From Isosphaeraceae bacterium (GTDB lineage Bacteria; Planctomycetota; Planctomycetia; Isosphaerales; Isosphaeraceae), in assembly GCA_026004735.1 (NCBI GenBank), contig BPJS01000001.1:186001-250000 (forward strand): 64,000 nucleotides of DNA, in the 5' to 3' direction. A program made the position numbers and the translations under genes. The stretch's first letter is position 1. Every line of letters starts with the position of its first letter. Positions 1 to 64,000 of the stretch are shown piece after piece. Under the pieces are notes generated by a model that saw only the letters and a list, made by a program, of their open reading frames with translations, was not told the DNA's origin and did no database searches.

Positions 1-225
1 GCTTGATCGCCCGATCGCCCTCCGCACCCGGCCGCTCGGGCAACTCGGCCTCCGTACGCCCCGCCCGCTGCCCCACGACCGGCGGCTGCATTCAACCAAA
101 CTCCCACCCTCACGGCCTGCCGCCGGCCGCGCAATTGCCCGGCCGCGCCCCGCAGGCGGGCGGCCGACGGGTACAATTACGGCGCAGGATCCACTCCGAT
201 CGGGCACCCAGGCCGAGCCTCACCC

Positions 226-726
226 ATGTCCACCGATCTCTGGCAGCGACCCCTCCTGGTTCTGGCTCTCGCCGGACTGGCCGGCTGCGACTCTCCCAAA
301 CCCACGCCCCCGGCCCAGCCCTCGACCGCCTCCGAGGTCGCGCCACGCGAGACCATCCGCAAGACGACCCAGGACGTGCTGCGGCTGGCCGACGCCCTGG
401 CTCAGGGCGGCCAGATCGCTGAGGCCGGCGGCACGGTCGGTCCGTCGGGCGGCTACCTCGGCACCCTCGCCAAGACCTATCGACAGGCCGCCGGACTCGG
501 CGGCACCTACGCCGCCAACCAGGCCATCCAGGCCCACGAGATCCTCAACGGCCCGCTCAAAAATTACGAAGAGTTCCAGTCGGTTATCGTCCGCAAGGGT
601 GACCCCACCGGCCTAGTCCTCCCCATGCTCCCCTATTACCAGGAGTACGCCTACGACGAAGCCAACCACACCGTCGTCATCGTCGAGTTCCCCAAACGTC
701 GGGAGGAGGTCGAGCGTTCGCGCTAA
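226..726 (+). CDS. Small lipoprotein of unknown function
   Basis: Encodes 166 residues. The first ~21 residues form a bacterial lipoprotein signal (WQRPLLVLALAGLAGC) with a good lipobox L-A-G-C, so the protein is probably lipid-anchored at Cys21. After a short Pro/Ser-rich linker the mature part has helical stretches, a Gly-rich middle (AGGTVGPSGGYLG) and a C-terminal segment containing LPMLPYYQEYAYDE. I recognise no named family. The ATG is preferred because it gives the complete signal peptide. It is followed after 85 bp by a methyltransferase in the same direction, with no evidence that they work together. The reading frame itself is well supported by the lipobox and third-position GC bias. 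Confidence 0.75.
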   Translation: MSTDLWQRPLLVLALAGLAGCDSPKPTPPAQPSTASEVAPRETIRKTTQDVLRLADALAQGGQIAEAGGTVGPSGGYLGTLAKTYRQAAGLGGTYAANQAIQAHEILNGPLKNYEEFQSVIVRKGDPTGLVLPMLPYYQEYAYDEANHTVVIVEFPKRREEVERSR

Positions 727-811
727 GCGGGCTCGATCCCCCGTCGCCAGACCCGCCGCGCAATCCGGCTGGTGGCGACCGGGACCCGACATCGCCCCTG
801 AGGCACCCCCC

Positions 812-1447
812 ATGAGCCGCGAGCGTTTCGAACCGATGTACGCCGATCGCCCTCCCTGGGACATCGGCGGTCCCCAGCCCGCCATGATCCAGGCCGCCGA
901 GGCTGGCCTGATTCGTGGCGATGTCCTCGACGCGGGCTGCGGCACCGGAGAACTCGCCTTGTGGCTTGCCTCCCGCGGCCACAAGGTCCTCGGCATCGAC
1001 GTCGTCCCCGCCGCCTTGGAACAGGCCCGCGCCAAGGCCGCCGAACGCGGCCTCGCTCAGCACGCCGAGTTCGTCCTGGCCGACGCCCTCGAACTGGGCA
1101 GCCTCGGCCGCTCCTTCGACACCGTCGTCGATTGCGGCCTGTTCCACACCTTCGACGACGCCGAGCGGGCCCGCTACGTCGAAGCTCTCGGCCACGTCGT
1201 CCCACCCGGCGGCCACGTCATCCTGCTCTGCTTCAGCGACGCCGAACCCCCCGGCGACGGACCCCGCCGCGTCTCGGCCGACGAAATCCGCGCCGCCTTC
1301 GCCGACGCCGACTGGCGCATCGTCTCCATCACCCCCACCCGCTTCTCCGTCACCGACGACCACGCCCACCGCTTCAGCCCCGGCGGTCCCCACGCCCTCC
1401 GCGCCGTTATCGAGCGCACCGCCGAGCCGGCCGTCGGACCGGGGTGA
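812..1447 (+). CDS. Class I SAM-dependent methyltransferase
   Basis: Encodes 211 residues with a Rossmann-type methyltransferase fold. Motif I is visible as LDAGCGTGELALWLASRGH (about residues 37-55), followed by the acidic strand-2 end GIDVVPAAL and a motif-IV-like VVDCGLFHTFDD. This is the Methyltransf_11/25 type found in small-molecule methyltransferases and tellurite/thiol-resistance-like proteins. The substrate cannot be deduced. The N-terminal ERFEPMYADRPPWDIGGPQPA resembles small-molecule methyltransferases that start with a W-D-x-G-x-P-Q motif (thiopurine/TehB-like). It is a single gene between unrelated neighbours. Start chosen at the first ATG before the conserved N-terminal segment. 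Confidence 0.88.
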   Translation: MSRERFEPMYADRPPWDIGGPQPAMIQAAEAGLIRGDVLDAGCGTGELALWLASRGHKVLGIDVVPAALEQARAKAAERGLAQHAEFVLADALELGSLGRSFDTVVDCGLFHTFDDAERARYVEALGHVVPPGGHVILLCFSDAEPPGDGPRRVSADEIRAAFADADWRIVSITPTRFSVTDDHAHRFSPGGPHALRAVIERTAEPAVGPG

Positions 1448-1572
1448 GACCGCGGCCCCTGCTGCACGCGCGCCGTCGTCTGGGCCGCGCGCGCCGCGTG
1501 ACCACGTCGCCCCGCGCCGGCTGCGCGCGTTCGACGCGGTCGCGCGCATCCTCCGCCTCGGAGCGCTCCGCG

Positions 1573-1887
1573 ATGCCCGTCGCCGTCGTCCCCGCCTCAC
1601 CGTCGGAGCTGGCCCCCTGGCGTGACCTCCACCGCCACGAGCTCCACGGCCAAGTCCTCAAGGACTCAATCCCCGACCGGCCCGGCTGGACCGAGGCACA
1701 CATCCTCGCGGTCGACGGCGCCCGCGTCGGCGACGGCATCGTCGCCATCAGCGGCCCATCGTCGCCGCACACCGGGCCAAGGCTCCCCGCCCCCCCCCGC
1801 GAGAGGGCCAATCCGGTAGCCGCCACGCCAGATCTTGGAAAAGAGGTCAAAAAAAGCTTGACCCGGGAGTGCGGCCGATTAATGTAA
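1573..1887 (+). pseudogene. Truncated GNAT-family N-acetyltransferase remnant
   Basis: From ATG 1573 the frame reads about 60 residues that look like the beginning of a GNAT acetyltransferase: SELAPWRDLHRHELHGQ, then DSIPDRPGWTEAHILAVDG and GDGIVAISGPSS. In intact relatives this region precedes the acetyl-CoA-binding motifs A and B. Here the recognisable sequence stops near position 1775 and the frame continues as low-complexity sequence until a stop at 1887, so the catalytic core is absent. It is most likely a decayed fragment. The rest of 1448-2001 holds no other gene I can support. Confidence 0.45.
1858..1885 (+). promoter_or_regulatory. Possible sigma-70-type promoter for the first exported cassette
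   Basis: TTGACC at 1858-1863 is followed after 16 bp by TAATGT at 1880-1885, about 115 bp before the GTG of the DUF1573 gene. The -35 is a near match and the -10 is weak. The stretch is locally AT-rich (an A7 run lies just upstream). Seen by eye only. Confidence 0.3.
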
Positions 1888-2001
1888 GAGGTTGCTCAAA
1901 CGTGGCGGATCATCTCGATCACCCCAAGTTCGGGGAATGGTCATGATCGAGCGTCCGATTAGCCCTCCCCCCCCCCGTGCCCTTCTTCTCTAGGGACGAA
2001 C

Positions 2002-3117
2002 GTGAGCGAAGTCGCTCGCGTCATCGGGATCGCCTGCATACTCGCCGCTGCCGGCGCTGGCTGTTCCACTAGGACGCTGCCGCCTGGGGGAGAGCACGAC
2101 CTGGGAGTCGTGTTCGCGCAGCATACCCCGGAGCTATCCCACACGTTCATCGTCGAGAACACGACGGATCGGGAGGTGACCATCCTGGACGAAACGCATA
2201 CGTGCACCTGCTCCAGTGTGAAGTTGGAGAAGTGGAAACTCAGTCCGGGCGAATCGACCCGGCTGGCGTTCACGGCGCGTCCACCTGATGGTGTCGCAAG
2301 TATGGATATCCGGACCATACTACGCACGGACCATCCCGTTTGGCCCGAATGGACCTATCGGCTGAGATTTCGCACGTATCCGATCGCACGAATTGTCCCC
2401 AGTCGGGTAGACATGGGCACGGCACGAATAGCCGACAACGGCTCGAATCCCACCCTGCGTCCCCTTGAGGGGCCGCCCTATCTTGAAATCTTCTACCCAA
2501 GCGATAAACCCGAGCCTCGGGTCACCGAGATCACATGTCCAGAAGGCTTCAGGGCACGGATAGCCCCAGCCCCAGAAGTGGACATCGTCGATCACAACGT
2601 GAAGCGCGCTCGATATGTCATCGACTTGGAGTCGTTCGGACCGCACGTCCTTTCGGGTACGTTCTCACGGACGATGCGTGCGTCGGTGGGAAACTTCCCG
2701 GCTGAAGCGGCTGTCTGCTGGTCGGTGTTCGGGCCCTTCGAGCTTGAGCCAATGAGCGTACACTTCGGGATCGTCGGCCGGGGGGACGTCGCTGAACGTC
2801 GAATCAAGGTGCGATCGACGTGCGATCGCCCGTTTCGGATCGTCGCTCTCCGCTCGACGGGCTCGGCCATCGAGCCTGAGGCGGAGATCGAAGGGGGCCA
2901 GCGTGAGGCAGAAGAAACGGAAAAGACCATTTCACTTCGGCTGCGCATCCCTCAGTCCATCACCCGCAGAGCGATGGCGGGCACTGTCGAAATCGTAACC
3001 GACCACGAAGCGAGCTCCGTCGTCAAGGTTCCCTGGTCAGCCTTCCTCCGATCGTCGGACGGGGGTGATAAACACTCCCTCAAGAATGAGCGAAGGGAGG
3101 ATCGATGCGAAGTGTGA
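2002..3117 (+). CDS. DUF1573-family exported lipoprotein
   Basis: Encodes 371 residues from a GTG start with AGGGA 6 nt upstream. The N-terminus is a hydrophobic signal ending in a lipobox-like AGAGC. The mature protein opens with DUF1573 hallmarks: HDLGVVFAQHTPELSHTF, ENTTDREVTILDETHTCTC with the conserved C-x-C-S pair, and LSPGESTRLAFTA. These Ig-like domains occur in planctomycete exported proteins, and the Cys motif may be redox-active or metal-binding (family knowledge, function unproven). Later segments look like further beta-sandwich repeats. The 3' end overlaps the start of the Cys-rich peptide gene by 13 nt, indicating translational coupling. Codon usage here is less C-heavy than in the housekeeping genes of the window. 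A related protein lies at 28196-29356. Confidence 0.85.
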   Translation: MSEVARVIGIACILAAAGAGCSTRTLPPGGEHDLGVVFAQHTPELSHTFIVENTTDREVTILDETHTCTCSSVKLEKWKLSPGESTRLAFTARPPDGVASMDIRTILRTDHPVWPEWTYRLRFRTYPIARIVPSRVDMGTARIADNGSNPTLRPLEGPPYLEIFYPSDKPEPRVTEITCPEGFRARIAPAPEVDIVDHNVKRARYVIDLESFGPHVLSGTFSRTMRASVGNFPAEAAVCWSVFGPFELEPMSVHFGIVGRGDVAERRIKVRSTCDRPFRIVALRSTGSAIEPEAEIEGGQREAEETEKTISLRLRIPQSITRRAMAGTVEIVTDHEASSVVKVPWSAFLRSSDGGDKHSLKNERREDRCEV

Positions 3118-3482
3118 TCGTGCAATGGGCGGGCGTGGCGATCGCGGTCGCCGTGCTGCTCATCGGGACCCGTGCCCTCGTCGCGCAGAGGGCCTGCGTG
3201 AACTTCAACCAGGCCTGTGTGGGATGGGATTGCTACAAGGTCGGTAATGCCAAATGCACTGACGACACCGGAACCCAGCGCGACTGGAACCGCCTCACCC
3301 AGAACAACGGCGTCGGATACCTCCTCGGCCAGTGCCATGAGGGTAACGGTAACTGCATCATGAAGCAGTTCCCTTGCAACGCGGACAAGTACTGGAACGA
3401 CAACCCGAACGACGCAACGTGCAACGCAACCACGTTCCGCTGCACCGATCCCTTCAACCTGACGGGTTGCAAGGACAGCTGA
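3105..3482 (+). CDS. Secreted 10-cysteine peptide
   Basis: Encodes 125 residues starting at ATG 3105 with AGGGAGG just upstream. A signal peptide of ~28 residues (VIVQWAGVAIAVAVLLIG core, probable cleavage after ALVAQ) is followed by a mature domain of ~97 residues holding exactly ten cysteines, which suggests five disulfides. The mature part is rich in Asn, Asp, Gly and Trp, with no recognised domain. The start overlaps the upstream DUF1573 stop. A peptide of similar size, also with ten mature cysteines but little other identity, occurs in the second cassette (26709-27014), and both sit beside a LolA-like gene. Function unknown; an extracellular or periplasmic structural or binding role is an inference. 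Confidence 0.75.
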   Translation: MRSVIVQWAGVAIAVAVLLIGTRALVAQRACVNFNQACVGWDCYKVGNAKCTDDTGTQRDWNRLTQNNGVGYLLGQCHEGNGNCIMKQFPCNADKYWNDNPNDATCNATTFRCTDPFNLTGCKDS

Positions 3483-3556
3483 TCCGGGATCGGAGGCCGC
3501 TTCGTATTCCATCACGGCGGCCTCCGCCCTGCTCAACGACGCGGAGTCCACTCCCG

Positions 3557-4648
3557 ATGCTCACTCTCGGTATCGCGATCACCGTCATCCCGATGGTGCA
3601 AGAGGACGTGGAGGCGTTGAAGGCGTTGGCGACGTCCTACGCTGCGAACCGCTCGCTCCTCAGTTACGGCTCGATCGAGATCAGTTCCGCGATGGGCAGG
3701 GCCCCGACGCCCGAAGCGGCCCGTGCGGGACAGTGGAGCGTCCGGCGGGAGGCCACGGGTCGGTACGTCTTCGACGGCCCCAGGGCATATTTCGAGACCG
3801 TGTTCAGCCTAGAACAGATGAAGGCCAGTCGAAGAAAGGTCGGCGAGGGCCGCTACACCACCACTCTCCTCTCACGTCGAGTGCTCACCGACGGACGAAT
3901 CACGTTGTCGGATCGAATCTGCCTCAACGACGCGGGAGATCAGTTGATCCGAGCTGCCCAGATCGACGCCGGGACTCGCATTTTCTACATGTACTACTCC
4001 TGTCCGCTCAACCTCGGCGAGGCCGATTCGAAGAGCTTCGACTTAAGTTACGATATAGATCGCTGTTTAAACGCAAATATGTACACATGGTCATTAAAAG
4101 ATGACGCCTTCGAGGGTGCCCCCGTCATCCGCCTGACTCTCCGGTCCGGCGACTTCCAGAGGCAGTACTGGATCGACGTCGAACGAGGCTCGATTCCCCG
4201 CGAAATCCGCGACCAATCGGGGACCGGCGAACCGAGCATGAGGATCTACTACGACGACCTCAGACCGGTCGGCTGCGGGGCCTGGTTGCCATTCAAGATG
4301 ACCGTCTTCTTCCGTGATGGAGAAGCCAAGCAGTTGACGATTCGACAGGCCGAGTTCGGGTCGCGCCCACCGCCCAGCGCATTCCGCATGGAGTTCGATG
4401 AGCCCGAGGCGCTGATCAATACGGCCGATATGGTCCACTATAAACCACGGAAGGTCTGGGATCTCGCTGAACTTCCATCTGTATCGTCGGGGGATGCCCA
4501 CCGGATCATCCTCGAGGACGTCCCACCCCCGCCCGTCATGAGAGGGCATGATGAGGGAGGGACCTGGAGCGATCTGCTCATCCCGTCGGGATGTCTGGTG
4601 GCCCTTGGTGTTGGAGTTTACTTTGTCTACCGTCGCTACCACGCCTGA
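3557..4648 (+). CDS. LolA-like exported protein with C-terminal membrane anchor
   Basis: Encodes 363 residues. A hydrophobic N-terminus ([14 protein letters not shown]) is followed by a long beta-rich region whose rhythm ([53 protein letters not shown]) resembles LolA/RseB-type lipoprotein-binding folds. Near the C-terminus is the segment [16 protein letters not shown]. The protein ends in a single membrane helix ([17 protein letters not shown]) with a positively charged tail. The same architecture is found in 27112-28191. Start ATG has GGAG 10 nt upstream. An AT-rich patch within the gene (about 4040-4105) uses rare codons. The DUF1559 gene starts inside its last codons. The lipid-binding role is inference from fold resemblance only. 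Confidence 0.65.
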
Positions 4649-5702
4649 ACGCCCTCGCACGCGGGACGGGTCGACGCCGCCGCGTGCCGCCGCCGGCATG
4701 ACCCTCGTCGAGCTGCTCGTCGCGCTGGCGATCATCGGCCTGCTGCTGGGATTGCTGCTCCCGGCGCTCCAGGAGGCCCGCGAGTCGGCGCGGCGGATCA
4801 AGTGCGTCGGGAACCTCAAGCAGATCGGTCTAGGCCTGGCTCACTATATGAGCACCCATCACTGCCTGCCGTCGACGAACTCACCGACCGGCCTGGACCT
4901 CAAAGGTCAACCCTACTCGGGTCATTACTACAGCCCGCTCGCCAGGATTCTCTGCGAGCTCGAACAGGTGAGCCTATTCAATAGCATCAACTTCGCTCGC
5001 ATACCGTCGGATGCGGTCTCCCTTTACTCCAACGACACGGCTCTCCGGTTCTCCAGCCCGCTCTTCTTGTGTCCGTCGGATCCCGGCCCTCACGTCCCCG
5101 GATATGGCCGAGTCAATTACCGATTCTGCATCGGCCCCACTTCCTGGCGCGGCCCCGACCCCCGCAGTCCCGGGTCGGACGCCGGTCCGTTCACCTCCCA
5201 CGTCTTTCACCCCGTCGCCGCGTTTCGCGACGGCCTGTCGTCCACGATCTGCGCGTCCGAGCGTACCCAGGGCGATTGGATGACCCGCCCATTCACGCAA
5301 GGGGATTATCGGCTCGCGAACGTCGGCAATGACCCCAGTCTGGGCGGCGCGGATGAAGGGCTGGTGATCTGCATGAGCGTCCCCGGAGACATCGCTCACG
5401 AGTCGCGGGCGGGGGAGAGTTGGTTGATCGGCGGCTTCCACTCGACAGACTACAACCACAGCGCCCCGCCGAACTGGCGTGGGCCCGACTGCGGCTACCA
5501 GCCCGTCGGTAGCGATGACAACGTCCACGCCCGATTCCGGCAGGATGGCGTCTTCAGCGCCCGGTCGCGTCATCGAGGCGGCGTTCATGGGCTCTTCATG
5601 GACGGCAGCGTGCATCTGGTCCGCGACTCGGTGGACATCTCGGTCTGGAGGGCCATCGCGACCCGCGCCGGCGGCGAGGTAATCCCGACAGCGTTCGAGT
5701 AG
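4623..5702 (+). CDS. DUF1559 pseudopilin-like protein (cassette 1)
   Basis: Encodes 359 residues if translation starts at TTG 4623, which has GGAG 6 nt upstream and overlaps the preceding gene by 26 nt. No ATG lies closer to the prepilin motif except the Met inside it. The leader ends RAAAG before [16 protein letters not shown], the type II/IV prepilin cleavage site and N-terminal helix. DUF1559 features follow: [20 protein letters not shown] near the N-terminus, and at the C-terminus [19 protein letters not shown] then [15 protein letters not shown]1559 proteins are abundant in planctomycetes and are thought to be secreted, pilin-like surface proteins. It closes the four-gene cassette beginning at 2002. 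Confidence 0.9.
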
Positions 5703-5916
5703 CGGAACGTGACGGTGCCCAAGACCTGGTCCGCTTGGCCACGGCGTCCCGAATGCTCGAAGTGCGAGGGACCAAGGCGGCCGTTGGTCCTCGTCGCCAC
5801 CCGGCTCCATTCCAGAGAAGGGGGACGTGCGTCGCTCGGGACGCCGCCTCGGTCCCGATCCGCCCGTTGTACGCCGCGGCGGCACCCCCGAGCGTCAAGG
5901 ACCGCACGTCCGGGCC
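5703..5916. other. Intergenic stretch between cassette 1 and the IS
   Basis: I see no coding frame with recognisable features and no clear terminator hairpin in this stretch. It ends at the left copy of the IS target duplication. Confidence 0.4.
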
Positions 5917-5943
5917 GTTCGCGGCCCAGGGCTATTCCGTTCT
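5917..5943 (+). repeat. Left target-site duplication and left inverted repeat of the IS
   Basis: GTTCGCGGCC at 5917-5926 is a perfect 10-bp direct repeat of 7183-7192. Directly after it the terminal repeat CAGGGCTATTCCGTTCT (5927-5943) matches the right terminus, read inward, at 14 of 17 positions. Confidence 0.9.
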
Positions 5944-7182
5944 GATCTATCCGATCGGCTGCAATGATGTTATGCCAGTAGTCACCGTTTGATCCACACC
6001 TGGAGGTCTTGGCATGGACGCCGCGCGATCTCTTCTGGAAGTCTTTCGTTCACCGAAGCTTATGGACCGTCGCAGGGCCCAGGGCCTGCGGCACCCTTTG
6101 CCTTCGATTCTGGCCTTGACGGCCGTAGCCATGCTCACGGGCATCACCTCGCGGCGGGGCGTCGTCCAGTTCGGCAATGCCTTCGGTCGCGAGTTCCGGA
6201 AGCTCCTCGGCTGCACCCGATCCAAGGCCCCCAGCGAGGCCACTCTCAGCCGTGTCTTTCGCGGGATTGACGTCGCGGTCTTCGAGCAGTTGATCAGCGA
6301 GTGGATCCAGGCCCGTCTCGGGACCCGATGCTTCGAACACATCGCGATCGACGGCAAGACGGCGCGTGGGTCTCGGGGCGAGAATTTGCCCGCGGTGCAT
6401 CTGCTGGCTGCCTATGCCTCCGAGATGAGGGCGGTCCTGACCCAATTGCGGGTCGATGCCAAAACCAATGAGCACAAGGCGGCCCTGGAATTGCTCGGAA
6501 TTCTGCCACTCTCTGGCAAGGTTGTCACGGGTGATGCCATGTTTACTCACCGAGACGTCTGCTCGGAGATTGTGCGGCGTGGCGGCGATTATGTGCTACC
6601 AGCCAAGGAAAATCAGGCGATGCTCCTGGCGGACATCCGAAGTGTTTTGGACGCCCCGCCAGCGGGGCTTTCCCCCCCGGCAGAGACGACTCCACGCCGA
6701 GAGCATCCGCCAGGCCTGCATGATTCACAAGGGGCATGGGCGACGTGAGCGGCGGACGATTCGGACCACGACCTGGCTGAACAGCTTCCTGGACTGGCCG
6801 GCCGTGGGGCAGGTTTTTCATCTGCGGCGTGAACGCACCCTCCGGGGAGTGACGACCGTCGAGGACGTGTACGGTATCACCAGTCTGAGGCCCGAGAAGG
6901 CGTCGCCCGCCAAGCTCCTGACGCTGATCCGTTCGCACTGGGCGATCGAGAACCAGTTGTTTGGCGTGCGGGATTGGACCTTGGGCGAGGATGCCAGCCG
7001 AGTGAGGACCGGGACCGCCGCGCAGGTCGCTGCAAGCCTCCGCAACGTGGCGTTGTTTCTGCTGGGACAGCAAGCCAGACGGACGAAACGAGGAATCGCC
7101 GACGTCGTCAGAGATCTGAGGTTCCATGTCACAAAGGCCATGAAACTTGTGGCAACTTGAGCAGAAGAATGAAACAGCCCTG
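5927..7182 (+). mobile_element. ISAs1-family insertion sequence, 1256 bp
   Basis: A single transposase-coding element bounded by imperfect terminal inverted repeats (CAGGGCT at both tips) and flanked by a perfect 10-bp target duplication. Length, transposase type and duplication length all fit the ISAs1 family. The intact duplication means the element has not been rearranged since insertion. It landed between the end of exported cassette 1 and the region upstream of rpsL, about 220 bp before the rpsL start. The transposase is frameshifted, so the copy may be inactive unless the shift is a sequencing error or is bypassed. Confidence 0.92.
6014..7160 (+). pseudogene. ISAs1-family DDE transposase, frameshifted
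   Basis: The first frame (6014 to ~6672) carries the N-terminal DUF of ISAs1 transposases and the first two catalytic aspartates: HIAIDGKTARGSR and KVVTGDAMFTHRD, followed by DYVLPAKENQ. The second frame (~6679 to 7160) continues with KGHGRRERRTIRTTTWLN, LDWPAVGQVF and the catalytic Glu in LIRSHWAIENQLFGVRDW. The shift equals one extra base and falls at or near the C7 run at 6672-6678. Joined, the protein would be ~380 residues, normal for the family. ISAs1 elements normally have one unbroken ORF, so this is an inactivating indel or a homopolymer error, not a known programmed frameshift. Confidence 0.88.
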
Positions 7183-7192
7183 GTTCGCGGCC
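7166..7192 (+). repeat. Right inverted repeat and right target-site duplication of the IS
   Basis: The right terminus (7166-7182) reads CAGGGCTGTTTCATTCT on the minus strand, matching the left end at 14 of 17 positions. It is followed by the second GTTCGCGGCC at 7183-7192. Confidence 0.9.
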
Positions 7193-7201
7193 CACCACCG
7201 C

Positions 7202-7235
7202 TTGACACACGCCCCACAATCGATCAAGGTAATAT
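7202..7235 (+). promoter_or_regulatory. Possible promoter upstream of rpsL
   Basis: A perfect TTGACA (7202-7207) lies ~205 bp before rpsL, and TAATAT lies at 7230-7235. The spacer is 22 bp, too long for a standard sigma-70 promoter, so at most one of the two boxes is likely to be used as written. The site begins 10 bp beyond the IS target duplication. Confidence 0.25.
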
Positions 7236-7412
7236 TCTTCGCCGGTCGGGCCGGGGAGCGGTGCTGCGCCTGCCTCGGATCTCCCCCGCCGGACGGATCG
7301 CCCTCAGACGCGGACCGACCACCTGGGTCCGGCCCGCTCGCACGGACGTTCCTCGATTCCGTCAACCGCGATCGGCCTCGAATCCAAAACGCGAGAGCGC
7401 TCTCCGAAGCCC

Positions 7413-7826
7413 ATGCCCACGATCAATCAGCTCGTCCGCAAGCCCCGCCGACCCAAAAAATACCGCACCAAAAGCCCGGTCCTGGAAGGCAATCCGTTCA
7501 AGCGCGGCGTTTGCCTCCAGGTCAAGACGATGACCCCCAAGAAGCCCAACTCCGCGCTTCGGAAGGTCGCCCGCGTCCGGCTCTCCAATCAGAAGGAAAT
7601 CACCGCCTACATCCCGGGCGAGGGCCACAACCTCCAGGAACACTCGATCGTCCTGGTCCGCGGTGGCCGCGTCCGCGACCTGCCCGGCGTCCGCTACCAC
7701 ATCGTCCGCGGTGTGCTCGACGCCCTCGGCGTCGCCGACCGCAAGCAGGCCCGTTCCAAGTACGGCGCCAAGGCCAAGGGCGCCCCCGCTCCCAAGGGCG
7801 CCGGCGCCAAGAAGCCCGGCAAGTAG
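7413..7826 (+). CDS. rpsL: 30S ribosomal protein S12
   Basis: Encodes 137 residues, with clear S12 signatures: [39 protein letters not shown] [19 protein letters not shown] and [10 protein letters not shown]. It is part of the 30S decoding centre. The C-terminus carries an extra Ala/Lys/Pro-rich tail compared with the 124-residue E. coli protein. Lys43 (in PKKPNSA) is retained, but the position equivalent to E. coli Lys88 is Arg ([13 protein letters not shown]). In E. coli the K88R change gives streptomycin resistance. It is followed after 67 bp by rpsG, the usual start of the str operon. Confidence 0.99.
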
Positions 7827-7893
7827 GATTCCCCGCCCCCGCACACCCCCCGGTTGACGTCTCGTCGACCCAACCCACCGACCACCTGAAACC

Positions 7894-8364
7894 ATGCGCA
7901 AGCCGACCGCCAGCCAGACCCAGCTCGCCCCCGACCCCCGCTTCGGCTCCAAGCTGGTCTCCAAGTTCATCAACTGCCTGATGCACGACGGCAAAAAGAG
8001 CGTCGCCCAGCGCGTCTTCTACAGCGCGATGGACCAGATCCAGAAGAAAATGCCCGACGCCGACGTTCTCGAAATCTTCGCCCGCGCCGTCGAAAACGTC
8101 ATGCCCGTCATCGAGGTCCGGTCCAAGCGCGTCGGCGGGGCCACCTATCAGGTGCCCATGCAGGTCAAGAAAAACCGCCAGCAAACCCTGGCCATCCGCT
8201 GGATCCTCATGGCCGCCCGCGAGAAGAAAGGCCGGCCGATGTATCTCAAACTCGCCGACGAATTGATCGCCGCCTACAACCGCGAAGGCGCCGCCATCAG
8301 CCGCCGCGAACAGGTCCACCGCATGGCCGACGCCAACAAGGCCTATGCCCACTTCGCCTGGTAA
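7894..8364 (+). CDS. rpsG: 30S ribosomal protein S7
   Basis: Encodes 156 residues, the standard bacterial S7 length. Family signatures include [50 protein letters not shown] and the C-terminal KAYAHFAW. S7 nucleates assembly of the 3' domain of 16S rRNA. It lies 67 bp after rpsL. The usual fusA and tuf genes of the str operon do not follow: the next gene 39 bp downstream is a GNAT-like protein. No internal irregularity was noticed. Confidence 0.99.
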
Positions 8365-8403
8365 GGCTCCACGCCTCCTCCGCGGCGCGGCCGCCGCGGC
8401 CGC

Positions 8404-9465
8404 ATGAGCTCCGTCTGCCTGGCCCCCACAACCCCCGACGACTTCCCCGCCCTGGGCGAATTCCTCGCCCGGGGCTTCCGCGTCCCGGCCGATCACCCAT
8501 TCGCCGCGACCGACGTCCTCGCCTGGAAATACGGCGGCTCCCCCGGCAGCCCGTTTCGCTCGCTCCTCGCCCGCGACGACCGCGGCGCGATCATCGGTCA
8601 CGTCGGCTACTGCCTGACCAGCCTCGGCACCGCCCGCGGCGCTCCCACCTCCACGATCGACCGCCAGCCGATCCTCCACATGCTCGACTGGCTCGCCGCC
8701 CGCGACCACCCGGGCGTCGGCACCGAGCTAGCCCGCGCCGCTCACCAGGCCGCTCCCCTCGCCTATGGCCTCGGCGGCACCCCCGCATCCCGCCGCGCTG
8801 TCCGGCGGCTCGGCTACGCTTACCGCGGCGAGCTGACCATCTACCGCCGCATCCTCCGCCCCCTAGCCGCGCTCCGCGCCCACGAGCCGCTGCCGCGCCG
8901 TCTGGCCCGCGCTGTCCGCGACACCGCCCGCTGGGCGACGCTCCGGCCCGCTCGGCCGCGCCAGCCCCTCGAGGCTCGACCGACCGCTCACTTCGGCCTA
9001 GAGGTCGACGAGCTTTACGCGGCCGCGCTGGCCCCCGGACCCCTGGCCGCCACCCAACGCACCGCCTCAACCCTCAACCATCGCCTGAACTACCCCCGCG
9101 GCGGCCAGACCGGCTGGCACCTCGTCTCCCCCGGCGCGCGCGACCCGATCGGCTTCGCCACCCTGGCCCTCTCCGACGGCCCCCGCCGCACCGGCACGAT
9201 CGTCGACCTCGTTCTGCCCGGCTGGGACGCCGACCGGACCTACGCCGCCATCGTCGCGCTGACCGAAGCCCTCCGCCGCCTCGGCGCCGACACCGCCCGC
9301 GCCATCGCCTCGCCTGACCCGCTCGCCCCAGCCCTGACTGCCGCTGGCTACCGCCCCGCCCACACCATCCCCTGGTACGTCCGCGACCCTAACCAGACCT
9401 GGCCCGACTCCACCCCCGCCTGGCTCACCTTCCACGAAGCCGACTACGCCGTCCTGCCCCCCTGA
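8404..9465 (+). CDS. GNAT-like acetyltransferase (two-domain)
   Basis: Encodes 353 residues. The N-terminal region (TPDDFPALGEFLARGF, LAWKYGGSPGSPFRSLLA, AIIGHVGYCLTSL) has the beta-strand pattern of GNAT domains seen in proteins encoded near exopolysaccharide genes. Relatives often sit beside polysaccharide deacetylases, as here (9676). The middle contains GLGGTPASRRAVRRLGY, typical of the GNAT motif region that brings the C-terminal half of the domain together. The C-terminal half (IGFATLALSDGPRRTGTIVD, WDADRTYAAIVALTEALRRLGADTARA) looks like a second GNAT unit. Substrate unknown. It starts 39 bp after rpsG but is unlikely to be functionally tied to ribosomal genes. Confidence 0.7.
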   Translation: MSSVCLAPTTPDDFPALGEFLARGFRVPADHPFAATDVLAWKYGGSPGSPFRSLLARDDRGAIIGHVGYCLTSLGTARGAPTSTIDRQPILHMLDWLAARDHPGVGTELARAAHQAAPLAYGLGGTPASRRAVRRLGYAYRGELTIYRRILRPLAALRAHEPLPRRLARAVRDTARWATLRPARPRQPLEARPTAHFGLEVDELYAAALAPGPLAATQRTASTLNHRLNYPRGGQTGWHLVSPGARDPIGFATLALSDGPRRTGTIVDLVLPGWDADRTYAAIVALTEALRRLGADTARAIASPDPLAPALTAAGYRPAHTIPWYVRDPNQTWPDSTPAWLTFHEADYAVLPP

Positions 9466-9675
9466 CCACGGCCGCTCCAAAACCGCCGCCTCGCCGGGGC
9501 TGCGGACCGTCTCAGCCCCCCAACGTCCCGGGCGCGACTCCCAGCGTCGTCGCGTCGCGGTCATCCAGCCCCCTCTGACGACTTCGGGCTTTCCGGCAGC
9601 GCCCGCGATGCGTCACGATTCAGGCAACGACCCCGCGCCGGTCGGGGCCAGGAGACGCAAGCGCACGGGTATCCC

Positions 9676-10677
9676 ATGATCCTCCGCAACAAACGCGCTG
9701 GACTGGCCGCGGCGTTCCAGGCCACCGGCCTGCTACGGCTGCTTGAGCGCTGGGCGCTGCGGCCGGGCGTCGTCGTCCTGGCCTACCACCGCATCGGCCA
9801 GCCCGAAGCCGACCCGTTCTACGCCCCCCTGATCTCCGCCACGCCCGAGGCCTTCCGCGCGCAGTTGGAGGCCATCGCCCGCGCCTATCGCGTGCTCAGT
9901 CTCGACGACCTGCTCGCCGCGATCGACCACCGCGACCAGCTCCATGTCGAACGCCCCTCCGTCCTCCTGACCTTCGACGACGGCTATCGCGACAACCTCG
10001 ACCTGGCCGCTCCGATTCTCAGCCGCCTCGGCCTGCCTGCGACCCTGTTCGCCACCACCGGCTTCCTCAACCACGAACGGCTCCCCTGGTGGGACCGCGT
10101 CGCCTACGCCCTCCAGACCACCCGCCTGCCCACCATCACCGTCGACCGCCCAGCGTCCCGGACCTTCGACCTCCGCCACGGCCGCGAGCCGGCCATCACG
10201 GCCCTGATCAACGACTTCATCGCCGCCGGGTGGGAGGCCGACGACGCCGACCTAGCCCACCTCGAAGCCCGCTGCCAGGTCACGGTCAACCCCACGCAGC
10301 TCGCCTCCCAGCTCTTCCTTGCGCCGGCCGACCTGCCCGCCCTCCGCGCCTTCGGCTTCAGCCTCGCCGCCCACACCCACACCCACCGCCGCCTGGCCAC
10401 GCTCGACCAGGCCGCTCAACGCGCCGAACTGGCCAGCCGCCCACCCGACGCGCTCCCCGCGCTGGCTTACCCCTTCGGCGGCCCCGATTCCTTCAACACC
10501 ACCACCCTCCGCCTGGCCCGCGAAGCCGGCTACCAAATCGCTTTCGCCCTCCGCGGCGGCGCAATCCGGCCCGGACCGGTCGATCGCTTCGCCTGCCCAC
10601 GCCTGGCCGTCACCTCCGCCGACACGCTGCCCTTGCTCCGCGCCCGCCTCGCTCTGACCGCCGCGCGACCAGCCTAG
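9676..10677 (+). CDS. Polysaccharide deacetylase family protein
   Basis: Encodes 333 residues with a NodB/carbohydrate esterase 4-type fold. Motif 1 is LLTFDDGYRDNLDLAAPIL, giving the catalytic base and first metal-binding Asp pair. Motif 2 is AAHTHTHRRLATL, giving the metal-binding His pair. Later ALAYPFGGPDSFN corresponds to motif 3. The N-terminal WALRPGVVVLAYHRIG is typical for deacetylases of planctomycete and proteobacterial exopolysaccharide clusters. No signal peptide is evident, so it may act in the cytoplasm or be membrane-associated. Its stop overlaps by 4 bp the stop of the convergent bestrophin gene. Together with 8404 it may modify a surface polysaccharide (inference). Confidence 0.88.
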   Translation: MILRNKRAGLAAAFQATGLLRLLERWALRPGVVVLAYHRIGQPEADPFYAPLISATPEAFRAQLEAIARAYRVLSLDDLLAAIDHRDQLHVERPSVLLTFDDGYRDNLDLAAPILSRLGLPATLFATTGFLNHERLPWWDRVAYALQTTRLPTITVDRPASRTFDLRHGREPAITALINDFIAAGWEADDADLAHLEARCQVTVNPTQLASQLFLAPADLPALRAFGFSLAAHTHTHRRLATLDQAAQRAELASRPPDALPALAYPFGGPDSFNTTTLRLAREAGYQIAFALRGGAIRPGPVDRFACPRLAVTSADTLPLLRARLALTAARPA

Positions 10678-11576
10678 ACCGCCGCCCTCTCCCCGCCCGC
10701 CACTCTCGGCTCGGCACGCTCCAGGTGATCCTCGAGCACCGCCTCGATCTGCGCGCAATACGCCCCCAGCGGCAGGTCGTTGTCGTCCGAACCAAACGGA
10801 TCCTCAATCTCCACGCCGATCTCCTCGATCCCAAAAAAGATGTACGCCACAAACAACGTGTCCAGAATCGTCACCCACCCAAACTCCCGCACCAGCCCAA
10901 ACGGCAGGCTGAAGCAGTACAGGATCAACGCCCGCCGCAGATGGACCATGTAGGCAAACGGGAGCGGCGTCCGGTGAATCCGCTCGCAGCCGCCGATCAG
11001 GTCGATCAGCCCGGTCAGGTGGTCGTCGAGCGAGCCGAACTGAATCGTGTCGATCCGCCCACGCCGCCGCGCCTCGTCCAATAGCGCCGTGATCCGCCCG
11101 GTCACCGCCAGCGGAACATGCTGCGCCGCTCGGACCGCCTCGACCTCCGCCGCCGCCAGCCGCTCCGCCGGCGGACCCAGGTCCGCCTCACCCCGGAGAT
11201 GACCCCGGCACGCGTACGCATACGCTTCGGTCCACCGCACCACGTCCCGCACCGTCTCCGGCTCCTCGCTCAAGACGACCGACACCTCGCGCGCCAGATT
11301 CCGGCAGGTGTTGACAATCCCTCCCCAGAGCCGCCGGCCCTCCCAATACCGATCGTTCGAGGCATTGGTGCGAAAAACCAGCAGCAGCCCCAACGCCGTG
11401 CCCACCAGCGTATGCAGCGTCAGCGGTATCGCCAGCCCGGGATAAAACCGATGCAACACCACCACCACCGCCGACCAGGCCACACATGTCATCACCCGCC
11501 CCAGGATCTCGCGGACCATCGACCCGCGGATCGCAAACAGGTGGTCATACCAGTTGTGGGGGTTGTAGTCGATCAT
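10674..11576 (-). CDS. Bestrophin-family anion channel
   Basis: Encodes 300 residues from ATG 11576. Bacterial bestrophins characteristically begin [18 protein letters not shown], which this start preserves; an upstream in-frame ATG at 11624 would add 16 residues. Family features are [22 protein letters not shown], an N-terminal hydrophobic helix pair ([28 protein letters not shown]), and the C-terminal acidic [22 protein letters not shown], matching the conserved I-E-x-P-F-G-x-D segment. Bestrophins form pentameric chloride or monovalent-ion channels in the inner membrane. Length is normal for the UPF0187 bacterial branch. It stands convergent to the deacetylase gene with no obvious operon partner. 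Confidence 0.9.
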
Positions 11577-11728
11577 CGGCCGCCACGCCGCCTCCCAACC
11601 CTTATCCCCAGCCCCGCCCACCACGACGACGACGCTGTCCGGCTCCCGTGACCGACCCCGCCCCAGCCGCCGCCGTGTGGGAGCTTCCCGGCCGCTGGCT
11701 CTCTGGCCACAACGCCAAGCCCCCCCCT

Positions 11729-12901
11729 TTAGCCCGCGACCGGCCAGGGAAACGACGTGGCCAGTTCCTGCCTCTGGCCGGTTCGCTGCGCTTCCCGTGC
11801 CGCCACGATGATTTCCAGAACGTGCAACGCCTGCTCGGCCGAAACCCCCGGCTCAGTTCCCGCCGCCAGGCACTCGGCCACGTGCGACGCCCCCATCTCC
11901 CAAACGTAGCCCTGCGTATCCGTCGCGTGGCGCACCAACGACGGGTGATCCGCCGTCGCCAGGTCCACCCCCTTCGGCGCCCAGTCGTAACCGACCAGGT
12001 GCATCGTCCCCTTGGTGCCAGTGACCGCGATCGTCGGCAGCTCCCGGCCTGCGCCGTCATGACCGCCAGGGTCGAAATAGTTGAACCCGCACTGCACGTG
12101 CGAGAGCGTCCCGCCGCCGTGGTCGATCAGCACCATCGCGTTGTCCTCGGCCTCGACGGCGATCGACCCCTTGTCCTCCACCACCCGCCGCGGCGTCACG
12201 ATGCTGGTCATCGCCGTCACCGCCCGCGCCGGGCCCAACAGCGCCGTGAGCGTCGTCAGGTTGTAGACGCCCAGGTCCGGCAGGCTGCCGCCGCCCTCCT
12301 CGTAGAAAAACGCCGACCAGTCCGGCCCCAGGTGCCCGTAGGCCGCATGCGCCGCCGCCACCCGCCCCAGCCGCCCCGATCGCACCTGCTCACGCATGAA
12401 CCGAAACTGCGGGCTGAGCACCACCACCGGCGCCGCCCAGATCCCCAACCCCCGCGCTCGCGCCAGCTCGAGCAGCCCCCGGCCGTCGTCGACCGTGTTC
12501 GCCAGCGGCTTCTCGCTCCAAACATGCCGGCCCGCCTCCAGGCCGAACCGGTTCAGGCGCCCGTGCTCCTGCATGTCGGTCAGGTTGACCATCAGGTCAA
12601 ACGCCGCCCCGCCCAGGAAGTCGTCGACGTGCGGGTAGTGGTGCGGCACCCCAAACTTTTCCGCCGCCGCCCGGGCCCGCTCTGGCCGCTTGTCGCAAAC
12701 CGACACCAGCTCCACCGCCCCACAGGCCTTCAAGTGCGGCAAATACCTCCGCGACACACTCCCACAGCCAATCACGCCCACCTTGATCCGCGCATTGGGC
12801 CAAACCGTCCTCCCCGGCACAGCCCCCGCCAGCAACGCCGCCGCCGACCCACTCCTCAAAAACCCACGGCGGCTCCCTCTCCCGCCTCCTCGAAACCGCA
12901 T
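11729..12901 (-). CDS. Gfo/Idh/MocA-family oxidoreductase, Tat-exported
   Basis: Encodes 390 residues. The N-terminus has a twin-arginine signal ([18 protein letters not shown]), common in planctomycete members of this family, implying export of the folded, cofactor-loaded enzyme. The Rossmann nucleotide-binding loop is [18 protein letters not shown]. The active-site motif appears as WSEKPLAN with the catalytic Lys. The C-terminal alpha/beta domain includes [16 protein letters not shown]. Substrates of such enzymes are sugars or sugar-derived compounds, with NAD(P) as cofactor; the specific one here cannot be told. It is a single gene flanked by a convergent bestrophin and a divergent DNA methyltransferase. 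Confidence 0.93.
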
Positions 12902-13081
12902 CGCTTCGGTCTCCCTCTAGACCTGCCAACCCGTGCTCGCCCCCTCCCCACGCCCCAAATCCGGGGTCAGGGCTTCCGCTCCGCCTCGGACCAAGTCCGT
13001 CTATCCCTCCCAGCTTACTCCACGCAGCCCGATGGGGCGTCAATCTACAAATCGCAGAACGAATCGCGGAAAATCGCCCCC

Positions 13082-13996
13082 ATGTCGCAAACCGAGTCCC
13101 ATCCCTCCGCCCCGCCGACCGCCGACCGCCTGATCCACGGCGACTGCCTGGCCGGCCTCCGCACGCTCCCCGACCAGTGCATCGACCTGGCCTTCGCCGA
13201 TCCGCCGTTCAACATCGGCTACGACTACGACATCTACGAAGACCGCAAGTCCTGCGACGACTACCTGGACTGGTCGCGCGCCTGGATCGGCCAGGTCAAC
13301 CGCGTCTTGAAGCCCGACGGCTCCTTCTGGCTCGCCATTGGCGACGAATACGCCGCCGAGCTGAAAGTCATCGCCCACCGCGAATGCGGCTTCCACCTCC
13401 GCAGTTGGGTCGTCTGGTATTACACCTTCGGCGTCCACTGCACCCGCAAATTCACCCGCAGCCACGCCCACCTCTTCTACTTCGTCAAGGACCCCAAGCG
13501 GTTCACCTTCCACGACCAGGCGATCCGCGTCCCCTCGGCCCGCCAGCTCGTCTACGCCGACCGTCGCGCCAACCCCGCCGGCCGCATCCCCGACGACACC
13601 TGGATCCTCCGCCCCCAAGACCTGCCCGACGGCTTCCCCGCCGACCACGACACCTGGTTTGCCTCGCGCGTCTGCGGCACCTTCCACCAACGCGCCGGCT
13701 GGCACGGCTGCCAAATGCCCGAACAAATCCTCGGCCGGATCCTTCGCGCCTGCTCGTCGCCCGGCGACCTGGTCCTGGACCCCTTCGCCGGCAGCGGCAC
13801 GACCCTGGCCGTCGCCAAAAAGCTCGGCCGCCGCTATCTCGGCTTCGAACTCTCGCCCGAATACGCCGCCCGCATCGAACAGCGGCTGGCTCGCATCCAG
13901 CCCGGCCAGCCCCTCGAAGGGACCGAGCCGCCTTCGGTCCCCAATGGCCACCCACGCCGCCGCACCCGCCCCCCTCACGAAAACCGCCTCTTCTGA
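13082..13996 (+). CDS. Beta-class DNA adenine methyltransferase (orphan)
   Basis: Encodes 304 residues. Motif [18 protein letters not shown], lies near residue 40, and the SAM motif [20 protein letters not shown], is near residue 236. This order (catalytic motif first, SAM site last) defines the beta class, and D-P-P-F favours N6-adenine over N4-cytosine. The intervening region would hold target recognition. Length is close to that of HinfI/CcrM-like enzymes without the C-terminal DNA-binding extension of CcrM. No restriction endonuclease lies adjacent, so it is an orphan methylase, possibly regulatory. A longer open frame runs upstream to 11486, but that part is antisense shadow of the oxidoreductase. 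ATG 13082 sits just before the conserved start. Confidence 0.93.
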
Positions 13997-14040
13997 TCAG
14001 CGTCCCCCGCCCCTTCCCGAACCAACCGCCCGCACACGCC

Positions 14041-15462
14041 TCACCACATCCGCGGCCGAATCCCCTCCCGCACACCCCGCGTCACCTCGTTATCACGCCA
14101 GTCCCAGAGCCGCCTGTGGTCGCGGTCCACATTGGTCGGCTGACTATGCCAGGTGCTCGGGTAACAGGCAAACCCAACCGCATGAACCCCAACCGACCAG
14201 CCGATCAGCACCCCCACGGTCCACCGCCCCACAACCCCGCCCATCCGCTCCCACACCGCCGCCAGCGCAATCGCCAGAACCGGCGTCGCGTCGATCCAGA
14301 ACCGCGCTCCAAAGCAGTGCCCGCCCCACCAGCACGAGTAGGTCGCTAACAGCCCAAACAACGGCACCAGCCCGACCATGAGCCAGCCGGTCAGCCCCCC
14401 GCCCTCCATAAAGAGCCGCCGCCGAACCGACCCAGACACCATCCCCACCGCCGCCACCAGCACCCACGGGCTGTACACCAACAACCCGTGGCTCGGGCTG
14501 ACCAGGGTTCCCAGCCCGCCGCCCAGCAACGACCCGCTAAAGGTTCCCCGCGTCCCGTGCGCCCAGGGGTGCATCCGCTCGATCGCCGCATAGCCCCCGA
14601 TCAGCGTGTCAAAGAACCAAATGTTGTACGCCGCCCATAGCCCGCCGATCGTGATCGCCGGTACAAAGAACGCCCACCGCGCCGGCCGGCCCAGATGCCT
14701 CAGCACCCACAGCGCGATCACCGCCGCAAGCACCGCGTCCACCGTCCGGCAGACCACCATCCACGCCGTGGCCGCGCCAGCCCACGCCGCCGCGCCCAGC
14801 CCAACCGGCGGCAACACCACCGGCCTCGACCCGCAACCAGCCGCCATCTCGCCGGCCGCCTCCACGGGCCTGGCTTCCCCCGCCCGAACCGCCCCCCCGC
14901 TCAGCCCCAGCACGGCCACCGTCAGACACAACACCGCTGGCCCATGCTGCCAGAGCGCCTGACTGGCCACCGGCCAATACCCCGTCCCCCACGCCGCGGC
15001 TGCCACCGCCGCCCCCACCGCCCCACCGCGATAGCCCAACCTCCCCAGCACCACCGCCAGCACGCCGACCGCCGCCGCCGTCAGCGCCGAGGCCGTCGTC
15101 TTGCCAATCCACTCCATCCGCCGCCGCACCGCCGCCCGGTCAGCGCGCTGGTCCCAGCCCGGCTCGACCCGATCCAGCCACCAAACCAGCGGCGCCGCCA
15201 GCGGCGCTGCCAGCACCGCCGGACCGATCGGATAGCGCGACACCAGATGCCCGCGCCGCTGGTCCAAATAGCCCGGCAGCCGCCCATCCTCGCCACGCAA
15301 CTGCCGGTCGTAACGGTCCAGGACGACCCCATCGCCACGCACCAGCGCCACCGCCAGGTACGACGCCGGCACCACATCCCCGGCCCCAATCGACCGGCCA
15401 TTGGCCCCATAGACCAGCCAGCAGGCCAGCCCCCACGCCGCCGCCTGGACGCCCCGCCCCAT
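14041..15462 (-). CDS. Polytopic membrane protein, possibly glycosyltransferase-like
   Basis: Encodes 473 residues from ATG 15462 (GGGGG just upstream). The frame remains open to 15573, but that extension crosses a T-rich tract and is unlikely to be translated. The N-terminal exported loop contains RYDRQLRGEDGRLPGYLD and SRYPIGPAVLAAPLAAP, resembling the first loop of planctomycete ArnT/PMT-like membrane glycosyltransferases. About ten hydrophobic segments follow, with the C-terminal region including GARFWIDATPVLAIALAAVW. No catalytic residue can be assigned with confidence. It is likely an inner-membrane protein acting on lipid-linked sugars (inference). Convergent with the DNA methyltransferase. 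Confidence 0.65.
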   Translation of the reverse strand: MGRGVQAAAWGLACWLVYGANGRSIGAGDVVPASYLAVALVRGDGVVLDRYDRQLRGEDGRLPGYLDQRRGHLVSRYPIGPAVLAAPLAAPLVWWLDRVEPGWDQRADRAAVRRRMEWIGKTTASALTAAAVGVLAVVLGRLGYRGGAVGAAVAAAAWGTGYWPVASQALWQHGPAVLCLTVAVLGLSGGAVRAGEARPVEAAGEMAAGCGSRPVVLPPVGLGAAAWAGAATAWMVVCRTVDAVLAAVIALWVLRHLGRPARWAFFVPAITIGGLWAAYNIWFFDTLIGGYAAIERMHPWAHGTRGTFSGSLLGGGLGTLVSPSHGLLVYSPWVLVAAVGMVSGSVRRRLFMEGGGLTGWLMVGLVPLFGLLATYSCWWGGHCFGARFWIDATPVLAIALAAVWERMGGVVGRWTVGVLIGWSVGVHAVGFACYPSTWHSQPTNVDRDHRRLWDWRDNEVTRGVREGIRPRMW

Positions 15463-15482
15463 CCCCCAACGCCCCCCAGTCC

Positions 15483-15530
15483 AAAAAAAAAAAAGACGCA
15501 CGCCCGACCCAATCGCCCGGGGGCGGCGAT
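15483..15530 (-). terminator. Possible intrinsic terminator after hsp20
   Basis: On the minus strand, GC-rich complementary segments (ATCGCC/GGCGAT at 15512-15530; alternatively CGCCC/GGGCG at 15501-15525) are followed shortly by twelve consecutive T at 15494-15483. It lies ~90 bp past the hsp20 stop and before the next minus-strand gene. The gap between stem and T-run (6-17 nt) is longer than ideal. Confidence 0.4.
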
Positions 15531-15618
15531 CGTATCGGGCGGCGTCAAGGGCGCCCACGGCAATCCCAACCACGCGCCGGCCGCCACGCCCATAAAGCCC
15601 GGCGGCCGGGTCCGCGTC

Positions 15619-16059
15619 TCAACTGTTGACCTTGATCTGCCGCGGTCGGGCCTGTTCGGCCTTGGGCAGCGTCAGCGTCAGCACGCCATTCTCAAAGTGA
15701 GCATGCGCTTTGTCCGAGTCGATCGGCGTCGCCATGCTGATCGTCCGTTGGAACGAACCAGTACGCCGCTCGCGGAGATGCCAGTGCTCGCCCTTCTTCT
15801 CCTCCTCGGACTGCGTGCTGCCCCGGATCGTCAGCGTGTCGCCGTGCACGGTGATCTGCACATCCTCCGGCTTCACTCCCGGCAACGACGCCTTCACCAC
15901 GAACGCCTCGTCGTTCTCGACCACATCCAGCGGCAGCGCCAACACCGACGGCTGACCGGCCACCGCGCCCGGCCGAACAAAGCTCTCACGCAGCAGGTTG
16001 CTAAACGCATCGCTCAGGCTGATCGCCTCGCGGAACGGATCCCAACGCTCCAGCGTCAT
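15619..16059 (-). CDS. Hsp20/alpha-crystallin small heat-shock protein
   Basis: Encodes 146 residues from ATG 16059, which has a strong AAAGGAGG ribosome-binding site a few bases upstream; the longer frame to 16143 is rejected. The start TLERWDPFREAISLSDAF is typical for bacterial Hsp20. The alpha-crystallin domain follows: ALPLDVVENDEAFVVKASLPG, GVKPEDVQITVHGDTLTIRG, and the conserved AHFENGVLTLTLPKAEQAR. The short C-terminal tail ends RQIKVNS. Hsp20 proteins are ATP-independent holdase chaperones forming oligomers in the cytoplasm. Upstream on the same strand are a near-perfect sigma-54 promoter and three spaced inverted repeats, so expression is probably enhancer-dependent and inducible. 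Confidence 0.97.
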   Translation of the reverse strand: MTLERWDPFREAISLSDAFSNLLRESFVRPGAVAGQPSVLALPLDVVENDEAFVVKASLPGVKPEDVQITVHGDTLTIRGSTQSEEEKKGEHWHLRERRTGSFQRTISMATPIDSDKAHAHFENGVLTLTLPKAEQARPRQIKVNS

Positions 16060-16158
16060 CCTCCTGCCTCCTTTCTGCTCCATGACCTGATCTCTCAGTG
16101 AGTCCCTCGGATCGGACACCCCCCAACCACCCGGGGGCGTCATCCATCAAAAATCTCT

Positions 16159-16174
16159 AGCAGATCGCGTGCCA
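16159..16174 (-). promoter_or_regulatory. Sigma-54 (-24/-12) promoter of hsp20
   Basis: Minus-strand sequence TGGCACGCGATCTGCT matches the sigma-54 consensus TGGCACG-N4-TTGCW at all but one position, with the invariant GG and GC dinucleotides at the required 10-bp separation. It would start transcription near 16148, giving a ~90-nt leader before the hsp20 ATG. Confidence 0.75.
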
Positions 16175-16251
16175 ATATTTCATAAACACTCGCAAGTCAT
16201 GATTTCACTGTGTCTTATAACTTGGCTATGAAATCCGCTCCCCGCCCTTCG

Positions 16252-16335
16252 GCCAAAATGGCAGCATCGGCCCAGCGTCCTGAGGTGCCAATTTGGCACT
16301 ACCCATGAGGGGCACATTATGGCTGCCAAAATGGC
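16252..16335 (-). promoter_or_regulatory. Three tandem dyads GCCA-N3-TGGC upstream of the hsp20 sigma-54 promoter
   Basis: Perfect dyads of identical geometry lie at 16252-16262 (centre AAA), 16287-16297 (inside the longer palindrome GTGCCAATTTGGCAC) and 16325-16335 (centre AAA). Centres are 35 and 38 bp apart, and about 95, 130 and 170 bp upstream of the -12 element. This is the arrangement expected for binding sites of a sigma-54 enhancer-binding protein. No such activator gene is in the window. Confidence 0.65.
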
Positions 16336-16371
16336 ACCATCGGGGTACGTGTGCCGGGCCGGGGGGCCGGC

Positions 16372-17574
16372 TCAGCCGTCCGCCCTGCGCCGGATCCAGT
16401 GGTCGGTGAACCGCAGCCCGTAGCCGACCTCACGCGCTGGCATGTGGCAGCCGACGCAGCCGGAGTCCGGGTTGACAGGGCAGGGGACCTGCCGCATCGG
16501 GATCGGCTCCGTCGCAGGGTCAACCGGGCCGGACGCATGGCAGTCCAGGCAGGCCGCTTCGTACCGGTTTGCCGCCGACGCGGCGCGGGCGTGCGGGTCG
16601 TGGCAGGTCGTGCACCGGAGCTGGCCTGCCGACCGGGTGTAACAGGCCGACTGCACCAGACCCACCGACGGAAACCGCGCCAGGGCCGCATTCTCCGGAA
16701 CGATCGACTCGGCCGGAACCATCGACGGTAGCCGGTGGCACCGTCCGCACAACTCGATTTGGTCGGCGGCCGTCGCCCGCCCGGGGCCGAACGGAAGCGC
16801 GAGCAGCCGCTCGCTGCGGATGCCGGCCTCGGCGCGCCGCACATGCTCGCGCGCCGGGCCGTGGCACCGTTCGCAGTGGACGTTGGGCAGAAACGTCTCG
16901 GGCCGCAAGCTCCCAGAGGCCGGCGCCGCGTGTGTGCCGTGGCAACTCAGGCAGTCCAGCAGCCGCGCCGGGCTGAGTGCAAAGCCGTCCGGGCTGCGGC
17001 CGGGTTGGTCCTGGGCCGCCGCTTGACCGGGCGTCACGCCCATCGACCCCTCGTGCCGGTAGTAGGTCAGGCGGTGTTCCAGACCCGAGAGCGGCCCGCC
17101 GGCCGGGTCTGGACTCAGGCTTACGAACGTCGTGGCGTGCGCGCCGGAGCCAAGCGCCAGATCGAGGAGCTGGCGACTTCGGAACTCGCCGTTCTCGCGA
17201 CGCTCGGCGACGAGCCGCGAGCCTTCGATCCGATAGCTCCACGACTGCCCCGGCAGGGCCGGATCGTCGAACCGGCGGCCGTCGATCGCGTGCGCGGCCT
17301 CAGTGGCGGCCGCCGGTTGGAGCGTCCGCGCATGGCCCGACGCCTCGTGGCCGGCCGTCTCGCCCGGGTGGCAGTCGCGGCACGACAGCGAACCGGCCAG
17401 CGGCGATTCCTCCGGCAGACGGCTTCCGGCCAGCGTCGTCAGGTCAGGCCGCGGCCGCCGCCCCAGATCCGACTTCCAGAGCCCAACGACCCCCAGCACA
17501 ACCGCCGCCGTCAGCAGAACGGCGATCGTCAACCCTCCCGGCACAGGCCGCGTCCTGGCTCGGATCTCACCCAT
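16372..17574 (-). CDS. Heptaheme c-type cytochrome
   Basis: Encodes 400 residues from ATG 17574. A single hydrophobic segment near the N-terminus (GGLTIAVLLTAAVVLGVVGLW) serves as signal or anchor. Seven CxxCH haem-binding motifs follow: CRDCH, CLSCH, CERCH, CGRCH, CTTCH, CLDCH and CVGCH. The spacing and the segments CERCHGPAREHV and CVGCHMPAREVGY resemble the cytochrome c554/NrfA-related multihaem proteins common in planctomycetes. The C-terminus ends FTDHWIRRR, similar to the FTDHWIR end of the cytochrome at 18317-20224, so the two are related. It probably transfers electrons in the periplasm; the redox partner is not evident. It follows the siroheme-type dehydrogenase gene on the same strand. 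Confidence 0.93.
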   Translation of the reverse strand: MGEIRARTRPVPGGLTIAVLLTAAVVLGVVGLWKSDLGRRPRPDLTTLAGSRLPEESPLAGSLSCRDCHPGETAGHEASGHARTLQPAAATEAAHAIDGRRFDDPALPGQSWSYRIEGSRLVAERRENGEFRSRQLLDLALGSGAHATTFVSLSPDPAGGPLSGLEHRLTYYRHEGSMGVTPGQAAAQDQPGRSPDGFALSPARLLDCLSCHGTHAAPASGSLRPETFLPNVHCERCHGPAREHVRRAEAGIRSERLLALPFGPGRATAADQIELCGRCHRLPSMVPAESIVPENAALARFPSVGLVQSACYTRSAGQLRCTTCHDPHARAASAANRYEAACLDCHASGPVDPATEPIPMRQVPCPVNPDSGCVGCHMPAREVGYGLRFTDHWIRRRADG

Positions 17575-17712
17575 CGCATGCCCCCGGCACAGCCCCGCTT
17601 CCGACCACCCGTCCCCCGATTCCGCTCCTGGCCCTTCGTAACAACCGGAGTCCGACGCCCCCCCCCGTTGCAGGCCGCGCACGCCACACCGTGGGCCGCC
17701 GTCGAGTCTGGC

Positions 17713-18312
17713 TCAGCCAAACGCCTGCCGCAGCGCGGCCTTGGTGGCCTCCGCGCCGTGGGTCCGCAGATGGTCCAGCCAGCGCGGATCGGCCCAGTCG
17801 CGGAGCACGGCGGCCCGCCGGGCTGGGTCGGCGATCCGAACCCGTGCCTCGGCCCGCAGGGCGGCCACGATCTCGGCCAGCCGCGCCGCCTCCGGACCCA
17901 GCGCCGCAGCGGCCCGATCCCGCAGCGTCCGCGCCAGCGCGGGCGCGCCGGACGCCGCGACGGCCAGCGTGATCGGCCCGTCGGTCCAGGTCGCCGGCAG
18001 GTGGAAGTCGGAGGCGCCCGGGTCGCTGGCCGAGTTGACCCAGATGCCCCGCGCCGCCGCTTCGGCAACCACCCGGCGGTTGATCGCCGGCGGGGCCGCC
18101 GCCAGGACCAGCCGCTGGCCCTCCAGGTGCTCAGGGCGATACGGCTCCCGGCACCAGGTCGCCCCAGTTGGGACCGGCACATCCGCCGGATCGACGGCCA
18201 GAACCCGCGCCCCGGCCTCCACCAGCCGCCGCGCACGCCGCTGGCCGACCGGGCCAAGCCCGACGACCAGAACCGGCACCTGGTCTAAACGGAGCAGAAC
18301 CGGCAGGGGCAT
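17713..18312 (-). CDS. Precorrin-2 dehydrogenase / siroheme synthase N-terminal-type protein
   Basis: Encodes 199 residues resembling Met8p and the N-terminal part of CysG. It opens LPVLLRLDQVPVLVVGLGPVGQRRAR, a Rossmann NAD-binding loop, continues with RLVEAGARVLAVDP, and has the signature WVNSASDPGASDFHLPA (equivalent to V-N-x-x-D-x-P-x-x-C-x-F-x-x-P in family members). The enzyme oxidises precorrin-2 to sirohydrochlorin and may chelate iron, giving siroheme or feeding alternative haem synthesis. No uroporphyrinogen methyltransferase domain is attached. It starts 4 bp after the TPR-cytochrome gene and precedes another cytochrome gene, suggesting a haem-linked operon. Confidence 0.88.
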   Translation of the reverse strand: MPLPVLLRLDQVPVLVVGLGPVGQRRARRLVEAGARVLAVDPADVPVPTGATWCREPYRPEHLEGQRLVLAAAPPAINRRVVAEAAARGIWVNSASDPGASDFHLPATWTDGPITLAVAASGAPALARTLRDRAAAALGPEAARLAEIVAALRAEARVRIADPARRAAVLRDWADPRWLDHLRTHGAEATKAALRQAFG

Positions 18313-18316
18313 GCTC

Positions 18317-20224
18317 TCAGCGCGGCGGGTGAACCCGGATCCAGTGGTCGGTAAAGGGCGTCAGCGGCACAATATCGTCCCGGACCGGCATGTGGCAATC
18401 GACGCAGCCGGTCGAGGCGTTGACAGGGCAGGGGACCCGCCGAACCGTGCTCGCCAGCTCGATCGGGCGGGCGGGATCGTCGGGCGGCGGCGTCGGAGCC
18501 TGATCGGCCGGGGCGTGGCAGGTCAGGCACTTGGCTTCGTAGTAGGCGTGGTCGGTCACAGCGTCGTTGTGCGGGCCGTGGCAACTGGTGCACCCCAAGG
18601 CGCCGCGGCTTTCGGTGTAGCACTTGGACCAGGTCAGCGTCGTCGATTGGAACCGGATCGACGTCGGCTCGGTCTTGCGGGGCGTGGCGCCGCGGGGGCT
18701 GTGGCAGCGGCCGCAGACCTGGGTGGTGACCTCTGCCGGGCTGGCCAGCCGTGGTCGGACGATCGCCACGTCGACAAACCGCGGGGCCGCCTCCATCGCC
18801 AGGACATGGTTGCCGCCCGGGCCGTGGCAGCGTTCGCAGCCGATCCCATGGTCGGCCGCCGTCGGCGGTGCTTGGGTCATCGCCGCGCGGGTGTCGGTGA
18901 CGTGGCACTCGAAGCAGCGGCGGGCATTGTCGACGTCGAGCCTGCGGCCGAGGTAGGCCGCCGCGCCGCCCTGGCCGTCGCGGGCCGCGTCCGGGATCGG
19001 CCGATGGCCGCTAGTAACATCCCAGCCATGACCCCCGTAGTACGACTGGCGGAACTCCACCGCGCTTCCGGTCTGGTCACGCCCGACGGGCGTCGCGCCT
19101 CGATCGCCCGAGCCGAAGACATACTCGATCAGCCCCGAGGCCGAATCGCCCCCCCGGGTGGTCGTAAACCGTAGGGCGCCGTCGGCGGTCCGGTCGATCC
19201 GATGGATCACGCCCGCGTCGAAGCGGTCGGGCCAGGGTCCCTCGGGCAGCGTCCAGCGGGTCATGTCGGCCGCGAGGGCAAAGGTGGCCGCGTGGTGGCT
19301 GGACTGCTGGTCGCGATGGATGGCGCGGTGGCAGGGGGCGCAGCGGGCCGCGCCCACATAGGGCGCTGGTTCGCGGGTCAGGGGGCGGTCGGCCAGATAG
19401 TCGCCCGCGCGGGCGGCCTCGGCGTTGGCCCGGTCCAGATCACCCAGCCGCAGATAAACCCGGCTCAGCAGCCAGGGAACCTCCGGATCGTCCGGCGCGC
19501 CGGCCAGTGGCTCGAGCACCGCCAGCGCCTCGGTCGGCCGATCCTCGGCCAGCAGGTCGTGCGCCTGGAGCTTGCGGATCTCGGCCTCGGACTGGGTCGG
19601 CGCGGTTCCGGGCGGGCTGGTCAGGGCCTGGCCCAGTGCCCGGGCGGCCTGGTCCCGCTGGCCCAGCTCGTGGTAGAGCAAGCCCTGGAGGATCCAGCCG
19701 CGGCGCTCGTGGCCGGCAATCCGCGATAGCCGTTCGGCCAGCCCGCGAGCCTCTTCCAACTGGTCGGCCAGCGCCAGCAGCCGCGCCAGCTCGGCCAGAA
19801 CCTCGGGATGGTCCGGCTCACGCTCCAGAGCGACTCGGAGCAGCTTCCGCGCGCCTTCGGCGTTGTCGTTCTGGGCCAGATGCGCGGCCAGCAGCAGACA
19901 ATCCTCGGCCTGCATCCGCTCAACCGACAGATTCTGGTAAATGCCTTGAGCGACTTCGACGCGGCCCTGGCGCAGGACGCTACGGGCCAGTAGGCGGAGC
20001 GCGTCGGGATCGCCGGCGGCCTCACGAAGCCGTTCCCGGGCCACGCGGGCCGCCGCTTCGTAGTCGCCACGATCGTACGCTGCCCGGCCTGCGGCCAGCG
20101 GGTCGGTCCAACGCGGCGGCCAGCCGCCGACCGTGACAGCCCAGCCCCCAACACCAAGAACGAGCAGCGCCACCAGGCCGGCAACAGCCCGGGCACGCCA
20201 CGCGCACGATGCGACGGTGGCCAT
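18317..20224 (-). CDS. TPR-fused heptaheme c-type cytochrome
   Basis: Encodes 635 residues from ATG 20224. An N-terminal membrane helix (AVAGLVALLVLGVGGWAVTV) leads into about 300 residues of TPR repeats (for example AAGRAAYDRGDYEAAARVA, DPDALRLLARSVLRQGRVEV). A multihaem domain follows with seven CxxCH motifs: CAPCH, CFECH, CERCH, CGRCH, CTSCH, CLTCH and CVDCH, ending FTDHWIR. This TPR plus multihaem layout is characteristic of planctomycete genomes. The TPR part probably mediates assembly with partner proteins in the periplasm. It heads a minus-strand cluster with the siroheme-type dehydrogenase (4-bp gap) and a second heptaheme cytochrome. A frame extending to 20488 is rejected because it lacks a plausible signal. 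Confidence 0.92.
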   Translation of the reverse strand: MATVASCAWRARAVAGLVALLVLGVGGWAVTVGGWPPRWTDPLAAGRAAYDRGDYEAAARVARERLREAAGDPDALRLLARSVLRQGRVEVAQGIYQNLSVERMQAEDCLLLAAHLAQNDNAEGARKLLRVALEREPDHPEVLAELARLLALADQLEEARGLAERLSRIAGHERRGWILQGLLYHELGQRDQAARALGQALTSPPGTAPTQSEAEIRKLQAHDLLAEDRPTEALAVLEPLAGAPDDPEVPWLLSRVYLRLGDLDRANAEAARAGDYLADRPLTREPAPYVGAARCAPCHRAIHRDQQSSHHAATFALAADMTRWTLPEGPWPDRFDAGVIHRIDRTADGALRFTTTRGGDSASGLIEYVFGSGDRGATPVGRDQTGSAVEFRQSYYGGHGWDVTSGHRPIPDAARDGQGGAAAYLGRRLDVDNARRCFECHVTDTRAAMTQAPPTAADHGIGCERCHGPGGNHVLAMEAAPRFVDVAIVRPRLASPAEVTTQVCGRCHSPRGATPRKTEPTSIRFQSTTLTWSKCYTESRGALGCTSCHGPHNDAVTDHAYYEAKCLTCHAPADQAPTPPPDDPARPIELASTVRRVPCPVNASTGCVDCHMPVRDDIVPLTPFTDHWIRVHPPR

Positions 20225-20309
20225 ACGGAGCTCGCTTTCTCTCCGGGTCAGGGCGCACGCGGCGCGACAAGCGGCGGTCTCTGTATTCTCAAAATCGTCC
20301 AGCGCGCTG

Positions 20310-22325
20310 TCAAACGCCCGGTTCGCGGTCGCTCGGCCCGCGCAGCCCCGAGACCAGCTCCGCCAAGTAGCGGGCCAGCAACGGGGCGAGCACGCTGGCC
20401 AGCACCCGCTCCAGCGGAGCCACCGGCGAAGCCGGCACCGCGGACGCCGCCGGCCGCGCCTCCGGCTCACTGGGCCGGGGTGCGCCAAAAACCAGGCGCA
20501 CGGCTAGCGGCTCCCGCCCTGCCACCCGACGCACGCCCAGCGGCAACTCCCGGTCCACCGCCGAGCTGACCTCGGCCGGCCCGCCCATCACGGGAACCAG
20601 GTTGCCGGAAACAATCATCCGTTCAACCCGCACCGTCCCTGCTCCCGCCAGCACACAACCGCCATCCGATCCGGTCGCCGCCCCGCGCACCACCAGCCCG
20701 ATCCGCTCGAAGGCGGCCAGCGCGTCGGCCGCGACCGGCGCATCGGTGCCAATCACCAGGGCATCCAGTCCCGCCGGTTCCTGCACCGCGTCGATCAACC
20801 CGCCCAACCAGCCCGCCACCTGCGCGCTGCCGGCCTGCCCCGCGGAGGCCAATCCCGGCACTCGCACCCGTCGCCCGGCCGGCGGTGTCGGTGCGGCCAG
20901 AACCAGCCGCAGCCGACGATCGGTCAAATCGCCGAGCCGGACGACGACCATGATCGGCGTGGAACCGAACGCGCCCGACGCCGCGCCAACTTCGATCGAA
21001 AGCCGCCGCAGCCGCCGGCACAACAGCGTCAATCCGCCCGGCAGGGCGTGAACCTGATACTCCAGACCCAGGTGGTGGTCCAGGTGCTCGACGAGCTGCC
21101 CAGCCGCTTCCTGGTCCAGGCCGGCCAGGCACCAGAGATCGACCCCTAGATCGGCCACGACCCAGGCCAGCGACTCGAGCCGTGCCGGGCTTGGCTCGGC
21201 CCCGGCGCCGAGGTCCCAGTAGGCCAGGTCGAGCACATCGGGGTCGGGCGTATGGCAGTCCACGACCAACTGCGCCGAGCTTCGAGATGGTCGGGGCCGG
21301 CGGCCCAGACCGCCGAAGAGGCCCACCCGCGGATCGACCCCGCGAAACAATCCCCGCAGCCGCGCGATCTGATCCGGCCGGCCGGCCTCGTTGGCCGCGT
21401 CCGAATCGAGCCACAGCCCAATCGCCGACAGCCGGATCCCCTCGTTCAGATAACGCGGCGGCCGGCCCGACCGGCCCTCCTCCACCTCCACCGACGCATG
21501 GTGCAACGCCACCAGCCGCCACTCATTGTTGAACACCGGGCTGCCCGAGCTGCCCGGCTCGGTGTCACAGGCGTAGCGAATCACAACCCGGTCGGCCTGT
21601 TCGACGTGGTTGTCGTGCAACGCCACCCGCTTGGTCCCCCCGCGGGGATGCTGAATGATGTTGACCGACTCGTGGGGCAAAATCCCCAAACCGTTCCGAT
21701 CCGGCGGAATCGACCCCAGATAATCCAGCCCGCGGACGCCGCAAAACGTGAAGTCCAGCTCGGCGTCGGTGACAAACAGCTCGGCGGGCCGCAGCGGCAC
21801 GATGGTCACGCGGCCGGCTGGGTCGGACGGAGGGTGGGGCTCGTAATTGGCGGTCGCGGTCGCCGTCGCCGCGGTCGTCACATCCGGCAGGACGTGATGG
21901 TTGGTCAGCAACACCCCGGGAGCAACCAGAAAGCCAGTTCCGGCTGCCCCGTCTCCCCGGAGGATTTTGACGACGGCACGCCCCAGACGGTCGCCGGTCC
22001 GGAGGAAGTCGAACGGCAGCAGATTGTTCGCGCCGATGATCGCCTCCAACCGCGCCGGATCGCCCAGCCCATGCCCTTGCGGGATTGGCTGATCGCCCGA
22101 CGCGTCGCCGTTGGCCAGCCGGCGGCGGTAGTGAAACGCCAGCCGATCCACCCCGCCCCCGCCGCACGGGTCGTGGTAGCCGTCGAGCAGCCGCCCGTTG
22201 AGCGTGACGGCCTTAGGATGGGGATCGGCGGCCGGCAACGACTCCGGCTTGCGGGAGAGCGGCTGCGACCGCGTCTCGGGTTTCTCGCAGTCCGGGGTTT
22301 GGGGTTGCGGTTCGGACAGAGCCAT
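20310..22325 (-). CDS. Trypsin-like serine protease fused to an EEP-like domain
   Basis: Encodes 671 residues with no signal peptide. After a disordered Pro-rich N-terminus comes LEAIIGANNLLPFDFL, a segment often found before this protease type. The trypsin-like domain has TGFLVAPGVLLTNHHVLPD (catalytic His143/144), TDAELDFTF (likely Asp191) and DTEPGSSGSPVFNNEWRLVALHH (nucleophile Ser260). From about residue 350 a second domain reads LDLAYWDLGAGAEPSP, VVADLGVDLWCLAGLD and LDALVIGTDAPVAADALAAF, resembling an endonuclease/exonuclease/phosphatase fold with degenerate catalytic residues. Cytoplasmic proteases of this kind are frequently attached to or encoded with bacterial conflict-system modules (family knowledge). 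The C-terminus is Pro/Ala-rich with an amphipathic helix (APLERVLASVLAPLLARYL). Confidence 0.78.
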   Translation of the reverse strand: MALSEPQPQTPDCEKPETRSQPLSRKPESLPAADPHPKAVTLNGRLLDGYHDPCGGGGVDRLAFHYRRRLANGDASGDQPIPQGHGLGDPARLEAIIGANNLLPFDFLRTGDRLGRAVVKILRGDGAAGTGFLVAPGVLLTNHHVLPDVTTAATATATANYEPHPPSDPAGRVTIVPLRPAELFVTDAELDFTFCGVRGLDYLGSIPPDRNGLGILPHESVNIIQHPRGGTKRVALHDNHVEQADRVVIRYACDTEPGSSGSPVFNNEWRLVALHHASVEVEEGRSGRPPRYLNEGIRLSAIGLWLDSDAANEAGRPDQIARLRGLFRGVDPRVGLFGGLGRRPRPSRSSAQLVVDCHTPDPDVLDLAYWDLGAGAEPSPARLESLAWVVADLGVDLWCLAGLDQEAAGQLVEHLDHHLGLEYQVHALPGGLTLLCRRLRRLSIEVGAASGAFGSTPIMVVVRLGDLTDRRLRLVLAAPTPPAGRRVRVPGLASAGQAGSAQVAGWLGGLIDAVQEPAGLDALVIGTDAPVAADALAAFERIGLVVRGAATGSDGGCVLAGAGTVRVERMIVSGNLVPVMGGPAEVSSAVDRELPLGVRRVAGREPLAVRLVFGAPRPSEPEARPAASAVPASPVAPLERVLASVLAPLLARYLAELVSGLRGPSDREPGV

Positions 22326-22487
22326 GGCCGGGTCCGGTTCGGATCAGGCCGGACTCAGGCGGTTCGTCGCGGACGCCGGACCGATCACCTTCTGCCACCG
22401 CTTGCCCATCCTCGCAAGCACTCTATCTATCTGTTGATCATCGCCGCCGGCGGTACGCTTGATCGGTCAACCCGCGTCTGTTTTAGA

Positions 22488-22517
22488 AAATGCCCAGTCG
22501 GCAAATGCCCAGTCGGC
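22488..22517 (+). repeat. Tandem duplication of 15 bp
   Basis: AAATGCCCAGTCGGC occurs twice head to tail, just beyond the stop codon of the minus-strand gene at 22521. Confidence 0.8.
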
Positions 22518-22520
22518 GCT

Positions 22521-23015
22521 TCATGCCTCGTCCTCGTCGTCGGCGTCGTCGGGATGGGGGTCGTAGTCGGGCAGTTCGGTGGCATGCTCGATGCACTGAT
22601 CGAGAAACCGCGGCAAAAACCGCCGCACAAAGACCTCGACGGCGACCTGGGTATCGGCGTTATCCATTCCCCAGACGCTAGCCCGCAGGTCGGTCAGCTC
22701 GGGGTCCATCTGGACGAAGATGCGCTGATCAACGATCAGCGAGTCCGGCAACTCGGAAAACCACTGGTGGGCGACCATGTTGACGCCCGGCCCGCCCAGC
22801 GAGATCGTCGGCCGGCCCTGGAGCGCTTCCTCGTGGAGCCACCGCACGTCGGCGATCACGCAGACCCGCCAGACCGGGTCGAGCGGGCCGCGTTCGGTCA
22901 GGGCGTTCTCGATGCGGTCCTTGAGATAGTAGGCCAGCGGCCGGTCGCCCTCCTCGGCGCGGAGCGTCGTCCCGACCACGATAAACAGCAGTGCCGGCGG
23001 CGTATCGTCAGCCAT
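22521..23015 (-). CDS. Conserved-looking cytoplasmic protein of unknown function
   Basis: Encodes 164 residues from ATG 23015. There is no signal peptide or membrane segment. Visible elements are ALLFIVVGTTLRAEEGDRPL, RVCVIADVRWLHEEAL, TISLGGPGVNMVAHQWF and FVQMDPELTDLRASVWG, ending in a very acidic tail (YDPHPDDADDEDEA). The alternating hydrophobic strands and helices suggest an alpha/beta fold, but I do not recognise the family. It lies directly upstream of the trypsin/EEP protein on the same strand (about 195 bp apart), and co-function with it is possible. The alternative start at 23162 would add Arg/Gly-rich sequence and is less likely. Confidence 0.7.
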   Translation of the reverse strand: MADDTPPALLFIVVGTTLRAEEGDRPLAYYLKDRIENALTERGPLDPVWRVCVIADVRWLHEEALQGRPTISLGGPGVNMVAHQWFSELPDSLIVDQRIFVQMDPELTDLRASVWGMDNADTQVAVEVFVRRFLPRFLDQCIEHATELPDYDPHPDDADDEDEA

Positions 23016-23283
23016 GCCGGAAGTCTCGCCAGTCCACCGCACCATCGGGCAGCCGGCCGCGACTCGCCGCCGCGCCGGGCCTTGCCCGAGCCGGAATGGT
23101 CCCATGCTAGGTCCGCCCCGGGCCGCCGGCAACCAGCCCCTCCGCTCATCCCCAGACTCCAAGCCCGCCTTGAGGCGAGCGGCTCGGTCCCCCTAAGATA
23201 GTGGTTGCCGCACACATCAGGCCGCTTTCTCCCGCCCGACCCAACCGCCGACAGCCCCCCTTTTTCTCGCCGAGGCCACGGCC

Positions 23284-24174
23284 GTGACCGACTGGACCGA
23301 CCCCGAGCTGTGCGCCCGCCGCGACCGCCTGATCGAAACCGTGCGCCAGTACGGCCGGGTGGCGGTCGCTTTCTCCGGGGGCATCGACAGCACGGTCGTC
23401 GCCCAAGCCGCTCGGCTCGCCCTGGGCGAGGCCGCGGTCGCCGTCACCGCGGCCTCCGACAGCCTGGCCGCCGGCGAACTCGAAGAGGCCGAGGCGTTGG
23501 CCCGCCAGATCGGAATCCGCCACCGCGTTATCCGCACCCGCGAGTTCGCCGACCCCCACTACGTCCGCAACGCCCCCGACCGCTGCTACCACTGCAAGAC
23601 CGAGCTGTATAGCAGCCTGGCGGCCCTCCGCGGCGAACTGGGCGTCGATGTGATTGCCTCCGGCGCCAACGCCGACGACGCGGGCGACCACCGCCCCGGC
23701 CTCCGCGCCGCCGCCGAACACGGCGTCCGCCATCCCTTGCTCGAATGCGGCCTGACCAAGCAGGATGTCCGCGCTCTGGCCCGCGCCTGGGGCCTGCCCA
23801 CCTGGGACAAGCCGGCCTCGCCCTGCCTCTCCAGCCGCATCGCCTACGGCGAAGAAGTCACCCCCGAACGGGTCCGCCGAATCGACGCCTCCGAAACCTG
23901 GCTCCGCCAGCACGGCCTGCGCCTGGTCCGCGTCCGCTACCACCGCGGCGACCTGGCCCGCATCGAAATCCCCCTAGAGGAACTGCCCCGCCTGGCCGCC
24001 CCCGAGCTGCGCGACCAGCTCGTCGCAGCCTTTCGCGCGCTGGGCTGGGCTTTCGTCACCCTCGACCTCGAAGGCTTCCGCTCCGGCAGCCTCAATAGCC
24101 TGATCCCGCCCGACAGCCTCCAGATCCTCGCCCGGCGCGCGACCGCCCCTTCCGGCAGCCAGCCGCCGACCTGA
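23284..24174 (+). CDS. larE: ATP-dependent sacrificial sulfur transferase LarE
   Basis: Encodes 296 residues. The PP-loop pyrophosphatase motif is VAVAFSGGIDSTVVAQAA. LarE-specific sequence includes RCYHCKTELYSSLAAL, GANADDAGDHRPGL and SPCLSSRIAYGEEVT. LarE adenylates and then transfers sulfur to the pyridinium dicarboxylate precursor of the nickel-pincer cofactor of lactate racemase and related enzymes. The CxxC pair plus the Cys in SPCLSSR match the three-cysteine form thought to carry a [4Fe-4S] cluster rather than sacrificing its own cysteine sulfur (family knowledge). larB and larC are not in the window. Followed 68 bp later by a zinc-ribbon gene. Confidence 0.93.
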   Translation: MTDWTDPELCARRDRLIETVRQYGRVAVAFSGGIDSTVVAQAARLALGEAAVAVTAASDSLAAGELEEAEALARQIGIRHRVIRTREFADPHYVRNAPDRCYHCKTELYSSLAALRGELGVDVIASGANADDAGDHRPGLRAAAEHGVRHPLLECGLTKQDVRALARAWGLPTWDKPASPCLSSRIAYGEEVTPERVRRIDASETWLRQHGLRLVRVRYHRGDLARIEIPLEELPRLAAPELRDQLVAAFRALGWAFVTLDLEGFRSGSLNSLIPPDSLQILARRATAPSGSQPPT

Positions 24175-24242
24175 ACCGAATCGATCCTGAGCCGCGCCTC
24201 GGTCCCTCAGCATACGGCGCGCGGGCCAACCGAGATCTCGCG

Positions 24243-24812
24243 ATGCCGAAGGCGTTTTGTCGCTGCGGGCAAGAACTCACCCTCTCCGGTGAATCCGGCG
24301 AGCGAATCCTCTGCCCCGCTTGCGGCGCGCGGATCAAGATCCGCTCCCGCGACGAGCCACCCACGACCGTCCCCGCTCCACCACCGCCCCCTCACGACGC
24401 GTTCATCCGCTTTTACTGCCCCTGCGGACAGCGGCTCAAGGTCCACGTCGATGAGGGCCTGACCCACGGCAAATGCCCCGCCTGCGGACGCATCGTGCCC
24501 GTCCCCTCGCTTCCGCCAGCCCCCCACGCCGCCGCACGCACCGCCGGCGACCCCGAAACCCCAACCGCCGACCTCGACCCGGCCGATCGCGCCCTCCTGG
24601 AACGCTGGTGCCAAGAGCATCAACAAGCTGCCCTGCCGATTCCGATCGGTTCGCCCCAGGCCGCTCTCGGCTCCACCAGCTCCGCCCAGGTCTCGCTCAC
24701 CCGCGCCCGCGCCGATCACGTCGAATCCGGCCTCCGCATCTGCCCAGGCTGCCGCAAACCCGTCCACATGAAAGCCCAGACCTGCCGACATTGCGGCTCG
24801 ACCGTCCCTTGA
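24243..24812 (+). CDS. Triple zinc-ribbon protein
   Basis: Encodes 189 residues. Three treble-clef/zinc-ribbon units can be seen: FCRCGQELTLSG with LCPACGARIKI at the N-terminus, FYCPCGQRLKVHVDEG with KCPACGRIVPVP in the middle, and ICPGCRKPVHMKAQTCRHCG at the C-terminus. Linkers are Pro/Ala-rich. There is no enzymatic domain. Such proteins are common in planctomycetes and their role is unknown. The last intact codons are followed within ~20 bp by a remnant of an exported-cassette gene, so this gene marks the left edge of the rearranged region. Confidence 0.85.
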   Translation: MPKAFCRCGQELTLSGESGERILCPACGARIKIRSRDEPPTTVPAPPPPPHDAFIRFYCPCGQRLKVHVDEGLTHGKCPACGRIVPVPSLPPAPHAAARTAGDPETPTADLDPADRALLERWCQEHQQAALPIPIGSPQAALGSTSSAQVSLTRARADHVESGLRICPGCRKPVHMKAQTCRHCGSTVP

Positions 24813-24832
24813 CCCCCCCAACGCCCCGTCAA

Positions 24833-24978
24833 TCTGTCCCATCCGGACGAGATCTCCGAGTACCGGGTGTGGCTCATAAGTGTCAATCGCCCGATCGACG
24901 AGGCCCGCCTCCGCCTCGACTTCCCGTCCGGCATCAAGGTTCGGGACCTCACGCACGGGTCCGTGCACATCCGCTCCC
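24833..24978 (+). pseudogene. Remnant of a LolA-like cassette gene
   Basis: About 48 codons align with the C-terminal third of the gene at 27112-28191: HPDEISEYRVWLISVNRPID and EARLRLDFPSGIKVRDL here versus KPDEVSEYRIRLVSVNRPID and EARLRLDFPPGMKVQDL there. The similarity stops abruptly near GSVHI and joins sequence resembling the end of a DUF1559 gene. The intervening DUF1573 gene and most of the DUF1559 gene are missing, as after a deletion. Confidence 0.75.
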
Positions 24979-25056
24979 TGGGTCGGCCAGGCCCGTCCAG
25001 GGGTCTGGCAGGCGCTGGGCACCCGCGCCGGCGGCGAACTGCTCCCCGACGATGAG
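24979..25056 (+). pseudogene. Remnant of a DUF1559 gene 3' end, stop codon lost
   Basis: The frame reads WVGQARPGVWQALGTRAGG then ELLPDDE, matching the end of the DUF1559 gene at 29370-30434 ([25 protein letters not shown]-stop). The codon that is TAG in the intact copy is GAG here, so the frame runs on. It is a 3' fragment with no start. Confidence 0.75.
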
Positions 25057-25057
25057 C

Positions 25058-25173
25058 TCACTCCGGCGGCACCGGCATCCACGGGTGCTCTGCCGCCCAC
25101 GTATACTTACGCTCCAGCCGCACGTGCCAGGCGCCAACGCGCGCCAGCCGCTCCGCCTCGGCACGCAGCGCCG
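25058..25173 (-). pseudogene. 3' fragment of the small membrane-protein gene found at 30436-30801
   Basis: Reads AALRAEAERLARVGAW, HVRLERKYTWAAEHPW and a short Pro-rich end, near-identical to the C-terminus of the protein encoded at 30436-30801. The match breaks at GCGCCG (25168-25173), where the sequence continues as an hcp fragment on the same strand. The same hexamer occurs at the corresponding point of both parents (30561-30566, and as its complement at 54285-54290), so the joint has 6-bp microhomology. Confidence 0.8.
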
Positions 25174-25768
25174 TCGCAGCCGCCGATGACGAAGAACCGG
25201 CGGATCTGCCCGGCCTTGACGGCCTCGATGATCGCCGGCGCCGCGTCGAGCAGCACGCTGCGATGGTAGCCGACCTCAAACGAGCCCTCGATCGTCTTCG
25301 TCAGCGGCGGGCACGCCCGCGCCCTGGCGATCACCGGGCTGAAGTCGTCCCCCGTCAACCGCGTCCCACCAGGCACCGCCGTGAACCGCGTCGTGAACAC
25401 CCGGTCGGCGTACTCCTCCCGCGGGATCAGGATGCAGTTGGTCGTCGCGACGATCGGCCCCGAAAACGCGGCGAACTCCGTCTTCTGCTTCTGCCAGGGC
25501 CCGCCGTAGTGGCCGGCGAGGTTCGGGTGCTCGCGGAATCGCGGGTACATGAACGCCGGCAGCATCTCGCCGTGGGTGTAGACGTTGACGTCGGTCCCCT
25601 CGACCTGCTTCAAGAGGTTCCACAGGTCGACCAGGTCGTGCCCCGTGACGAGAATGCCCGGCCCGGCCTTCGTGCCCCGCGTCACCACCGCCGGCGACGG
25701 CTTGCCGAACGCCTCGACGGGCCCCGCGTCGAGCATCTCCATCACCCGCAGGTTCTTCCGCCTCGCGT
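25174..25768 (-). pseudogene. Internal fragment of hcp (hydroxylamine reductase)
   Basis: Encodes an internal part of Hcp closely resembling residues ~92-288 of the intact protein at 53431-54720. Matching segments include DAGPVEAFGKPSPAVVTRG, YTHGEMLPAFMYPRFREHP, TTNCILIPREEYADRVFTTR and RRFFVIGGCDGA. The N-terminal Fe-S cysteine region and the C-terminal hybrid-cluster ligands are both absent, so it cannot be active. Orientation relative to the adjacent surE copy is the same (head to head) as in the intact surE/hcp pair, seen from the opposite strand. It is therefore part of one duplicated and eroded segment. Confidence 0.88.
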
Positions 25769-25818
25769 TCCGCGTTCATGGACGCCCCCGCGCACCCCCC
25801 ATTACGATCGCCGACATC

Positions 25819-26502
25819 ATGCACATCCTCCTGACCAACGACGACGGCGTGTTCGCCCCGGGCCTGCGGGCCCTGCGCAAGGAGCTGCGGCGGCTGGGCG
25901 ACGTCACCGTCGTCGCCCCCGCGCAGGAGCAGAGCGGCGTCGGCCACTCGATCACGCTGCTCACCCCGCTCGTGGTCAAGCAGGTCGACGACGACGACGG
26001 CACGACGCTCGGCTACATGGTCGAGGGCAGCCCGGCCGACAGCGTCAAGCTGGCCATCCTCGAGCTGATGGGCCGCCCGACCGACCTGATCGTCTCCGGC
26101 ATCAACGCTGGCGCCAACGTCGGCATCAACGTCCTCTACTCCGGCACCGTCGCCGCGGCAATCGAGGGCGCCTTCTTCAAGATCACCAGCGTCGCCGTCT
26201 CGCTCGAGCTGGCCGAGCACTTCGACTACCCTCACGCCGCGCGCGAGGCCGTGCGCGTCATCGAGCGCATCCTCACGCAGAAGCCTGCCCACGGCGAGAC
26301 GTTCGAGCGCCGCAAGGACCCGCGCGGGCGCGACTACTACTGGCTGACCTACGCTCCGCCGTTCCACCTCGAGGGCGAGCCGTCGGACGTCTCGCGCCTG
26401 GCCGAGGGGTACATCACCGTCACGCCGCTGCACTTCGACCTGACCCGACGCGACGAGGTCGAGCGGATGTCCGCCTGGGACTGGAGCCCCGCCAGCCGCT
26501 GA
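25819..26502 (+). pseudogene. surE copy with a 29-codon in-frame deletion
   Basis: Encodes 227 residues almost identical at the N-terminus to SurE at 52494-53264, keeping the metal ligands in LLTNDDGVFAPGLRAL, the Ser in QEQSGVGHSITLL and the Asn in VSGINAGANVGIN. After RVIERILTQKPAHG the sequence jumps to ETFERRKDPRGRDYYW. The 29 residues missing between two His-Gly pairs include the conserved N-I-N-L-P motif of SurE. The open frame is otherwise intact to a normal stop, so a stable but probably inactive protein could be made. SurE is a 5'-nucleotidase/exopolyphosphatase. It is listed as a pseudogene because a family-invariant segment is gone. Confidence 0.8.
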
Positions 26503-26614
26503 GGCCCCGTCGGCCCGTTCCACCATACCGTTCGACAGGGACTCTCTGGCCGCGGAGACCCATCGGGGTCATCGGTGGATGCCGTGGCGGATGCAGATTC
26601 GCCGAAGTTCTTCC

Positions 26615-26642
26615 TTGACGAGAGAGAGAGAGAAAATACGTT
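26615..26642 (+). promoter_or_regulatory. Possible promoter with GA-repeat spacer before cassette 2
   Basis: TTGACG (26615-26620) and TACGTT (26637-26642) are separated by 16 bp consisting of six GA/AG dinucleotides and AAAA. It lies ~65 bp before the Cys-rich peptide start. The -10 match is weak. Confidence 0.3.
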
Positions 26643-26708
26643 GGGTTGGCAGGACCCGTCGTCAACGCCACCGCGATCGACCCTGACGCCCTCACCAGGA
26701 GGCGGGCC

Positions 26709-27014
26709 ATGATGCGTCGACTGATCGTGGATCTCGTCTGTCTCGGGATCGGAGCGTTTCTCGTGAGCGGCGCGGCTAACCTCGTCATGGAGGAGGTCGG
26801 CCCGACTGCCCAGGCGGGCCCTGTGTGGTACTACTGCGCGAACAAGACACCGTGCCCGCAGACGACCTGGGACGGGGGCTGCACGTGCCCCACCGTCAAC
26901 ACGCACGGGAATTGCCAGCCATTCGCCGTGAATTTGTGTAGCGAGAACCCGAACCAGTGCAGCGGCCGGAACTTCGCCACCGGCAATCCGTGCAGCTGCG
27001 CGGGCGGCTGCTGA
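26709..27014 (+). CDS. Secreted 10-cysteine peptide (cassette 2)
   Basis: Encodes 101 residues from ATG 26709, chosen because AGGAGG lies 6 nt upstream; an in-frame start at 26646 would put charged sequence before the signal. The signal peptide (LIVDLVCLGIGAFLVSG core) probably ends near TAQAG. The mature ~65 residues include ten cysteines, with pairs such as GCTC and PCSC near the end, so five disulfides are plausible. Like the peptide at 3105-3482 it is the small partner of a LolA-like gene, but the two share little beyond size class, signal and cysteine number. Function unknown. Confidence 0.75.
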   Translation: MMRRLIVDLVCLGIGAFLVSGAANLVMEEVGPTAQAGPVWYYCANKTPCPQTTWDGGCTCPTVNTHGNCQPFAVNLCSENPNQCSGRNFATGNPCSCAGGC

Positions 27015-27111
27015 CCCCGGCGGTCCCGGGTCGAGGGCTCTCCGTCCCCAGGAAGAGGACCGCGGGAGACGTGCCTCCCCGCCGCGTGATCGACACAACA
27101 GGGAATCGTCG

Positions 27112-28191
27112 ATGTGCCCCCTAGTCATCGCCGGGCTCTTCCTCGCGGCCTCCGGAAGCGGCGACCCCACCGCCGAGAGCTTGCTGGCACGCCATCAAGC
27201 GTATCTCGATCGGATTCACGCCTTGGAGGTGCGTATCGAGTCGTGGAACAGCCGCGACGGCGGCCGCACATGGTCGCGGCTGGAGGAGTGCGAGTGGCTC
27301 AAGAGCGGCTCCAGGGAGCGGTATCGTCAGGCCACCAAGGGGTACGTCGATCTGGGCGGCACGTATCGGGAGCGCGCCACGTGGAGCGACGCCGCGTACC
27401 AGCCGGGCGAGACCCGTGAGTTGCACGGCTGGGACCCGGGGGCCGTCTTCCGGGACGAGCCGTCGGCGGCGAACCGGTACCACGGGGCCTCGGCGGTCAT
27501 CGCCGGCACCATCACCGCCGACTCGGTCAGCAGCGGGCCTCCCTTCCTGATGATGCTCTCCGCGACGATGTTCAGCTACCTGCCCCAGTTCTATCGCACC
27601 GCGGCCCGCGCCGAGGCCCCTCGGCTGGTCGAGGTGGAGGGTGCCCGGCTCTGGGCCTTCCAGGCCGAGGATGCCCACTATCCCCACCCGCCTCGCTTCA
27701 CCATCTATATCGATCCCGCCAGGTCGTATGCGATCGTTCGGCGTGAGGTGGAGTTCACGCCCCCCGGTGCGGCCTCGGTCCCGATCCGGGCCGTGCACGA
27801 GGTCGTCGAGTTCGCGGAGCCCGAGCCGGGCCTGTTCCTCCCGACGCGCGTGCGCATGAAGGAGTTGTCCAAGCCGGACGAGGTCAGCGAGTACCGAATC
27901 CGCCTGGTGAGCGTCAATCGCCCCATCGACGAGGCCCGCCTCCGGCTCGACTTCCCGCCGGGCATGAAGGTCCAGGACCTCAAGGAAGGGTCGATGCACA
28001 TCTGGGGAGATGGCGCCCCCCGCCTCACCTTCCGGGACGAGGCGCAGCTGCGCGCCTACGAGGCGTCGATCGTAACCCGGAGCCGGTCGCGCTCGAACCC
28101 CGCCGCGTGGCTGGCGGCGTTGGCCGTCGTGCCGCTGCTCCTGCTGCTCTGGTACGTTCGGCGGCGATGGATCGCCCGGATGGTCGCCTGA
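27112..28191 (+). CDS. LolA-like exported protein with C-terminal membrane anchor (cassette 2)
   Basis: Encodes 359 residues. A short signal (PLVIAGLFLAASGSG) precedes AESLLARHQAYLDRIHALEV, a start typical for planctomycete LolA/outer-membrane-lipoprotein-sorting-like proteins. The beta-rich body includes WSRLEECEWLKSGSRERYRQ, IYIDPARSYAIVRREVEF and VNRPIDEARLRLDFPPGMKV. A C-terminal helix (AALAVVPLLLLLWYV) followed by RRRW anchors it. The architecture equals that of 3557-4648. Its 3' part has a decayed copy at 24833. The DUF1573 gene starts 4 bp after the stop, so the genes are co-transcribed. Lipid or lipoprotein handling is suggested by fold resemblance only. Confidence 0.75.
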   Translation: MCPLVIAGLFLAASGSGDPTAESLLARHQAYLDRIHALEVRIESWNSRDGGRTWSRLEECEWLKSGSRERYRQATKGYVDLGGTYRERATWSDAAYQPGETRELHGWDPGAVFRDEPSAANRYHGASAVIAGTITADSVSSGPPFLMMLSATMFSYLPQFYRTAARAEAPRLVEVEGARLWAFQAEDAHYPHPPRFTIYIDPARSYAIVRREVEFTPPGAASVPIRAVHEVVEFAEPEPGLFLPTRVRMKELSKPDEVSEYRIRLVSVNRPIDEARLRLDFPPGMKVQDLKEGSMHIWGDGAPRLTFRDEAQLRAYEASIVTRSRSRSNPAAWLAALAVVPLLLLLWYVRRRWIARMVA

Positions 28192-28195
28192 TCGA

Positions 28196-29356
28196 ATGCC
28201 CCGGAGAAGTTCGGGGCGACGCGAGGGCCTTGCCATGTCCTGTGAAGCGACGTCCGACGACTCCCCAGCCGGGTTGGGGAAGGCCCCCCCGCGAGGCGTC
28301 TCGTGGCCGATCCGGATCGGCGTGGGACTGGGCTCCATCATCCTCGGCCTGGCCTTGGGGGCCATGGTCGTGGCGTCCGGCCGACCCGCGATGCCACGCC
28401 CCGCCGTCGCGCTGGAGCCGGCACGCATCGACCTTACGGATCGCCGATTCCGTGACGGGGAGATGCTCCGCGCGGAATTCACGCTCAGGAACGCTTCGAA
28501 GTCGCCGGTCACCGTCCGGCACCTGCTGGCGTCGTGCACATGCTCGACGGCCCTCCCGAAAGATCATCGTCAACCGCCGTTCGACCTCGCGCCGGGCGAG
28601 GAGGTGGTCTGCACCCTCGTGACGAATCTGAAGTCAAGGCTCGGCAAGCAGTCGTTCGAGCTGACGGTGAAGACCGAGTCGGCCGGCACGCCCCTGCCCC
28701 CGGTGACCGGGCGGGTGGAGCTGGTCGTGGACGCCGGCCTCACGCCCTTCCCGGCCTCGCTCGACGCGGGCTCCGCCGACCCGGGCCAGGCCATCCCTGG
28801 GCGGATCGTCCTGGGCGACACGCTCCCGGAGGGCGACGTCACGGTCTCCAGCGTGACCGTGTCGAACCCGGACGTGATGGAGGCGACCTGGCACGCCGAC
28901 GACTCGATCGTCCAACGATCCGCGGACTTCACGATCCGGGGGCGCTACGCCGTCGACCTCACCCTCCGCCCCGACGGCTCGACCCCGACGCACCGCGAGT
29001 TCGTCGACGTCGCCCTCAGCGACGGTAGGGAAATCCGCGTCCCGGTCGTCTTCGGCGCGCGTATCGCGTACGAGGTGACGCCCGCCCGGGTCGTCTTCAG
29101 CGACGTCCGCCCCGGTGATCGCGTCGAACGGACGATCCTCGTCCGCCTGCGTCGGCCCGACGCGAACGACCTCCGCGTCGTCGGCCTACCGACCGGCTTT
29201 CACGCCGACGTCGAACCGTTCGGGCACGCGCAGTGGCGCGTCCGGCTCTCCGGCGAGGTACCCGATCCCGCGGACGCCGCCGGGCTCGAGCTCCGGCTGT
29301 CCGACGGCGCGTCCGCGACGCCCTTCTCCGTCCCGGTCGCGTTCCATCTTGATTGA
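28196..29356 (+). CDS. DUF1573-family membrane-anchored protein (cassette 2)
   Basis: Encodes 386 residues, or 373 if the ATG at 28235 is used. One N-terminal membrane helix (IRIGVGLGSIILGLALGAMVV) is followed by a DUF1573-type domain: RIDLTDRRFRDGEMLRAEF, LRNASKSPVTVRHLLASCTC with the conserved C-x-C-S, and FDLAPGEEVVCTLVTNLKS. Further Ig-like units follow (VVFSDVRPGDRVERTILVRL). Unlike the lipoprotein at 2002 it is held by a transmembrane helix. It starts 4 bp after the LolA-like gene, and the DUF1559 gene begins 13 bp after its stop. The C-x-C pair may bind metal or form a mixed disulfide (inference). Confidence 0.85.
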   Translation: MPRRSSGRREGLAMSCEATSDDSPAGLGKAPPRGVSWPIRIGVGLGSIILGLALGAMVVASGRPAMPRPAVALEPARIDLTDRRFRDGEMLRAEFTLRNASKSPVTVRHLLASCTCSTALPKDHRQPPFDLAPGEEVVCTLVTNLKSRLGKQSFELTVKTESAGTPLPPVTGRVELVVDAGLTPFPASLDAGSADPGQAIPGRIVLGDTLPEGDVTVSSVTVSNPDVMEATWHADDSIVQRSADFTIRGRYAVDLTLRPDGSTPTHREFVDVALSDGREIRVPVVFGARIAYEVTPARVVFSDVRPGDRVERTILVRLRRPDANDLRVVGLPTGFHADVEPFGHAQWRVRLSGEVPDPADAAGLELRLSDGASATPFSVPVAFHLD

Positions 29357-29369
29357 GCAGGGGGTGCCC

Positions 29370-30434
29370 ATGGGCGGGTTGAGCCGACGCGAGCGCGCGA
29401 TGACCCTGGTCGAGCTGTTGGTCGTGCTGGCGATCATCGGCCTGCTGGTCGCGCTGCTCCTCCCGGCAATCCAGGGGGCGCGCGAGGCCGCCCGCCGGTC
29501 CCGCTGCGCCGGCCATCTCCGGCAGATCGGCCTCGGCCTGCTGATGTATCACGACGTGCACGGGAGCCTGCCCGTCGGTATCGCGTCCACCAACGACCCC
29601 CGGCACTGGGGCCCGCGACCCCCCTGCACGTCCCTGCTCTTCGACGAGAGCTTCCTCGTCTCCATCCTCCCCCACGTCGAGCAGGTCCCCCTCTACCATG
29701 CCCTGAACGCGAGCCTCCACGTCACCGAGGCCGAGAACCGCACCATCCTCTCCATGACTGTGGGCATCTACCTTTGCCCCAGCGACCCCGGCGCCGGGCC
29801 GGGCACGCTCCGACCCAGCCCACCCCTCAAGGCCGTCTTCGGCGAGCCCCCCGAGCCCGTGGCCGGCTCGTTCACCAGCTATGCCGGCTGCCACGGGTCC
29901 TACGCCGTGCTCGCCGCGCCGCACCCCGGGAACGACTGCCGGGTGCCGGCCGCCGCGACGGCCCAGTCCGATGGCGTACTCAACAGCCTGGCCCCGATGC
30001 CATTGTCGGCGGTGCGCGACGGCCTGGGCCACACGATCGTCGTCGGGGAACGCGCGGCCCACCTCCTCAACCGGCGGGACGACGAGCTCGCCGGCGCCCT
30101 GGGATGGTGGTTCATGGGCGGCTGGGGCGACACGATCTTCTCCACGATGACCCCGATCAACGAGGTCCATCGCGACGGCGGCTTGTCGAACTACGCTCTC
30201 ATGACGGGCTCATGGAGCATGCATCCGGGAGGCATGAACACGCTGCGCTGCGACGGCTCGGTCCACTTCGTCACGGAGACTGTCGACTCCTGGCCGATGG
30301 CCCCCGGGACCGGGCAGCCCGTCGGCCTGTCCCCCGGTGACGAGGCAGGCACGTACTGGGTGGGCGAGGCCCGGCCGGGGATCTGGCAGGCACTCGGCAC
30401 TCGCGCCGGGGGCGAAGTGCTCTCGGACGATTAG
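29370..30434 (+). CDS. DUF1559 pseudopilin-like protein (cassette 2)
   Basis: Encodes 354 residues from ATG 29370. The prepilin leader is short (GGLSRRERA) before [23 protein letters not shown]1559 features: ARRSRCAGHLRQIGLGLLMY, and at the C-terminus SMHPGGMNTLRCDGSVHFV followed by a 30-residue insert and [16 protein letters not shown]. It follows the DUF1573 gene by 13 bp. The opposite-strand small protein gene starts its stop codon 1 bp later, so the two are tightly convergent. The 3' end of this gene and part of the convergent gene have a degenerate copy at 24979-25173. Confidence 0.92.
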   Translation: MGGLSRRERAMTLVELLVVLAIIGLLVALLLPAIQGAREAARRSRCAGHLRQIGLGLLMYHDVHGSLPVGIASTNDPRHWGPRPPCTSLLFDESFLVSILPHVEQVPLYHALNASLHVTEAENRTILSMTVGIYLCPSDPGAGPGTLRPSPPLKAVFGEPPEPVAGSFTSYAGCHGSYAVLAAPHPGNDCRVPAAATAQSDGVLNSLAPMPLSAVRDGLGHTIVVGERAAHLLNRRDDELAGALGWWFMGGWGDTIFSTMTPINEVHRDGGLSNYALMTGSWSMHPGGMNTLRCDGSVHFVTETVDSWPMAPGTGQPVGLSPGDEAGTYWVGEARPGIWQALGTRAGGEVLSDD

Positions 30435-30435
30435 C

Positions 30436-30801
30436 TCACTCCGGCGGCGCCGGGTCCGGCGGCAGGGGCGCCCAGGGGTGCTCCGCCGCCCACGTATACT
30501 TACGCTCCAGCCGCACGTGCCAGGCGCCGACGCGCGCCAGCCGCTCCGCCTCGGCACGCAGCGCCGCGGCACGGCACGCCGCCTCCGGACCACCCTTGGC
30601 CTCGACGCCCCGCGCCTCGGCCAGTGCCTCGGCAATCCGGTCCAGCAGCTCCGCCTCCCCCCGCGCAAACGACTCCGCCCGGTCGCGATACTCCGCCCCA
30701 CGCCGCGCTGACCAGGTCCCGGCCACTGCACCCACCCCCAGCGCGGCCAACACCGTCCCCACCACCCACGCCCCCGGCCTCGCCCGTACCACGGCGATCA
30801 T
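30436..30801 (-). CDS. Small membrane-anchored protein
   Basis: Encodes 121 residues from ATG 30801. An N-terminal membrane helix (AWVVGTVLAALGVGAVAG) is followed by an Arg/Glu/Ala-rich helical region likely to form a coiled coil (AEYRDRAESFARGEAELLDR, AALRAEAERLARVGAW) and a C-terminal KYTWAAEHPWAPLPPDP. It sits 29 bp downstream of a DUF1559 gene on the same strand, in the position occupied by small lipoproteins after two other DUF1559 genes in this window, but is not obviously homologous to them. A decayed copy of its C-terminal third lies at 25058-25173. Confidence 0.7.
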   Translation of the reverse strand: MIAVVRARPGAWVVGTVLAALGVGAVAGTWSARRGAEYRDRAESFARGEAELLDRIAEALAEARGVEAKGGPEAACRAAALRAEAERLARVGAWHVRLERKYTWAAEHPWAPLPPDPAPPE

Positions 30802-30830
30802 GGCCCGACCTCCGAGAGCCTCGCCCTCGC

Positions 30831-31793
30831 TCAGTACGCCTCCCCCGGCAGGACCTCCCCGCCCTCCCGCGTCCCCAGCGCGCGCCACACCGTCGGCGCC
30901 ACGCCGTCCTTCACAAACCGCACCCCCCCGTCGGCAAACGCGACGTTCACCCCGCCCGGATGCCAGCTCCGTGCCGCCGTATCCAGCGACAGCCGGTCCC
31001 ACGCCGCGTTGTTCGCGTCGCCAAACGGGTTGCCGCCCCGGCAGTCCGGGTCGCGGTGGTTCGGCGGCCGGTGGTGCGAATACATCGTGTGGTTCGGCGC
31101 CCCATAGATCCACCGATTCCCCCGCGCCCGCGGCACCGCCGGCCCGTTCGGCCGGCAGGTCGCCTCGTACGACTCGATCTTCAGGCCCGGCAGGTCGATC
31201 ACATGATTCGCCGCCAACGTCTCGGTCCGCGACACCTCGCTGACCAGCGCCGTCTGGCTCGTCCCATCCCGCACCCGCGCGATCGAGATCCGCGAGTTCT
31301 CAAACAGAATCCCGTCGTTGTCGATCACCGAGTGCCGCGCGCCGACGCTCATCATGTAGTTGACCGGCGACTGCTCCGGCGTGTCGAACACCGACGTCGT
31401 GTCGCTCGGACACAGGAACGCCGCCACCCGCATCCGCCGCGCCGTGTCGTTCTCCGGCCCGCCAACGCCTCGGTCGGCGTTCAGGCTGAAGTTGATCGCG
31501 TCGAAAATGGGCCGCGCGTCCAGCTCGGGCAACACCTGCGCAAAAGCGCTGTAGACCAGCCCCAGGCCATCGACCCGCGACCGCACCCGCCCCGGCGGAA
31601 ACGTATTGTGGGCCGAATGGTAGTTCTGCATCGCCAGCGCAATCTGCTTCAGATTGTTGGTGCACTCGGCCCGCCGCGCCGCCTCCCGCGCCGCCTGCAC
31701 CGCCGGCAGCAACATCGCCACCAGCACCCCAATGACCGCAATCACCACCAGCACCTCAATCAGCGTAAATCCGCCGCTCGAGCGCCGTCTCAT
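30831..31793 (-). CDS. DUF1559 pseudopilin-like protein
   Basis: Encodes 320 residues from ATG 31793, preceded by GGGGAG. The prepilin head is RRRSSGGFTLIEVLVVIAVIG, with cleavage expected between Gly and Phe. [20 protein letters not shown] and, at the end, [19 protein letters not shown] then WRALGTREGGEVLPG complete the family pattern. An internal segment before the tail (YGAPNHTMYSHHRPPNHRDP) is typical for the DUF1559 variable domain. The small membrane protein gene lies 29 bp downstream. Probably exported and pilin-like; whether it polymerises is unknown. Confidence 0.93.
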   Translation of the reverse strand: MRRRSSGGFTLIEVLVVIAVIGVLVAMLLPAVQAAREAARRAECTNNLKQIALAMQNYHSAHNTFPPGRVRSRVDGLGLVYSAFAQVLPELDARPIFDAINFSLNADRGVGGPENDTARRMRVAAFLCPSDTTSVFDTPEQSPVNYMMSVGARHSVIDNDGILFENSRISIARVRDGTSQTALVSEVSRTETLAANHVIDLPGLKIESYEATCRPNGPAVPRARGNRWIYGAPNHTMYSHHRPPNHRDPDCRGGNPFGDANNAAWDRLSLDTAARSWHPGGVNVAFADGGVRFVKDGVAPTVWRALGTREGGEVLPGEAY

Positions 31794-31943
31794 GAGATCT
31801 CCCCGCCAAACAGCCCGCGACAAAACTCCGCCTCTCTCTCGGCATTCTAACCCGAAAGCCCCCATTTCCGCAGGCGAAACGGCCGACGCGCTAAAACCCC
31901 TACCCACGCCCGCAAACCGGCCGCGACTCGCCCGCCGCCGCGG

Positions 31944-34685
31944 TCACTTCACCGGCCCGATCCCCGGACGGTCGGCCAGCGGTGCAAAGACGTTTTCCCG
32001 CTCCAGCGGAATCTGGAACGCGTCGGCCACCCGCGTCATGTAGTGGCAGCGGGCGTTCCACCAGAGCACGTCGATCGCTCGCTCCAGCCCGTAGTGCGCC
32101 ACCAGCCCCCGCCAGTCCGCCTCGGTCATCGACCACGGTTCCTTGGCCAGCCGCTTCGCCAGCGCGAAGGCATATCGGTCTGAGGGATCGAGCGTTGACC
32201 AGTCGCCCGAGGCAAGAGTCCGCGTCCTCTGGTCCAGCTCCGCAGCGCCTAAGCCCGCGACCGCGAGCAGCATCTCGCTGTGGCCCATTCAGTAAAAGCA
32301 GCGGATCGCCCGCGTCACCACCCAAAACAGGCTCTCCTCGAAGACCCGGTCCTGCCGTGCATCGACGGCAAAGGCTCCCGTCGTCGTCCCCCAGGCGCTG
32401 GCCAGCTCCGGCTGGTAGCCCATGCAGACCAGGCTCCACTGGATCTTCACCGGCCGCGGCGGCGCTTGGCCCGCCGGCAGCTTGGCGACGATCTCCTCGA
32501 ACGTCGGCACCCGGATTCTCCCCGGCCGCGCCTGCTGCCCGGCCAGCTCCTGGCGCAGCGACTCGATATCCACGGCCGTCCATTCCGGGTCGTCGATCGT
32601 CGTCGGACCCGGCGGCGCGGTGTCGGCCGTCGCCGGCCGCACCCGCGCCGGCACCTCAACCGCCGCTTGCCGATCCAACCTCACCGCCACCGGCGCGAGT
32701 GCTCCGCCCGGCTCGCCCATGACCCCCAGCGACAGCAACAGCCGGTCCTGAAAATTCCCGTGCGCAACCAGCAACACCAGCGCTACCGTCTGCTCCGGCC
32801 CCAGCCCGTCGATCAGCCGCGCCACCGCCTCATCAGTGACGGAGCTGCCATCAAGCGTCAACTGCTCGGCCAGCGCCAGCGCGTCACGCCCGACGGCGTC
32901 GAAATCGCTCATGTCGCCCCGGCGCAGCCGCCCGATCGCTTCGGCGCTCAGCCCCGCCTCGCGCAGGTCGCGCTCGGCGGTGGCCAGCGCATACGGCGAG
33001 CGGTTGGCCCGCGCAACCGTCCACCGCACCGCCGCCCGCAGCTTCGGCTCCAGCGGATTGCCCGTTCGGTGCGCCGCGTCGAGCGCCAGCATCGCCGCGG
33101 TCGCGCGGGGCAGGGGACCCGCCAGCGCCCGCGCCCAGATCGGCAGCCGCGGCACCGCTCCCTCATCCCGCACAATCGCCAGCCGCCGATACGCCACCTC
33201 ATTCTCCAACACCGGCACCCACGGCCCAGCCGCCCGACCGCCTTCTTCGGCCGCGTCGTCCACCTCCTGAATCGCCGACCGATCCGCCTGCGGCCGCGGC
33301 GCCTCCTCCGCCGCTGGTTGTGGTGCGGGCGTCTCGCCCGCGTCTTCCGGCTCGGACTGCTCGTGGGGCTCACGCCCCACGCTCGCCTCGGCCGTCGCCT
33401 CCGCCGACTTCGCCGCCTCTCGGTCGGCCAGTGCCTGTTCGGTCAGCGTCCAGATCAGGGCTTGCTCCATCTCCGCCGGCTTGAACCCGAACGGACCCCG
33501 CCCGCTCTTGTAGGCCACCTTGCCATCACGATCGATGACATAGAGCCGGCTCGGCATCCCGCTATAGATCGCCCCCACGGCATCGTCGATCGTGTCCACA
33601 ACAAACGGCATCTCAAACCCCAGCTTGCGCTGGCAGGTTTGCGCCACGCCTAGCCGCTCGTCAAACGTCCGCGGCTGTTCGATCCGCACCTCAGCGCGCT
33701 CGTTCGACGCCATCCGCCAGCCGTCCGTCGGATGCGCTTCGCGCACATAGATCATCACGAAGTTGGCCCGGTCCTGATACCGCCGGTACAGCTTCTCGAT
33801 ATTGCCGGCCTGGCTCCGAAACGGCCCGCACGTGATGTTGCCAAAGACCAGCACCACCGGCTTCTCGCCCACCAGGTCCGAAAGCCTCACCGTCCCCGAT
33901 CCATCCACCTTCCTCAACGTAAACTCCGGCGCGGTCTCACCCACCGCCGGACCGGGCTGCAACGAACCGATCTCCTGCGCAAACAGCCCGCGGATCAGGG
34001 TCGCTTTGTCCGGTCCATCATCCCGCGCTGAGCTTCCACCTCCCGAACCCGGCCGCGAACCCCCGCCCGGCATCGGCAGAATCCGCTTCAGATCATCAAG
34101 CGATAAAAACCCCAAACCGCCCGAATCCGCTCGCTCAAAAAACGCCAGCAACTCCTCCCGGGTCACGCGGCCATCACTATCGGCGTCCGCCTCAAAGTAG
34201 AGCATCGAACCCGGCGACGGCGCCAGCGCATGCTCCGGCCAGACGATATCATCCCCACGGATCGCCCCGTTGCCGTCGCGGTCCAACCGCGCGAAGTCCT
34301 CCGAAGTACCCGGAAACTCCCACCGGCTCAGCGCATAATCTCCATCCTTGTCATACTTGGCCGCCAACACCGGACCGACAAACCGCGTCTGCGCCACCGC
34401 CCGCCGGAACCAGCCGTCGGTCGGACCAAGCCGGCTGCCCTGCAAGATGTCGGCCAACATGTCCAGCCACTCCGGCCGGTTCGGGTCCCGCTCCAGACTC
34501 TGAGCCAGCCAGCGGCCAAACTCCGCCGATCCAGGCGCCTCCAGCCACTCCCGCACCGCCGGGCTCAGCGGCGGCACCTCTCCCGACTTCGCCCCGTCGG
34601 CCGCCTCCTCCTGAGCCGACACGCTGACCGCCCCAACCACAGCCAGCGCCATCCCCAGCGCCAAGCCGGCGCACAGTCGGTCCAC
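31944..34685 (-). CDS. Candidate selenoprotein: EF-hand, deiodinase-like redoxin, tandem AhpD/CMD domains
   Basis: Read through one in-frame TGA (32289-32291), the gene encodes 913 residues. Signal peptide 1-24; EF-hand loops near 112-123 (DKDGDYALSRWE), 135-146 and 167-178; a thioredoxin-fold domain at ~245-415 with deiodinase traits (FGNITCGPFRSQ, active Cys286, and YVREAHPTDGW); a Glu/Ala/Pro-rich linker; then two CMD/AhpD-like domains. The TGA is residue 799 in WVVTRAIRCFY-U-MGHSEM. The paralogue at 36453-37826 has WIVSRANNCTYCMGHQE, so TGA replaces the second active-site Cys. The 114 residues after it remain homologous and unbroken. A SECIS-like hairpin follows. The role is presumably thiol/peroxide redox chemistry in the periplasm (inference). 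The alternative is a nonsense mutation. Confidence 0.8.
32240..32283 (-). promoter_or_regulatory. Candidate bacterial SECIS element
   Basis: In the RNA, the inner stem GCUCGC/GCGGGC (32268-32263 with 32258-32253, one G-U pair) closes a four-base loop GGUC at 32262-32259. The outer stem CAGCG/CGCUG (32280-32276 with 32247-32243) encloses it, with further pairs beyond one mismatch. The loop begins 26 nt after the UGA, inside the range for bacterial SECIS elements, and GGUC is the apical loop of the E. coli fdhF SECIS that SelB binds. Folding was done by eye. Confidence 0.6.
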
Positions 34686-34835
34686 GGCTCACGCTCCTCT
34701 CTCTCCACCTCATCCAGGCGCAACAATCGCCCAGGTTTCTCGACAACGCACAACCATTCTATCTTGCCATTCCGGGCAAGGAGGCCGGCCCAACCAGCCT
34801 CCCCCCCTGCGCAATCCCGCCCGCCGGCCGATCCC

Positions 34836-35225
34836 TCACAACTCCCGAAACACCGTCACCGACGGGCTGGTACCCACCACGTAGCTGACCCGCTTGCGCA
34901 GTTCGCGCCCCTCGGGATCGCGCAGCACCAGATCGACCGGAATCCGCAGGTTGGCATCGTCGTCCCGCCCCGGACCAACGACCTCATACTCCACCAGCGC
35001 CAGGCCCGACAACCAGTCCAGATCCTGCACCGTCATCGGCGGCGTGGCCGACTTCAAGTCCGCCGGCTTAGCCCCGCTCTTCCAGCCATCCAGCGCCACC
35101 CGCAACGCCCGCCGGGCCAGCTCCGGCTCAACCGGCGCCGCACGCGGTGGCCCTCCACACCCAGCCACCACCCACACCACAATCCCCAAGCCGCCCACCA
35201 GCACCGCCCGCCGCGCCCACGCCAT
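34836..35225 (-). CDS. Small lipoprotein paired with a DUF1559 gene
   Basis: Encodes 129 residues from ATG 35225 with GAGGAG 9 nt upstream. The signal [18 protein letters not shown] carries a lipobox V-A-G-C. The mature part contains [31 protein letters not shown] and [20 protein letters not shown], ending in [11 protein letters not shown]. The protein at 38036-38434 is a clear homologue (ALDGWRQGGSPAEV, VRLVLRDPQGRPMEKTVTYV). Both lie a few bases downstream of a DUF1559 gene (25 bp here), implying co-expression. They may form a lipoprotein partner of the pilin-like protein (inference). No named domain recognised. Confidence 0.85.
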
Positions 35226-35250
35226 CGCCTCGGTCTCCTCGCTCACGCTC

Positions 35251-36198
35251 TCAATAATCCGCCTGACTGACCACCTCACCCCCCGCCCGCGTCCCAATCG
35301 CACGCCAGGTCTTCAGGTCGATCGTCTCCTTGAGAAACCGCACCGACCCATCCCCAAACGCCACATTGACACCGCCCGGATGCCAGCTCGACGGCGGCAT
35401 CGTCGCCCGCGTCGTCAGAAAAAACCCGCACGACCGCCCATTCGGCGCCGAGCTGTGCTGGTACGTGTGCTGCCCATGCAGCCACGGCGCCCCCATGAAC
35501 AGCGGAAACTGATTCGCCAGATCGTTGACATCCAATGCCAGACACATCTGACGCGCCTCGTCCGGCGTCGTCGGCGCGCCCGGATGAAAGAACACATCCT
35601 CCCGCGGACTCACAATCCCGTTGCTCCCGTCGGCCAGGACCCGCTCACTGTAAAACGCCGTGTTGCTCAGCCCATCGCGCACCTCTGCCAGCCGCACCGC
35701 ACTCTCCGCGTAGAAAACCCCATCCGGCAGCGGCAAACCCCCATTCGGCCCCCGCTGCGGCGTCAGCCACATCACCTGCTTACCTTTGTTGGCATGATAA
35801 TTCGTCGCCGCACCCCGCTCCGGCATCCGGTTCGGACCATCCGACGGACACAAAAACGACGACACCACCGTCACGCACACCGTCCGGTTCTCCGGCGCAT
35901 CGGTCGAAAACGACGCGTTCATCGCATTGAACAACGGCTGCTGCTCCAACTGCGGCAACGCCATCGCCAACGCCGAAAACCCCGTGCTCAAATACTGCCC
36001 CGCCGGCAACGCGCCTCGGCTCTCCAGGTAATTGTGCATCGCCAATGCAATCTGCTTCAGATTGTTGGTGCACTGCGCCCGCCGCGCCGCCTCCCGCGCC
36101 GACTGCACCGCCGGCAACAACAACGCAATCAACACCCCAATGATCGCAATCACCACCAGCAACTCGATCAGCGTGAACCCCCGACGCCGCACCGTCAT
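35251..36198 (-). CDS. DUF1559 pseudopilin-like protein with duplicated leader
   Basis: Encodes 315 residues from ATG 36198 (GGAGG 7 nt upstream). The prepilin head [20 protein letters not shown] is followed by [18 protein letters not shown]. The C-terminus has [20 protein letters not shown], then [15 protein letters not shown]. Its first ~50 codons plus ~155 bp upstream are nearly identical to those of the DUF1559 gene at 38440-39453, while the rest differs, consistent with recombination or gene conversion of a 5' module. A conserved hairpin precedes its ribosome-binding site. It is followed by a paired lipoprotein gene after 25 bp. Confidence 0.94.
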
Positions 36199-36354
36199 CG
36201 CAACCCCTCCTCTCGCCGACAACGGCGGGTACGCCGCTGTCTCAATGAATGAAAATGAAAACACAGCCTCACCTCACAAGCCGCAACCAGACCGCCGACG
36301 GGCCGCTCCAGCTCGGCCACCCCTCGGCTCGGTATCACCACCACCCGCCGCCGC
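36048..36354 (-). repeat. 307-bp duplicated module, copy A (DUF1559 head plus leader)
   Basis: Matches 39303-39609 with only five differences by eye: one in the coding part and four in the leader. It covers the start of the DUF1559 gene, the ribosome-binding site, a hairpin and about 110 bp farther upstream. Similarity ends sharply at both edges. Confidence 0.9.
36218..36241 (-). promoter_or_regulatory. Conserved leader hairpin, copy A
   Basis: Minus-strand GACAGCGGCG-TACC-CGCCGTTGTC forms a 10-bp stem with one G-U pair and a four-base loop, ending 20 nt before the ATG at 36198 and just ahead of GGAGG. Copy B differs only in the loop (TATC). Confidence 0.6.
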
Positions 36355-36452
36355 GCTCCGGTCCGGAGGGTGGGGCCGCGATCGTCACCGCGACGAGCGG
36401 TCCCAACCCCACCATTCCGAACCTGCGGCTCATGGCTCGCGGCCATCGCGTC

Positions 36453-37826
36453 TCAACGCTCCAGCGGCAGCCCTGCTGCCTCGGTCAACCGGTCGAAATA
36501 CGCCGCCTCGGTCACGTGGAAGATGATCTCGGCGACCTCCCGGTCCTCAAACCAGCGTTTCAAAGTCTCGACGTCGAAGTCGTCGATCCGCGCCGGGTCG
36601 GTCGTCAGCTTACGCGCAAATGTCGCAACCACCCGATCGGCCGTTATCTCCGACCGGCTGCCGTCCTGGTCCGTCTGACCGTTTGTCAGCAACCGCCGCT
36701 CCTCAGCCGTCCACGGCCGCGACAACGCGTCCAGCTTCGCCACCTCCTCGGGCGTCAACCCTAGCTCTGCCAGCCGACGCCGCGCCAAGTCCAACGCATA
36801 CCACGCCCGGTCATACCGCGCCGCAACATAGGCAATGATCGCCTTGGTCCGCGCGTCGAGGACGCCCTCCGACTCCGCCGCACGGTGCATCGCCACCCGC
36901 GCTGGCCCATGCTTCGGAAACCGCGCCAGCAGCCGGACCCACTGGGGCAGGGGGGCATCGGCCGGCTCATTCGGCAACACGACCCGCGCCGCCGATTCCT
37001 CAACCGGCGCAATCCGCGCCGTCCGTGCCCGAGCCGCCGACAGCGCCGCTTCCACCTCCGCCGCCGTCTCCAGCGCCGGCCGTCGCGACGGCGCCGCCGT
37101 CCCGTCCTCTCCCAGCGGTGCCACCAGGCTCCGGCGACCCCGCGCCTTCTCAGCCACCGGACCCTGATAGTCTCGGTGGTCCTCCTGCGGAATCCGCAAC
37201 GCCCCCGTCCACCGGTTCATCGCGTTGAACCCAGCGACCGCGTGGACAATCTCCAGGATCTGCCCCTCGTCGTACCCCGCCTCCCGCAACGCCGCCACGT
37301 CGCCATCGCCCAGCCGGTGTGGCTCAAACGTGAGCGTCCGCGCCAACCCAAACGCCGCCCGCTCCTTGGAGTCAAACTCCGCCCAGTCAAAGTCGAGCGC
37401 GGCGATCTGATCCTCGGTCATCCCATCGGCCGCTAGCTTCACCTCCTGGTGGCCCATGCAATAGGTGCAGTTGTTCGCCCTGGAGACAATCCAAAACAGG
37501 CGCGTCTTGAACGTGTTGTCCAGCGTCATCGCCGGGTCAGGCTCGCGGTTGAAGCCGCCCATCACCACCCCGGCCGGCAGGTAATGCCTGCGCATTCTCA
37601 TGTTGTTGACAAGGCCCCACCGACCCTTCGAAAAGTCAACCGGCTGCCTGGCCAGTTCCTTCTCCTCCTCGGTCAGCGGCGGCAGCGGCAGGCGAGGCGT
37701 CGCACGCTTCGACGCCTCAAGCGCCTCCTTCATCGCCTCGCGCGTCGGCGGCACCGGCGCTACGCCCTCGTCGGTCACCGCCAACACGGCTACCAACGCA
37801 ACAATCAGACTGCTCATGGTCATCAT
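36453..37826 (-). CDS. Tandem carboxymuconolactone decarboxylase/AhpD-like protein
   Basis: Encodes 457 residues from ATG 37826. A hydrophobic start (SSLIVALVAVLAV) suggests export. The first CMD domain contains FWIVSRANNCTYCMGHQEVK, the AhpD redox motif C-x-x-C-x-x-H, then LDFDWAEFDSKERAAFGLAR and NAMNRWTGALRIPQEDHRDY. A Pro/Ala-rich linker leads to a second, motif-less CMD-like domain (RFPKHGPARVAMHRAAESEG, KAIIAYVAARYDRAWYALD). It is paralogous to the C-terminal half of the candidate selenoprotein at 31944-34685 and provides the Cys-containing comparison. It is probably a thiol-dependent peroxidase-type enzyme (family knowledge), with substrate unknown. It lies between two DUF1559/lipoprotein pairs. 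Confidence 0.88.
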   Translation of the reverse strand: MMTMSSLIVALVAVLAVTDEGVAPVPPTREAMKEALEASKRATPRLPLPPLTEEEKELARQPVDFSKGRWGLVNNMRMRRHYLPAGVVMGGFNREPDPAMTLDNTFKTRLFWIVSRANNCTYCMGHQEVKLAADGMTEDQIAALDFDWAEFDSKERAAFGLARTLTFEPHRLGDGDVAALREAGYDEGQILEIVHAVAGFNAMNRWTGALRIPQEDHRDYQGPVAEKARGRRSLVAPLGEDGTAAPSRRPALETAAEVEAALSAARARTARIAPVEESAARVVLPNEPADAPLPQWVRLLARFPKHGPARVAMHRAAESEGVLDARTKAIIAYVAARYDRAWYALDLARRRLAELGLTPEEVAKLDALSRPWTAEERRLLTNGQTDQDGSRSEITADRVVATFARKLTTDPARIDDFDVETLKRWFEDREVAEIIFHVTEAAYFDRLTEAAGLPLER

Positions 37827-38035
37827 CTCGGTCGCGGCTCCCTGTCTGCTGTTCGTCCCGATCTGCCCAGCTTCAATCTCGAGGCCCATCCCCGATGGCC
37901 CACCTTCCGAATCTCACCATCGGAGAACTCATCCGCTGAGCCGGCCCCGATCCCTCCGTCGCCCTCATCGACGTGCATCGCGGGGTGGCCCGCCGGCCGG
38001 CCGCGGCCGACCGGCGGGCCATCAAGCCGCGACCC

Positions 38036-38434
38036 TTAGAAGTCCAGGTCCTGCCGTGCCACAACCGGGCTCGGCGCTCCCTGCACGACATACGTCACCG
38101 TCTTCTCCATCGGCCGGCCCTGCGGATCCCTGAGCACCAGCCGCACGGCGTACTGCAACCCCAGCCCCAGCGGCTGCGCTTCGCCCTCGAGGCGATAATC
38201 CTCGAGCCGCAGGCCCGACTCCCAGTCCCGGTCCAGCACCTGCACCGGACCGATCGCCGGCACCGTCACCTCCGCCGGCGACCCTCCCTGCCGCCAGCCG
38301 TCAAGCGCCGAACGCAGCACTTGGACCGCCTGATCGGCCGTCGTCTCCGGCGGCAGGCTTTCCCCGCAGCCAGCCAGCACCACGCTGGCAAGCAGCACCG
38401 CAGCCACCCACGAATCCGCAGTCTGGCTCCTCAT
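38036..38434 (-). CDS. Small lipoprotein paired with a DUF1559 gene
   Basis: Encodes 132 residues from ATG 38434. The signal WVAAVLLASVVLAGCGE carries a good lipobox L-A-G-C. The body contains VQVLRSALDGWRQGGSPAEV, DWESGLRLEDYRLEG and VRLVLRDPQGRPMEKTVTYV, homologous to the protein at 34836-35225. It begins 5 bp after the stop of the DUF1559 gene 38440-39453, so the two are almost certainly co-translated. An open frame extending far upstream is antisense to nothing coding and is rejected because the lipoprotein signal fixes the start. Confidence 0.86.
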   Translation of the reverse strand: MRSQTADSWVAAVLLASVVLAGCGESLPPETTADQAVQVLRSALDGWRQGGSPAEVTVPAIGPVQVLDRDWESGLRLEDYRLEGEAQPLGLGLQYAVRLVLRDPQGRPMEKTVTYVVQGAPSPVVARQDLDF

Positions 38435-38439
38435 CGCTC

Positions 38440-39453
38440 TCAGTTGACCTCCCCACCGTCGACCAACTCGCCTTGATCCCGCGAGCCAATCGCCCGCCAC
38501 GTCGGCAGCGCAATCGTCTCCTTGACGAATCGCACCGTCCCGTCCCCAAACAGCACATTCACCCCACCCGGGTGCGCGCTGTTGGCCGTCGTCGAAATCC
38601 GCAGCGGCGGAAACATGCACGACCGCGAGTTCGGCGGCCCCACATGGTAGTACTGTGTCGTAGAGTGGTACCCGTACAGCCACGGCGCCCCAACGTCCGA
38701 CACCCCCTGGTACCTCAGGTCGCGCCAGTTCAGCTCGCGGCAGATCCGAACCGCCTCGTCGATCGTCGCCGGATAAACCCCCGGCCGAAACGTGTCCGAC
38801 TTCTCGGTCGCGATTGCCTGCGAAAAGTCCCCCTTCACATGCTCGCTGAACACCGCCGTGTGGCTCGTCCCGTCCGTGTTGTCGCTCAGCCCCAGCGACC
38901 GGTTCGCAAAAAACATCCCGTTGGGCGGCGGCTGCGCCGCGTTCACACCCGCCGGGTCGCTCTCCTCCGACCCAAACAGAAAATTCGATCCTTCGTTCGC
39001 TCGGTAGTTGTTCCCCGCATACCCAGGGGGCACCTTCGTCTTCGGATCTGACGGACACAGAAACGTCGACACCACCGTCGCCCGCGCCGTCGCGTTCGCA
39101 TCATACCCCCCATTGAGTGGGTCCGGGTTCCACGTCAGATTGAAGTTGATCGCGTTGTACAGCGGTGTCTGCTCCAGATACGGCAGCAGTTGGCTGTGCC
39201 CCGAAAACGCCTTGTTGATGTTGATCGCTCCCCCACTGACCACGATCGTTCGGCTCAGCGGCAACCGACCGTTCGCATCGTGATAGTTGTGCAACGCAAT
39301 CCCAATCTGCTTCAGATTGTTGGTGCACTGCGCCCGCCGCGCCGCCTCCCGCGCCGACTGCACCGCCGGCAACAACAACGCAATCAACACCCCAATGATC
39401 GCAATCACCACCAGCAACTCGATCAGCGTGAACCCCCGACGCCGCGCCGTCAT
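38440..39453 (-). CDS. DUF1559 pseudopilin-like protein with duplicated leader
   Basis: Encodes 337 residues from ATG 39453 (GGAGG 7 nt upstream). Prepilin head [20 protein letters not shown], then [19 protein letters not shown]. The C-terminus reads SAHPGGVNVLFGDGTVRFV and WRAIGSRDQGELVDGG. The 5' part and leader are shared almost base for base with 35251-36198, whereas the variable middle differs. A paired lipoprotein gene starts 5 bp downstream. Probably a secreted surface protein whose N-terminal helix is cleaved by prepilin peptidase (family knowledge). Confidence 0.94.
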   Translation of the reverse strand: MTARRRGFTLIELLVVIAIIGVLIALLLPAVQSAREAARRAQCTNNLKQIGIALHNYHDANGRLPLSRTIVVSGGAININKAFSGHSQLLPYLEQTPLYNAINFNLTWNPDPLNGGYDANATARATVVSTFLCPSDPKTKVPPGYAGNNYRANEGSNFLFGSEESDPAGVNAAQPPPNGMFFANRSLGLSDNTDGTSHTAVFSEHVKGDFSQAIATEKSDTFRPGVYPATIDEAVRICRELNWRDLRYQGVSDVGAPWLYGYHSTTQYYHVGPPNSRSCMFPPLRISTTANSAHPGGVNVLFGDGTVRFVKETIALPTWRAIGSRDQGELVDGGEVN

Positions 39454-39609
39454 CGCAACCCCTCCTCTCGCCGACAACGGCGGATACGCCGCTGTCTCAA
39501 TGAATGAAAATGAAAACACAGCCTCACCTCACAAGCCGCAACCGGACCGCCGACGGGCCGCTCCAGCTCGGCCGCCCCTCGGCTCGGTATCACCACCACC
39601 CACCGCCGC
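39303..39609 (-). repeat. 307-bp duplicated module, copy B (DUF1559 head plus leader)
   Basis: Partner of 36048-36354, 3255 bp away in the same orientation, with five differences. It includes the ribosome-binding site and the leader hairpin. Confidence 0.9.
39473..39496 (-). promoter_or_regulatory. Conserved leader hairpin, copy B
   Basis: Minus-strand GACAGCGGCG-TATC-CGCCGTTGTC, the same 10-bp stem as copy A with a single loop change, 20 nt before the ATG at 39453. Confidence 0.6.
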
Positions 39610-39669
39610 AATCAGAGCCTTCTCGACCCAGCGCCGCGGCAGGCTCCTGACGCCCGCAATTCGTCTCGA

Positions 39670-39789
39670 TCAGAACAAGACCATCAGCCCAACGCCCATC
39701 GTCAGGAGCGTTGAGCCCACGATGGCCAGACCCGACACCACGGCAAACCGGTCGCCCAGGCCGTCGAGCCAATGCGTCAACGTCCGCAT
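39670..39789 (-). CDS. Putative 39-residue single-helix membrane protein
   Basis: From ATG 39789 to TGA at 39670 the frame encodes 39 residues: a short amphipathic start (RTLTHWLDGLGDRF) followed by one continuous membrane-type helix (AVVSGLAIVGSTLLTMGVGL). This layout, with charges only before the helix, suggests a real small membrane protein. No ribosome-binding site stands out (GGGACG lies just upstream) and no homologue is known to me. Otherwise the 39610-40010 gap holds nothing I can support. Confidence 0.4.
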   Translation of the reverse strand: MRTLTHWLDGLGDRFAVVSGLAIVGSTLLTMGVGLMVLF

Positions 39790-40010
39790 GATCGTCCCCT
39801 CAAACCGCGCACGCCGCCTCCGCCCCTCACTCAAGACAGGCTTCAGCCACGCGCGCTCCGAACCCAGGTCGTCTTGGCCCCGGCCCGCTCGCGCAGCTTC
39901 TCACGGCCACGCCGCCGGCCACACCCATCCTCTCCCGGCCAGCGCCCCCTCGATTCGCCACGCACCAGCGCTATCCACCACGCCGCGCGCCGAACCTCAG
40001 ACGCCGCCGA

Positions 40011-40472
40011 TCAAGACAACCCGATTCGCGGAGGGTGAAAGATCGTATCCACGACCAACGTCGGCCGCGGGCTATCATCGCACACGCTCAAAAAATCCAA
40101 CTCCGACGGCGCTAACCCCGGACGCTCCATCCAAAACGCCCAGAGGCCCGGCTCCACCGCAGTTGATACCGCCGGCACCGTCGGCAAACCCTGGTGCGAC
40201 GAACACATCGGCCCCGAGCAGACCGGCTTCGGCACCACCGGCTCACTCCGCTCGGGCACCTCAACCCCCTCGGGCACGGCCAGCGCCCCCGTCGCCCACA
40301 ACGCTTCAAACCGCGCCACGCCCGACACCTGCCACGTTCGCCGCAGCCCGTTGTGCACACAGCCGGCCGCCTCCGCCACTCCCGGCGCCACCGCCAGCAG
40401 CAGCAACGCAACGGCCCCGAGCACCCAGGCCCGGCAGCTCGTTCGCAATTGGAGGCAACTCGATCGAGCCAT
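40011..40472 (-). CDS. Secreted small cysteine-containing protein
   Basis: Encodes 153 residues from ATG 40472. A clear signal peptide (AWVLGAVALLLLAVAPGVAEA, cleavage after AEA) leads to a mature domain beginning AGCVHNGLRRTWQVSGVARF. It has four mature cysteines (GCVH, PVCSGPMCSSH, SVCDDS), a Pro-rich middle and the tail TLVVDTIFHPPRIGLS. I do not recognise a family. It is a single gene, with an AT-rich region upstream on the minus strand (40540-40625) that may hold its promoter (TTGAAG and GATAAA about 16 bp apart). Confidence 0.7.
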   Translation of the reverse strand: MARSSCLQLRTSCRAWVLGAVALLLLAVAPGVAEAAGCVHNGLRRTWQVSGVARFEALWATGALAVPEGVEVPERSEPVVPKPVCSGPMCSSHQGLPTVPAVSTAVEPGLWAFWMERPGLAPSELDFLSVCDDSPRPTLVVDTIFHPPRIGLS

Positions 40473-40770
40473 GATCACAGCCAGCCGAGCTCCGGATCCC
40501 ATCGGTCAGACAGGACGCCCCACCACAATCCCAACTGGAATCCGACTAGACGTGCACTGTCCTTTTTATCAACCCTCATTCGGCAACTTCAATCCAAAAA
40601 ACCCAAAAATATTCTTCCGACCGCCTCCGCTCCCAGCACCGTTGGCCTCAGACCGCCTCCGCTCTCTCGGGACGGTTTGCCCCTCTCGGCTTCTGACTCG
40701 CTGCGGCCAGGTTCGAGGTCAACGTGCCCGACTCGCGCCGCTGCCCGCTCAGCGACGCCGCTGGCGTTCT

Positions 40771-41991
40771 TCATTGCAAGGCCGAGGCCCCCCGTTGGAA
40801 GCCCGGAGCACCCGCCGCGTCCGACCCGTCGAGCCAGGCTCCCTGATCATGCCTCCGCCGCACGATCTCAATCACCCGCCGCGCCGCCTCGTCGATCTCC
40901 GCCTCCGTGGTCGTCGCGCTGAGGCTGAACCGGATCGACCCCCGCGCCAGTGCCTCCGGCACGCCCATCGCCAGCAGCGTCGGCGACGGCGCCGTGCTCC
41001 CGCTCGCACACGCCGAGCCTAGCGACACACACACCCCCGCCAGATCGAGCTGCATCAGCAACGCATTGGCGTCCACGCCCACAAATCCTACGTGCAGGGT
41101 CTGCGGCAGCCGCTGCTCCTCGGCCACCGGCCCATGACGGACCACGGCCTCGCCCAGCTCCGCGCGCAAGGCCGATTCGAGCCGGTCGCGCAGCCGCCGC
41201 CACCGCGCCGTCCGCGCCTCGCGCTCGGCTTCCCACCGCGCCAACGCCGTCGCCATCCCCACCGCCAACGCCACCGCCGGCGTCCCCGGCCGGATGCCCC
41301 GCTGCTGGCCCCCCCCAAACAGACGCGGCGCCAACCGCACCCCGCGCCGCACCAGCAACACACCCACCCCCGCCGGCCCGTGCAGCTTGTGCGCCCCGGC
41401 CGCCAGCGTCGCCACACCCAGCCCATGAAAATCGACCGCAACCCGGCCCACCGCCTGCACCGCGTCCGTGTGAACTGCCACACCCCGCGCCGCCGCTTCC
41501 GCCGCCAGCTCACCAACTGGCTGCAACGCCCCGGTCTCATTGTGGGCCAGCATCAGCGTCGCCAGCCTCGTTTCCGGACCCAACGCCCCAACCATCGCCG
41601 CGACATCCGCCCGCCCATCCGCCCCGATCGGCACCCGCTCCACCACCCACCCCCGAGCCGCCAGCGCCCCCAGCGGCTCCCCCACCGCCGGATGCTCGAG
41701 CACCGTCGCCACGATCCGCCCAGGCCGACCCTCGCCCGCCAACCCAAACAACGCCAGATTGTTCGCCTCTGTTCCCCCTGATGTGAACACCACTTCATCT
41801 CCATGCGCTCCCAAAACCCGCGCCACCGTCTCCCGCGCATGCTCCCACGCCCGCCGCGCCGCCCGCCCTAACCCATGCCGACTCTCCGGATTACCCCCCG
41901 CCAGCCAGTACGGCCGCATCGCCTCCAGCACCTCGGGATCCAAACCCGTCGTCGCGTTCGCATCCAGATCAATCCGCTCCCGCACCGCCAA
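40771..41991 (-). CDS. Cysteine desulfurase (NifS/IscS-like)
   Basis: Encodes 406 residues. Fold-type I PLP enzyme features: IDLDANATTGLDPEVLEAM at the start, VVFTSGGTEANNLALFG, TLMLAHNETGALQPVGEL, VHTDAVQAVGRV, the PLP lysine in AGAHKLHGPAGVG, and the catalytic cysteine loop GSACASGSTAPSPTLLAMG. It removes sulfur from L-cysteine as persulfide for Fe-S cluster or tRNA thiolation. The short active loop with S-A-C-A-S-G-S is the NifS/IscS type. No iscU or other Fe-S assembly gene is adjacent. The N-terminal residues are standard, so the start is likely correct. Confidence 0.95.
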   Translation of the reverse strand: MAVRERIDLDANATTGLDPEVLEAMRPYWLAGGNPESRHGLGRAARRAWEHARETVARVLGAHGDEVVFTSGGTEANNLALFGLAGEGRPGRIVATVLEHPAVGEPLGALAARGWVVERVPIGADGRADVAAMVGALGPETRLATLMLAHNETGALQPVGELAAEAAARGVAVHTDAVQAVGRVAVDFHGLGVATLAAGAHKLHGPAGVGVLLVRRGVRLAPRLFGGGQQRGIRPGTPAVALAVGMATALARWEAEREARTARWRRLRDRLESALRAELGEAVVRHGPVAEEQRLPQTLHVGFVGVDANALLMQLDLAGVCVSLGSACASGSTAPSPTLLAMGVPEALARGSIRFSLSATTTEAEIDEAARRVIEIVRRRHDQGAWLDGSDAAGAPGFQRGASALQ

Positions 41992-42079
41992 TCTCCTCCC
42001 CAGGCCCTACTCCAACGCCCAGCCCCCCCTCTCGCTCCATTCTCTCACCGGCCACCAGGGCGCCCCCCCAAAAAGAACC

Positions 42080-42296
42080 TCACCCCAACGCTCGCATCGT
42101 CAGCAATAACCCCACCAGAAACACCGGAATCCCCAAGACCATCAGACTCCCCGCCAACAGCGCCACCCCCGACCACCATCAACCCAAAACCCACCACCAG
42201 CCCCAGCGCACGCCCAATCACCGCCACCGTCCAGCCCACCAGCCGAAACGGCAACAAAACCAGCCACCCCACCCAGTCCACCAGTCGAAGCAACAT
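42080..42296 (-). pseudogene. Small two-helix membrane protein, frameshifted at a G-run
   Basis: From ATG 42296 the frame gives LLRLVDWVGWLVLLPFRLVG then WTVAVIGRALGLVVGFGLMV, a membrane-helix-rich start. At the G5 run (plus-strand C5, 42166-42170) the frame turns into Gly/Ser-rich nonsense. Removing one G restores VALLAGSLMVLGIPVFLVGL, LLTMRALG and a stop at 42080, giving a 71-residue protein with two or three helices. Either the gene is broken by a one-base insertion or the base call is wrong. No family assigned. Confidence 0.6.
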
Positions 42297-42468
42297 CCCC
42301 CCCATCTTCGGTTCCACCACGCCCCCCGACAACGCCCTCCCCCGCTCCCCCACCCCAGACTGACCTTGCCCGCCATCCGCCTCTCGGTTTCAATCCCAAA
42401 CCTGCCAGAGTTCTTCAATCACGACCACCCGCTCTTGGACCACCGCCGGCCCGGGAGGCCCCCACACC

Positions 42469-43189
42469 ATGCGCAAGGCCCTGTTGGTCCTGGCCATGAT
42501 CGCCGCCTCATTCGCCGGCGGCGCCGCCGTTAACGGCCCGGGCCTGGCCATCCTCCGCGACTCCCTCGGACTCTCCGCCCCACGCATCGACGGCGACCCC
42601 TTCGACCCAGCCCACGCCCCCCCCGACTCCCTCGACCCGACTCGGCCCGCCGCCCACGACCCACCCATCCGCCCAGCTTCCCCCCCACCCCAGCCCTCAA
42701 CCCCACACCCGCCCGCCTCCGAGGCCTCCTCCTCCGACCCAGGGCCTTCCCTCGCCCCCCCCCACGCCAACTCCCCCCAGTTCCCCCTCCCACGGCTGGG
42801 GCGACGCCCCAGGCTCCCCACCCGCACGACCGGCCACCTCACGCGACCCCTTAATCCACCGCACCCAATCCCCCCAACCTCCCAGCCCACCCAGCCCAGA
42901 ACCAAACCCCACCGACTCCGCCCCGCCCTTGCTCGAACCACCCGACGAACCCGCTCGCTGGGCCGACCTTGTCGCCCGCATGAAAGCCTTCAACGTCACC
43001 CGCTACTGGGTCGAAGGACCACCCGACGGCCCCATCACCTTCCGCTGCGCGATCCCCCTGGCCGGCGGCAACGCCGTCACCCACCACTTCGAGGCCCAGG
43101 GTGCCGACCTGGCCGACGCCGCCGACGCCGCCCTCAACCGCATCGCCCTCTGGCGCGCCTCCGAGCCAGCCGAGCCACCCCAAAAATAA
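42469..43189 (+). pseudogene. Exported Pro-rich protein, frameshifted at a C9 run
   Basis: The first frame encodes a signal peptide (ALLVLAMIAASFAGGAAVNG) and a Pro/Ser/Ala-rich linker. In the +1 frame from the C9 run at 42755-42763 onward the sequence becomes protein-like (SHGWGDAPGSPP) and ends in a compact domain: ARWADLVARMKAFNVTRYWV, EGPPDGPITFRCAIPLAGGN, AVTHHFEAQGADLADAADAA, stop at 43189. With one C removed the product would be ~239 residues: signal, disordered linker and C-terminal alpha/beta domain. No family assigned. As with the gene at 42080, a homopolymer error or a phase-variable tract is possible. Confidence 0.6.
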
Positions 43190-43312
43190 CCCGCCAACCC
43201 GACGCCCGACCGCCACCAGCCCCAGCCAACATTCCCCCACGCCCGGCCACGTCACGCCCGCGCCAGGCCCATTCCGCCCCACGCCCCCGACGACGACGCA
43301 AACGCAGACGCC

Positions 43313-46300
43313 TTACGACAGCAAGAACTCCAGATCGTCCCGCGTCAGCGACTGGATCACCCGGTTGTCCGCGTTCAGAATCGCGTCGGCCAGATCCCGC
43401 TTCTTCTGCTGCAAATCCAGGATCTTCTGCTCGACCGTATCCCGCGCGATCAGGCGATACGCAAACACCGTGTTCCGCTGCCCAATCCGATGCGACCGGT
43501 CGATCGCCTGCGCCTCGACCGCCGGATTCCACCACGGATCAAGCAGATAAACATATTCCGCTGCCGTCAGGTTCAACCCCAATCCCCCCGCCTTCAAGCT
43601 GATCAAAAACAGCCGGCAGTCGGGATCGTTCTGGAACCGCTCGACCCGTGCCTGCCGGTCCCGGGTCCGACCGTCCAGATACTCGTAGGGAATCTTCTCC
43701 TCGTCCAGCCGCTGCCGCACAATCGCCAAAAAGCTCGTAAACTGGCTGAAGACCAGCGCCTTGTGACCTTCGTCGACCACCTCGGCCAGCGTCGGCAACA
43801 GCATGTCCAGCTTCGCCGACGGTTCGCCCACCCGCGCCGGGTCGATCAGCCCCGGATGACAGGCCGCCTGCCGTAGCCGCAGCAAGGCTTCGAGCACCTC
43901 GATCTTCGACGTCCGCAGCTCCTCGGCATCCTTGCGCAGCAGCGTCGTCCGATAGTGCGCCAACAGCTCGTCGTACAGCTTGCGCTGCGGCGGCTCAAAG
44001 TCGCAGTACAACGTCTGCTCAATCTTGTCGGGCAGATCCTTGACGACTTGCTGCTTCGTCCGCCGCAAGATAAACGGCCGCAACGCCCGCGCCAAAAGCG
44101 CCCGCGCCTGCTCGTCCTGACCGCTCGAACCGGCGCTGGCCCGCTTGAACACCCCCGCCGTGCCCAACATCCCCGGATTGAGAAACTCGAAAATGCTCCA
44201 CAACTCGCCCAGATGATTCTCGATCGGCGTCCCCGACATCGCCAGCCGATGCCGGGCCTTCAACAGCCGCGCCGCCTTCGCACTCTGGCTGTCCGCATTC
44301 TTGATCGCCTGCGCCTCGTCCAAAATCGCATAGTCAAACTCAATCTGACACAGTTCGGCAATGTCCGAACGCATCGTCCCATACGTCGTCACGATCACGT
44401 CGTACCGCCCAAACTCCTCCCGCAGGCCATGACGGTTCGCCCCCGTATACTCCAACACCTTCAGCCGCGGCGTAAATCGCGCCGCCTCCTGCATCCAGTT
44501 GAACACCAGCGACCGCGGCACCACCACCAGACTCGGACCCTTCAACTGCCGACGCGACCGCAACCGCTGCAAGAACGCCAACACCTGGATCGTCTTCCCC
44601 AGACCCATGTCGTCGGCCAGAATCCCCCCAAACCCAAACCGCCGCAAATACTCCAGCCAACCTAGCCCTTCCCGCTGATACGGTCGCAACTCCCCCTGGA
44701 AGCCCGGCGGCGCATCCAGCGGCTCAATCCCCTCAAACGCCCGCAACTCCTCCCGGACCTTCGCAAACCCCGCATCGGCCGACGCCCCCGGCTGCGCCGC
44801 CAGCAGACTGTCCAGCAGCCCCGCCTGATTCCGCGCAAACCGCAGCCGACCCTCCTCCGTCGCCGTCCCCAGATCCGCCAACAACCCATACTTGCGCAAC
44901 CACTCGTCCGGCAAGATCCCGATCGAACCATCCCCCAACGCAATCGACGTCTCACCCCGCCGCGCCGCCTCCAACAGCTCCGGCAACGCCACATCCTGCG
45001 ACCCAAACGACACACGACCATCCAGCTCAAACCAGTCCATCCCGCTGGTCACGCTCAGCTTGAAGTCCGAGGCCGGTCGATGCAAAATCCCGTCCGCCTC
45101 CACCCGCCAGCCCGATCCGACCAGCTCCCGCGTCACCTGCGGCACACGCTTCGGCGAAATCTCCATCGTCCCCGGATCAAACCGGTAATCCTGGATCCGC
45201 CGAAAACCGAGCTCCTCCAGCCGCTCCCGCGCCGCCGCCTCGGCCCGCACATCCCGCCGAATCACACGCCGCCGCGCCGTCTGAACCGCCATCCGCCCCA
45301 CCGGAAACGACGCCACCTTCGCCCCGTCATAATCAAACTCCAACTCCGCGATCAGCATGTCCGTCCCACGCGCCTGCATCGGCGCCCGAATCGACAGACA
45401 CGGAACCGGCGGCAGGTCCACCTCCTCCAGCTCCAACCCCTCAACCAGCTCCGTCGGCGGCACCCGCGACTCGCCCAAAATACGGCCCAACATCGCATCC
45501 TGCTGCGACTCCGACAACGCCATCTCCTTCTCATGACGCAGCCGCAGCATCCAGGCGTACACCCCCCCATCATCAAACCGCGCCGCCCGGCCCACCCCCA
45601 AAATCACCAGCCCCGGCAACAACACCAGCGGCTCCGCCAGATCCATCCGCTCCTCATCCCGACGCAACGCCCCCCGCCACGTCCACCGCCGCGCCGCCGG
45701 ATCCGCATTCTTCACATCAATCACAAACCGCCACGGCCGACCATCATCCCACCGCAACGCCGGCGGGTTCATCTCATCCTCGGTCCGCCGCAGCCGACAC
45801 CGACCCGTCCGGCACAACCGCTCCACCAGACTCGCCTGCACCTCCGGCCGCAACACATACCGCTTCGCCGGCATCCCCGGACGCGGCCCCACCGGACGCG
45901 CACCCACCCCAGCGCCCCCCGACACCCCCGCTCCGGCCTGTTCCCCCGGCTCCACCCCAGCATCGGCCCGGCCCTCATCCAACAACGCCAGCAACAGCCG
46001 ATCCTCCGGATCAAACCGCCACGGCCCGCTCCGCTGCGGCTGCCACCGCTTCTTCTTCCCCCCCTTCAACCGATCCCCACCTGCTCGCCGCGGCACCCGC
46101 CGCGCCAACACCACCACCACCTGATTGGCCGCCAGCGTCGCCTGCGCATCCACCACATACAGCAGCGTCGACTTCGGCTTCAAATCCACCCATTTGCCCG
46201 CCGGCTTGCCCCCGGTCGGGTGACCCCCATACCCACGCCCCGGAAGCCCCGGGCCCACCCCAGGCCGCACCGGCCCCCCCGCAGGCCCATAACCCACACC

Positions 46301-47158
46301 ACCACCGCCATACCCCGGACCCGCCCCCACAACCCCATTGCCCCCGTAACCGCCTCCCGGCCCCCCATAGCCCGGCCGTCCCGGCACATACCCCCGACCC
46401 CGCGGGCCTGCCGGCGGCCGACCACGCCCCTTCGGACCCCGCGGAACCATCCCCCGACCATCCCCATACCGATCCGACTCCCCCGCCCGCTCCCCCTCCG
46501 AACCACGCTCCCCCAACGGCGGCAAACCCAACATCTCCCGAATCTCATCCGGCGTAATCGTCCCCTGGCCCGGCAACGGCTCATCCTTCATCGACCGCTC
46601 CGCCACCGACCCCGCTCCCCCACCCACACCCTCTCCACCTCCAGCCCTCACCGACCCAGGCTTCGACCACTCCGAAGCCTCTTCCGAACCCCCAGAACCT
46701 TCCGACCCCTCCTCCAACCCATACCCAAACATCGACGGATCACGCCGCGGACGCTCCGGCACCCCCCGGACCTCCGGCACCCCACCACCCCCAACACCAC
46801 CCCCCGCCGCGCGCATCCGCTCCTCCGGCGTCCAATACCGCACATCCGGAACCAGACGCACCGGCCGCATCGGCGCCACCGCCAGCAAACCCCGCGCATC
46901 AGCCGCGAGCACCGTCGCCCAAATATGCTTGCACGGCTCCCCAGACGGCCCAAAAAACGGACACGTACACGACGCGTGCAACTGCGACTGACGCAGCCGC
47001 AGCCGCACCTTGTACGGCTCCGTGCCCCGCACCTTGGCCACCACCACCTCGCCCGGCCGGGCCGACGTGATCGCAACCTTCCCCTTCTCAAAATACGCCT
47101 GGCCGCGGGCTCGTACACCCTCGGCAAAATCCCGCGCAACTCTCTGGGCAATCCCCAT
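43313..47158 (-). CDS. SWIM zinc-finger SNF2/RapA-type helicase
   Basis: Encodes 1281 residues from ATG 47158 (another ATG precedes it by one codon). Near residue 64 is a SWIM finger, ASCTCPFFGPSGEPCKHIWA. A long low-complexity region follows, with a Gly/Tyr/Pro-rich tract around residues 240-300. The bacterial SNF2 N-terminal region leads to the ATPase: FGGILADDMGLGKTIQVLAF (Walker A), YAILDEAQAIKN (Walker B, DEAQ), ALVFSQFTSF and IDRSHRIGQRNTVFAYRLIA (motifs V-VI). The family remodels protein-DNA or RNA polymerase complexes using ATP. It is a single gene. The Gly-rich tract is unusual and may be disordered. Confidence 0.95.
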   Translation of the reverse strand: MGIAQRVARDFAEGVRARGQAYFEKGKVAITSARPGEVVVAKVRGTEPYKVRLRLRQSQLHASCTCPFFGPSGEPCKHIWATVLAADARGLLAVAPMRPVRLVPDVRYWTPEERMRAAGGGVGGGGVPEVRGVPERPRRDPSMFGYGLEEGSEGSGGSEEASEWSKPGSVRAGGGEGVGGGAGSVAERSMKDEPLPGQGTITPDEIREMLGLPPLGERGSEGERAGESDRYGDGRGMVPRGPKGRGRPPAGPRGRGYVPGRPGYGGPGGGYGGNGVVGAGPGYGGGGVGYGPAGGPVRPGVGPGLPGRGYGGHPTGGKPAGKWVDLKPKSTLLYVVDAQATLAANQVVVVLARRVPRRAGGDRLKGGKKKRWQPQRSGPWRFDPEDRLLLALLDEGRADAGVEPGEQAGAGVSGGAGVGARPVGPRPGMPAKRYVLRPEVQASLVERLCRTGRCRLRRTEDEMNPPALRWDDGRPWRFVIDVKNADPAARRWTWRGALRRDEERMDLAEPLVLLPGLVILGVGRAARFDDGGVYAWMLRLRHEKEMALSESQQDAMLGRILGESRVPPTELVEGLELEEVDLPPVPCLSIRAPMQARGTDMLIAELEFDYDGAKVASFPVGRMAVQTARRRVIRRDVRAEAAARERLEELGFRRIQDYRFDPGTMEISPKRVPQVTRELVGSGWRVEADGILHRPASDFKLSVTSGMDWFELDGRVSFGSQDVALPELLEAARRGETSIALGDGSIGILPDEWLRKYGLLADLGTATEEGRLRFARNQAGLLDSLLAAQPGASADAGFAKVREELRAFEGIEPLDAPPGFQGELRPYQREGLGWLEYLRRFGFGGILADDMGLGKTIQVLAFLQRLRSRRQLKGPSLVVVPRSLVFNWMQEAARFTPRLKVLEYTGANRHGLREEFGRYDVIVTTYGTMRSDIAELCQIEFDYAILDEAQAIKNADSQSAKAARLLKARHRLAMSGTPIENHLGELWSIFEFLNPGMLGTAGVFKRASAGSSGQDEQARALLARALRPFILRRTKQQVVKDLPDKIEQTLYCDFEPPQRKLYDELLAHYRTTLLRKDAEELRTSKIEVLEALLRLRQAACHPGLIDPARVGEPSAKLDMLLPTLAEVVDEGHKALVFSQFTSFLAIVRQRLDEEKIPYEYLDGRTRDRQARVERFQNDPDCRLFLISLKAGGLGLNLTAAEYVYLLDPWWNPAVEAQAIDRSHRIGQRNTVFAYRLIARDTVEQKILDLQQKKRDLADAILNADNRVIQSLTRDDLEFLLS

Positions 47159-47161
47159 CAT

Positions 47162-47735
47162 GACATCCCAACAGCCCGGTCTCGCCACCCCCACACCCGC
47201 CACCCGGCCGGTGCAAAGGCCGCAATCTCCGGCGCTTCAACCTCTCAATGCAGGCCGTTCACTCGGTCGGCCCCATGACCGGCCTCAATCCCTACCTGTG
47301 CCGTAATATGTTCATATGTCCGACATCCAAGGGGCCTTCGCCCGGCACCAATCTCTCTGGCCCGAACCACTCGCCACCTTGGTAGATTCTCTCGCCCACG
47401 ACCCGGGCCGCTTCTGTCCGCGCCCGAGTCGGTAACTCAACCTGCGCCGCTCTTCAAACCCTCTTCAAAAGCGGACGGAAAACCCGTCAATCGCCCAGGC
47501 GGACTCCCACGACCCGGTCCAACCCGCGGTACGCCCGCCTCTCTCATCCTAGGCCACACCACACTGGCGGCCCAATCCATGCGAGGCCACCTCCGGACGA
47601 CCCATCCGAGGCCCCGCACTTTCCCCGATCATACTCCAGCCTCCCGCAAAACGGAATCACTTTCCGGCAAAATCAACAACCCGCGATCTCCACCCCTCCC
47701 CATCCTCCAACTTCCACCCTCCAGGTCGCCGCCGT
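47162..47735. other. Intergenic region between SNF2 gene and gyrB
   Basis: About 570 bp without a convincing gene. It holds the AT-rich palindrome ATATG-TT-CATAT (47306-47317) and, overlapping it, a weak minus-strand promoter candidate. No RNA gene was recognised. Confidence 0.4.
47303..47330 (-). promoter_or_regulatory. Possible promoter of the SNF2 gene
   Basis: On the minus strand TTGGAT (47330-47325) and TATTAC (47308-47303) are 16 bp apart, ~145 bp before the ATG. The palindrome ATATGAACATAT overlaps the spacer and could be an operator. Confidence 0.25.
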
Positions 47736-50276
<2,541 letters not shown>

Positions 50277-50618
50277 TCACCCCAATCCCCCCTCTACCAC
50301 CCCCACCCGAAACCGAATGTCCACAATCCGCACCTCCGGCAACGCCTGCCGCATCCCCGCCAACAACGCAGGCTTCCGAAACGCTGCCAGTTCCTGCAGC
50401 AACACCGGATGCGCCACCAAAACCGTCAGCACTCCGTGCCTCAGCCCGGCCACCCGCGTCTGCCGATCCGCCGGCGATCCCACCACCCCCGCCCAGGCCG
50501 ACTCCAGCTCGCCCACAGCGCGCAGCCGGTTCAGCCCCCGCACAGCGAACAACTCGCTCAGCAGCTCCCCAATCGCCTGCGGACCACCCCGACCCGGCCC
50601 GGCTCCCGAACCCCTCAT
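50277..50618 (-). CDS. dciA: DUF721/DciA-like protein
   Basis: Encodes 113 residues from ATG 50618, with GGAGG 7 nt upstream. After a Gly-rich start the DUF721 pattern is seen: IGELLSELFAVRGLNRLRA, ELESAWAGVVGSPADRQTRV, GLRHGVLTVLVAHPVLLQEL and LPEVRIVDIRFRVG. DciA is the replicative helicase operator in bacteria lacking DnaC/DnaI and is often encoded next to gyrB or recF, as here (90 bp upstream of gyrB). The domain alone is present without extensions, the minimal form. The symbol is given by family and context, not by experimental identity. Confidence 0.8.
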   Translation of the reverse strand: MRGSGAGPGRGGPQAIGELLSELFAVRGLNRLRAVGELESAWAGVVGSPADRQTRVAGLRHGVLTVLVAHPVLLQELAAFRKPALLAGMRQALPEVRIVDIRFRVGVVEGGLG

Positions 50619-50792
50619 CGGGAACCCTCCGCCGGCCTCTTCCAATAAGGTTCGTTCATCCCCCCATTCTACGCGCAACCGCTTGAAATCTCAAGCGATT
50701 TAGGCATCTTCGACTCCCCCTCCCAACCCACTTTCGCCCCCCACCTCCCACAGCCCCGTTCCTTAACCCCACCCGCTCCGCTTCCCGACACC

Positions 50793-51776
50793 TCACCGCC
50801 CCCCCACACCGTCCGCCGCCGCCACGCCCGCCCCACCCCCCAGCTCCGCCAACGCCCGCCCAATCGCCTCCGCCACCCCCATCGGCCGGATCGAAAACAC
50901 CTCCCGCGCCGCCGGATCACGCACCACCATCGGATTCCTCAACCCCTCGATCAAATGCCGCCCCACCTCATACCGCGCCGGCGTCACCACCGCCAGCCAC
51001 GCCGCCGAGAGCCGCGGCGTCAACACCGGCACCGTGACCAGCCACCGCCGCAATCCCCGCTGCCGCGCATACTCCCGAATCAAATCCCGATACGTCGTCA
51101 CCTCCGGCGTCCCTACCTCGAAAACCCGGCTCGGCCCCGCCGGCAACGCCAACGCCGCCACCAAATACGCCACCACATCAGCCACCGCGATCGGCTGCGT
51201 CGGCGTCGCCAACCACCGCGGACAGACCATCACCGGCAGCCGCTCCGTCAACGCCCTCAACAACTCAAACGACAAACTCCCCGCCCCGATCACCATCGAC
51301 GCCCGAAACTCAATCGTCTCCACCCCCGACCCCCGCAAAATCCTCCCCACCTCGTGCCGGCTCCGCAAATGCGCCGACAGCCGCGGATCCGACTCGTCCC
51401 CCAGCCCGCCCAAGTAAACAATCCGCCTCACCCCCGCCTCACGCGCCACCGCCCCAAAACACTCCGCCGCCTCCCGGTCCTCTTGCGCATAATCCCGCGA
51501 CCCGGCCATCCGGTGCACCAGGTAATACGCCGCCTCAACCCCACGCAACGCCCGCTCCAGCGAACACCAGTCCCGCACATCCCCACCCACCACCTCCACA
51601 CCCGGACCTACCCGACCCACCAACGCCGCCGGCCGACGCGCCAAACACCTCAACCTCACCCGACGCCCCGCCAACTCCCCCAACAACCGTCCTCCCACAT
51701 ACCCCGTCGCCCCCGTCACCAACACCAGCGGCCCCCCCTCCGCATCTCCCTTCACCATCGCCTCGCTCCCCGCCAC
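50793..51776 (-). CDS. Atypical SDR (NmrA/YbjT-like) NAD(P)-binding protein
   Basis: Encodes 327 residues. The cofactor loop is LVLVTGATGYVGGRLLGEL (G-x-x-G-x-x-G). It continues with VRLRCLARRPAALVGR, VEVVGGDVRDWCSLERAL, AAYYLVHRMAGSRDYAQED and RIVYLGGLGDESDPRLSAHL, a pattern found in YbjT-type proteins annotated as NAD(P)H-binding or epimerase-like. The classical Y-x-x-x-K catalytic pair is absent, so it may be a sensor or a non-canonical enzyme. The C-terminal region TPRLSAAWLAVVTPARYEVG is typical of the same subgroup. Divergently oriented from the DUF1990 gene. Confidence 0.88.
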   Translation of the reverse strand: MAGSEAMVKGDAEGGPLVLVTGATGYVGGRLLGELAGRRVRLRCLARRPAALVGRVGPGVEVVGGDVRDWCSLERALRGVEAAYYLVHRMAGSRDYAQEDREAAECFGAVAREAGVRRIVYLGGLGDESDPRLSAHLRSRHEVGRILRGSGVETIEFRASMVIGAGSLSFELLRALTERLPVMVCPRWLATPTQPIAVADVVAYLVAALALPAGPSRVFEVGTPEVTTYRDLIREYARQRGLRRWLVTVPVLTPRLSAAWLAVVTPARYEVGRHLIEGLRNPMVVRDPAAREVFSIRPMGVAEAIGRALAELGGGAGVAAADGVGGR

Positions 51777-51871
51777 CGCCGAGACCTCGGACCCACGCCC
51801 CCCCAGCGCCTACCATACCACCACCGTCCACCTGACCCCCAATCCACCCCAGACCCGCCCCAACACCACCC

Positions 51872-52447
51872 ATGGTCTCGATCCAGCGGCCCACCCCCCA
51901 CCAAATCCAGCAATTCCTCGCCAACCAGTCCCGCCTGGACCCAACCTACCCTCCCCCCAACCTCAACCCCCACTCCACCCCACCCGGCTACGTCGTCGAC
52001 CAATCCCGCACCCTCCTCGGCCACGGCCCCGAGACCTTCCTCCGCGCCCGCGCCGCCCTCGAACGCTGGGACCAGTTCCGCCTCGGTTGGGTCGAAACCT
52101 GGCCACCCAACCCCCCTCCCCACGAAGGCCAGGTCCTCGCCATCCTCGCCCACCTCTTCGGCCTCTGGTGGCTCAACGCCTGCCGCATCACCGCCGTCTT
52201 CGACCAGCCCGGTCCCCTGACCCGCTTCGGCCTCGCCTACACCACCCTCCCCGACCACGCCGGCTCCGGCCAGGAACGCTTCCTCCTCGACTGGGACCAG
52301 GCCACCAACACCGTCCACTTCGAAATCCAGGCCATCTCCCGACCCCAATGGCTCGTCGCCCGCCTCTTCTACCCCTACATGCGCCACCTCCAAAACCGCT
52401 TCCGCCGCGAAGCCACCGCCGCCCTCGCCCACGCCGTCCACTCCTGA
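51872..52447 (+). CDS. DUF1990 family protein
   Basis: Encodes 191 residues. The sequence shows the DUF1990 pattern: PTPHQIQQFLANQSRLDPTY, YVVDQSRTLLGHGPETFLRA, LERWDQFRLGWVETW, GLAYTTLPDHAGSGQERFLL and VHFEIQAISRPQWLVARLF. This family has no established biochemical role; members occur in plants and bacteria and are predicted to have a START/polyketide-cyclase-like fold. There is no signal peptide. It is divergent from the SDR gene 95 bp away and convergent with surE. Confidence 0.88.
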   Translation: MVSIQRPTPHQIQQFLANQSRLDPTYPPPNLNPHSTPPGYVVDQSRTLLGHGPETFLRARAALERWDQFRLGWVETWPPNPPPHEGQVLAILAHLFGLWWLNACRITAVFDQPGPLTRFGLAYTTLPDHAGSGQERFLLDWDQATNTVHFEIQAISRPQWLVARLFYPYMRHLQNRFRREATAALAHAVHS

Positions 52448-52493
52448 CGGCCAACCCCTCACCTCACCCCCTCGTCCCTGTGCCAACCCCTCC

Positions 52494-53264
52494 TCACCCA
52501 CCCAGCTCCCCCCACTCCCACCCCTCCATCCACTCCATCTGATCCCGACGCGTCAAATCAAAGTGCAGCGGCGTCACCGTGATATACCCCTCCGCCAGCC
52601 GCGACACATCACACGGCTCCCCATCCAGCTCAAACGGCGGCGCATACGTCAGCCAGTAATAATCCCGACCCCGCGGATCCTGACGCCGCTCAAAACGCTC
52701 CCCATGCCGCCCCACCCCCATCGGCACCACCGCCACCCCCCGCGGCTCCCCCCGCGCATGCGCCGGCAAGTTGATGTTGAACAGCGACCCATGCGGCGGC
52801 CGACGCTCCAAAATCCGCTCAATCACCCGCACCGCATGCCGCGCCGCATGCGGATAGTCAAAATGCTCGGCCAGCTCCAGCGACACCGCCACACTCGTGA
52901 TCTTGAAAAACGCCCCCTCAATCGCCGCCGCCACCGTCCCCGAATACAGCACGTTGATCCCAACATTCGCCCCCGCATTAATCCCCGAAACCACCAAATC
53001 CGGCGGCCGATCCATCAACTCCAAAATCGCCAGCTTCACACTGTCCGCCGGACTCCCCTCCACCATATGACCCAGCGTCGTCCCATCATCATCGTCCACC
53101 TGCTTGACCACCAGCGGCGTCAACAGCGTGATCGAATGACCCACCCCACTCTGCTCCTGCGCCGGCGCCACCACCGTCACATCCCCCAGCCGGCGCAACT
53201 CCTTCCGCAACGCCCGTAACCCCGGCGCAAACACCCCATCATCATTCGTCAGCAAAATCTGCAT
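52494..53264 (-). CDS. surE: 5'/3'-nucleotidase SurE
   Basis: Encodes 256 residues, full length for the family. The metal site is formed by ILLTNDDGVFAPGLRAL, the Ser loop by QEQSGVGHSITLLTP, and the Asn loop by VVSGINAGANVGINVLYSGT. The conserved N-I-N-L-P segment (SLFNINLPAHARGEPRG) is present, unlike in the copy at 25819. SurE is a survival protein with nucleotidase and exopolyphosphatase activity in the cytoplasm. It is divergent from hcp with a 166-bp intergenic region between them. A partly deleted copy of the surE/hcp pair lies ~27 kb upstream in reverse orientation. Confidence 0.97.
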   Translation of the reverse strand: MQILLTNDDGVFAPGLRALRKELRRLGDVTVVAPAQEQSGVGHSITLLTPLVVKQVDDDDGTTLGHMVEGSPADSVKLAILELMDRPPDLVVSGINAGANVGINVLYSGTVAAAIEGAFFKITSVAVSLELAEHFDYPHAARHAVRVIERILERRPPHGSLFNINLPAHARGEPRGVAVVPMGVGRHGERFERRQDPRGRDYYWLTYAPPFELDGEPCDVSRLAEGYITVTPLHFDLTRRDQMEWMEGWEWGELGG

Positions 53265-53349
53265 GCGACCGATCCTAATGACCCCCTCCCCCCACCTTCA
53301 AGCCAACCCAAAACCCAACCTCACCCCACCCCCCCCACGCACAAACCGC

Positions 53350-53396
53350 TTGACAGCCACGCCCCCAAAATGGAGTATTAGATCCAGTTATCCAAT
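53350..53396 (+). promoter_or_regulatory. hcp: Candidate promoter/operator of hcp
   Basis: TTGACA at 53350-53355 is followed after 20-21 bp by TATTAG. The dyad ATTAGAT-N6-ATCCAAT (53377-53396, one mismatch between arms) overlaps the expected -10 region, ~35 bp before the ATG. hcp genes are commonly controlled by NO- or redox-responsive regulators such as NsrR or Fnr; whether this dyad is such a site is not shown. Confidence 0.4.
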
Positions 53397-53430
53397 CAAC
53401 CCCCCCCTCTCCCCTCGTCGAGGACACGCC

Positions 53431-54720
53431 ATGTTCTGCAACCAATGCGAGCAGACCGCTCACGGCATCGGCTGCACCCTCAGCCCCGGCGTCTGCGGCA
53501 AGGACGCCGATGTCCAGTCCGTCCAAGAACTGATCCTCTACGGCCTCAAGGGCATGGCCGCCTACGCCAGCCACGCCCGCCGCCTCGGCAAGTCCGACCC
53601 AACCGTCAGCGCCTTCATCGAAGAAGCCCTCTTCTCCACCATGACCAACGTCAACTTCGACCTGCCCAGCCTCCTCGAAATCGCCCTCGATCTCGGCCGC
53701 CACAACCTCCGCGTCATGGAACTGCTCGACGCCGGCCACGTCGACTCCTTCGGCAAACCCTCCCCGGCCGTCGTCACCCGCGGCACCAAGCCCGGCCCCG
53801 GCATCCTCGTCACCGGCCACGACCTGCTCGACCTCTGGAACCTCCTCCGCCAGGTCGAAGGCTCCGACATCCAGGTCTACACCCACGGCGAAATGCTCCC
53901 CGCCTTCATGTACCCCCGCCTCCGCGAACACCCCAACCTCGCCGGTCACTACGGCGGTCCCTGGCAAAAACAGAAATCCGAATTCGCCGACTTCCCCGGC
54001 CCCATCGTCGCCACCACCAACTGCATCCTCATCCCTCGACCCGAATACGCCGACCGCCTCTTCACCACCCGCTTCACCGCCGTCCCCGGCGGCACCCGCC
54101 TCAAAGACGACGACTTCAGCCCCGTCATCGCCAAGGCCCGCGCCTGCCCGCCCCTGACCCGTCAAATCCACGGCTCCTTCGAGGTCGGCTACCACCGCAC
54201 CGTCCTCCTCGACGCCGCCCCCACCCTCATCGACGCCATCCGGGCCGGCCAGATCCGCCGCTTCTTCGTCATCGGCGGCTGCGACGGCGCCGAGCCCGGC
54301 CGCAACTACTTCAAGGATTACGCCGAAGCCACCCCCCCAGACTCCTTCATCCTCACCCTCGGCTGCGGCAAATACCGCATCAACGACCACGACTACGGCA
54401 CCCTCCTCGGACTACCCCGCCTCCTCGACATGGGCCAGTGCAACGACGCCTACGGCGCGATCCAGGTCGCCCTCGCCCTCGCCAACGCCTTCGGCTGCTC
54501 CGTCAACCAACTCCCCCTGACCCTCGTCATCTCCTGGTTCGAACAAAAGGCCGTCGCCGTCCTCCTCACCCTCCTCTCCCTCGGCGTCAAGGGAATCCGC
54601 CTCGGACCCAAACCCCCAGGCTTCCTCACCCCCAACGTCTTCAAACTCCTCAAGCACCAATTCGACCTGGGCCTGATCGGCTCCGACGCCCACGCCGACC
54701 TCGCCGCCGCCCTCGCCTAA
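53431..54720 (+). CDS. hcp: Hydroxylamine reductase / hybrid cluster protein
   Basis: Encodes 429 residues. The N-terminal Fe-S cysteines are FCNQCEQTAHGIGCTLSPGV followed by CGK (C-x2-C-x8-C-x6-C). Hybrid-cluster ligand regions are visible: LVTGHDLLDLW, YTHGEMLPAF, VATTNCILIPR, ILTLGCGKYRIN, MGQCNDAYGA and WFEQKAVAVLLTLLSLG. At ~430 residues it lacks the roughly 110-residue segment of the ~550-residue enteric form, as in the shorter Hcp class. Hcp reduces hydroxylamine in vitro and acts as an NO reductase/nitrosylase under nitrosative stress. Divergent from surE. Only internal pieces remain in the duplicate at 25174-25768. Confidence 0.97.
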   Translation: MFCNQCEQTAHGIGCTLSPGVCGKDADVQSVQELILYGLKGMAAYASHARRLGKSDPTVSAFIEEALFSTMTNVNFDLPSLLEIALDLGRHNLRVMELLDAGHVDSFGKPSPAVVTRGTKPGPGILVTGHDLLDLWNLLRQVEGSDIQVYTHGEMLPAFMYPRLREHPNLAGHYGGPWQKQKSEFADFPGPIVATTNCILIPRPEYADRLFTTRFTAVPGGTRLKDDDFSPVIAKARACPPLTRQIHGSFEVGYHRTVLLDAAPTLIDAIRAGQIRRFFVIGGCDGAEPGRNYFKDYAEATPPDSFILTLGCGKYRINDHDYGTLLGLPRLLDMGQCNDAYGAIQVALALANAFGCSVNQLPLTLVISWFEQKAVAVLLTLLSLGVKGIRLGPKPPGFLTPNVFKLLKHQFDLGLIGSDAHADLAAALA

Positions 54721-54764
54721 AGGCATCCCCCCCTCAACACCACCGAACCGACCCACTCCAACCC

Positions 54765-55538
54765 TCACCGCCGCCGCCAGTTCCCAGACTCAATCCGGGC
54801 CGCTCCGGTGCAATCATCGACATAGATATAAACCCACGCCAGATGCGCCGCCCCGCTCCGGTCCCACGCGCGTACAAGCGCCCGCCGGTAGAGCGACCCA
54901 TCCTCGCCATGGCCCTTAAACCCCTCCACATCATCCAGCTCACTCAGCGCCGCTTCCGGATCACTCAGCCGCAGCAACTCCCCCTCCACCCAATCCGACG
55001 CCCCCTCCGCCAGCCGCAGCCCCGGATAGCGCCCCAGATCCATCAAAATCCCAGGCACCCGCGCCGGCACCACCTCGATCAGCCCCAGCTGCTCGACCAA
55101 CCAGTGCCGACATTCCCCTTGCATCAGCGTCCCATACGCAAACAACCCATCCGTCACCGCCCCCGCCGCCTCGCCTCCCGCCCCCTCCGCCCCAACCACC
55201 TCCGCCGCCCGCAGACTGTACGTAAACGCCTCGTGCTCGCGGCCATCCTCCGTCAACGCCCAGACCTTAAGCCGCCGGCTCAACTCCGGATACCCCCACC
55301 GCTCATCCAGCCAGTCCCGCCCCACCTCATCAACCCGATACAACCGCGCCGGCGCCAGCCACCCCACACGCCGACGTAGCCCCCACCCCACACCGCCTCC
55401 GCCCAACCCCGACCGGTTCACCACCTCATGGTCCGCCAGATACGCTGGACCCACAGCTTCGAGCCGCCCCTCCATCGACCCACCACCCAGCCCTCCGCCA
55501 TCCCAGCTCCGCTCCAGACCATCGACGGCGTGCAGCAT
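54765..55538 (-). CDS. Gamma-glutamylcyclotransferase-like (AIG2/BtrG-like) protein
   Basis: Encodes 257 residues from ATG 55538. Two GGCT-like halves can be discerned. The first lacks an obvious Y-G-S motif (RLEAVGPAYLADHEVV, WGYPELSRRLKVWAL, REHEAFTYSLRA). The second has LFAYGTLMQGECRHWLVEQL, VPARVPGILMDLGRYPGLRL, VEGELLRLSDPEAALSELDD and VEGFKGHGEDGSLYRRALV. This fold covers gamma-glutamylcyclotransferases and gamma-glutamylamine cyclotransferases. The second half looks enzymatically plausible (Y-G-T loop and the acidic LDDVEGF). Start uncertain; the frame remains open to 55679. Confidence 0.72.
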   Translation of the reverse strand: MLHAVDGLERSWDGGGLGGGSMEGRLEAVGPAYLADHEVVNRSGLGGGGVGWGLRRRVGWLAPARLYRVDEVGRDWLDERWGYPELSRRLKVWALTEDGREHEAFTYSLRAAEVVGAEGAGGEAAGAVTDGLFAYGTLMQGECRHWLVEQLGLIEVVPARVPGILMDLGRYPGLRLAEGASDWVEGELLRLSDPEAALSELDDVEGFKGHGEDGSLYRRALVRAWDRSGAAHLAWVYIYVDDCTGAARIESGNWRRR

Positions 55539-55835
55539 CGTTCCTGCCTTCCCTGATCCACCCACCCTTTGCCCCATCACCCAGCCCGCCAACCCGTTCT
55601 CAACCTCCCCCACTCCCCTCCCACTGCCTCGTCCGCTACCCTCGCCCCCATCGCTGCGCTCGGTGGCCGCTTCTATCAAACCGGCCTCTGGTCTCGCTCA
55701 CCCTCCGCGCAATGCTCCGCTGCATTCGCCGCGATAGGGCTTCCCGGGGCTTATTCCCGCAATCGAACAGCCCACCGTATGATACCCATGCCGGGTCAAT
55801 TCCTACCCCGCCCGGCCCCGAGGATCTGGTTTCGG

Positions 55836-57080
55836 ATGCCCCGGCACGCCACCTCCCGGCAACGCCCCAGACGCCGCCCCGACGCCTCCGCCTCAACCCG
55901 GCGCGGCCTCTCCCGCTTCACCCGCGCCGCCCTGATCCTCGGCACGCTCCTGGCCATCGCCGCCCTTTGGGCCGCCGCCCACTGGCTTCCCGAGCCGGCC
56001 GCCAACCTCCGACTCCGCGCCGATGCCGCCGCACGCGAGGGCCGCTGGCTCGACGCCCTCCAGCTCTGGGCACAGGTCAACGCCTCCCCCCTGGCCGACG
56101 CCTTCTCCTGGCGCGCCGAGGCCCGCGCCGCCCTCGCCCTCGGCCGCGCCGCCCACGCCGAACGCGCCCTCGACCAGGCCTGCCGCCTCGACCCCGCCAA
56201 CCCCGAACCCTGGCTCATTCGCCTCGAACGCCTCCGCATGCTCGGCCGACCCTTCGAGGCCATGGCTCTCGGCCAAGCCGCCGTCCGCGCCGTGCCCCCC
56301 TCCGCCCGCCAACCCATCCTCCGCGCCTGGACCCTCGCCATCCTCGCCGACCCCCCCGACGACCTCGCACGCGCCACCCTCGCGCGCTGGATCGCCGCCG
56401 ACCCCAACGACCTCGACGCCCTCGCCGCCCTCGACCGCCGCTACGCCGAATACCCCCAGGCCTCCGACCCCCCACGCGCCGACCGCATCGCCCGCCTCCA
56501 AAACGCCCTCCTCCAAAACCCCTCGCACCTCCCCACCCGCGAGGCCCTCGCCATCACCCTGGCCGAAACCGGACAACCCCAACTCGGCCGCTCCATCCTC
56601 AACGACTGGCCCCCCTCCCAACGCAATGCCCTCTACGACCGCCTCGACGGCCGCTGGGCCCTCGACTACGAAAACAACCCCGCCCACGCCGTCGACGCCC
56701 TCCGCCGCGCCCTCGCCGCTCTCCCCACCGACCGCCGCTCTCGCTACCGACTCGCACGCGCCCTCCAGGCCACCGGCCTCACCGACGCCGCACGCGCTGA
56801 AGCCCAACTCCTAGCCCGACTCTACGAAACCCTCGAACCAGTCCGACTCACCCAACGCCTCGATAACGCCCTCGCCGACAACCCCATCCCTCCCCACACC
56901 GCCCGCGACCTGGCCCACCTCTGCCGCTCCGTCGGCCTCGACCAACTGGCCTCCCTCTGGGACGAACTGGCCCAGCAACCCCACAACCCCACCTCCGCCT
57001 CGTCACCCCAAAACCCAACCACCCCCACACCCCCCCACGCCTCCACCCCTTGGCTTGTCCCCAATCCCCCCATGGCATAA
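55836..57080 (+). CDS. Membrane-anchored TPR protein
   Basis: Encodes 414 residues from ATG 55836; ATGs at 55779 and 55788 are alternatives. An Arg-rich cytoplasmic start precedes one membrane helix (AALILGTLLAIAALWAAAHW). The rest is helical TPR repeats, for example LRADAAAREGRWLDALQLW, ARAALALGRAAHAERALDQA and CRLDPANPEPWLIRLERLRM, which would lie outside the cytoplasm. The C-terminus is Pro/Ser/Thr-rich and probably disordered. It is probably a scaffold for protein complexes. The hydrolase-like gene follows after 58 bp in the same direction. No specific partner can be named. Confidence 0.82.
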   Translation: MPRHATSRQRPRRRPDASASTRRGLSRFTRAALILGTLLAIAALWAAAHWLPEPAANLRLRADAAAREGRWLDALQLWAQVNASPLADAFSWRAEARAALALGRAAHAERALDQACRLDPANPEPWLIRLERLRMLGRPFEAMALGQAAVRAVPPSARQPILRAWTLAILADPPDDLARATLARWIAADPNDLDALAALDRRYAEYPQASDPPRADRIARLQNALLQNPSHLPTREALAITLAETGQPQLGRSILNDWPPSQRNALYDRLDGRWALDYENNPAHAVDALRRALAALPTDRRSRYRLARALQATGLTDAARAEAQLLARLYETLEPVRLTQRLDNALADNPIPPHTARDLAHLCRSVGLDQLASLWDELAQQPHNPTSASSPQNPTTPTPPHASTPWLVPNPPMA

Positions 57081-57138
57081 AGTTGCCTGAAAACCCTTCG
57101 GACGCTCCACGGCCACCCCACGTCGGAGATCCCCCACC

Positions 57139-58338
57139 ATGCCTCGGCGGCTCTCACCCTCCCACCGCGCCGGGACCGCCCTCCTGGTGGCCGCCGTCAC
57201 CACCGGCCTGATCCTCTCACTCCAAACCCCCAACGCCCCCACCCTCGCCGCCACCCACCCGACCACCCTCGAACCCCTCGACCCGCCCCCCCAGGAAAAA
57301 CCCAAGACCAAAGCCAAGGCCAGCCCCCGCCGCGGCGGCCAACGCCTCCCCGCCGGCGCTCCCCCCGCTGCCGCCCAGCCCGACCCCCTCGCTCGCCAAC
57401 CCGCACAGCCACCCAACGCCGCCGCGCCGCCCCAACCGCCCGGACCACCCATCTGGCCCTTCCACTACACCCTTAAACTCACCGCCGACGACGGCATCCC
57501 CCTCCAGGCCGCCTACTTCCCCGCCCGATCCCCCTTCCGCGCTCCCATCACCCTCCTCCTCCACCAGACCGGCCCCGGCCACTCCGGCAAAGACTTCGAG
57601 GAACCCCTCGACGAACTCAACGGCCTCTCCTTCGCCCGCTACCTCCAAGAGAACGGCTACGCCGTCCTCACCCTCGACCTCCGCGGCCACGGCGGCAGCG
57701 CCGGTCCTCGACGCAACCCCCCCCAGGCCGCCGACTGGGCCGCCTACCTCGCCGACCTCCAGACCGCCTACCGCTTCCTCGTCGACCGACACAACCGCGG
57801 CGAACTCAACCTCGCCAAACTCTCCATCGTCGGCCTCGGCGACGCCGCCAACCTCGCCCTCGCCTACGCCGCCTCCCCCGAGGCCGCCGTCTCCGGCCCC
57901 GGACGCCTCAGCGACATCGCCGCCCTGGTCCTCCTCTCCCCTCTACCCGAAATCCCCGGATATCCCCTCGCCCGCATCGTCCCCGACCTCGCCCCCCGCA
58001 TCCCCATGCTCGTCCTCTGCGGCGACCAGGACGCCGCCTCCGTCGCCGCCGTTCGCGCCTCCCAGGCCGTCTTCGAACGCCACCGCCAAAGCCGCGTCGT
58101 CTACCACGACACCACCCTCCACGCCGCCCGCCTCCTCGGCTTCTACCCCAAAGTCCCCGCCTCCATCCTCCGCTTCCTCAACGACACCGTCGCCTCCCAG
58201 CCCGCCGACTGGGAACCCCGCTACCTGCTCAACCCCGTCCCCTACGGCGACACCTCCCTCGTCGCCGACAGCGGCTTCGAACAACCCCCCGCCGCCGCTC
58301 CCGCCGCCCCGCCAAACCCCGCCCCACGCAACCGCTAG
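57139..58338 (+). CDS. Exported alpha/beta-hydrolase-like protein, nucleophile missing
   Basis: Encodes 399 residues. A signal or anchor (GTALLVAAVTTGLILSLQ) is followed by a Pro/Ala/Lys-rich linker and an alpha/beta-hydrolase fold: LTADDGIPLQAAYFPA, PITLLLHQTGPGHSGKDF, YAVLTLDLRGHGGSAGP, LSIVGLGDAANLALAYA, LVLLSPLPEIPGYPLAR, PMLVLCGDQDAASVAAV and a C-terminal TLHAARLL with a candidate His. The nucleophile elbow G-x-S-x-G is here G-L-G-D-A, so the usual Ser is absent. It may be a non-catalytic or differently acting member. It probably belongs with the preceding TPR gene in one unit. Confidence 0.8.
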   Translation: MPRRLSPSHRAGTALLVAAVTTGLILSLQTPNAPTLAATHPTTLEPLDPPPQEKPKTKAKASPRRGGQRLPAGAPPAAAQPDPLARQPAQPPNAAAPPQPPGPPIWPFHYTLKLTADDGIPLQAAYFPARSPFRAPITLLLHQTGPGHSGKDFEEPLDELNGLSFARYLQENGYAVLTLDLRGHGGSAGPRRNPPQAADWAAYLADLQTAYRFLVDRHNRGELNLAKLSIVGLGDAANLALAYAASPEAAVSGPGRLSDIAALVLLSPLPEIPGYPLARIVPDLAPRIPMLVLCGDQDAASVAAVRASQAVFERHRQSRVVYHDTTLHAARLLGFYPKVPASILRFLNDTVASQPADWEPRYLLNPVPYGDTSLVADSGFEQPPAAAPAAPPNPAPRNR

Positions 58339-58499
58339 CTCCCCGCCAACACCACGAGCCTCACCACCCCCCCCCGCAACCTCTAGGCGCACGGCCACCG
58401 CCGCCCGCGCCTGGCTGTTCCTCACGACCCCACACCGAACAAACCACACCGCACGGCCAGCCTGCGGCCCCACGCCCGCCCGTACCCGCGCTGCCGCGC

Positions 58500-59153
58500 T
58501 CACAACCGCGCCGACGAACGCTTCCTCCAGGCCACGAGCCCAAAGAGCACCAGCCCCGGAATCGCCAACGCGAGCGAGCTAGGCTCCGGCACCAACACCC
58601 GAATCCGCTCGAAGCTCGTCTCCGACCCGCCCCGCTGCGTCGGATTCGTCCCGACCCACTGCACAAACGACGGCAACTCATCAAACGTCGAGTCCGACAA
58701 AAACGAAAACTTCCCCAAATACAGCGACTGGCCCGCCCCCAACGTAATCGTGTTGTTCCCCACATACCGGAACGTCACATTCAACAGCCCCGGGTCATCA
58801 TTCAACCCCCCCGGCGCCGGCGTCGGCGTCCAGCCCAACAGGTCAAACGTCGCCGCAAACGGATGCGGAAAACCCGGCTGGCTGTTCGACCCCGGAATCA
58901 ACCCCGGAATGTCGTAAAACGTCAAATACGACTCGTCCTTCTTCAACTGCGACCCAGCCGCCGACCCCACAAACCACACGTCAATCTCCCAGAAGAAAAT
59001 CGGATCCCCAATCACAATCGGCCGAAACACCGGCGGCGGCGGCGACGGAATCGTCGGATTGGTCAGCGTAAAGCCCGCCCACACCTCACGCTCAGCGCCG
59101 AGCGCCCCAACCGCCAGCACGAGGACCACCACAAACCGCTTCAGCCACCCCAT
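58500..59153 (-). CDS. PEP-CTERM sorted exported protein
   Basis: Encodes 217 residues. Signal peptide: GWLKRFVVVLVLAVGALGAE. The body contains WEIDVWFVGSAAGSQLKKDE, FDLLGWTPTPAPGGLND and VGNNTITLGAGQSLYLGKFS. The C-terminus has the sorting signal VPEPSSLALAIPGLVLFGLV followed by AWRKR, the PEP-CTERM motif for processing by exosortase. It therefore probably reaches the cell surface or an extracellular matrix. No exosortase gene is in the window. The function of the middle domain is unknown. The 59154-59384 stretch upstream holds no gene I can support. Confidence 0.9.
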   Translation of the reverse strand: MGWLKRFVVVLVLAVGALGAEREVWAGFTLTNPTIPSPPPPVFRPIVIGDPIFFWEIDVWFVGSAAGSQLKKDESYLTFYDIPGLIPGSNSQPGFPHPFAATFDLLGWTPTPAPGGLNDDPGLLNVTFRYVGNNTITLGAGQSLYLGKFSFLSDSTFDELPSFVQWVGTNPTQRGGSETSFERIRVLVPEPSSLALAIPGLVLFGLVAWRKRSSARL

Positions 59154-59384
59154 AAAACCACCCCTGGGTCAACGACCCGCCTCGCCTTGCCTGGCCGCGC
59201 TTCGCCTCATCGCACAACCCCTCCCTAAGTTCGTTCGCGCAGCCATCACCCAATCATCCACTCGAGCGATTCACCGATCCTAGCCCACCAGACCCACCCC
59301 CGCAACGCTAAAGGGCCACGCCCACCTCCCGCCGAACCCCCCGCTCAACACACTGTCGCTTTTCTGAGACATCCCATGCTGCCC

Positions 59385-60002
59385 TCACCCGGCCAGCCCC
59401 ACCCGCAGCATCGACAGCCGACCCGCTCCCGGCAAACGCAACGGCGTGATCCGATGAATCTTCCACACCCCAGGCGCCGTCTCCTCCAACCCCAACGACC
59501 ACTCCGAACCCTCCCCCGGGTTGGTCGCAAAATTCCAACGCACCAGCGGACCCTCATAGCTGCCCGCCGCCTGAATCCGCAGCTCCACCTTCGCCTGCCG
59601 GCTAATCGGCGCCACCACCACCCGCATCTTCCCCGGAATCAACCAATCAAACCGCACCCCCCGAACCGCCGCCGCCAAAAACACCCGCGCTGCCGCTCCC
59701 CCAACCAGCCGCTCCCCACCCACCTCCTCCACCTCCACACCCTCTGTCACCCGCCCCAAGACCCCCTCCACATCCTGACGCCGCACCGCCTCCAACAAAC
59801 CCTCAACCGTCTCCTCCACCCGCTCCCGGTCCGTCACCCACACCCTGTCCACCAACACCAACAAACCCGCCAAACCCACCAGACCCAACGCACCGATCAA
59901 ATACTTCCCCTGCCCGGTCAGCCGCAACGCCCCCAGCAACACCGCCGCCCCCACCACGCAAACCCACACCAACGGCCAAGGATCTTCGGCGATCAACCCC
60001 AT
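59385..60002 (-). CDS. Two-helix membrane protein with extracytoplasmic NTF2-like domain
   Basis: Encodes 205 residues. Two hydrophobic helices stand at the N-terminus (PLVWVCVVGAAVLLGALRLT and YLIGALGLVGLAGLLVLVDR). A soluble domain of ~140 residues follows: ERVEETVEGLLEAVRRQDVE, GVRFDWLIPGKMRVVVAPI, AKVELRIQAAGSYEGPLVRW and GVWKIHRITPLRLPG. The helix then strand-meander layout ending in W-K-I-x-x-I suggests an NTF2/SnoaL-like fold, found in many planctomycete proteins without known function. It is a single gene, divergent from the kinase gene. Confidence 0.75.
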   Translation of the reverse strand: MGLIAEDPWPLVWVCVVGAAVLLGALRLTGQGKYLIGALGLVGLAGLLVLVDRVWVTDRERVEETVEGLLEAVRRQDVEGVLGRVTEGVEVEEVGGERLVGGAAARVFLAAAVRGVRFDWLIPGKMRVVVAPISRQAKVELRIQAAGSYEGPLVRWNFATNPGEGSEWSLGLEETAPGVWKIHRITPLRLPGAGRLSMLRVGLAG

Positions 60003-60316
60003 GGCCGCTCCACCTCGTCAAAACCCGCCAACCTCAGCTCGCAGAGCAGGGGGGGAGACCACCCCTCCGCCACACGCCCAGTCTATCCCATCCACCCCCC
60101 ATCGTTCAGACCCGCCAGACCCCCACGTCCCCCCTCCCGCCCCGCACGCACCGCCTGCTATCGCCTGCCGATCATCTTTCTGATTTTTCGGTCGCGAACC
60201 CCCCTCGGTCAGGCTAATGTGAGACAATAGCCCGTTCTCTCGGCGCTTCGCTAAGCCCCGGCCTCCCGCACCCTGACCGGTGCCCCTCCGCTCGTTTGCT
60301 TCTGAGGTCCGAGTCG
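60003..60316. other. Divergent intergenic region before the kinase gene
   Basis: About 314 bp between two divergent genes. A less GC-rich part (60165-60235) may contain promoters, but no convincing -35/-10 pair was found. Confidence 0.3.
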
Positions 60317-63300
60317 ATGTCCACCTCCACCCGCGACGCGCTGCTCGGCGCCCTGGCCATCCGCGCCGGCCTGCTCGACCCCCAACACCTCAACTCCCTC
60401 CGCCAATCCCTCAACCAGAACGGCTCCCCGAGCCTCATCGACGCCCTCATCGAACGCGGCTGGATCAACCATTCCCAACGCCAGATCCTCGAAGCCGAAC
60501 TGACCCGCCAACTCCTCCTCCACAACGGCGACCCCGACCAGACCCTCGCCAGCCTCAACGCCCACCCCCTGGCTTCATCCCCCTCGGCCGATCCCACCAT
60601 CCCCGCCACCTCCGTCCAGCCTCCCACCCTCCCCACCACACCCGACGCCTCCTCCATCCCCACCCTCGCCCTCGACTCCAACCTCGCCTCCCAGAAAACC
60701 GTCCCCCTGACCGCCATCGACCCCAACGCCGAAACCCTGCCCGCCGCCGACGCCCCCCCCGAAACCCCCGCCTCCTCCACCGGCTCCCTCCGCCACGTCC
60801 TGATCTCCACCCTCGGCGAGCCGCCCGAAGGCGACACCACCCGCTACACCCTCTCCCACGTCCACGCCCGCGGCGGCATCGGCCAGGTCTGGCTCGCCCA
60901 CGACTCTTCCCTCGGCCGCGACGTCGCCATCAAAGAACTCCGCGCCGACCGCTCCGCCAACCCCCAGATCTGGACCCGCTTCGTCGAAGAAGCCCGCATC
61001 ACCGGCCAGCTCGAACACCCCGGCATCGTCCCCGTCTACGAGGTCGGCCGCCGCAAGGGCGACCGCAACCCCTACTACACCATGCGCTTCGTCCGCGGAC
61101 GCACCCTCGCCGAGGCGATCCGCTCCACCCGCTCCACCCCGCCCCACGCCCGCGACCCTCTCGCCCAACGCCGCCTCCTCGAAGCCTTCGTCTCAATCTG
61201 CCAGACCCTGGCCTACGCCCACGCCCGCGGCGTCATCCACCGCGACCTCAAATCCGCCAACATCATCCTCGGCGACTTCGGCGAGGTCATCGTTCTCGAC
61301 TGGGGCCTGGCCAAACTCATCGACGACCCCAACGCCACCACCAGCCAGGTCGCCGACGCCCTCACCCACGCCCGCGCCTCCTCCCCCGACCAGCCCAACC
61401 TCCACGACCCCACCTGCCTCGACCAGGTCGAAGGCACCCCCGCCTACATGGCCCCCGAACAGGCCGCCGGCTGGGTCCACAAAATCGACCCCCGCACCGA
61501 CGTCTACGGCCTCGGCGCCATCCTCTACGAAATCCTCACCGGACGGCCCCCCTTCGAACGCGCCGAGCTAAAGGAAATGCTCCACCGCGTCCGCCACCAG
61601 GCCCCCGCCCGACCCCGCTCCATCGACCCCACCACACCCCCCGCCCTCGAGGCCATCTGCCTCAAAGCCCTCAGCAAAGCCCCCGAAGACCGCTACCAGT
61701 CCGCCCTCGACCTCGGCGACGAGGTCCGCCGCTGGCTCGCCGACGAACCCGTCCTGGCCTTCCCCGAACCCTGGACCAAACGCCTCGCCCGCTGGGCCAA
61801 AAAACACCGCACCGCCGTCGCCGCCGCCTCCGCGCTGCTGACCACCTCCCTGCTCGCCCTCTCCATCGGCTACGTCCTGGTCCGCGCCGAACGCGACGAG
61901 GCCGCGCGCAGCCGCGACTTCGCTCGCCGCGCCGTCGATACCATGTACACCGACGTCGCCGAAGACTGGCTCGAAGACCACCTCGACGCCACCCAGCGCA
62001 AATTCCTCGAACAAGCCCTCTCCTACTACGCCGACCTCGCCCACCGCCAGCCCCACTCCCCCCAAACCCTCCTGGCCACCGCGCGCGCCCACCACCGCAT
62101 CGGCGAAATCGAACGCAAACTCGGCCACAACGACCGCGCCCTCGACGCCTACAACCAGGCCGCCCGCCTCCTCGCTCCCCTTGCCCCCCAAAACCCCGAC
62201 GCACGCCACCAACTGGCCCGCACCCAGACCCGCCAGGCCGCCCTCCTCATCGCCCAGGGACAACTCGACCAGGCCAACCTCCTCCTCAACGCCGCCATCG
62301 CCGAGCTCACCCCCCTGACCCACTCCCCCGACCTCAACCCCGACGCCACCCTCGACCTCGCCCGCGCCTACGACCTCCGCGGCGAGGCCCTCCGCCTCGG
62401 ACGCGACAACGCCCAGGCCGCCTCCGCCTTCCAGTCCGCCATCGACCTCCTCCAACCCCTCCTCCAAGCCCACCCCGACAACACCCCCATCCGCAAACAA
62501 CTGGCCCGCTCCCTCAACAACTTCGGCTTCCTCCGCGCCGAAATGCCCGACGGCTTCGACCAAGGCCACGCCGCCCTCGAACAAGCCCTCGCCGTCCTCC
62601 AACCCCTCCTCCAACAATTCCCCACCATCCCCCGCATCCGCCAAGACCACGCCCTGACCGCCACCCGCCTCGGGATCCTCCACCGCCAGGCCGGCCGCAT
62701 CCCCGAAGCCGAAGCCGCCTTCCGCTCCGCCCTCGACAACTTCCGCCGCCTCGCCACCGACTTCCCCTCTCGCCCCGAATACCGCCGCGAACTCAGCCGC
62801 TCCCTCAACAACCTCGCCGCCCTCCTCCAGGCCGACCGCGCTCGACCCCTCGACGCCCTGGCCGTCTACGCCGAAGCCCTCCCCGTCCTCCAAACCCTTG
62901 CCCAAGAACAACCCGACGAACCCAAACCCCTCCGCGACCTCGCCATCACCACCACCAACATCGCCTCCGCACGCCTCCAACTCGGCCAACTCGACCAGGC
63001 CGCCCACGACTTCGAACAGGCCAACTCCCTCTTCGAACAACTCAACCAACGCTTCCCCAACTCCCCCGACAACCAGGCCCACTACGCCACTCTCCTCACC
63101 CAACGCGCCGCCCTAGCCCAACAACTCGGCCAGCTCGACCAGGCCCACACCTTCCTCTCCCACGCCCGCTCCTTGCTCGATACCCTCGTCGCCACCCACC
63201 CCGACACCACCGCCTACCGCGCCGACCGCGCCGGACTGCTCGCCACCCTCGGCGAAGTCCTCGCACGCCTCGGCCCTGCACACCACGACGACGCCCGCAA

Positions 63301-64000
63301 CGTCTACGCCGCCGCCCAGGCCGACGCCGAAGAACTCCTCCGCTCCGATCCCAACTCCCCCTCCCACCGCGCCACCCTCGGCGCCATCCTCGCCAACCTC
63401 TCCGACCTCGAAACCCTCCCCGTCTCCGACCCCAGCGAACTCCCCCACCGCGAACAGATCGCACGCCGCGCCCTCGAACTCTACGAACAACTGGCCCGCC
63501 AGCGCCCCGACGACCTCGGCATCCGCTTCGCCCTGGCCGCCGTCTGCGTCAACCTCGGCGAAATCATCCAGACCCGCCTGCCCGACTCCGACGAACCGGC
63601 CCGCCTCTTCGACCGCGCCGAACAACTCTTCGCCTCCCTCGACCCCAACCAGGCCGGACCCGCCGTCCTCCTCGCCCTCGGCAAAACCCGCTGCCGATAC
63701 CAGGCCGGCTTCGCCCTCGCCCACGCCAACCTCAACGCCGCACGCCTATTCCTCGACCGCGGCCTCGACAACCTCCGCGCCGCCCACACCTCCCTCCACT
63801 CCCCAGACTCGGCCCACGAACTCTCCTTCGGACTCAACCGCGCCGGCCAGGTCGCCCTCCAGCTCGGCCGCCACGCCGACGCCGTCCGCCTGGCCCTCGA
63901 CCTCGCACGCCTCCTGCCCGATAACCCCACCGCCCGCCTCGACGCCGCTCACCTCATGGCCCAGGCCATCCCCCTCGTCGAGAGCGACCCCCAAACCGCC
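60317..64000 (+). CDS. Ser/Thr protein kinase with TPR domain (3' end outside window)
   Basis: At least 1228 residues; the frame is still open at the window edge. The N-terminal ~160 residues begin TRDALLGALAIRAGLLDPQH, a short helical region seen in planctomycete kinases, then a Pro/Ser/Thr-rich linker. The kinase domain (~175-450) has HARGGIGQVWLAHD (Gly loop), VAIKEL (Lys), GVIHRDLKSANIILGDFGE (HRD), LDWGLAKLID (DWG instead of DFG), GTPAYMAPEQAAG and IDPRTDVYGLGAILYEILTG. A membrane helix follows (ASALLTTSLLALSIGYVLV, ~505-525), then many extracytoplasmic TPR repeats. Such kinases phosphorylate unknown targets and may sense through the TPR part. Confidence 0.95.
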   Translation, partial: MSTSTRDALLGALAIRAGLLDPQHLNSLRQSLNQNGSPSLIDALIERGWINHSQRQILEAELTRQLLLHNGDPDQTLASLNAHPLASSPSADPTIPATSVQPPTLPTTPDASSIPTLALDSNLASQKTVPLTAIDPNAETLPAADAPPETPASSTGSLRHVLISTLGEPPEGDTTRYTLSHVHARGGIGQVWLAHDSSLGRDVAIKELRADRSANPQIWTRFVEEARITGQLEHPGIVPVYEVGRRKGDRNPYYTMRFVRGRTLAEAIRSTRSTPPHARDPLAQRRLLEAFVSICQTLAYAHARGVIHRDLKSANIILGDFGEVIVLDWGLAKLIDDPNATTSQVADALTHARASSPDQPNLHDPTCLDQVEGTPAYMAPEQAAGWVHKIDPRTDVYGLGAILYEILTGRPPFERAELKEMLHRVRHQAPARPRSIDPTTPPALEAICLKALSKAPEDRYQSALDLGDEVRRWLADEPVLAFPEPWTKRLARWAKKHRTAVAAASALLTTSLLALSIGYVLVRAERDEAARSRDFARRAVDTMYTDVAEDWLEDHLDATQRKFLEQALSYYADLAHRQPHSPQTLLATARAHHRIGEIERKLGHNDRALDAYNQAARLLAPLAPQNPDARHQLARTQTRQAALLIAQGQLDQANLLLNAAIAELTPLTHSPDLNPDATLDLARAYDLRGEALRLGRDNAQAASAFQSAIDLLQPLLQAHPDNTPIRKQLARSLNNFGFLRAEMPDGFDQGHAALEQALAVLQPLLQQFPTIPRIRQDHALTATRLGILHRQAGRIPEAEAAFRSALDNFRRLATDFPSRPEYRRELSRSLNNLAALLQADRARPLDALAVYAEALPVLQTLAQEQPDEPKPLRDLAITTTNIASARLQLGQLDQAAHDFEQANSLFEQLNQRFPNSPDNQAHYATLLTQRAALAQQLGQLDQAHTFLSHARSLLDTLVATHPDTTAYRADRAGLLATLGEVLARLGPAHHDDARNVYAAAQADAEELLRSDPNSPSHRATLGAILANLSDLETLPVSDPSELPHREQIARRALELYEQLARQRPDDLGIRFALAAVCVNLGEIIQTRLPDSDEPARLFDRAEQLFASLDPNQAGPAVLLALGKTRCRYQAGFALAHANLNAARLFLDRGLDNLRAAHTSLHSPDSAHELSFGLNRAGQVALQLGRHADAVRLALDLARLLPDNPTARLDAAHLMAQAIPLVESDPQTA

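What the first reader, a model, noticed from the sequence alone, without database searches (positions are those of the whole stretch)
31944..34685. In-frame TGA at the second active-site cysteine of an AhpD-like domain: candidate selenoprotein
Seen: the minus-strand frame is open for 798 codons, meets one TGA (32289-32291), then is open for 114 more codons in the same frame with homology continuing across the stop. Around it: RAIRCFY-TGA-MGHSE. The paralogue ~3 kb away reads RANNCTYCMGHQE. So the TGA sits exactly where the resolving/peroxidatic Cys of C-x-x-C-M-G-H belongs, the classic Cys/Sec replacement. AhpD-like proteins are a known bacterial selenoprotein family. A random nonsense mutation would be expected elsewhere and with decay around it, which is not seen.
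Basis: partly seen in the sequence, partly recalled or inferred. Interest (0 to 1): 0.95.

Follow-up and report, generated by a model that had tools for sequence, protein, structure and literature searches.

The report
Deiodinase fused to sestrin-like selenoprotein
A planctomycete bacterium carries one long gene that joins a thyroid-deiodinase-like domain to a predicted sestrin-like pair of domains, and a UGA codon in its active site is very likely read as selenocysteine, which would give a probably exported redox enzyme its own built-in reducing partner.

Summary
TGA 32289-32291(-) lies in an otherwise open frame (798 codons before, 114 after) at the second Cys of C-F-Y-U-M-G-H. The single-contig 4.82 Mb genome has selA, selB, a tRNA-Sec (anticodon TCA), and a selD that itself carries an in-frame TGA. 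Across 115 distinct sequences (window included) this codon is TGA (37), TGC (69) or TGT (9), nothing else. All 37 TGA forms can make a six-pair hairpin with loop GGUC 26 nt downstream; none of 78 Cys forms can. In 18 of 67 distinct deiodinase-like sequences that site is also TGA, with its own hairpin, and five fusions carry TGA at both sites. I infer an exported thiol/selenol relay: the deiodinase-fold domain reduces a substrate and CxxU regenerates it; substrate unknown. AhpD-like and deiodinase-like selenoproteins are known separately; the fusion and its double-Sec form did not turn up in my searches.

The parts
31944..34685 (-). whole gene: predicted signal peptide / EF-hands / deiodinase-like domain / linker / CMD1 / AhpD-fold domain with Sec (913 residues if TGA 32289-32291 is read through)
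   Evidence: open except for one TGA; domains
32289..32291 (-). TGA, predicted Sec codon (residue 799), second position of C796-x-x-U799
   Evidence: TGA/TGC/TGT only in 115 distinct sequences
32253..32268 (-). predicted bacterial SECIS hairpin GCUCGC-GGUC-GCGGGC; 20 nt between UGA and stem, 26 nt between UGA and loop
   Evidence: 37 of 37 Sec forms make all six pairs, 0 of 78 Cys forms; pair counts; only exact match of UGA-20nt-hairpin in the genome
31947..32585 (-). C-terminal AhpD-fold domain carrying CFY-U-MGH
   Evidence: alignment A1; AlphaFold2 model; structure matches
32616..33245 (-). CMD1: first AhpD-fold domain of the tandem; active-site cysteines absent in the window copy (RANRSPYALATAE)
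   Evidence: PF02627 at 20.4 bits, just under its cut-off of 23; model
33411..33965 (-). deiodinase-like thioredoxin-fold domain; active-site motif FGNITCGPF (Cys286)
   Evidence: PF00837 E 9.8e-32; NF038285 488 bits, cut-off 250; 4tr3 E 6.9e-24
33828..33830 (-). TGC (Cys286), at the position that is TGA in 18 of 67 distinct deiodinase-like sequences
34077..34295 (-). EF-hand region (residues 131-203)
   Evidence: PF13405 30.9 bits (cut-off 25); PF13499 23.6 bits, below its cut-off of 30
34611..34685 (-). predicted signal peptide (MDRLCAGLALGMALAVVGAVSVSA-Q)
   Evidence: cleavage site by eye; hydropathy rule: 57 of 63 deiodinase-like sequences with a complete 5' frame have a comparable segment
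34836..35303 (-). putative lipoprotein of about 155 aa upstream of the gene, no Pfam or NCBIfam family
   Evidence: only two copies in the genome, one upstream of each AhpD-type gene of this window
35251..36264 (-). DUF1559 prepilin-type protein upstream of the lipoprotein
   Evidence: PF07596 170.6 bits, N_methyl, TIGR04294
36453..37889 (-). Cys-containing AhpD-type paralogue (CTYCMGH), two CMD stretches
   Evidence: PF02627 37.2 bits; TIGR01926 88.5 bits, cut-off 81.8
38039..38500 (-). second copy of the putative lipoprotein, upstream of the Cys paralogue
38440..39519 (-). second DUF1559 protein, upstream of the second lipoprotein

Best explanation
The gene at 31944-34685(-) encodes in one frame a deiodinase-like domain and a predicted sestrin-like tandem of AhpD-fold domains, its in-frame UGA is very likely decoded as selenocysteine at the second position of a C-x-x-C redox motif, and the product is predicted to be an exported enzyme that would reduce a peroxide-like or halogenated substrate and recycle itself. 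Proposed steps: (1) SelB with Sec-tRNA is recruited by the GGUC-loop hairpin just after the UGA and inserts Sec799 (inferred; machinery and hairpin are present). (2) The protein is exported by its signal peptide (inferred). (3) The deiodinase-fold domain attacks the oxidised substrate with Cys286, a position that is TGA in some relatives (inferred from fold and motif). (4) The oxidised deiodinase site is reduced by C796/U799 of the sestrin-like domain across a flexible linker, as AhpD reduces AhpC (inferred). (5) The Se-S bond is reset by an unknown periplasmic thiol donor (inferred). Peroxide-like substrates are my first guess.
Against: No protein was measured. Folded alone, the RNA after the UGA is no more stable than shuffles (z -0.22 to +0.80), and in three of the four stretches folded a competing fold wins. 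Sec forms nearly form one clade (2 changes per domain tree), so shared descent explains part of the hairpin's conservation. Two of 17 genomes with a Sec form lack a selA match over the cut-off (G021 has selA in two contig pieces; G015 is 83% complete), and 15 of 28 without a Sec form have selA; Fisher p 0.023, kinship not corrected. Relay: the full fusion model has pTM 0.65 with a disordered linker (model residues 198-244), so no docking is shown. The parts also occur apart: 6 fetched stretches show a Sec deiodinase-like domain without CMD-AhpD and 17 distinct ones a Sec CMD-AhpD without a deiodinase-like domain, some on short contigs.
Confidence: 0.66

Rival explanations
1. The UGA is a nonsense mutation or a genuine stop: the gene makes a 798-residue protein without the AhpD active-site domain and the rest is decaying.
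For: Standard annotation would stop there. Real nonsense codons do occur in this family: G028's TGA is off the Sec codon, which is TGC (L057), and G028 has no selA match; G007's second deiodinase-like copy has a TGA and a TAA inside but Cys at the site (L192).
Against: Identical codon in 37 distinct sequences; no stop in 95 downstream codons in any of them and purifying selection downstream; hairpin only in TGA forms.
Confidence: 0.02
2. The protein is an exported reductive dehalogenase: both catalytic domains have dehalogenating relatives, and each active-site thiol or selenol pulls a halogen from an organic substrate.
For: Best solved relatives of the first domain are type III and type II iodothyronine deiodinases (E 6.9e-24 and 8.2e-19). 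The only AhpD-fold hit by sequence (E <= 1) for the last domain is the debrominase Bmp8 (6ohi, E 0.019), also in the fold lists. Bmp8 is proposed to debrominate reductively with oxidation of its cysteines (PMC5577590, passage).
Against: E 0.019 is weak; by fold other AhpD-like proteins score as well or better, and the rows of the single-domain chains nearly all cover model residues 1-184, i.e. the half without the active site. Zhang et al. [quoted passage not shown] Neighbouring genes were not systematically searched for halogen chemistry.
Confidence: 0.17
3. The system is a thiol-disulfide or repair partner for the DUF1559 prepilin-type protein or the lipoprotein encoded just upstream, i.e. 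an oxidative-folding or surface-maintenance module.
For: Of 86 stretches examined, 47 contain a DUF1559 match and 39 the small lipoprotein, mostly in the order DUF1559 - lipoprotein - redox gene. In this genome the lipoprotein exists only twice, each time upstream of an AhpD-type gene.
Against: DUF1559 is abundant (50 match stretches in this genome), so adjacency alone is weak; no statistical control was run; 39 of 86 stretches lack DUF1559 and 47 lack the lipoprotein, some because the contig is short.
Confidence: 0.15
4. TGA is read as tryptophan or another residue by a general code change or by leaky readthrough.
For: A frame that is open under another code would look the same.
Against: The gene itself ends at a TGA (31944-31946); the non-TGA sequences have only Cys codons at the site, never Trp; the Sec machinery is complete.
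Confidence: 0.01

Closest known systems
Deiodinase-like bacterial selenoproteins (PF00837; Zhang et al. 2005, PMC1088965; NCBIfam NF038285 deiodinase_rel)
   Same: Same family by profile (488 bits, cut-off 250); Sec/Cys exchange at the deiodinase site, as reported for Sargasso Sea sequences (passages).
   Different: The window copy is Cys at that site and is fused to a CMD-AhpD tandem whose Sec lies in the other domain; five relatives have TGA at both sites. The passages I read mention no such fusion.
AhpD-like / CMD-like CxxU selenoproteins, incl. NF041238 AhpD_rel_CFYUT (review PMC13188914)
   Same: AhpD fold, CxxU motif, even the CFYU letters.
   Different: 20.5 bits against a cut-off of 175; here a tandem with a deiodinase-like partner in the same chain; the review passages list AhpD-like and deiodinase-like as separate families.
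AhpC-AhpD alkylhydroperoxidase pair of Mycobacterium tuberculosis (mechanism recalled, and in passages of PMC4674687, PMC11429811)
   Same: A thioredoxin-fold peroxidase-type domain paired with an AhpD-fold CxxC reductase; PF00578 AhpC-TSA also matches the first domain (38.9 bits, cut-off 26).
   Different: Here fused, predicted exported, deiodinase-type first domain, Sec in the AhpD role.
Human Sestrin2 (5dj4, 5cuf; PMC4674687)
   Different: In Sestrin2 the first half is redox-active with one Cys (passages); here the second half carries CxxU. Foldseek's own superposition is loose (TM 0.47/0.55, rmsd 13.1). Bacterial tandem AhpD proteins resembling sestrins were described before (PMC11429811, passages); those passages do not mention Sec.
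Debrominase Bmp8 (6ohi/6ohj)
   Same: AhpD fold, cysteine-pair chemistry; only AhpD-fold sequence hit in the PDB (E 0.019).
   Different: Single domain, weak similarity, biosynthetic enzyme of brominated pyrroles (passage).

Membership tests
Bacterial selenoprotein (UGA-encoded Sec) | In-frame UGA at a redox Cys position with Cys-containing homologues | tested here: met
   37 TGA, 69 TGC, 9 TGT, 0 other of 115 distinct hits
Bacterial selenoprotein (UGA-encoded Sec) | selA, selB, selD and tRNA-Sec in the same genome | tested here: met
Bacterial selenoprotein (UGA-encoded Sec) | SECIS-type hairpin just after the UGA with a G in a small apical loop | tested here: met
   37 of 37 with six pairs and loop GGUC, 0 of 78 Cys forms; pair counts. 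Folding of the single sequence is not distinctive
Bacterial selenoprotein (UGA-encoded Sec) | Selenium in the purified full-length protein | not testable with these tools
   needs 75Se labelling or mass spectrometry
Deiodinase family protein NF038285 / PF00837 | Profile score above the curated cut-off | tested here: met
   488.1 bits (cut-off 250); 110.6 bits (cut-off 27)
Iodothyronine deiodinase (enzyme) | Sec at the active site of the deiodinase domain | tested here: not met
   Cys286 (TGC) in the window; TGA in 18 of 67 distinct sequences
Iodothyronine deiodinase (enzyme) | Reductive removal of iodine from iodothyronines | not testable with these tools
   no assay
CMD / AhpD family PF02627 | Profile score above cut-off for the Sec domain | tested here: not met
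   no match for the Sec domain; CMD1 20.4 bits, cut-off 23; 2 of 18 members of A1 match at E<=1
CMD / AhpD family PF02627 | AhpD fold with a CxxC-type motif and nearby His | tested here: met
   AlphaFold2 model and matches to AhpD-like structures; C796-x-x-U799-M-G-H802
NF041238 alkylhydroperoxidase-related (seleno)protein | Score above 175 bits | tested here: not met
   20.5-20.7 bits
Sestrin | Tandem AhpD fold in one chain | tested here: met
Sestrin | Electronegative hinge / GATOR2-binding motif in place of the redox motif in the second half | not tested
   the second half here keeps the redox motif CFYUMGH, so it is not expected; feature as stated in PMC11429811 (passages)
Bmp8-type debrominase | Significant sequence similarity over the domain | tested here: inconclusive

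The most novel reading that the evidence does not exclude
Planctomycetes hold a dedicated, exported selenium machine: a deiodinase-fold enzyme permanently wired to a sestrin-like selenol reductase, in versions with zero, one or two selenocysteines per chain, working on the cell surface together with a dedicated lipoprotein and prepilin-like protein as a Sec-dependent dehalogenase or hydroperoxidase that brings its own reductant. That would be the first deiodinase-family enzyme with a known, covalently attached recycling partner.
Probability: 0.3. Interest if true: 0.88.

Novelty: new variant of a known kind. Interest (0 to 1): 0.72.

Why it matters
Bacterial deiodinase-like proteins were reported in 2005 (PMC1088965) and still have no established function, and what recycles deiodinase-type active sites is an old question (recalled). 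Here a deiodinase-family domain is fused to an AhpD/sestrin-type reductase, naming a partner that can be tested directly. The family offers Cys-Cys, Cys-Sec and Sec-Sec versions of one enzyme, a ready-made comparison of what Sec buys at each step. It also suggests that annotation which stops at UGA would cut a widespread planctomycete enzyme at its active site.

Tried and rejected
Single-sequence folding of the region after the UGA gave no stability signal; the hairpin showed only by comparison. Pseudogene or chance nonsense: rejected by codon conservation, purifying selection and the hairpin contrast. Code reassignment: rejected, the gene ends in TGA. tRNA genes in the window: none. The tRNA-Sec model also matches other tRNAs (14 matches in this genome, two over the cut-off; the second is tRNA-Ser by ARAGORN), so ARAGORN's TCA anticodon decided. 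Repeated Sec/Cys switching as evidence: not supported, each tree needs only 2 changes (quick LG+G4 trees, columns around the Sec site removed, 1 of 115 AhpD rows dropped as short; the tool warned of long branches, the window's AhpD row among them). Domain docking in the fusion: unresolved (pTM 0.65).

Limits of the counts; tblastn E <= 1e-20 on the window, L057-L076 and L107-L196; hits not covering the site and identical repeats dropped; weaker paralogues such as 36453-37889 fall below the cut. Weaker matches with TGA, TAA or TAG inside (E above 1e-20) were not inspected one by one, and that list was itself cut. The set of 17 Sec-form genomes was put together by hand. The phylum-wide search (392 genomes, E <= 1e-25) found the domain in only 5, the window's own included; one lies outside the class and has one TGA (G134). 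The signal-peptide rule tries every start codon of the upstream frame and is permissive.

Literature. Searches (open-licence PMC only; two returned nothing). I saw listings, and passages of nine papers; PMC6627142 and others were listed but not opened. Nothing I saw describes a deiodinase-AhpD fusion. The selenoprotein table in the supplement of PMC4807772 was not readable here and could list part of it.

Full report
Observation. The minus strand of 31944-34685 reads 798 codons, TGA at 32289-32291, and 114 more codons to a terminal TGA. Around the TGA stands RAIRCFY-TGA-MGHSE. The paralogue at 36453-37889(-) has CTYCMGH at the matching place.

Sec machinery. The window is C1:186001-250000 of a single-contig genome of 4.82 Mb (93% complete). 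It holds selA (495 bits, cut-off 267.9), selB (305 bits alone, 329 with its neighbours in frame, cut-off 242), selD (355 bits, cut-off 125) and a tRNA-Sec (70.9 bits) whose anticodon ARAGORN reads as TCA. selD itself reads NCAG-TGA-AGK, so this genome is predicted to use Sec in at least one other protein.

Same codon in relatives. Searching 45 genomes of the order found 39 with a match, paralogues included. On the collected stretches (window, L057-L076, L107-L196; E <= 1e-20) there are 115 distinct hits covering the site, the window's included: TGA 37, TGC 69, TGT 9, anything else 0. None of the 37 has a stop in the 95 codons after the site, and among the 16 closest pairs the 14 with unsaturated dS show dN/dS of 0.03-0.21 downstream. 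Stops elsewhere look different: G028's TGA lies off the Sec codon, which is TGC, and that genome has no selA match. Of 17 genomes of the order with a TGA form in either domain, 15 have selA over the cut-off; of the other 28, 15 do (Fisher p 0.023, kinship not corrected). Of the two exceptions, G021 has selA split over two contigs and G015 is an 83% complete assembly of 1190 contigs.

Hairpin. After the UGA all 37 TGA forms can make the six pairs of GCUCGC-GGUC-GCGGGC; none of 78 Cys forms can. On 33 distinct sequences 198 of 198 cells are paired, two pairs show changes on both sides, and sliding the partner drops pairing to 52.5% or less. Third positions of codons 8-12 are 0.86-1.0 identical, while codons 13-29 lie between 0.32 and 0.62. 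In the whole genome the pattern UGA-20nt-hairpin matches exactly once, here; one other place matches with two mismatches. Against this, the lone sequence does not fold better than its shuffles, and the Sec forms are close to one clade, so the conservation is partly descent.

The other half. Residues 69-416 belong to NCBIfam NF038285, deiodinase family protein (488 bits, cut-off 250), and residues 248-409 to PF00837. The closest solved structures are type III and type II iodothyronine deiodinases (E 6.9e-24 and 8.2e-19). The active-site motif is FGNITCGPF with Cys286. In 18 of 67 distinct sequences this codon is TGA (TGC 39, TGT 10, other 0), giving FGSFT-U-GPF in most, close to the animal FGSCTU motif (recalled). 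These TGA forms carry a different hairpin, GGUCCC-AGUUU-GGGACC, in 17 of 18, against 0 of 49 Cys forms, with a G-C to A-U exchange in six of 17 distinct rows; there the tool's counts of pairs with double changes and of pair types do not exceed the shuffles, while cells paired and the covariation score do.

Export and neighbours. A signal-peptide-like start is present in the window protein and in 57 of 63 deiodinase-like sequences with a complete upstream frame, the window's among them (a permissive hydropathy rule, not a trained predictor). Upstream lie a putative lipoprotein of about 155 aa without a Pfam or NCBIfam family and a DUF1559 prepilin-type protein. In 86 stretches (a few overlapping), 47 hold DUF1559 and 39 the lipoprotein, mostly in the order DUF1559 - lipoprotein - redox gene. 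The lipoprotein has only two copies in this genome, each upstream of one AhpD-type gene, whereas DUF1559 gives 50 match stretches. No statistical control of this gene order was run.

How it probably works. Shown: gene structure, codon conservation, hairpin-forming sequence, machinery genes, domain membership. Inferred: Sec insertion, export, and a relay in which the deiodinase-fold thiol or selenol reduces a substrate and is itself reduced by C796/U799, as AhpD serves AhpC. That a Sec deiodinase-like domain is fused only to a Sec AhpD domain (5 of 5) fits the idea that a selenol site is best reduced by another selenol, but five related cases are thin evidence. Peroxide-like substrates are my first guess, because AhpC/AhpD and sestrin chemistry point there; halogenated substrates are the main rival, because both domains have dehalogenating relatives, one of them only weakly similar.

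What is known. Deiodinase-like and AhpD-like or CMD-like selenoproteins are separate entries in reviews (PMC13188914, PMC9312934, passages) and in the Sargasso Sea and GOS papers (PMC1088965, PMC2398784, passages). The 2026 review mentions operons of Prx-like and AhpD-like selenoproteins. A planctomycete genome paper reports selenoproteins, without the words deiodinase or AhpD in its main text (PMC4807772, term search and passages; its supplement was not readable). Nothing I saw in the searches listed in Tried and rejected describes the fusion or a double-Sec version. The Sec domain falls far below the nearest curated selenoprotein model. I therefore call it a new variant of a known kind.

Verdict. 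The candidate selenoprotein is real with high confidence (my estimate is about 0.97 for Sec decoding); the relay mechanism is likely but untested.

Noticed in passing
L018 (G000:C1:2538645-2539574), residue 18 of the translation: The genome's selD itself carries an in-frame TGA at the NCAG-U-AGK active-site position: a second predicted selenoprotein.
   Followed up: partly
window 34836-35303 and 38039-38500 (-): A putative lipoprotein family of about 155 aa, unknown to Pfam and NCBIfam, found only twice in the genome, each time between a DUF1559 gene and an AhpD-type redox gene; also upstream in many relatives.
   Followed up: partly
L119, L123, L138, L157, L184: Predicted proteins with two Sec codons, one in the deiodinase-like and one in the AhpD-like domain; L119 and L123 also carry a further Sec deiodinase-like stretch, L157 and L184 a further Sec CMD-AhpD gene.
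   Followed up: partly
window 29115-30434 (+), 30831-31907, 35251-36264 and 38440-39519 (-): Several DUF1559 prepilin-type genes cluster around the redox genes, on both strands; the family gives 50 match stretches genome-wide.
   Followed up: partly
L128:1498-1545: The one Sec form whose SECIS stem differs inside by a double change (C-G to G-C) while the loop GGUC is kept.
   Followed up: yes
L057 (G028) and L192 (G007): Apparent ordinary pseudogenes of the same families (stops away from the active site) in genomes without a selA match over the cut-off.
   Followed up: partly
L173: A Cys-Cys fusion on a contig labelled Byssovorax (Myxococcota): a mis-binned planctomycete contig or a transfer.
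   Followed up: no
G000:C1:2302353-2302391 (-): The only other place in the genome within two mismatches of the UGA-20nt-hairpin pattern; not examined for an open frame.
   Followed up: no
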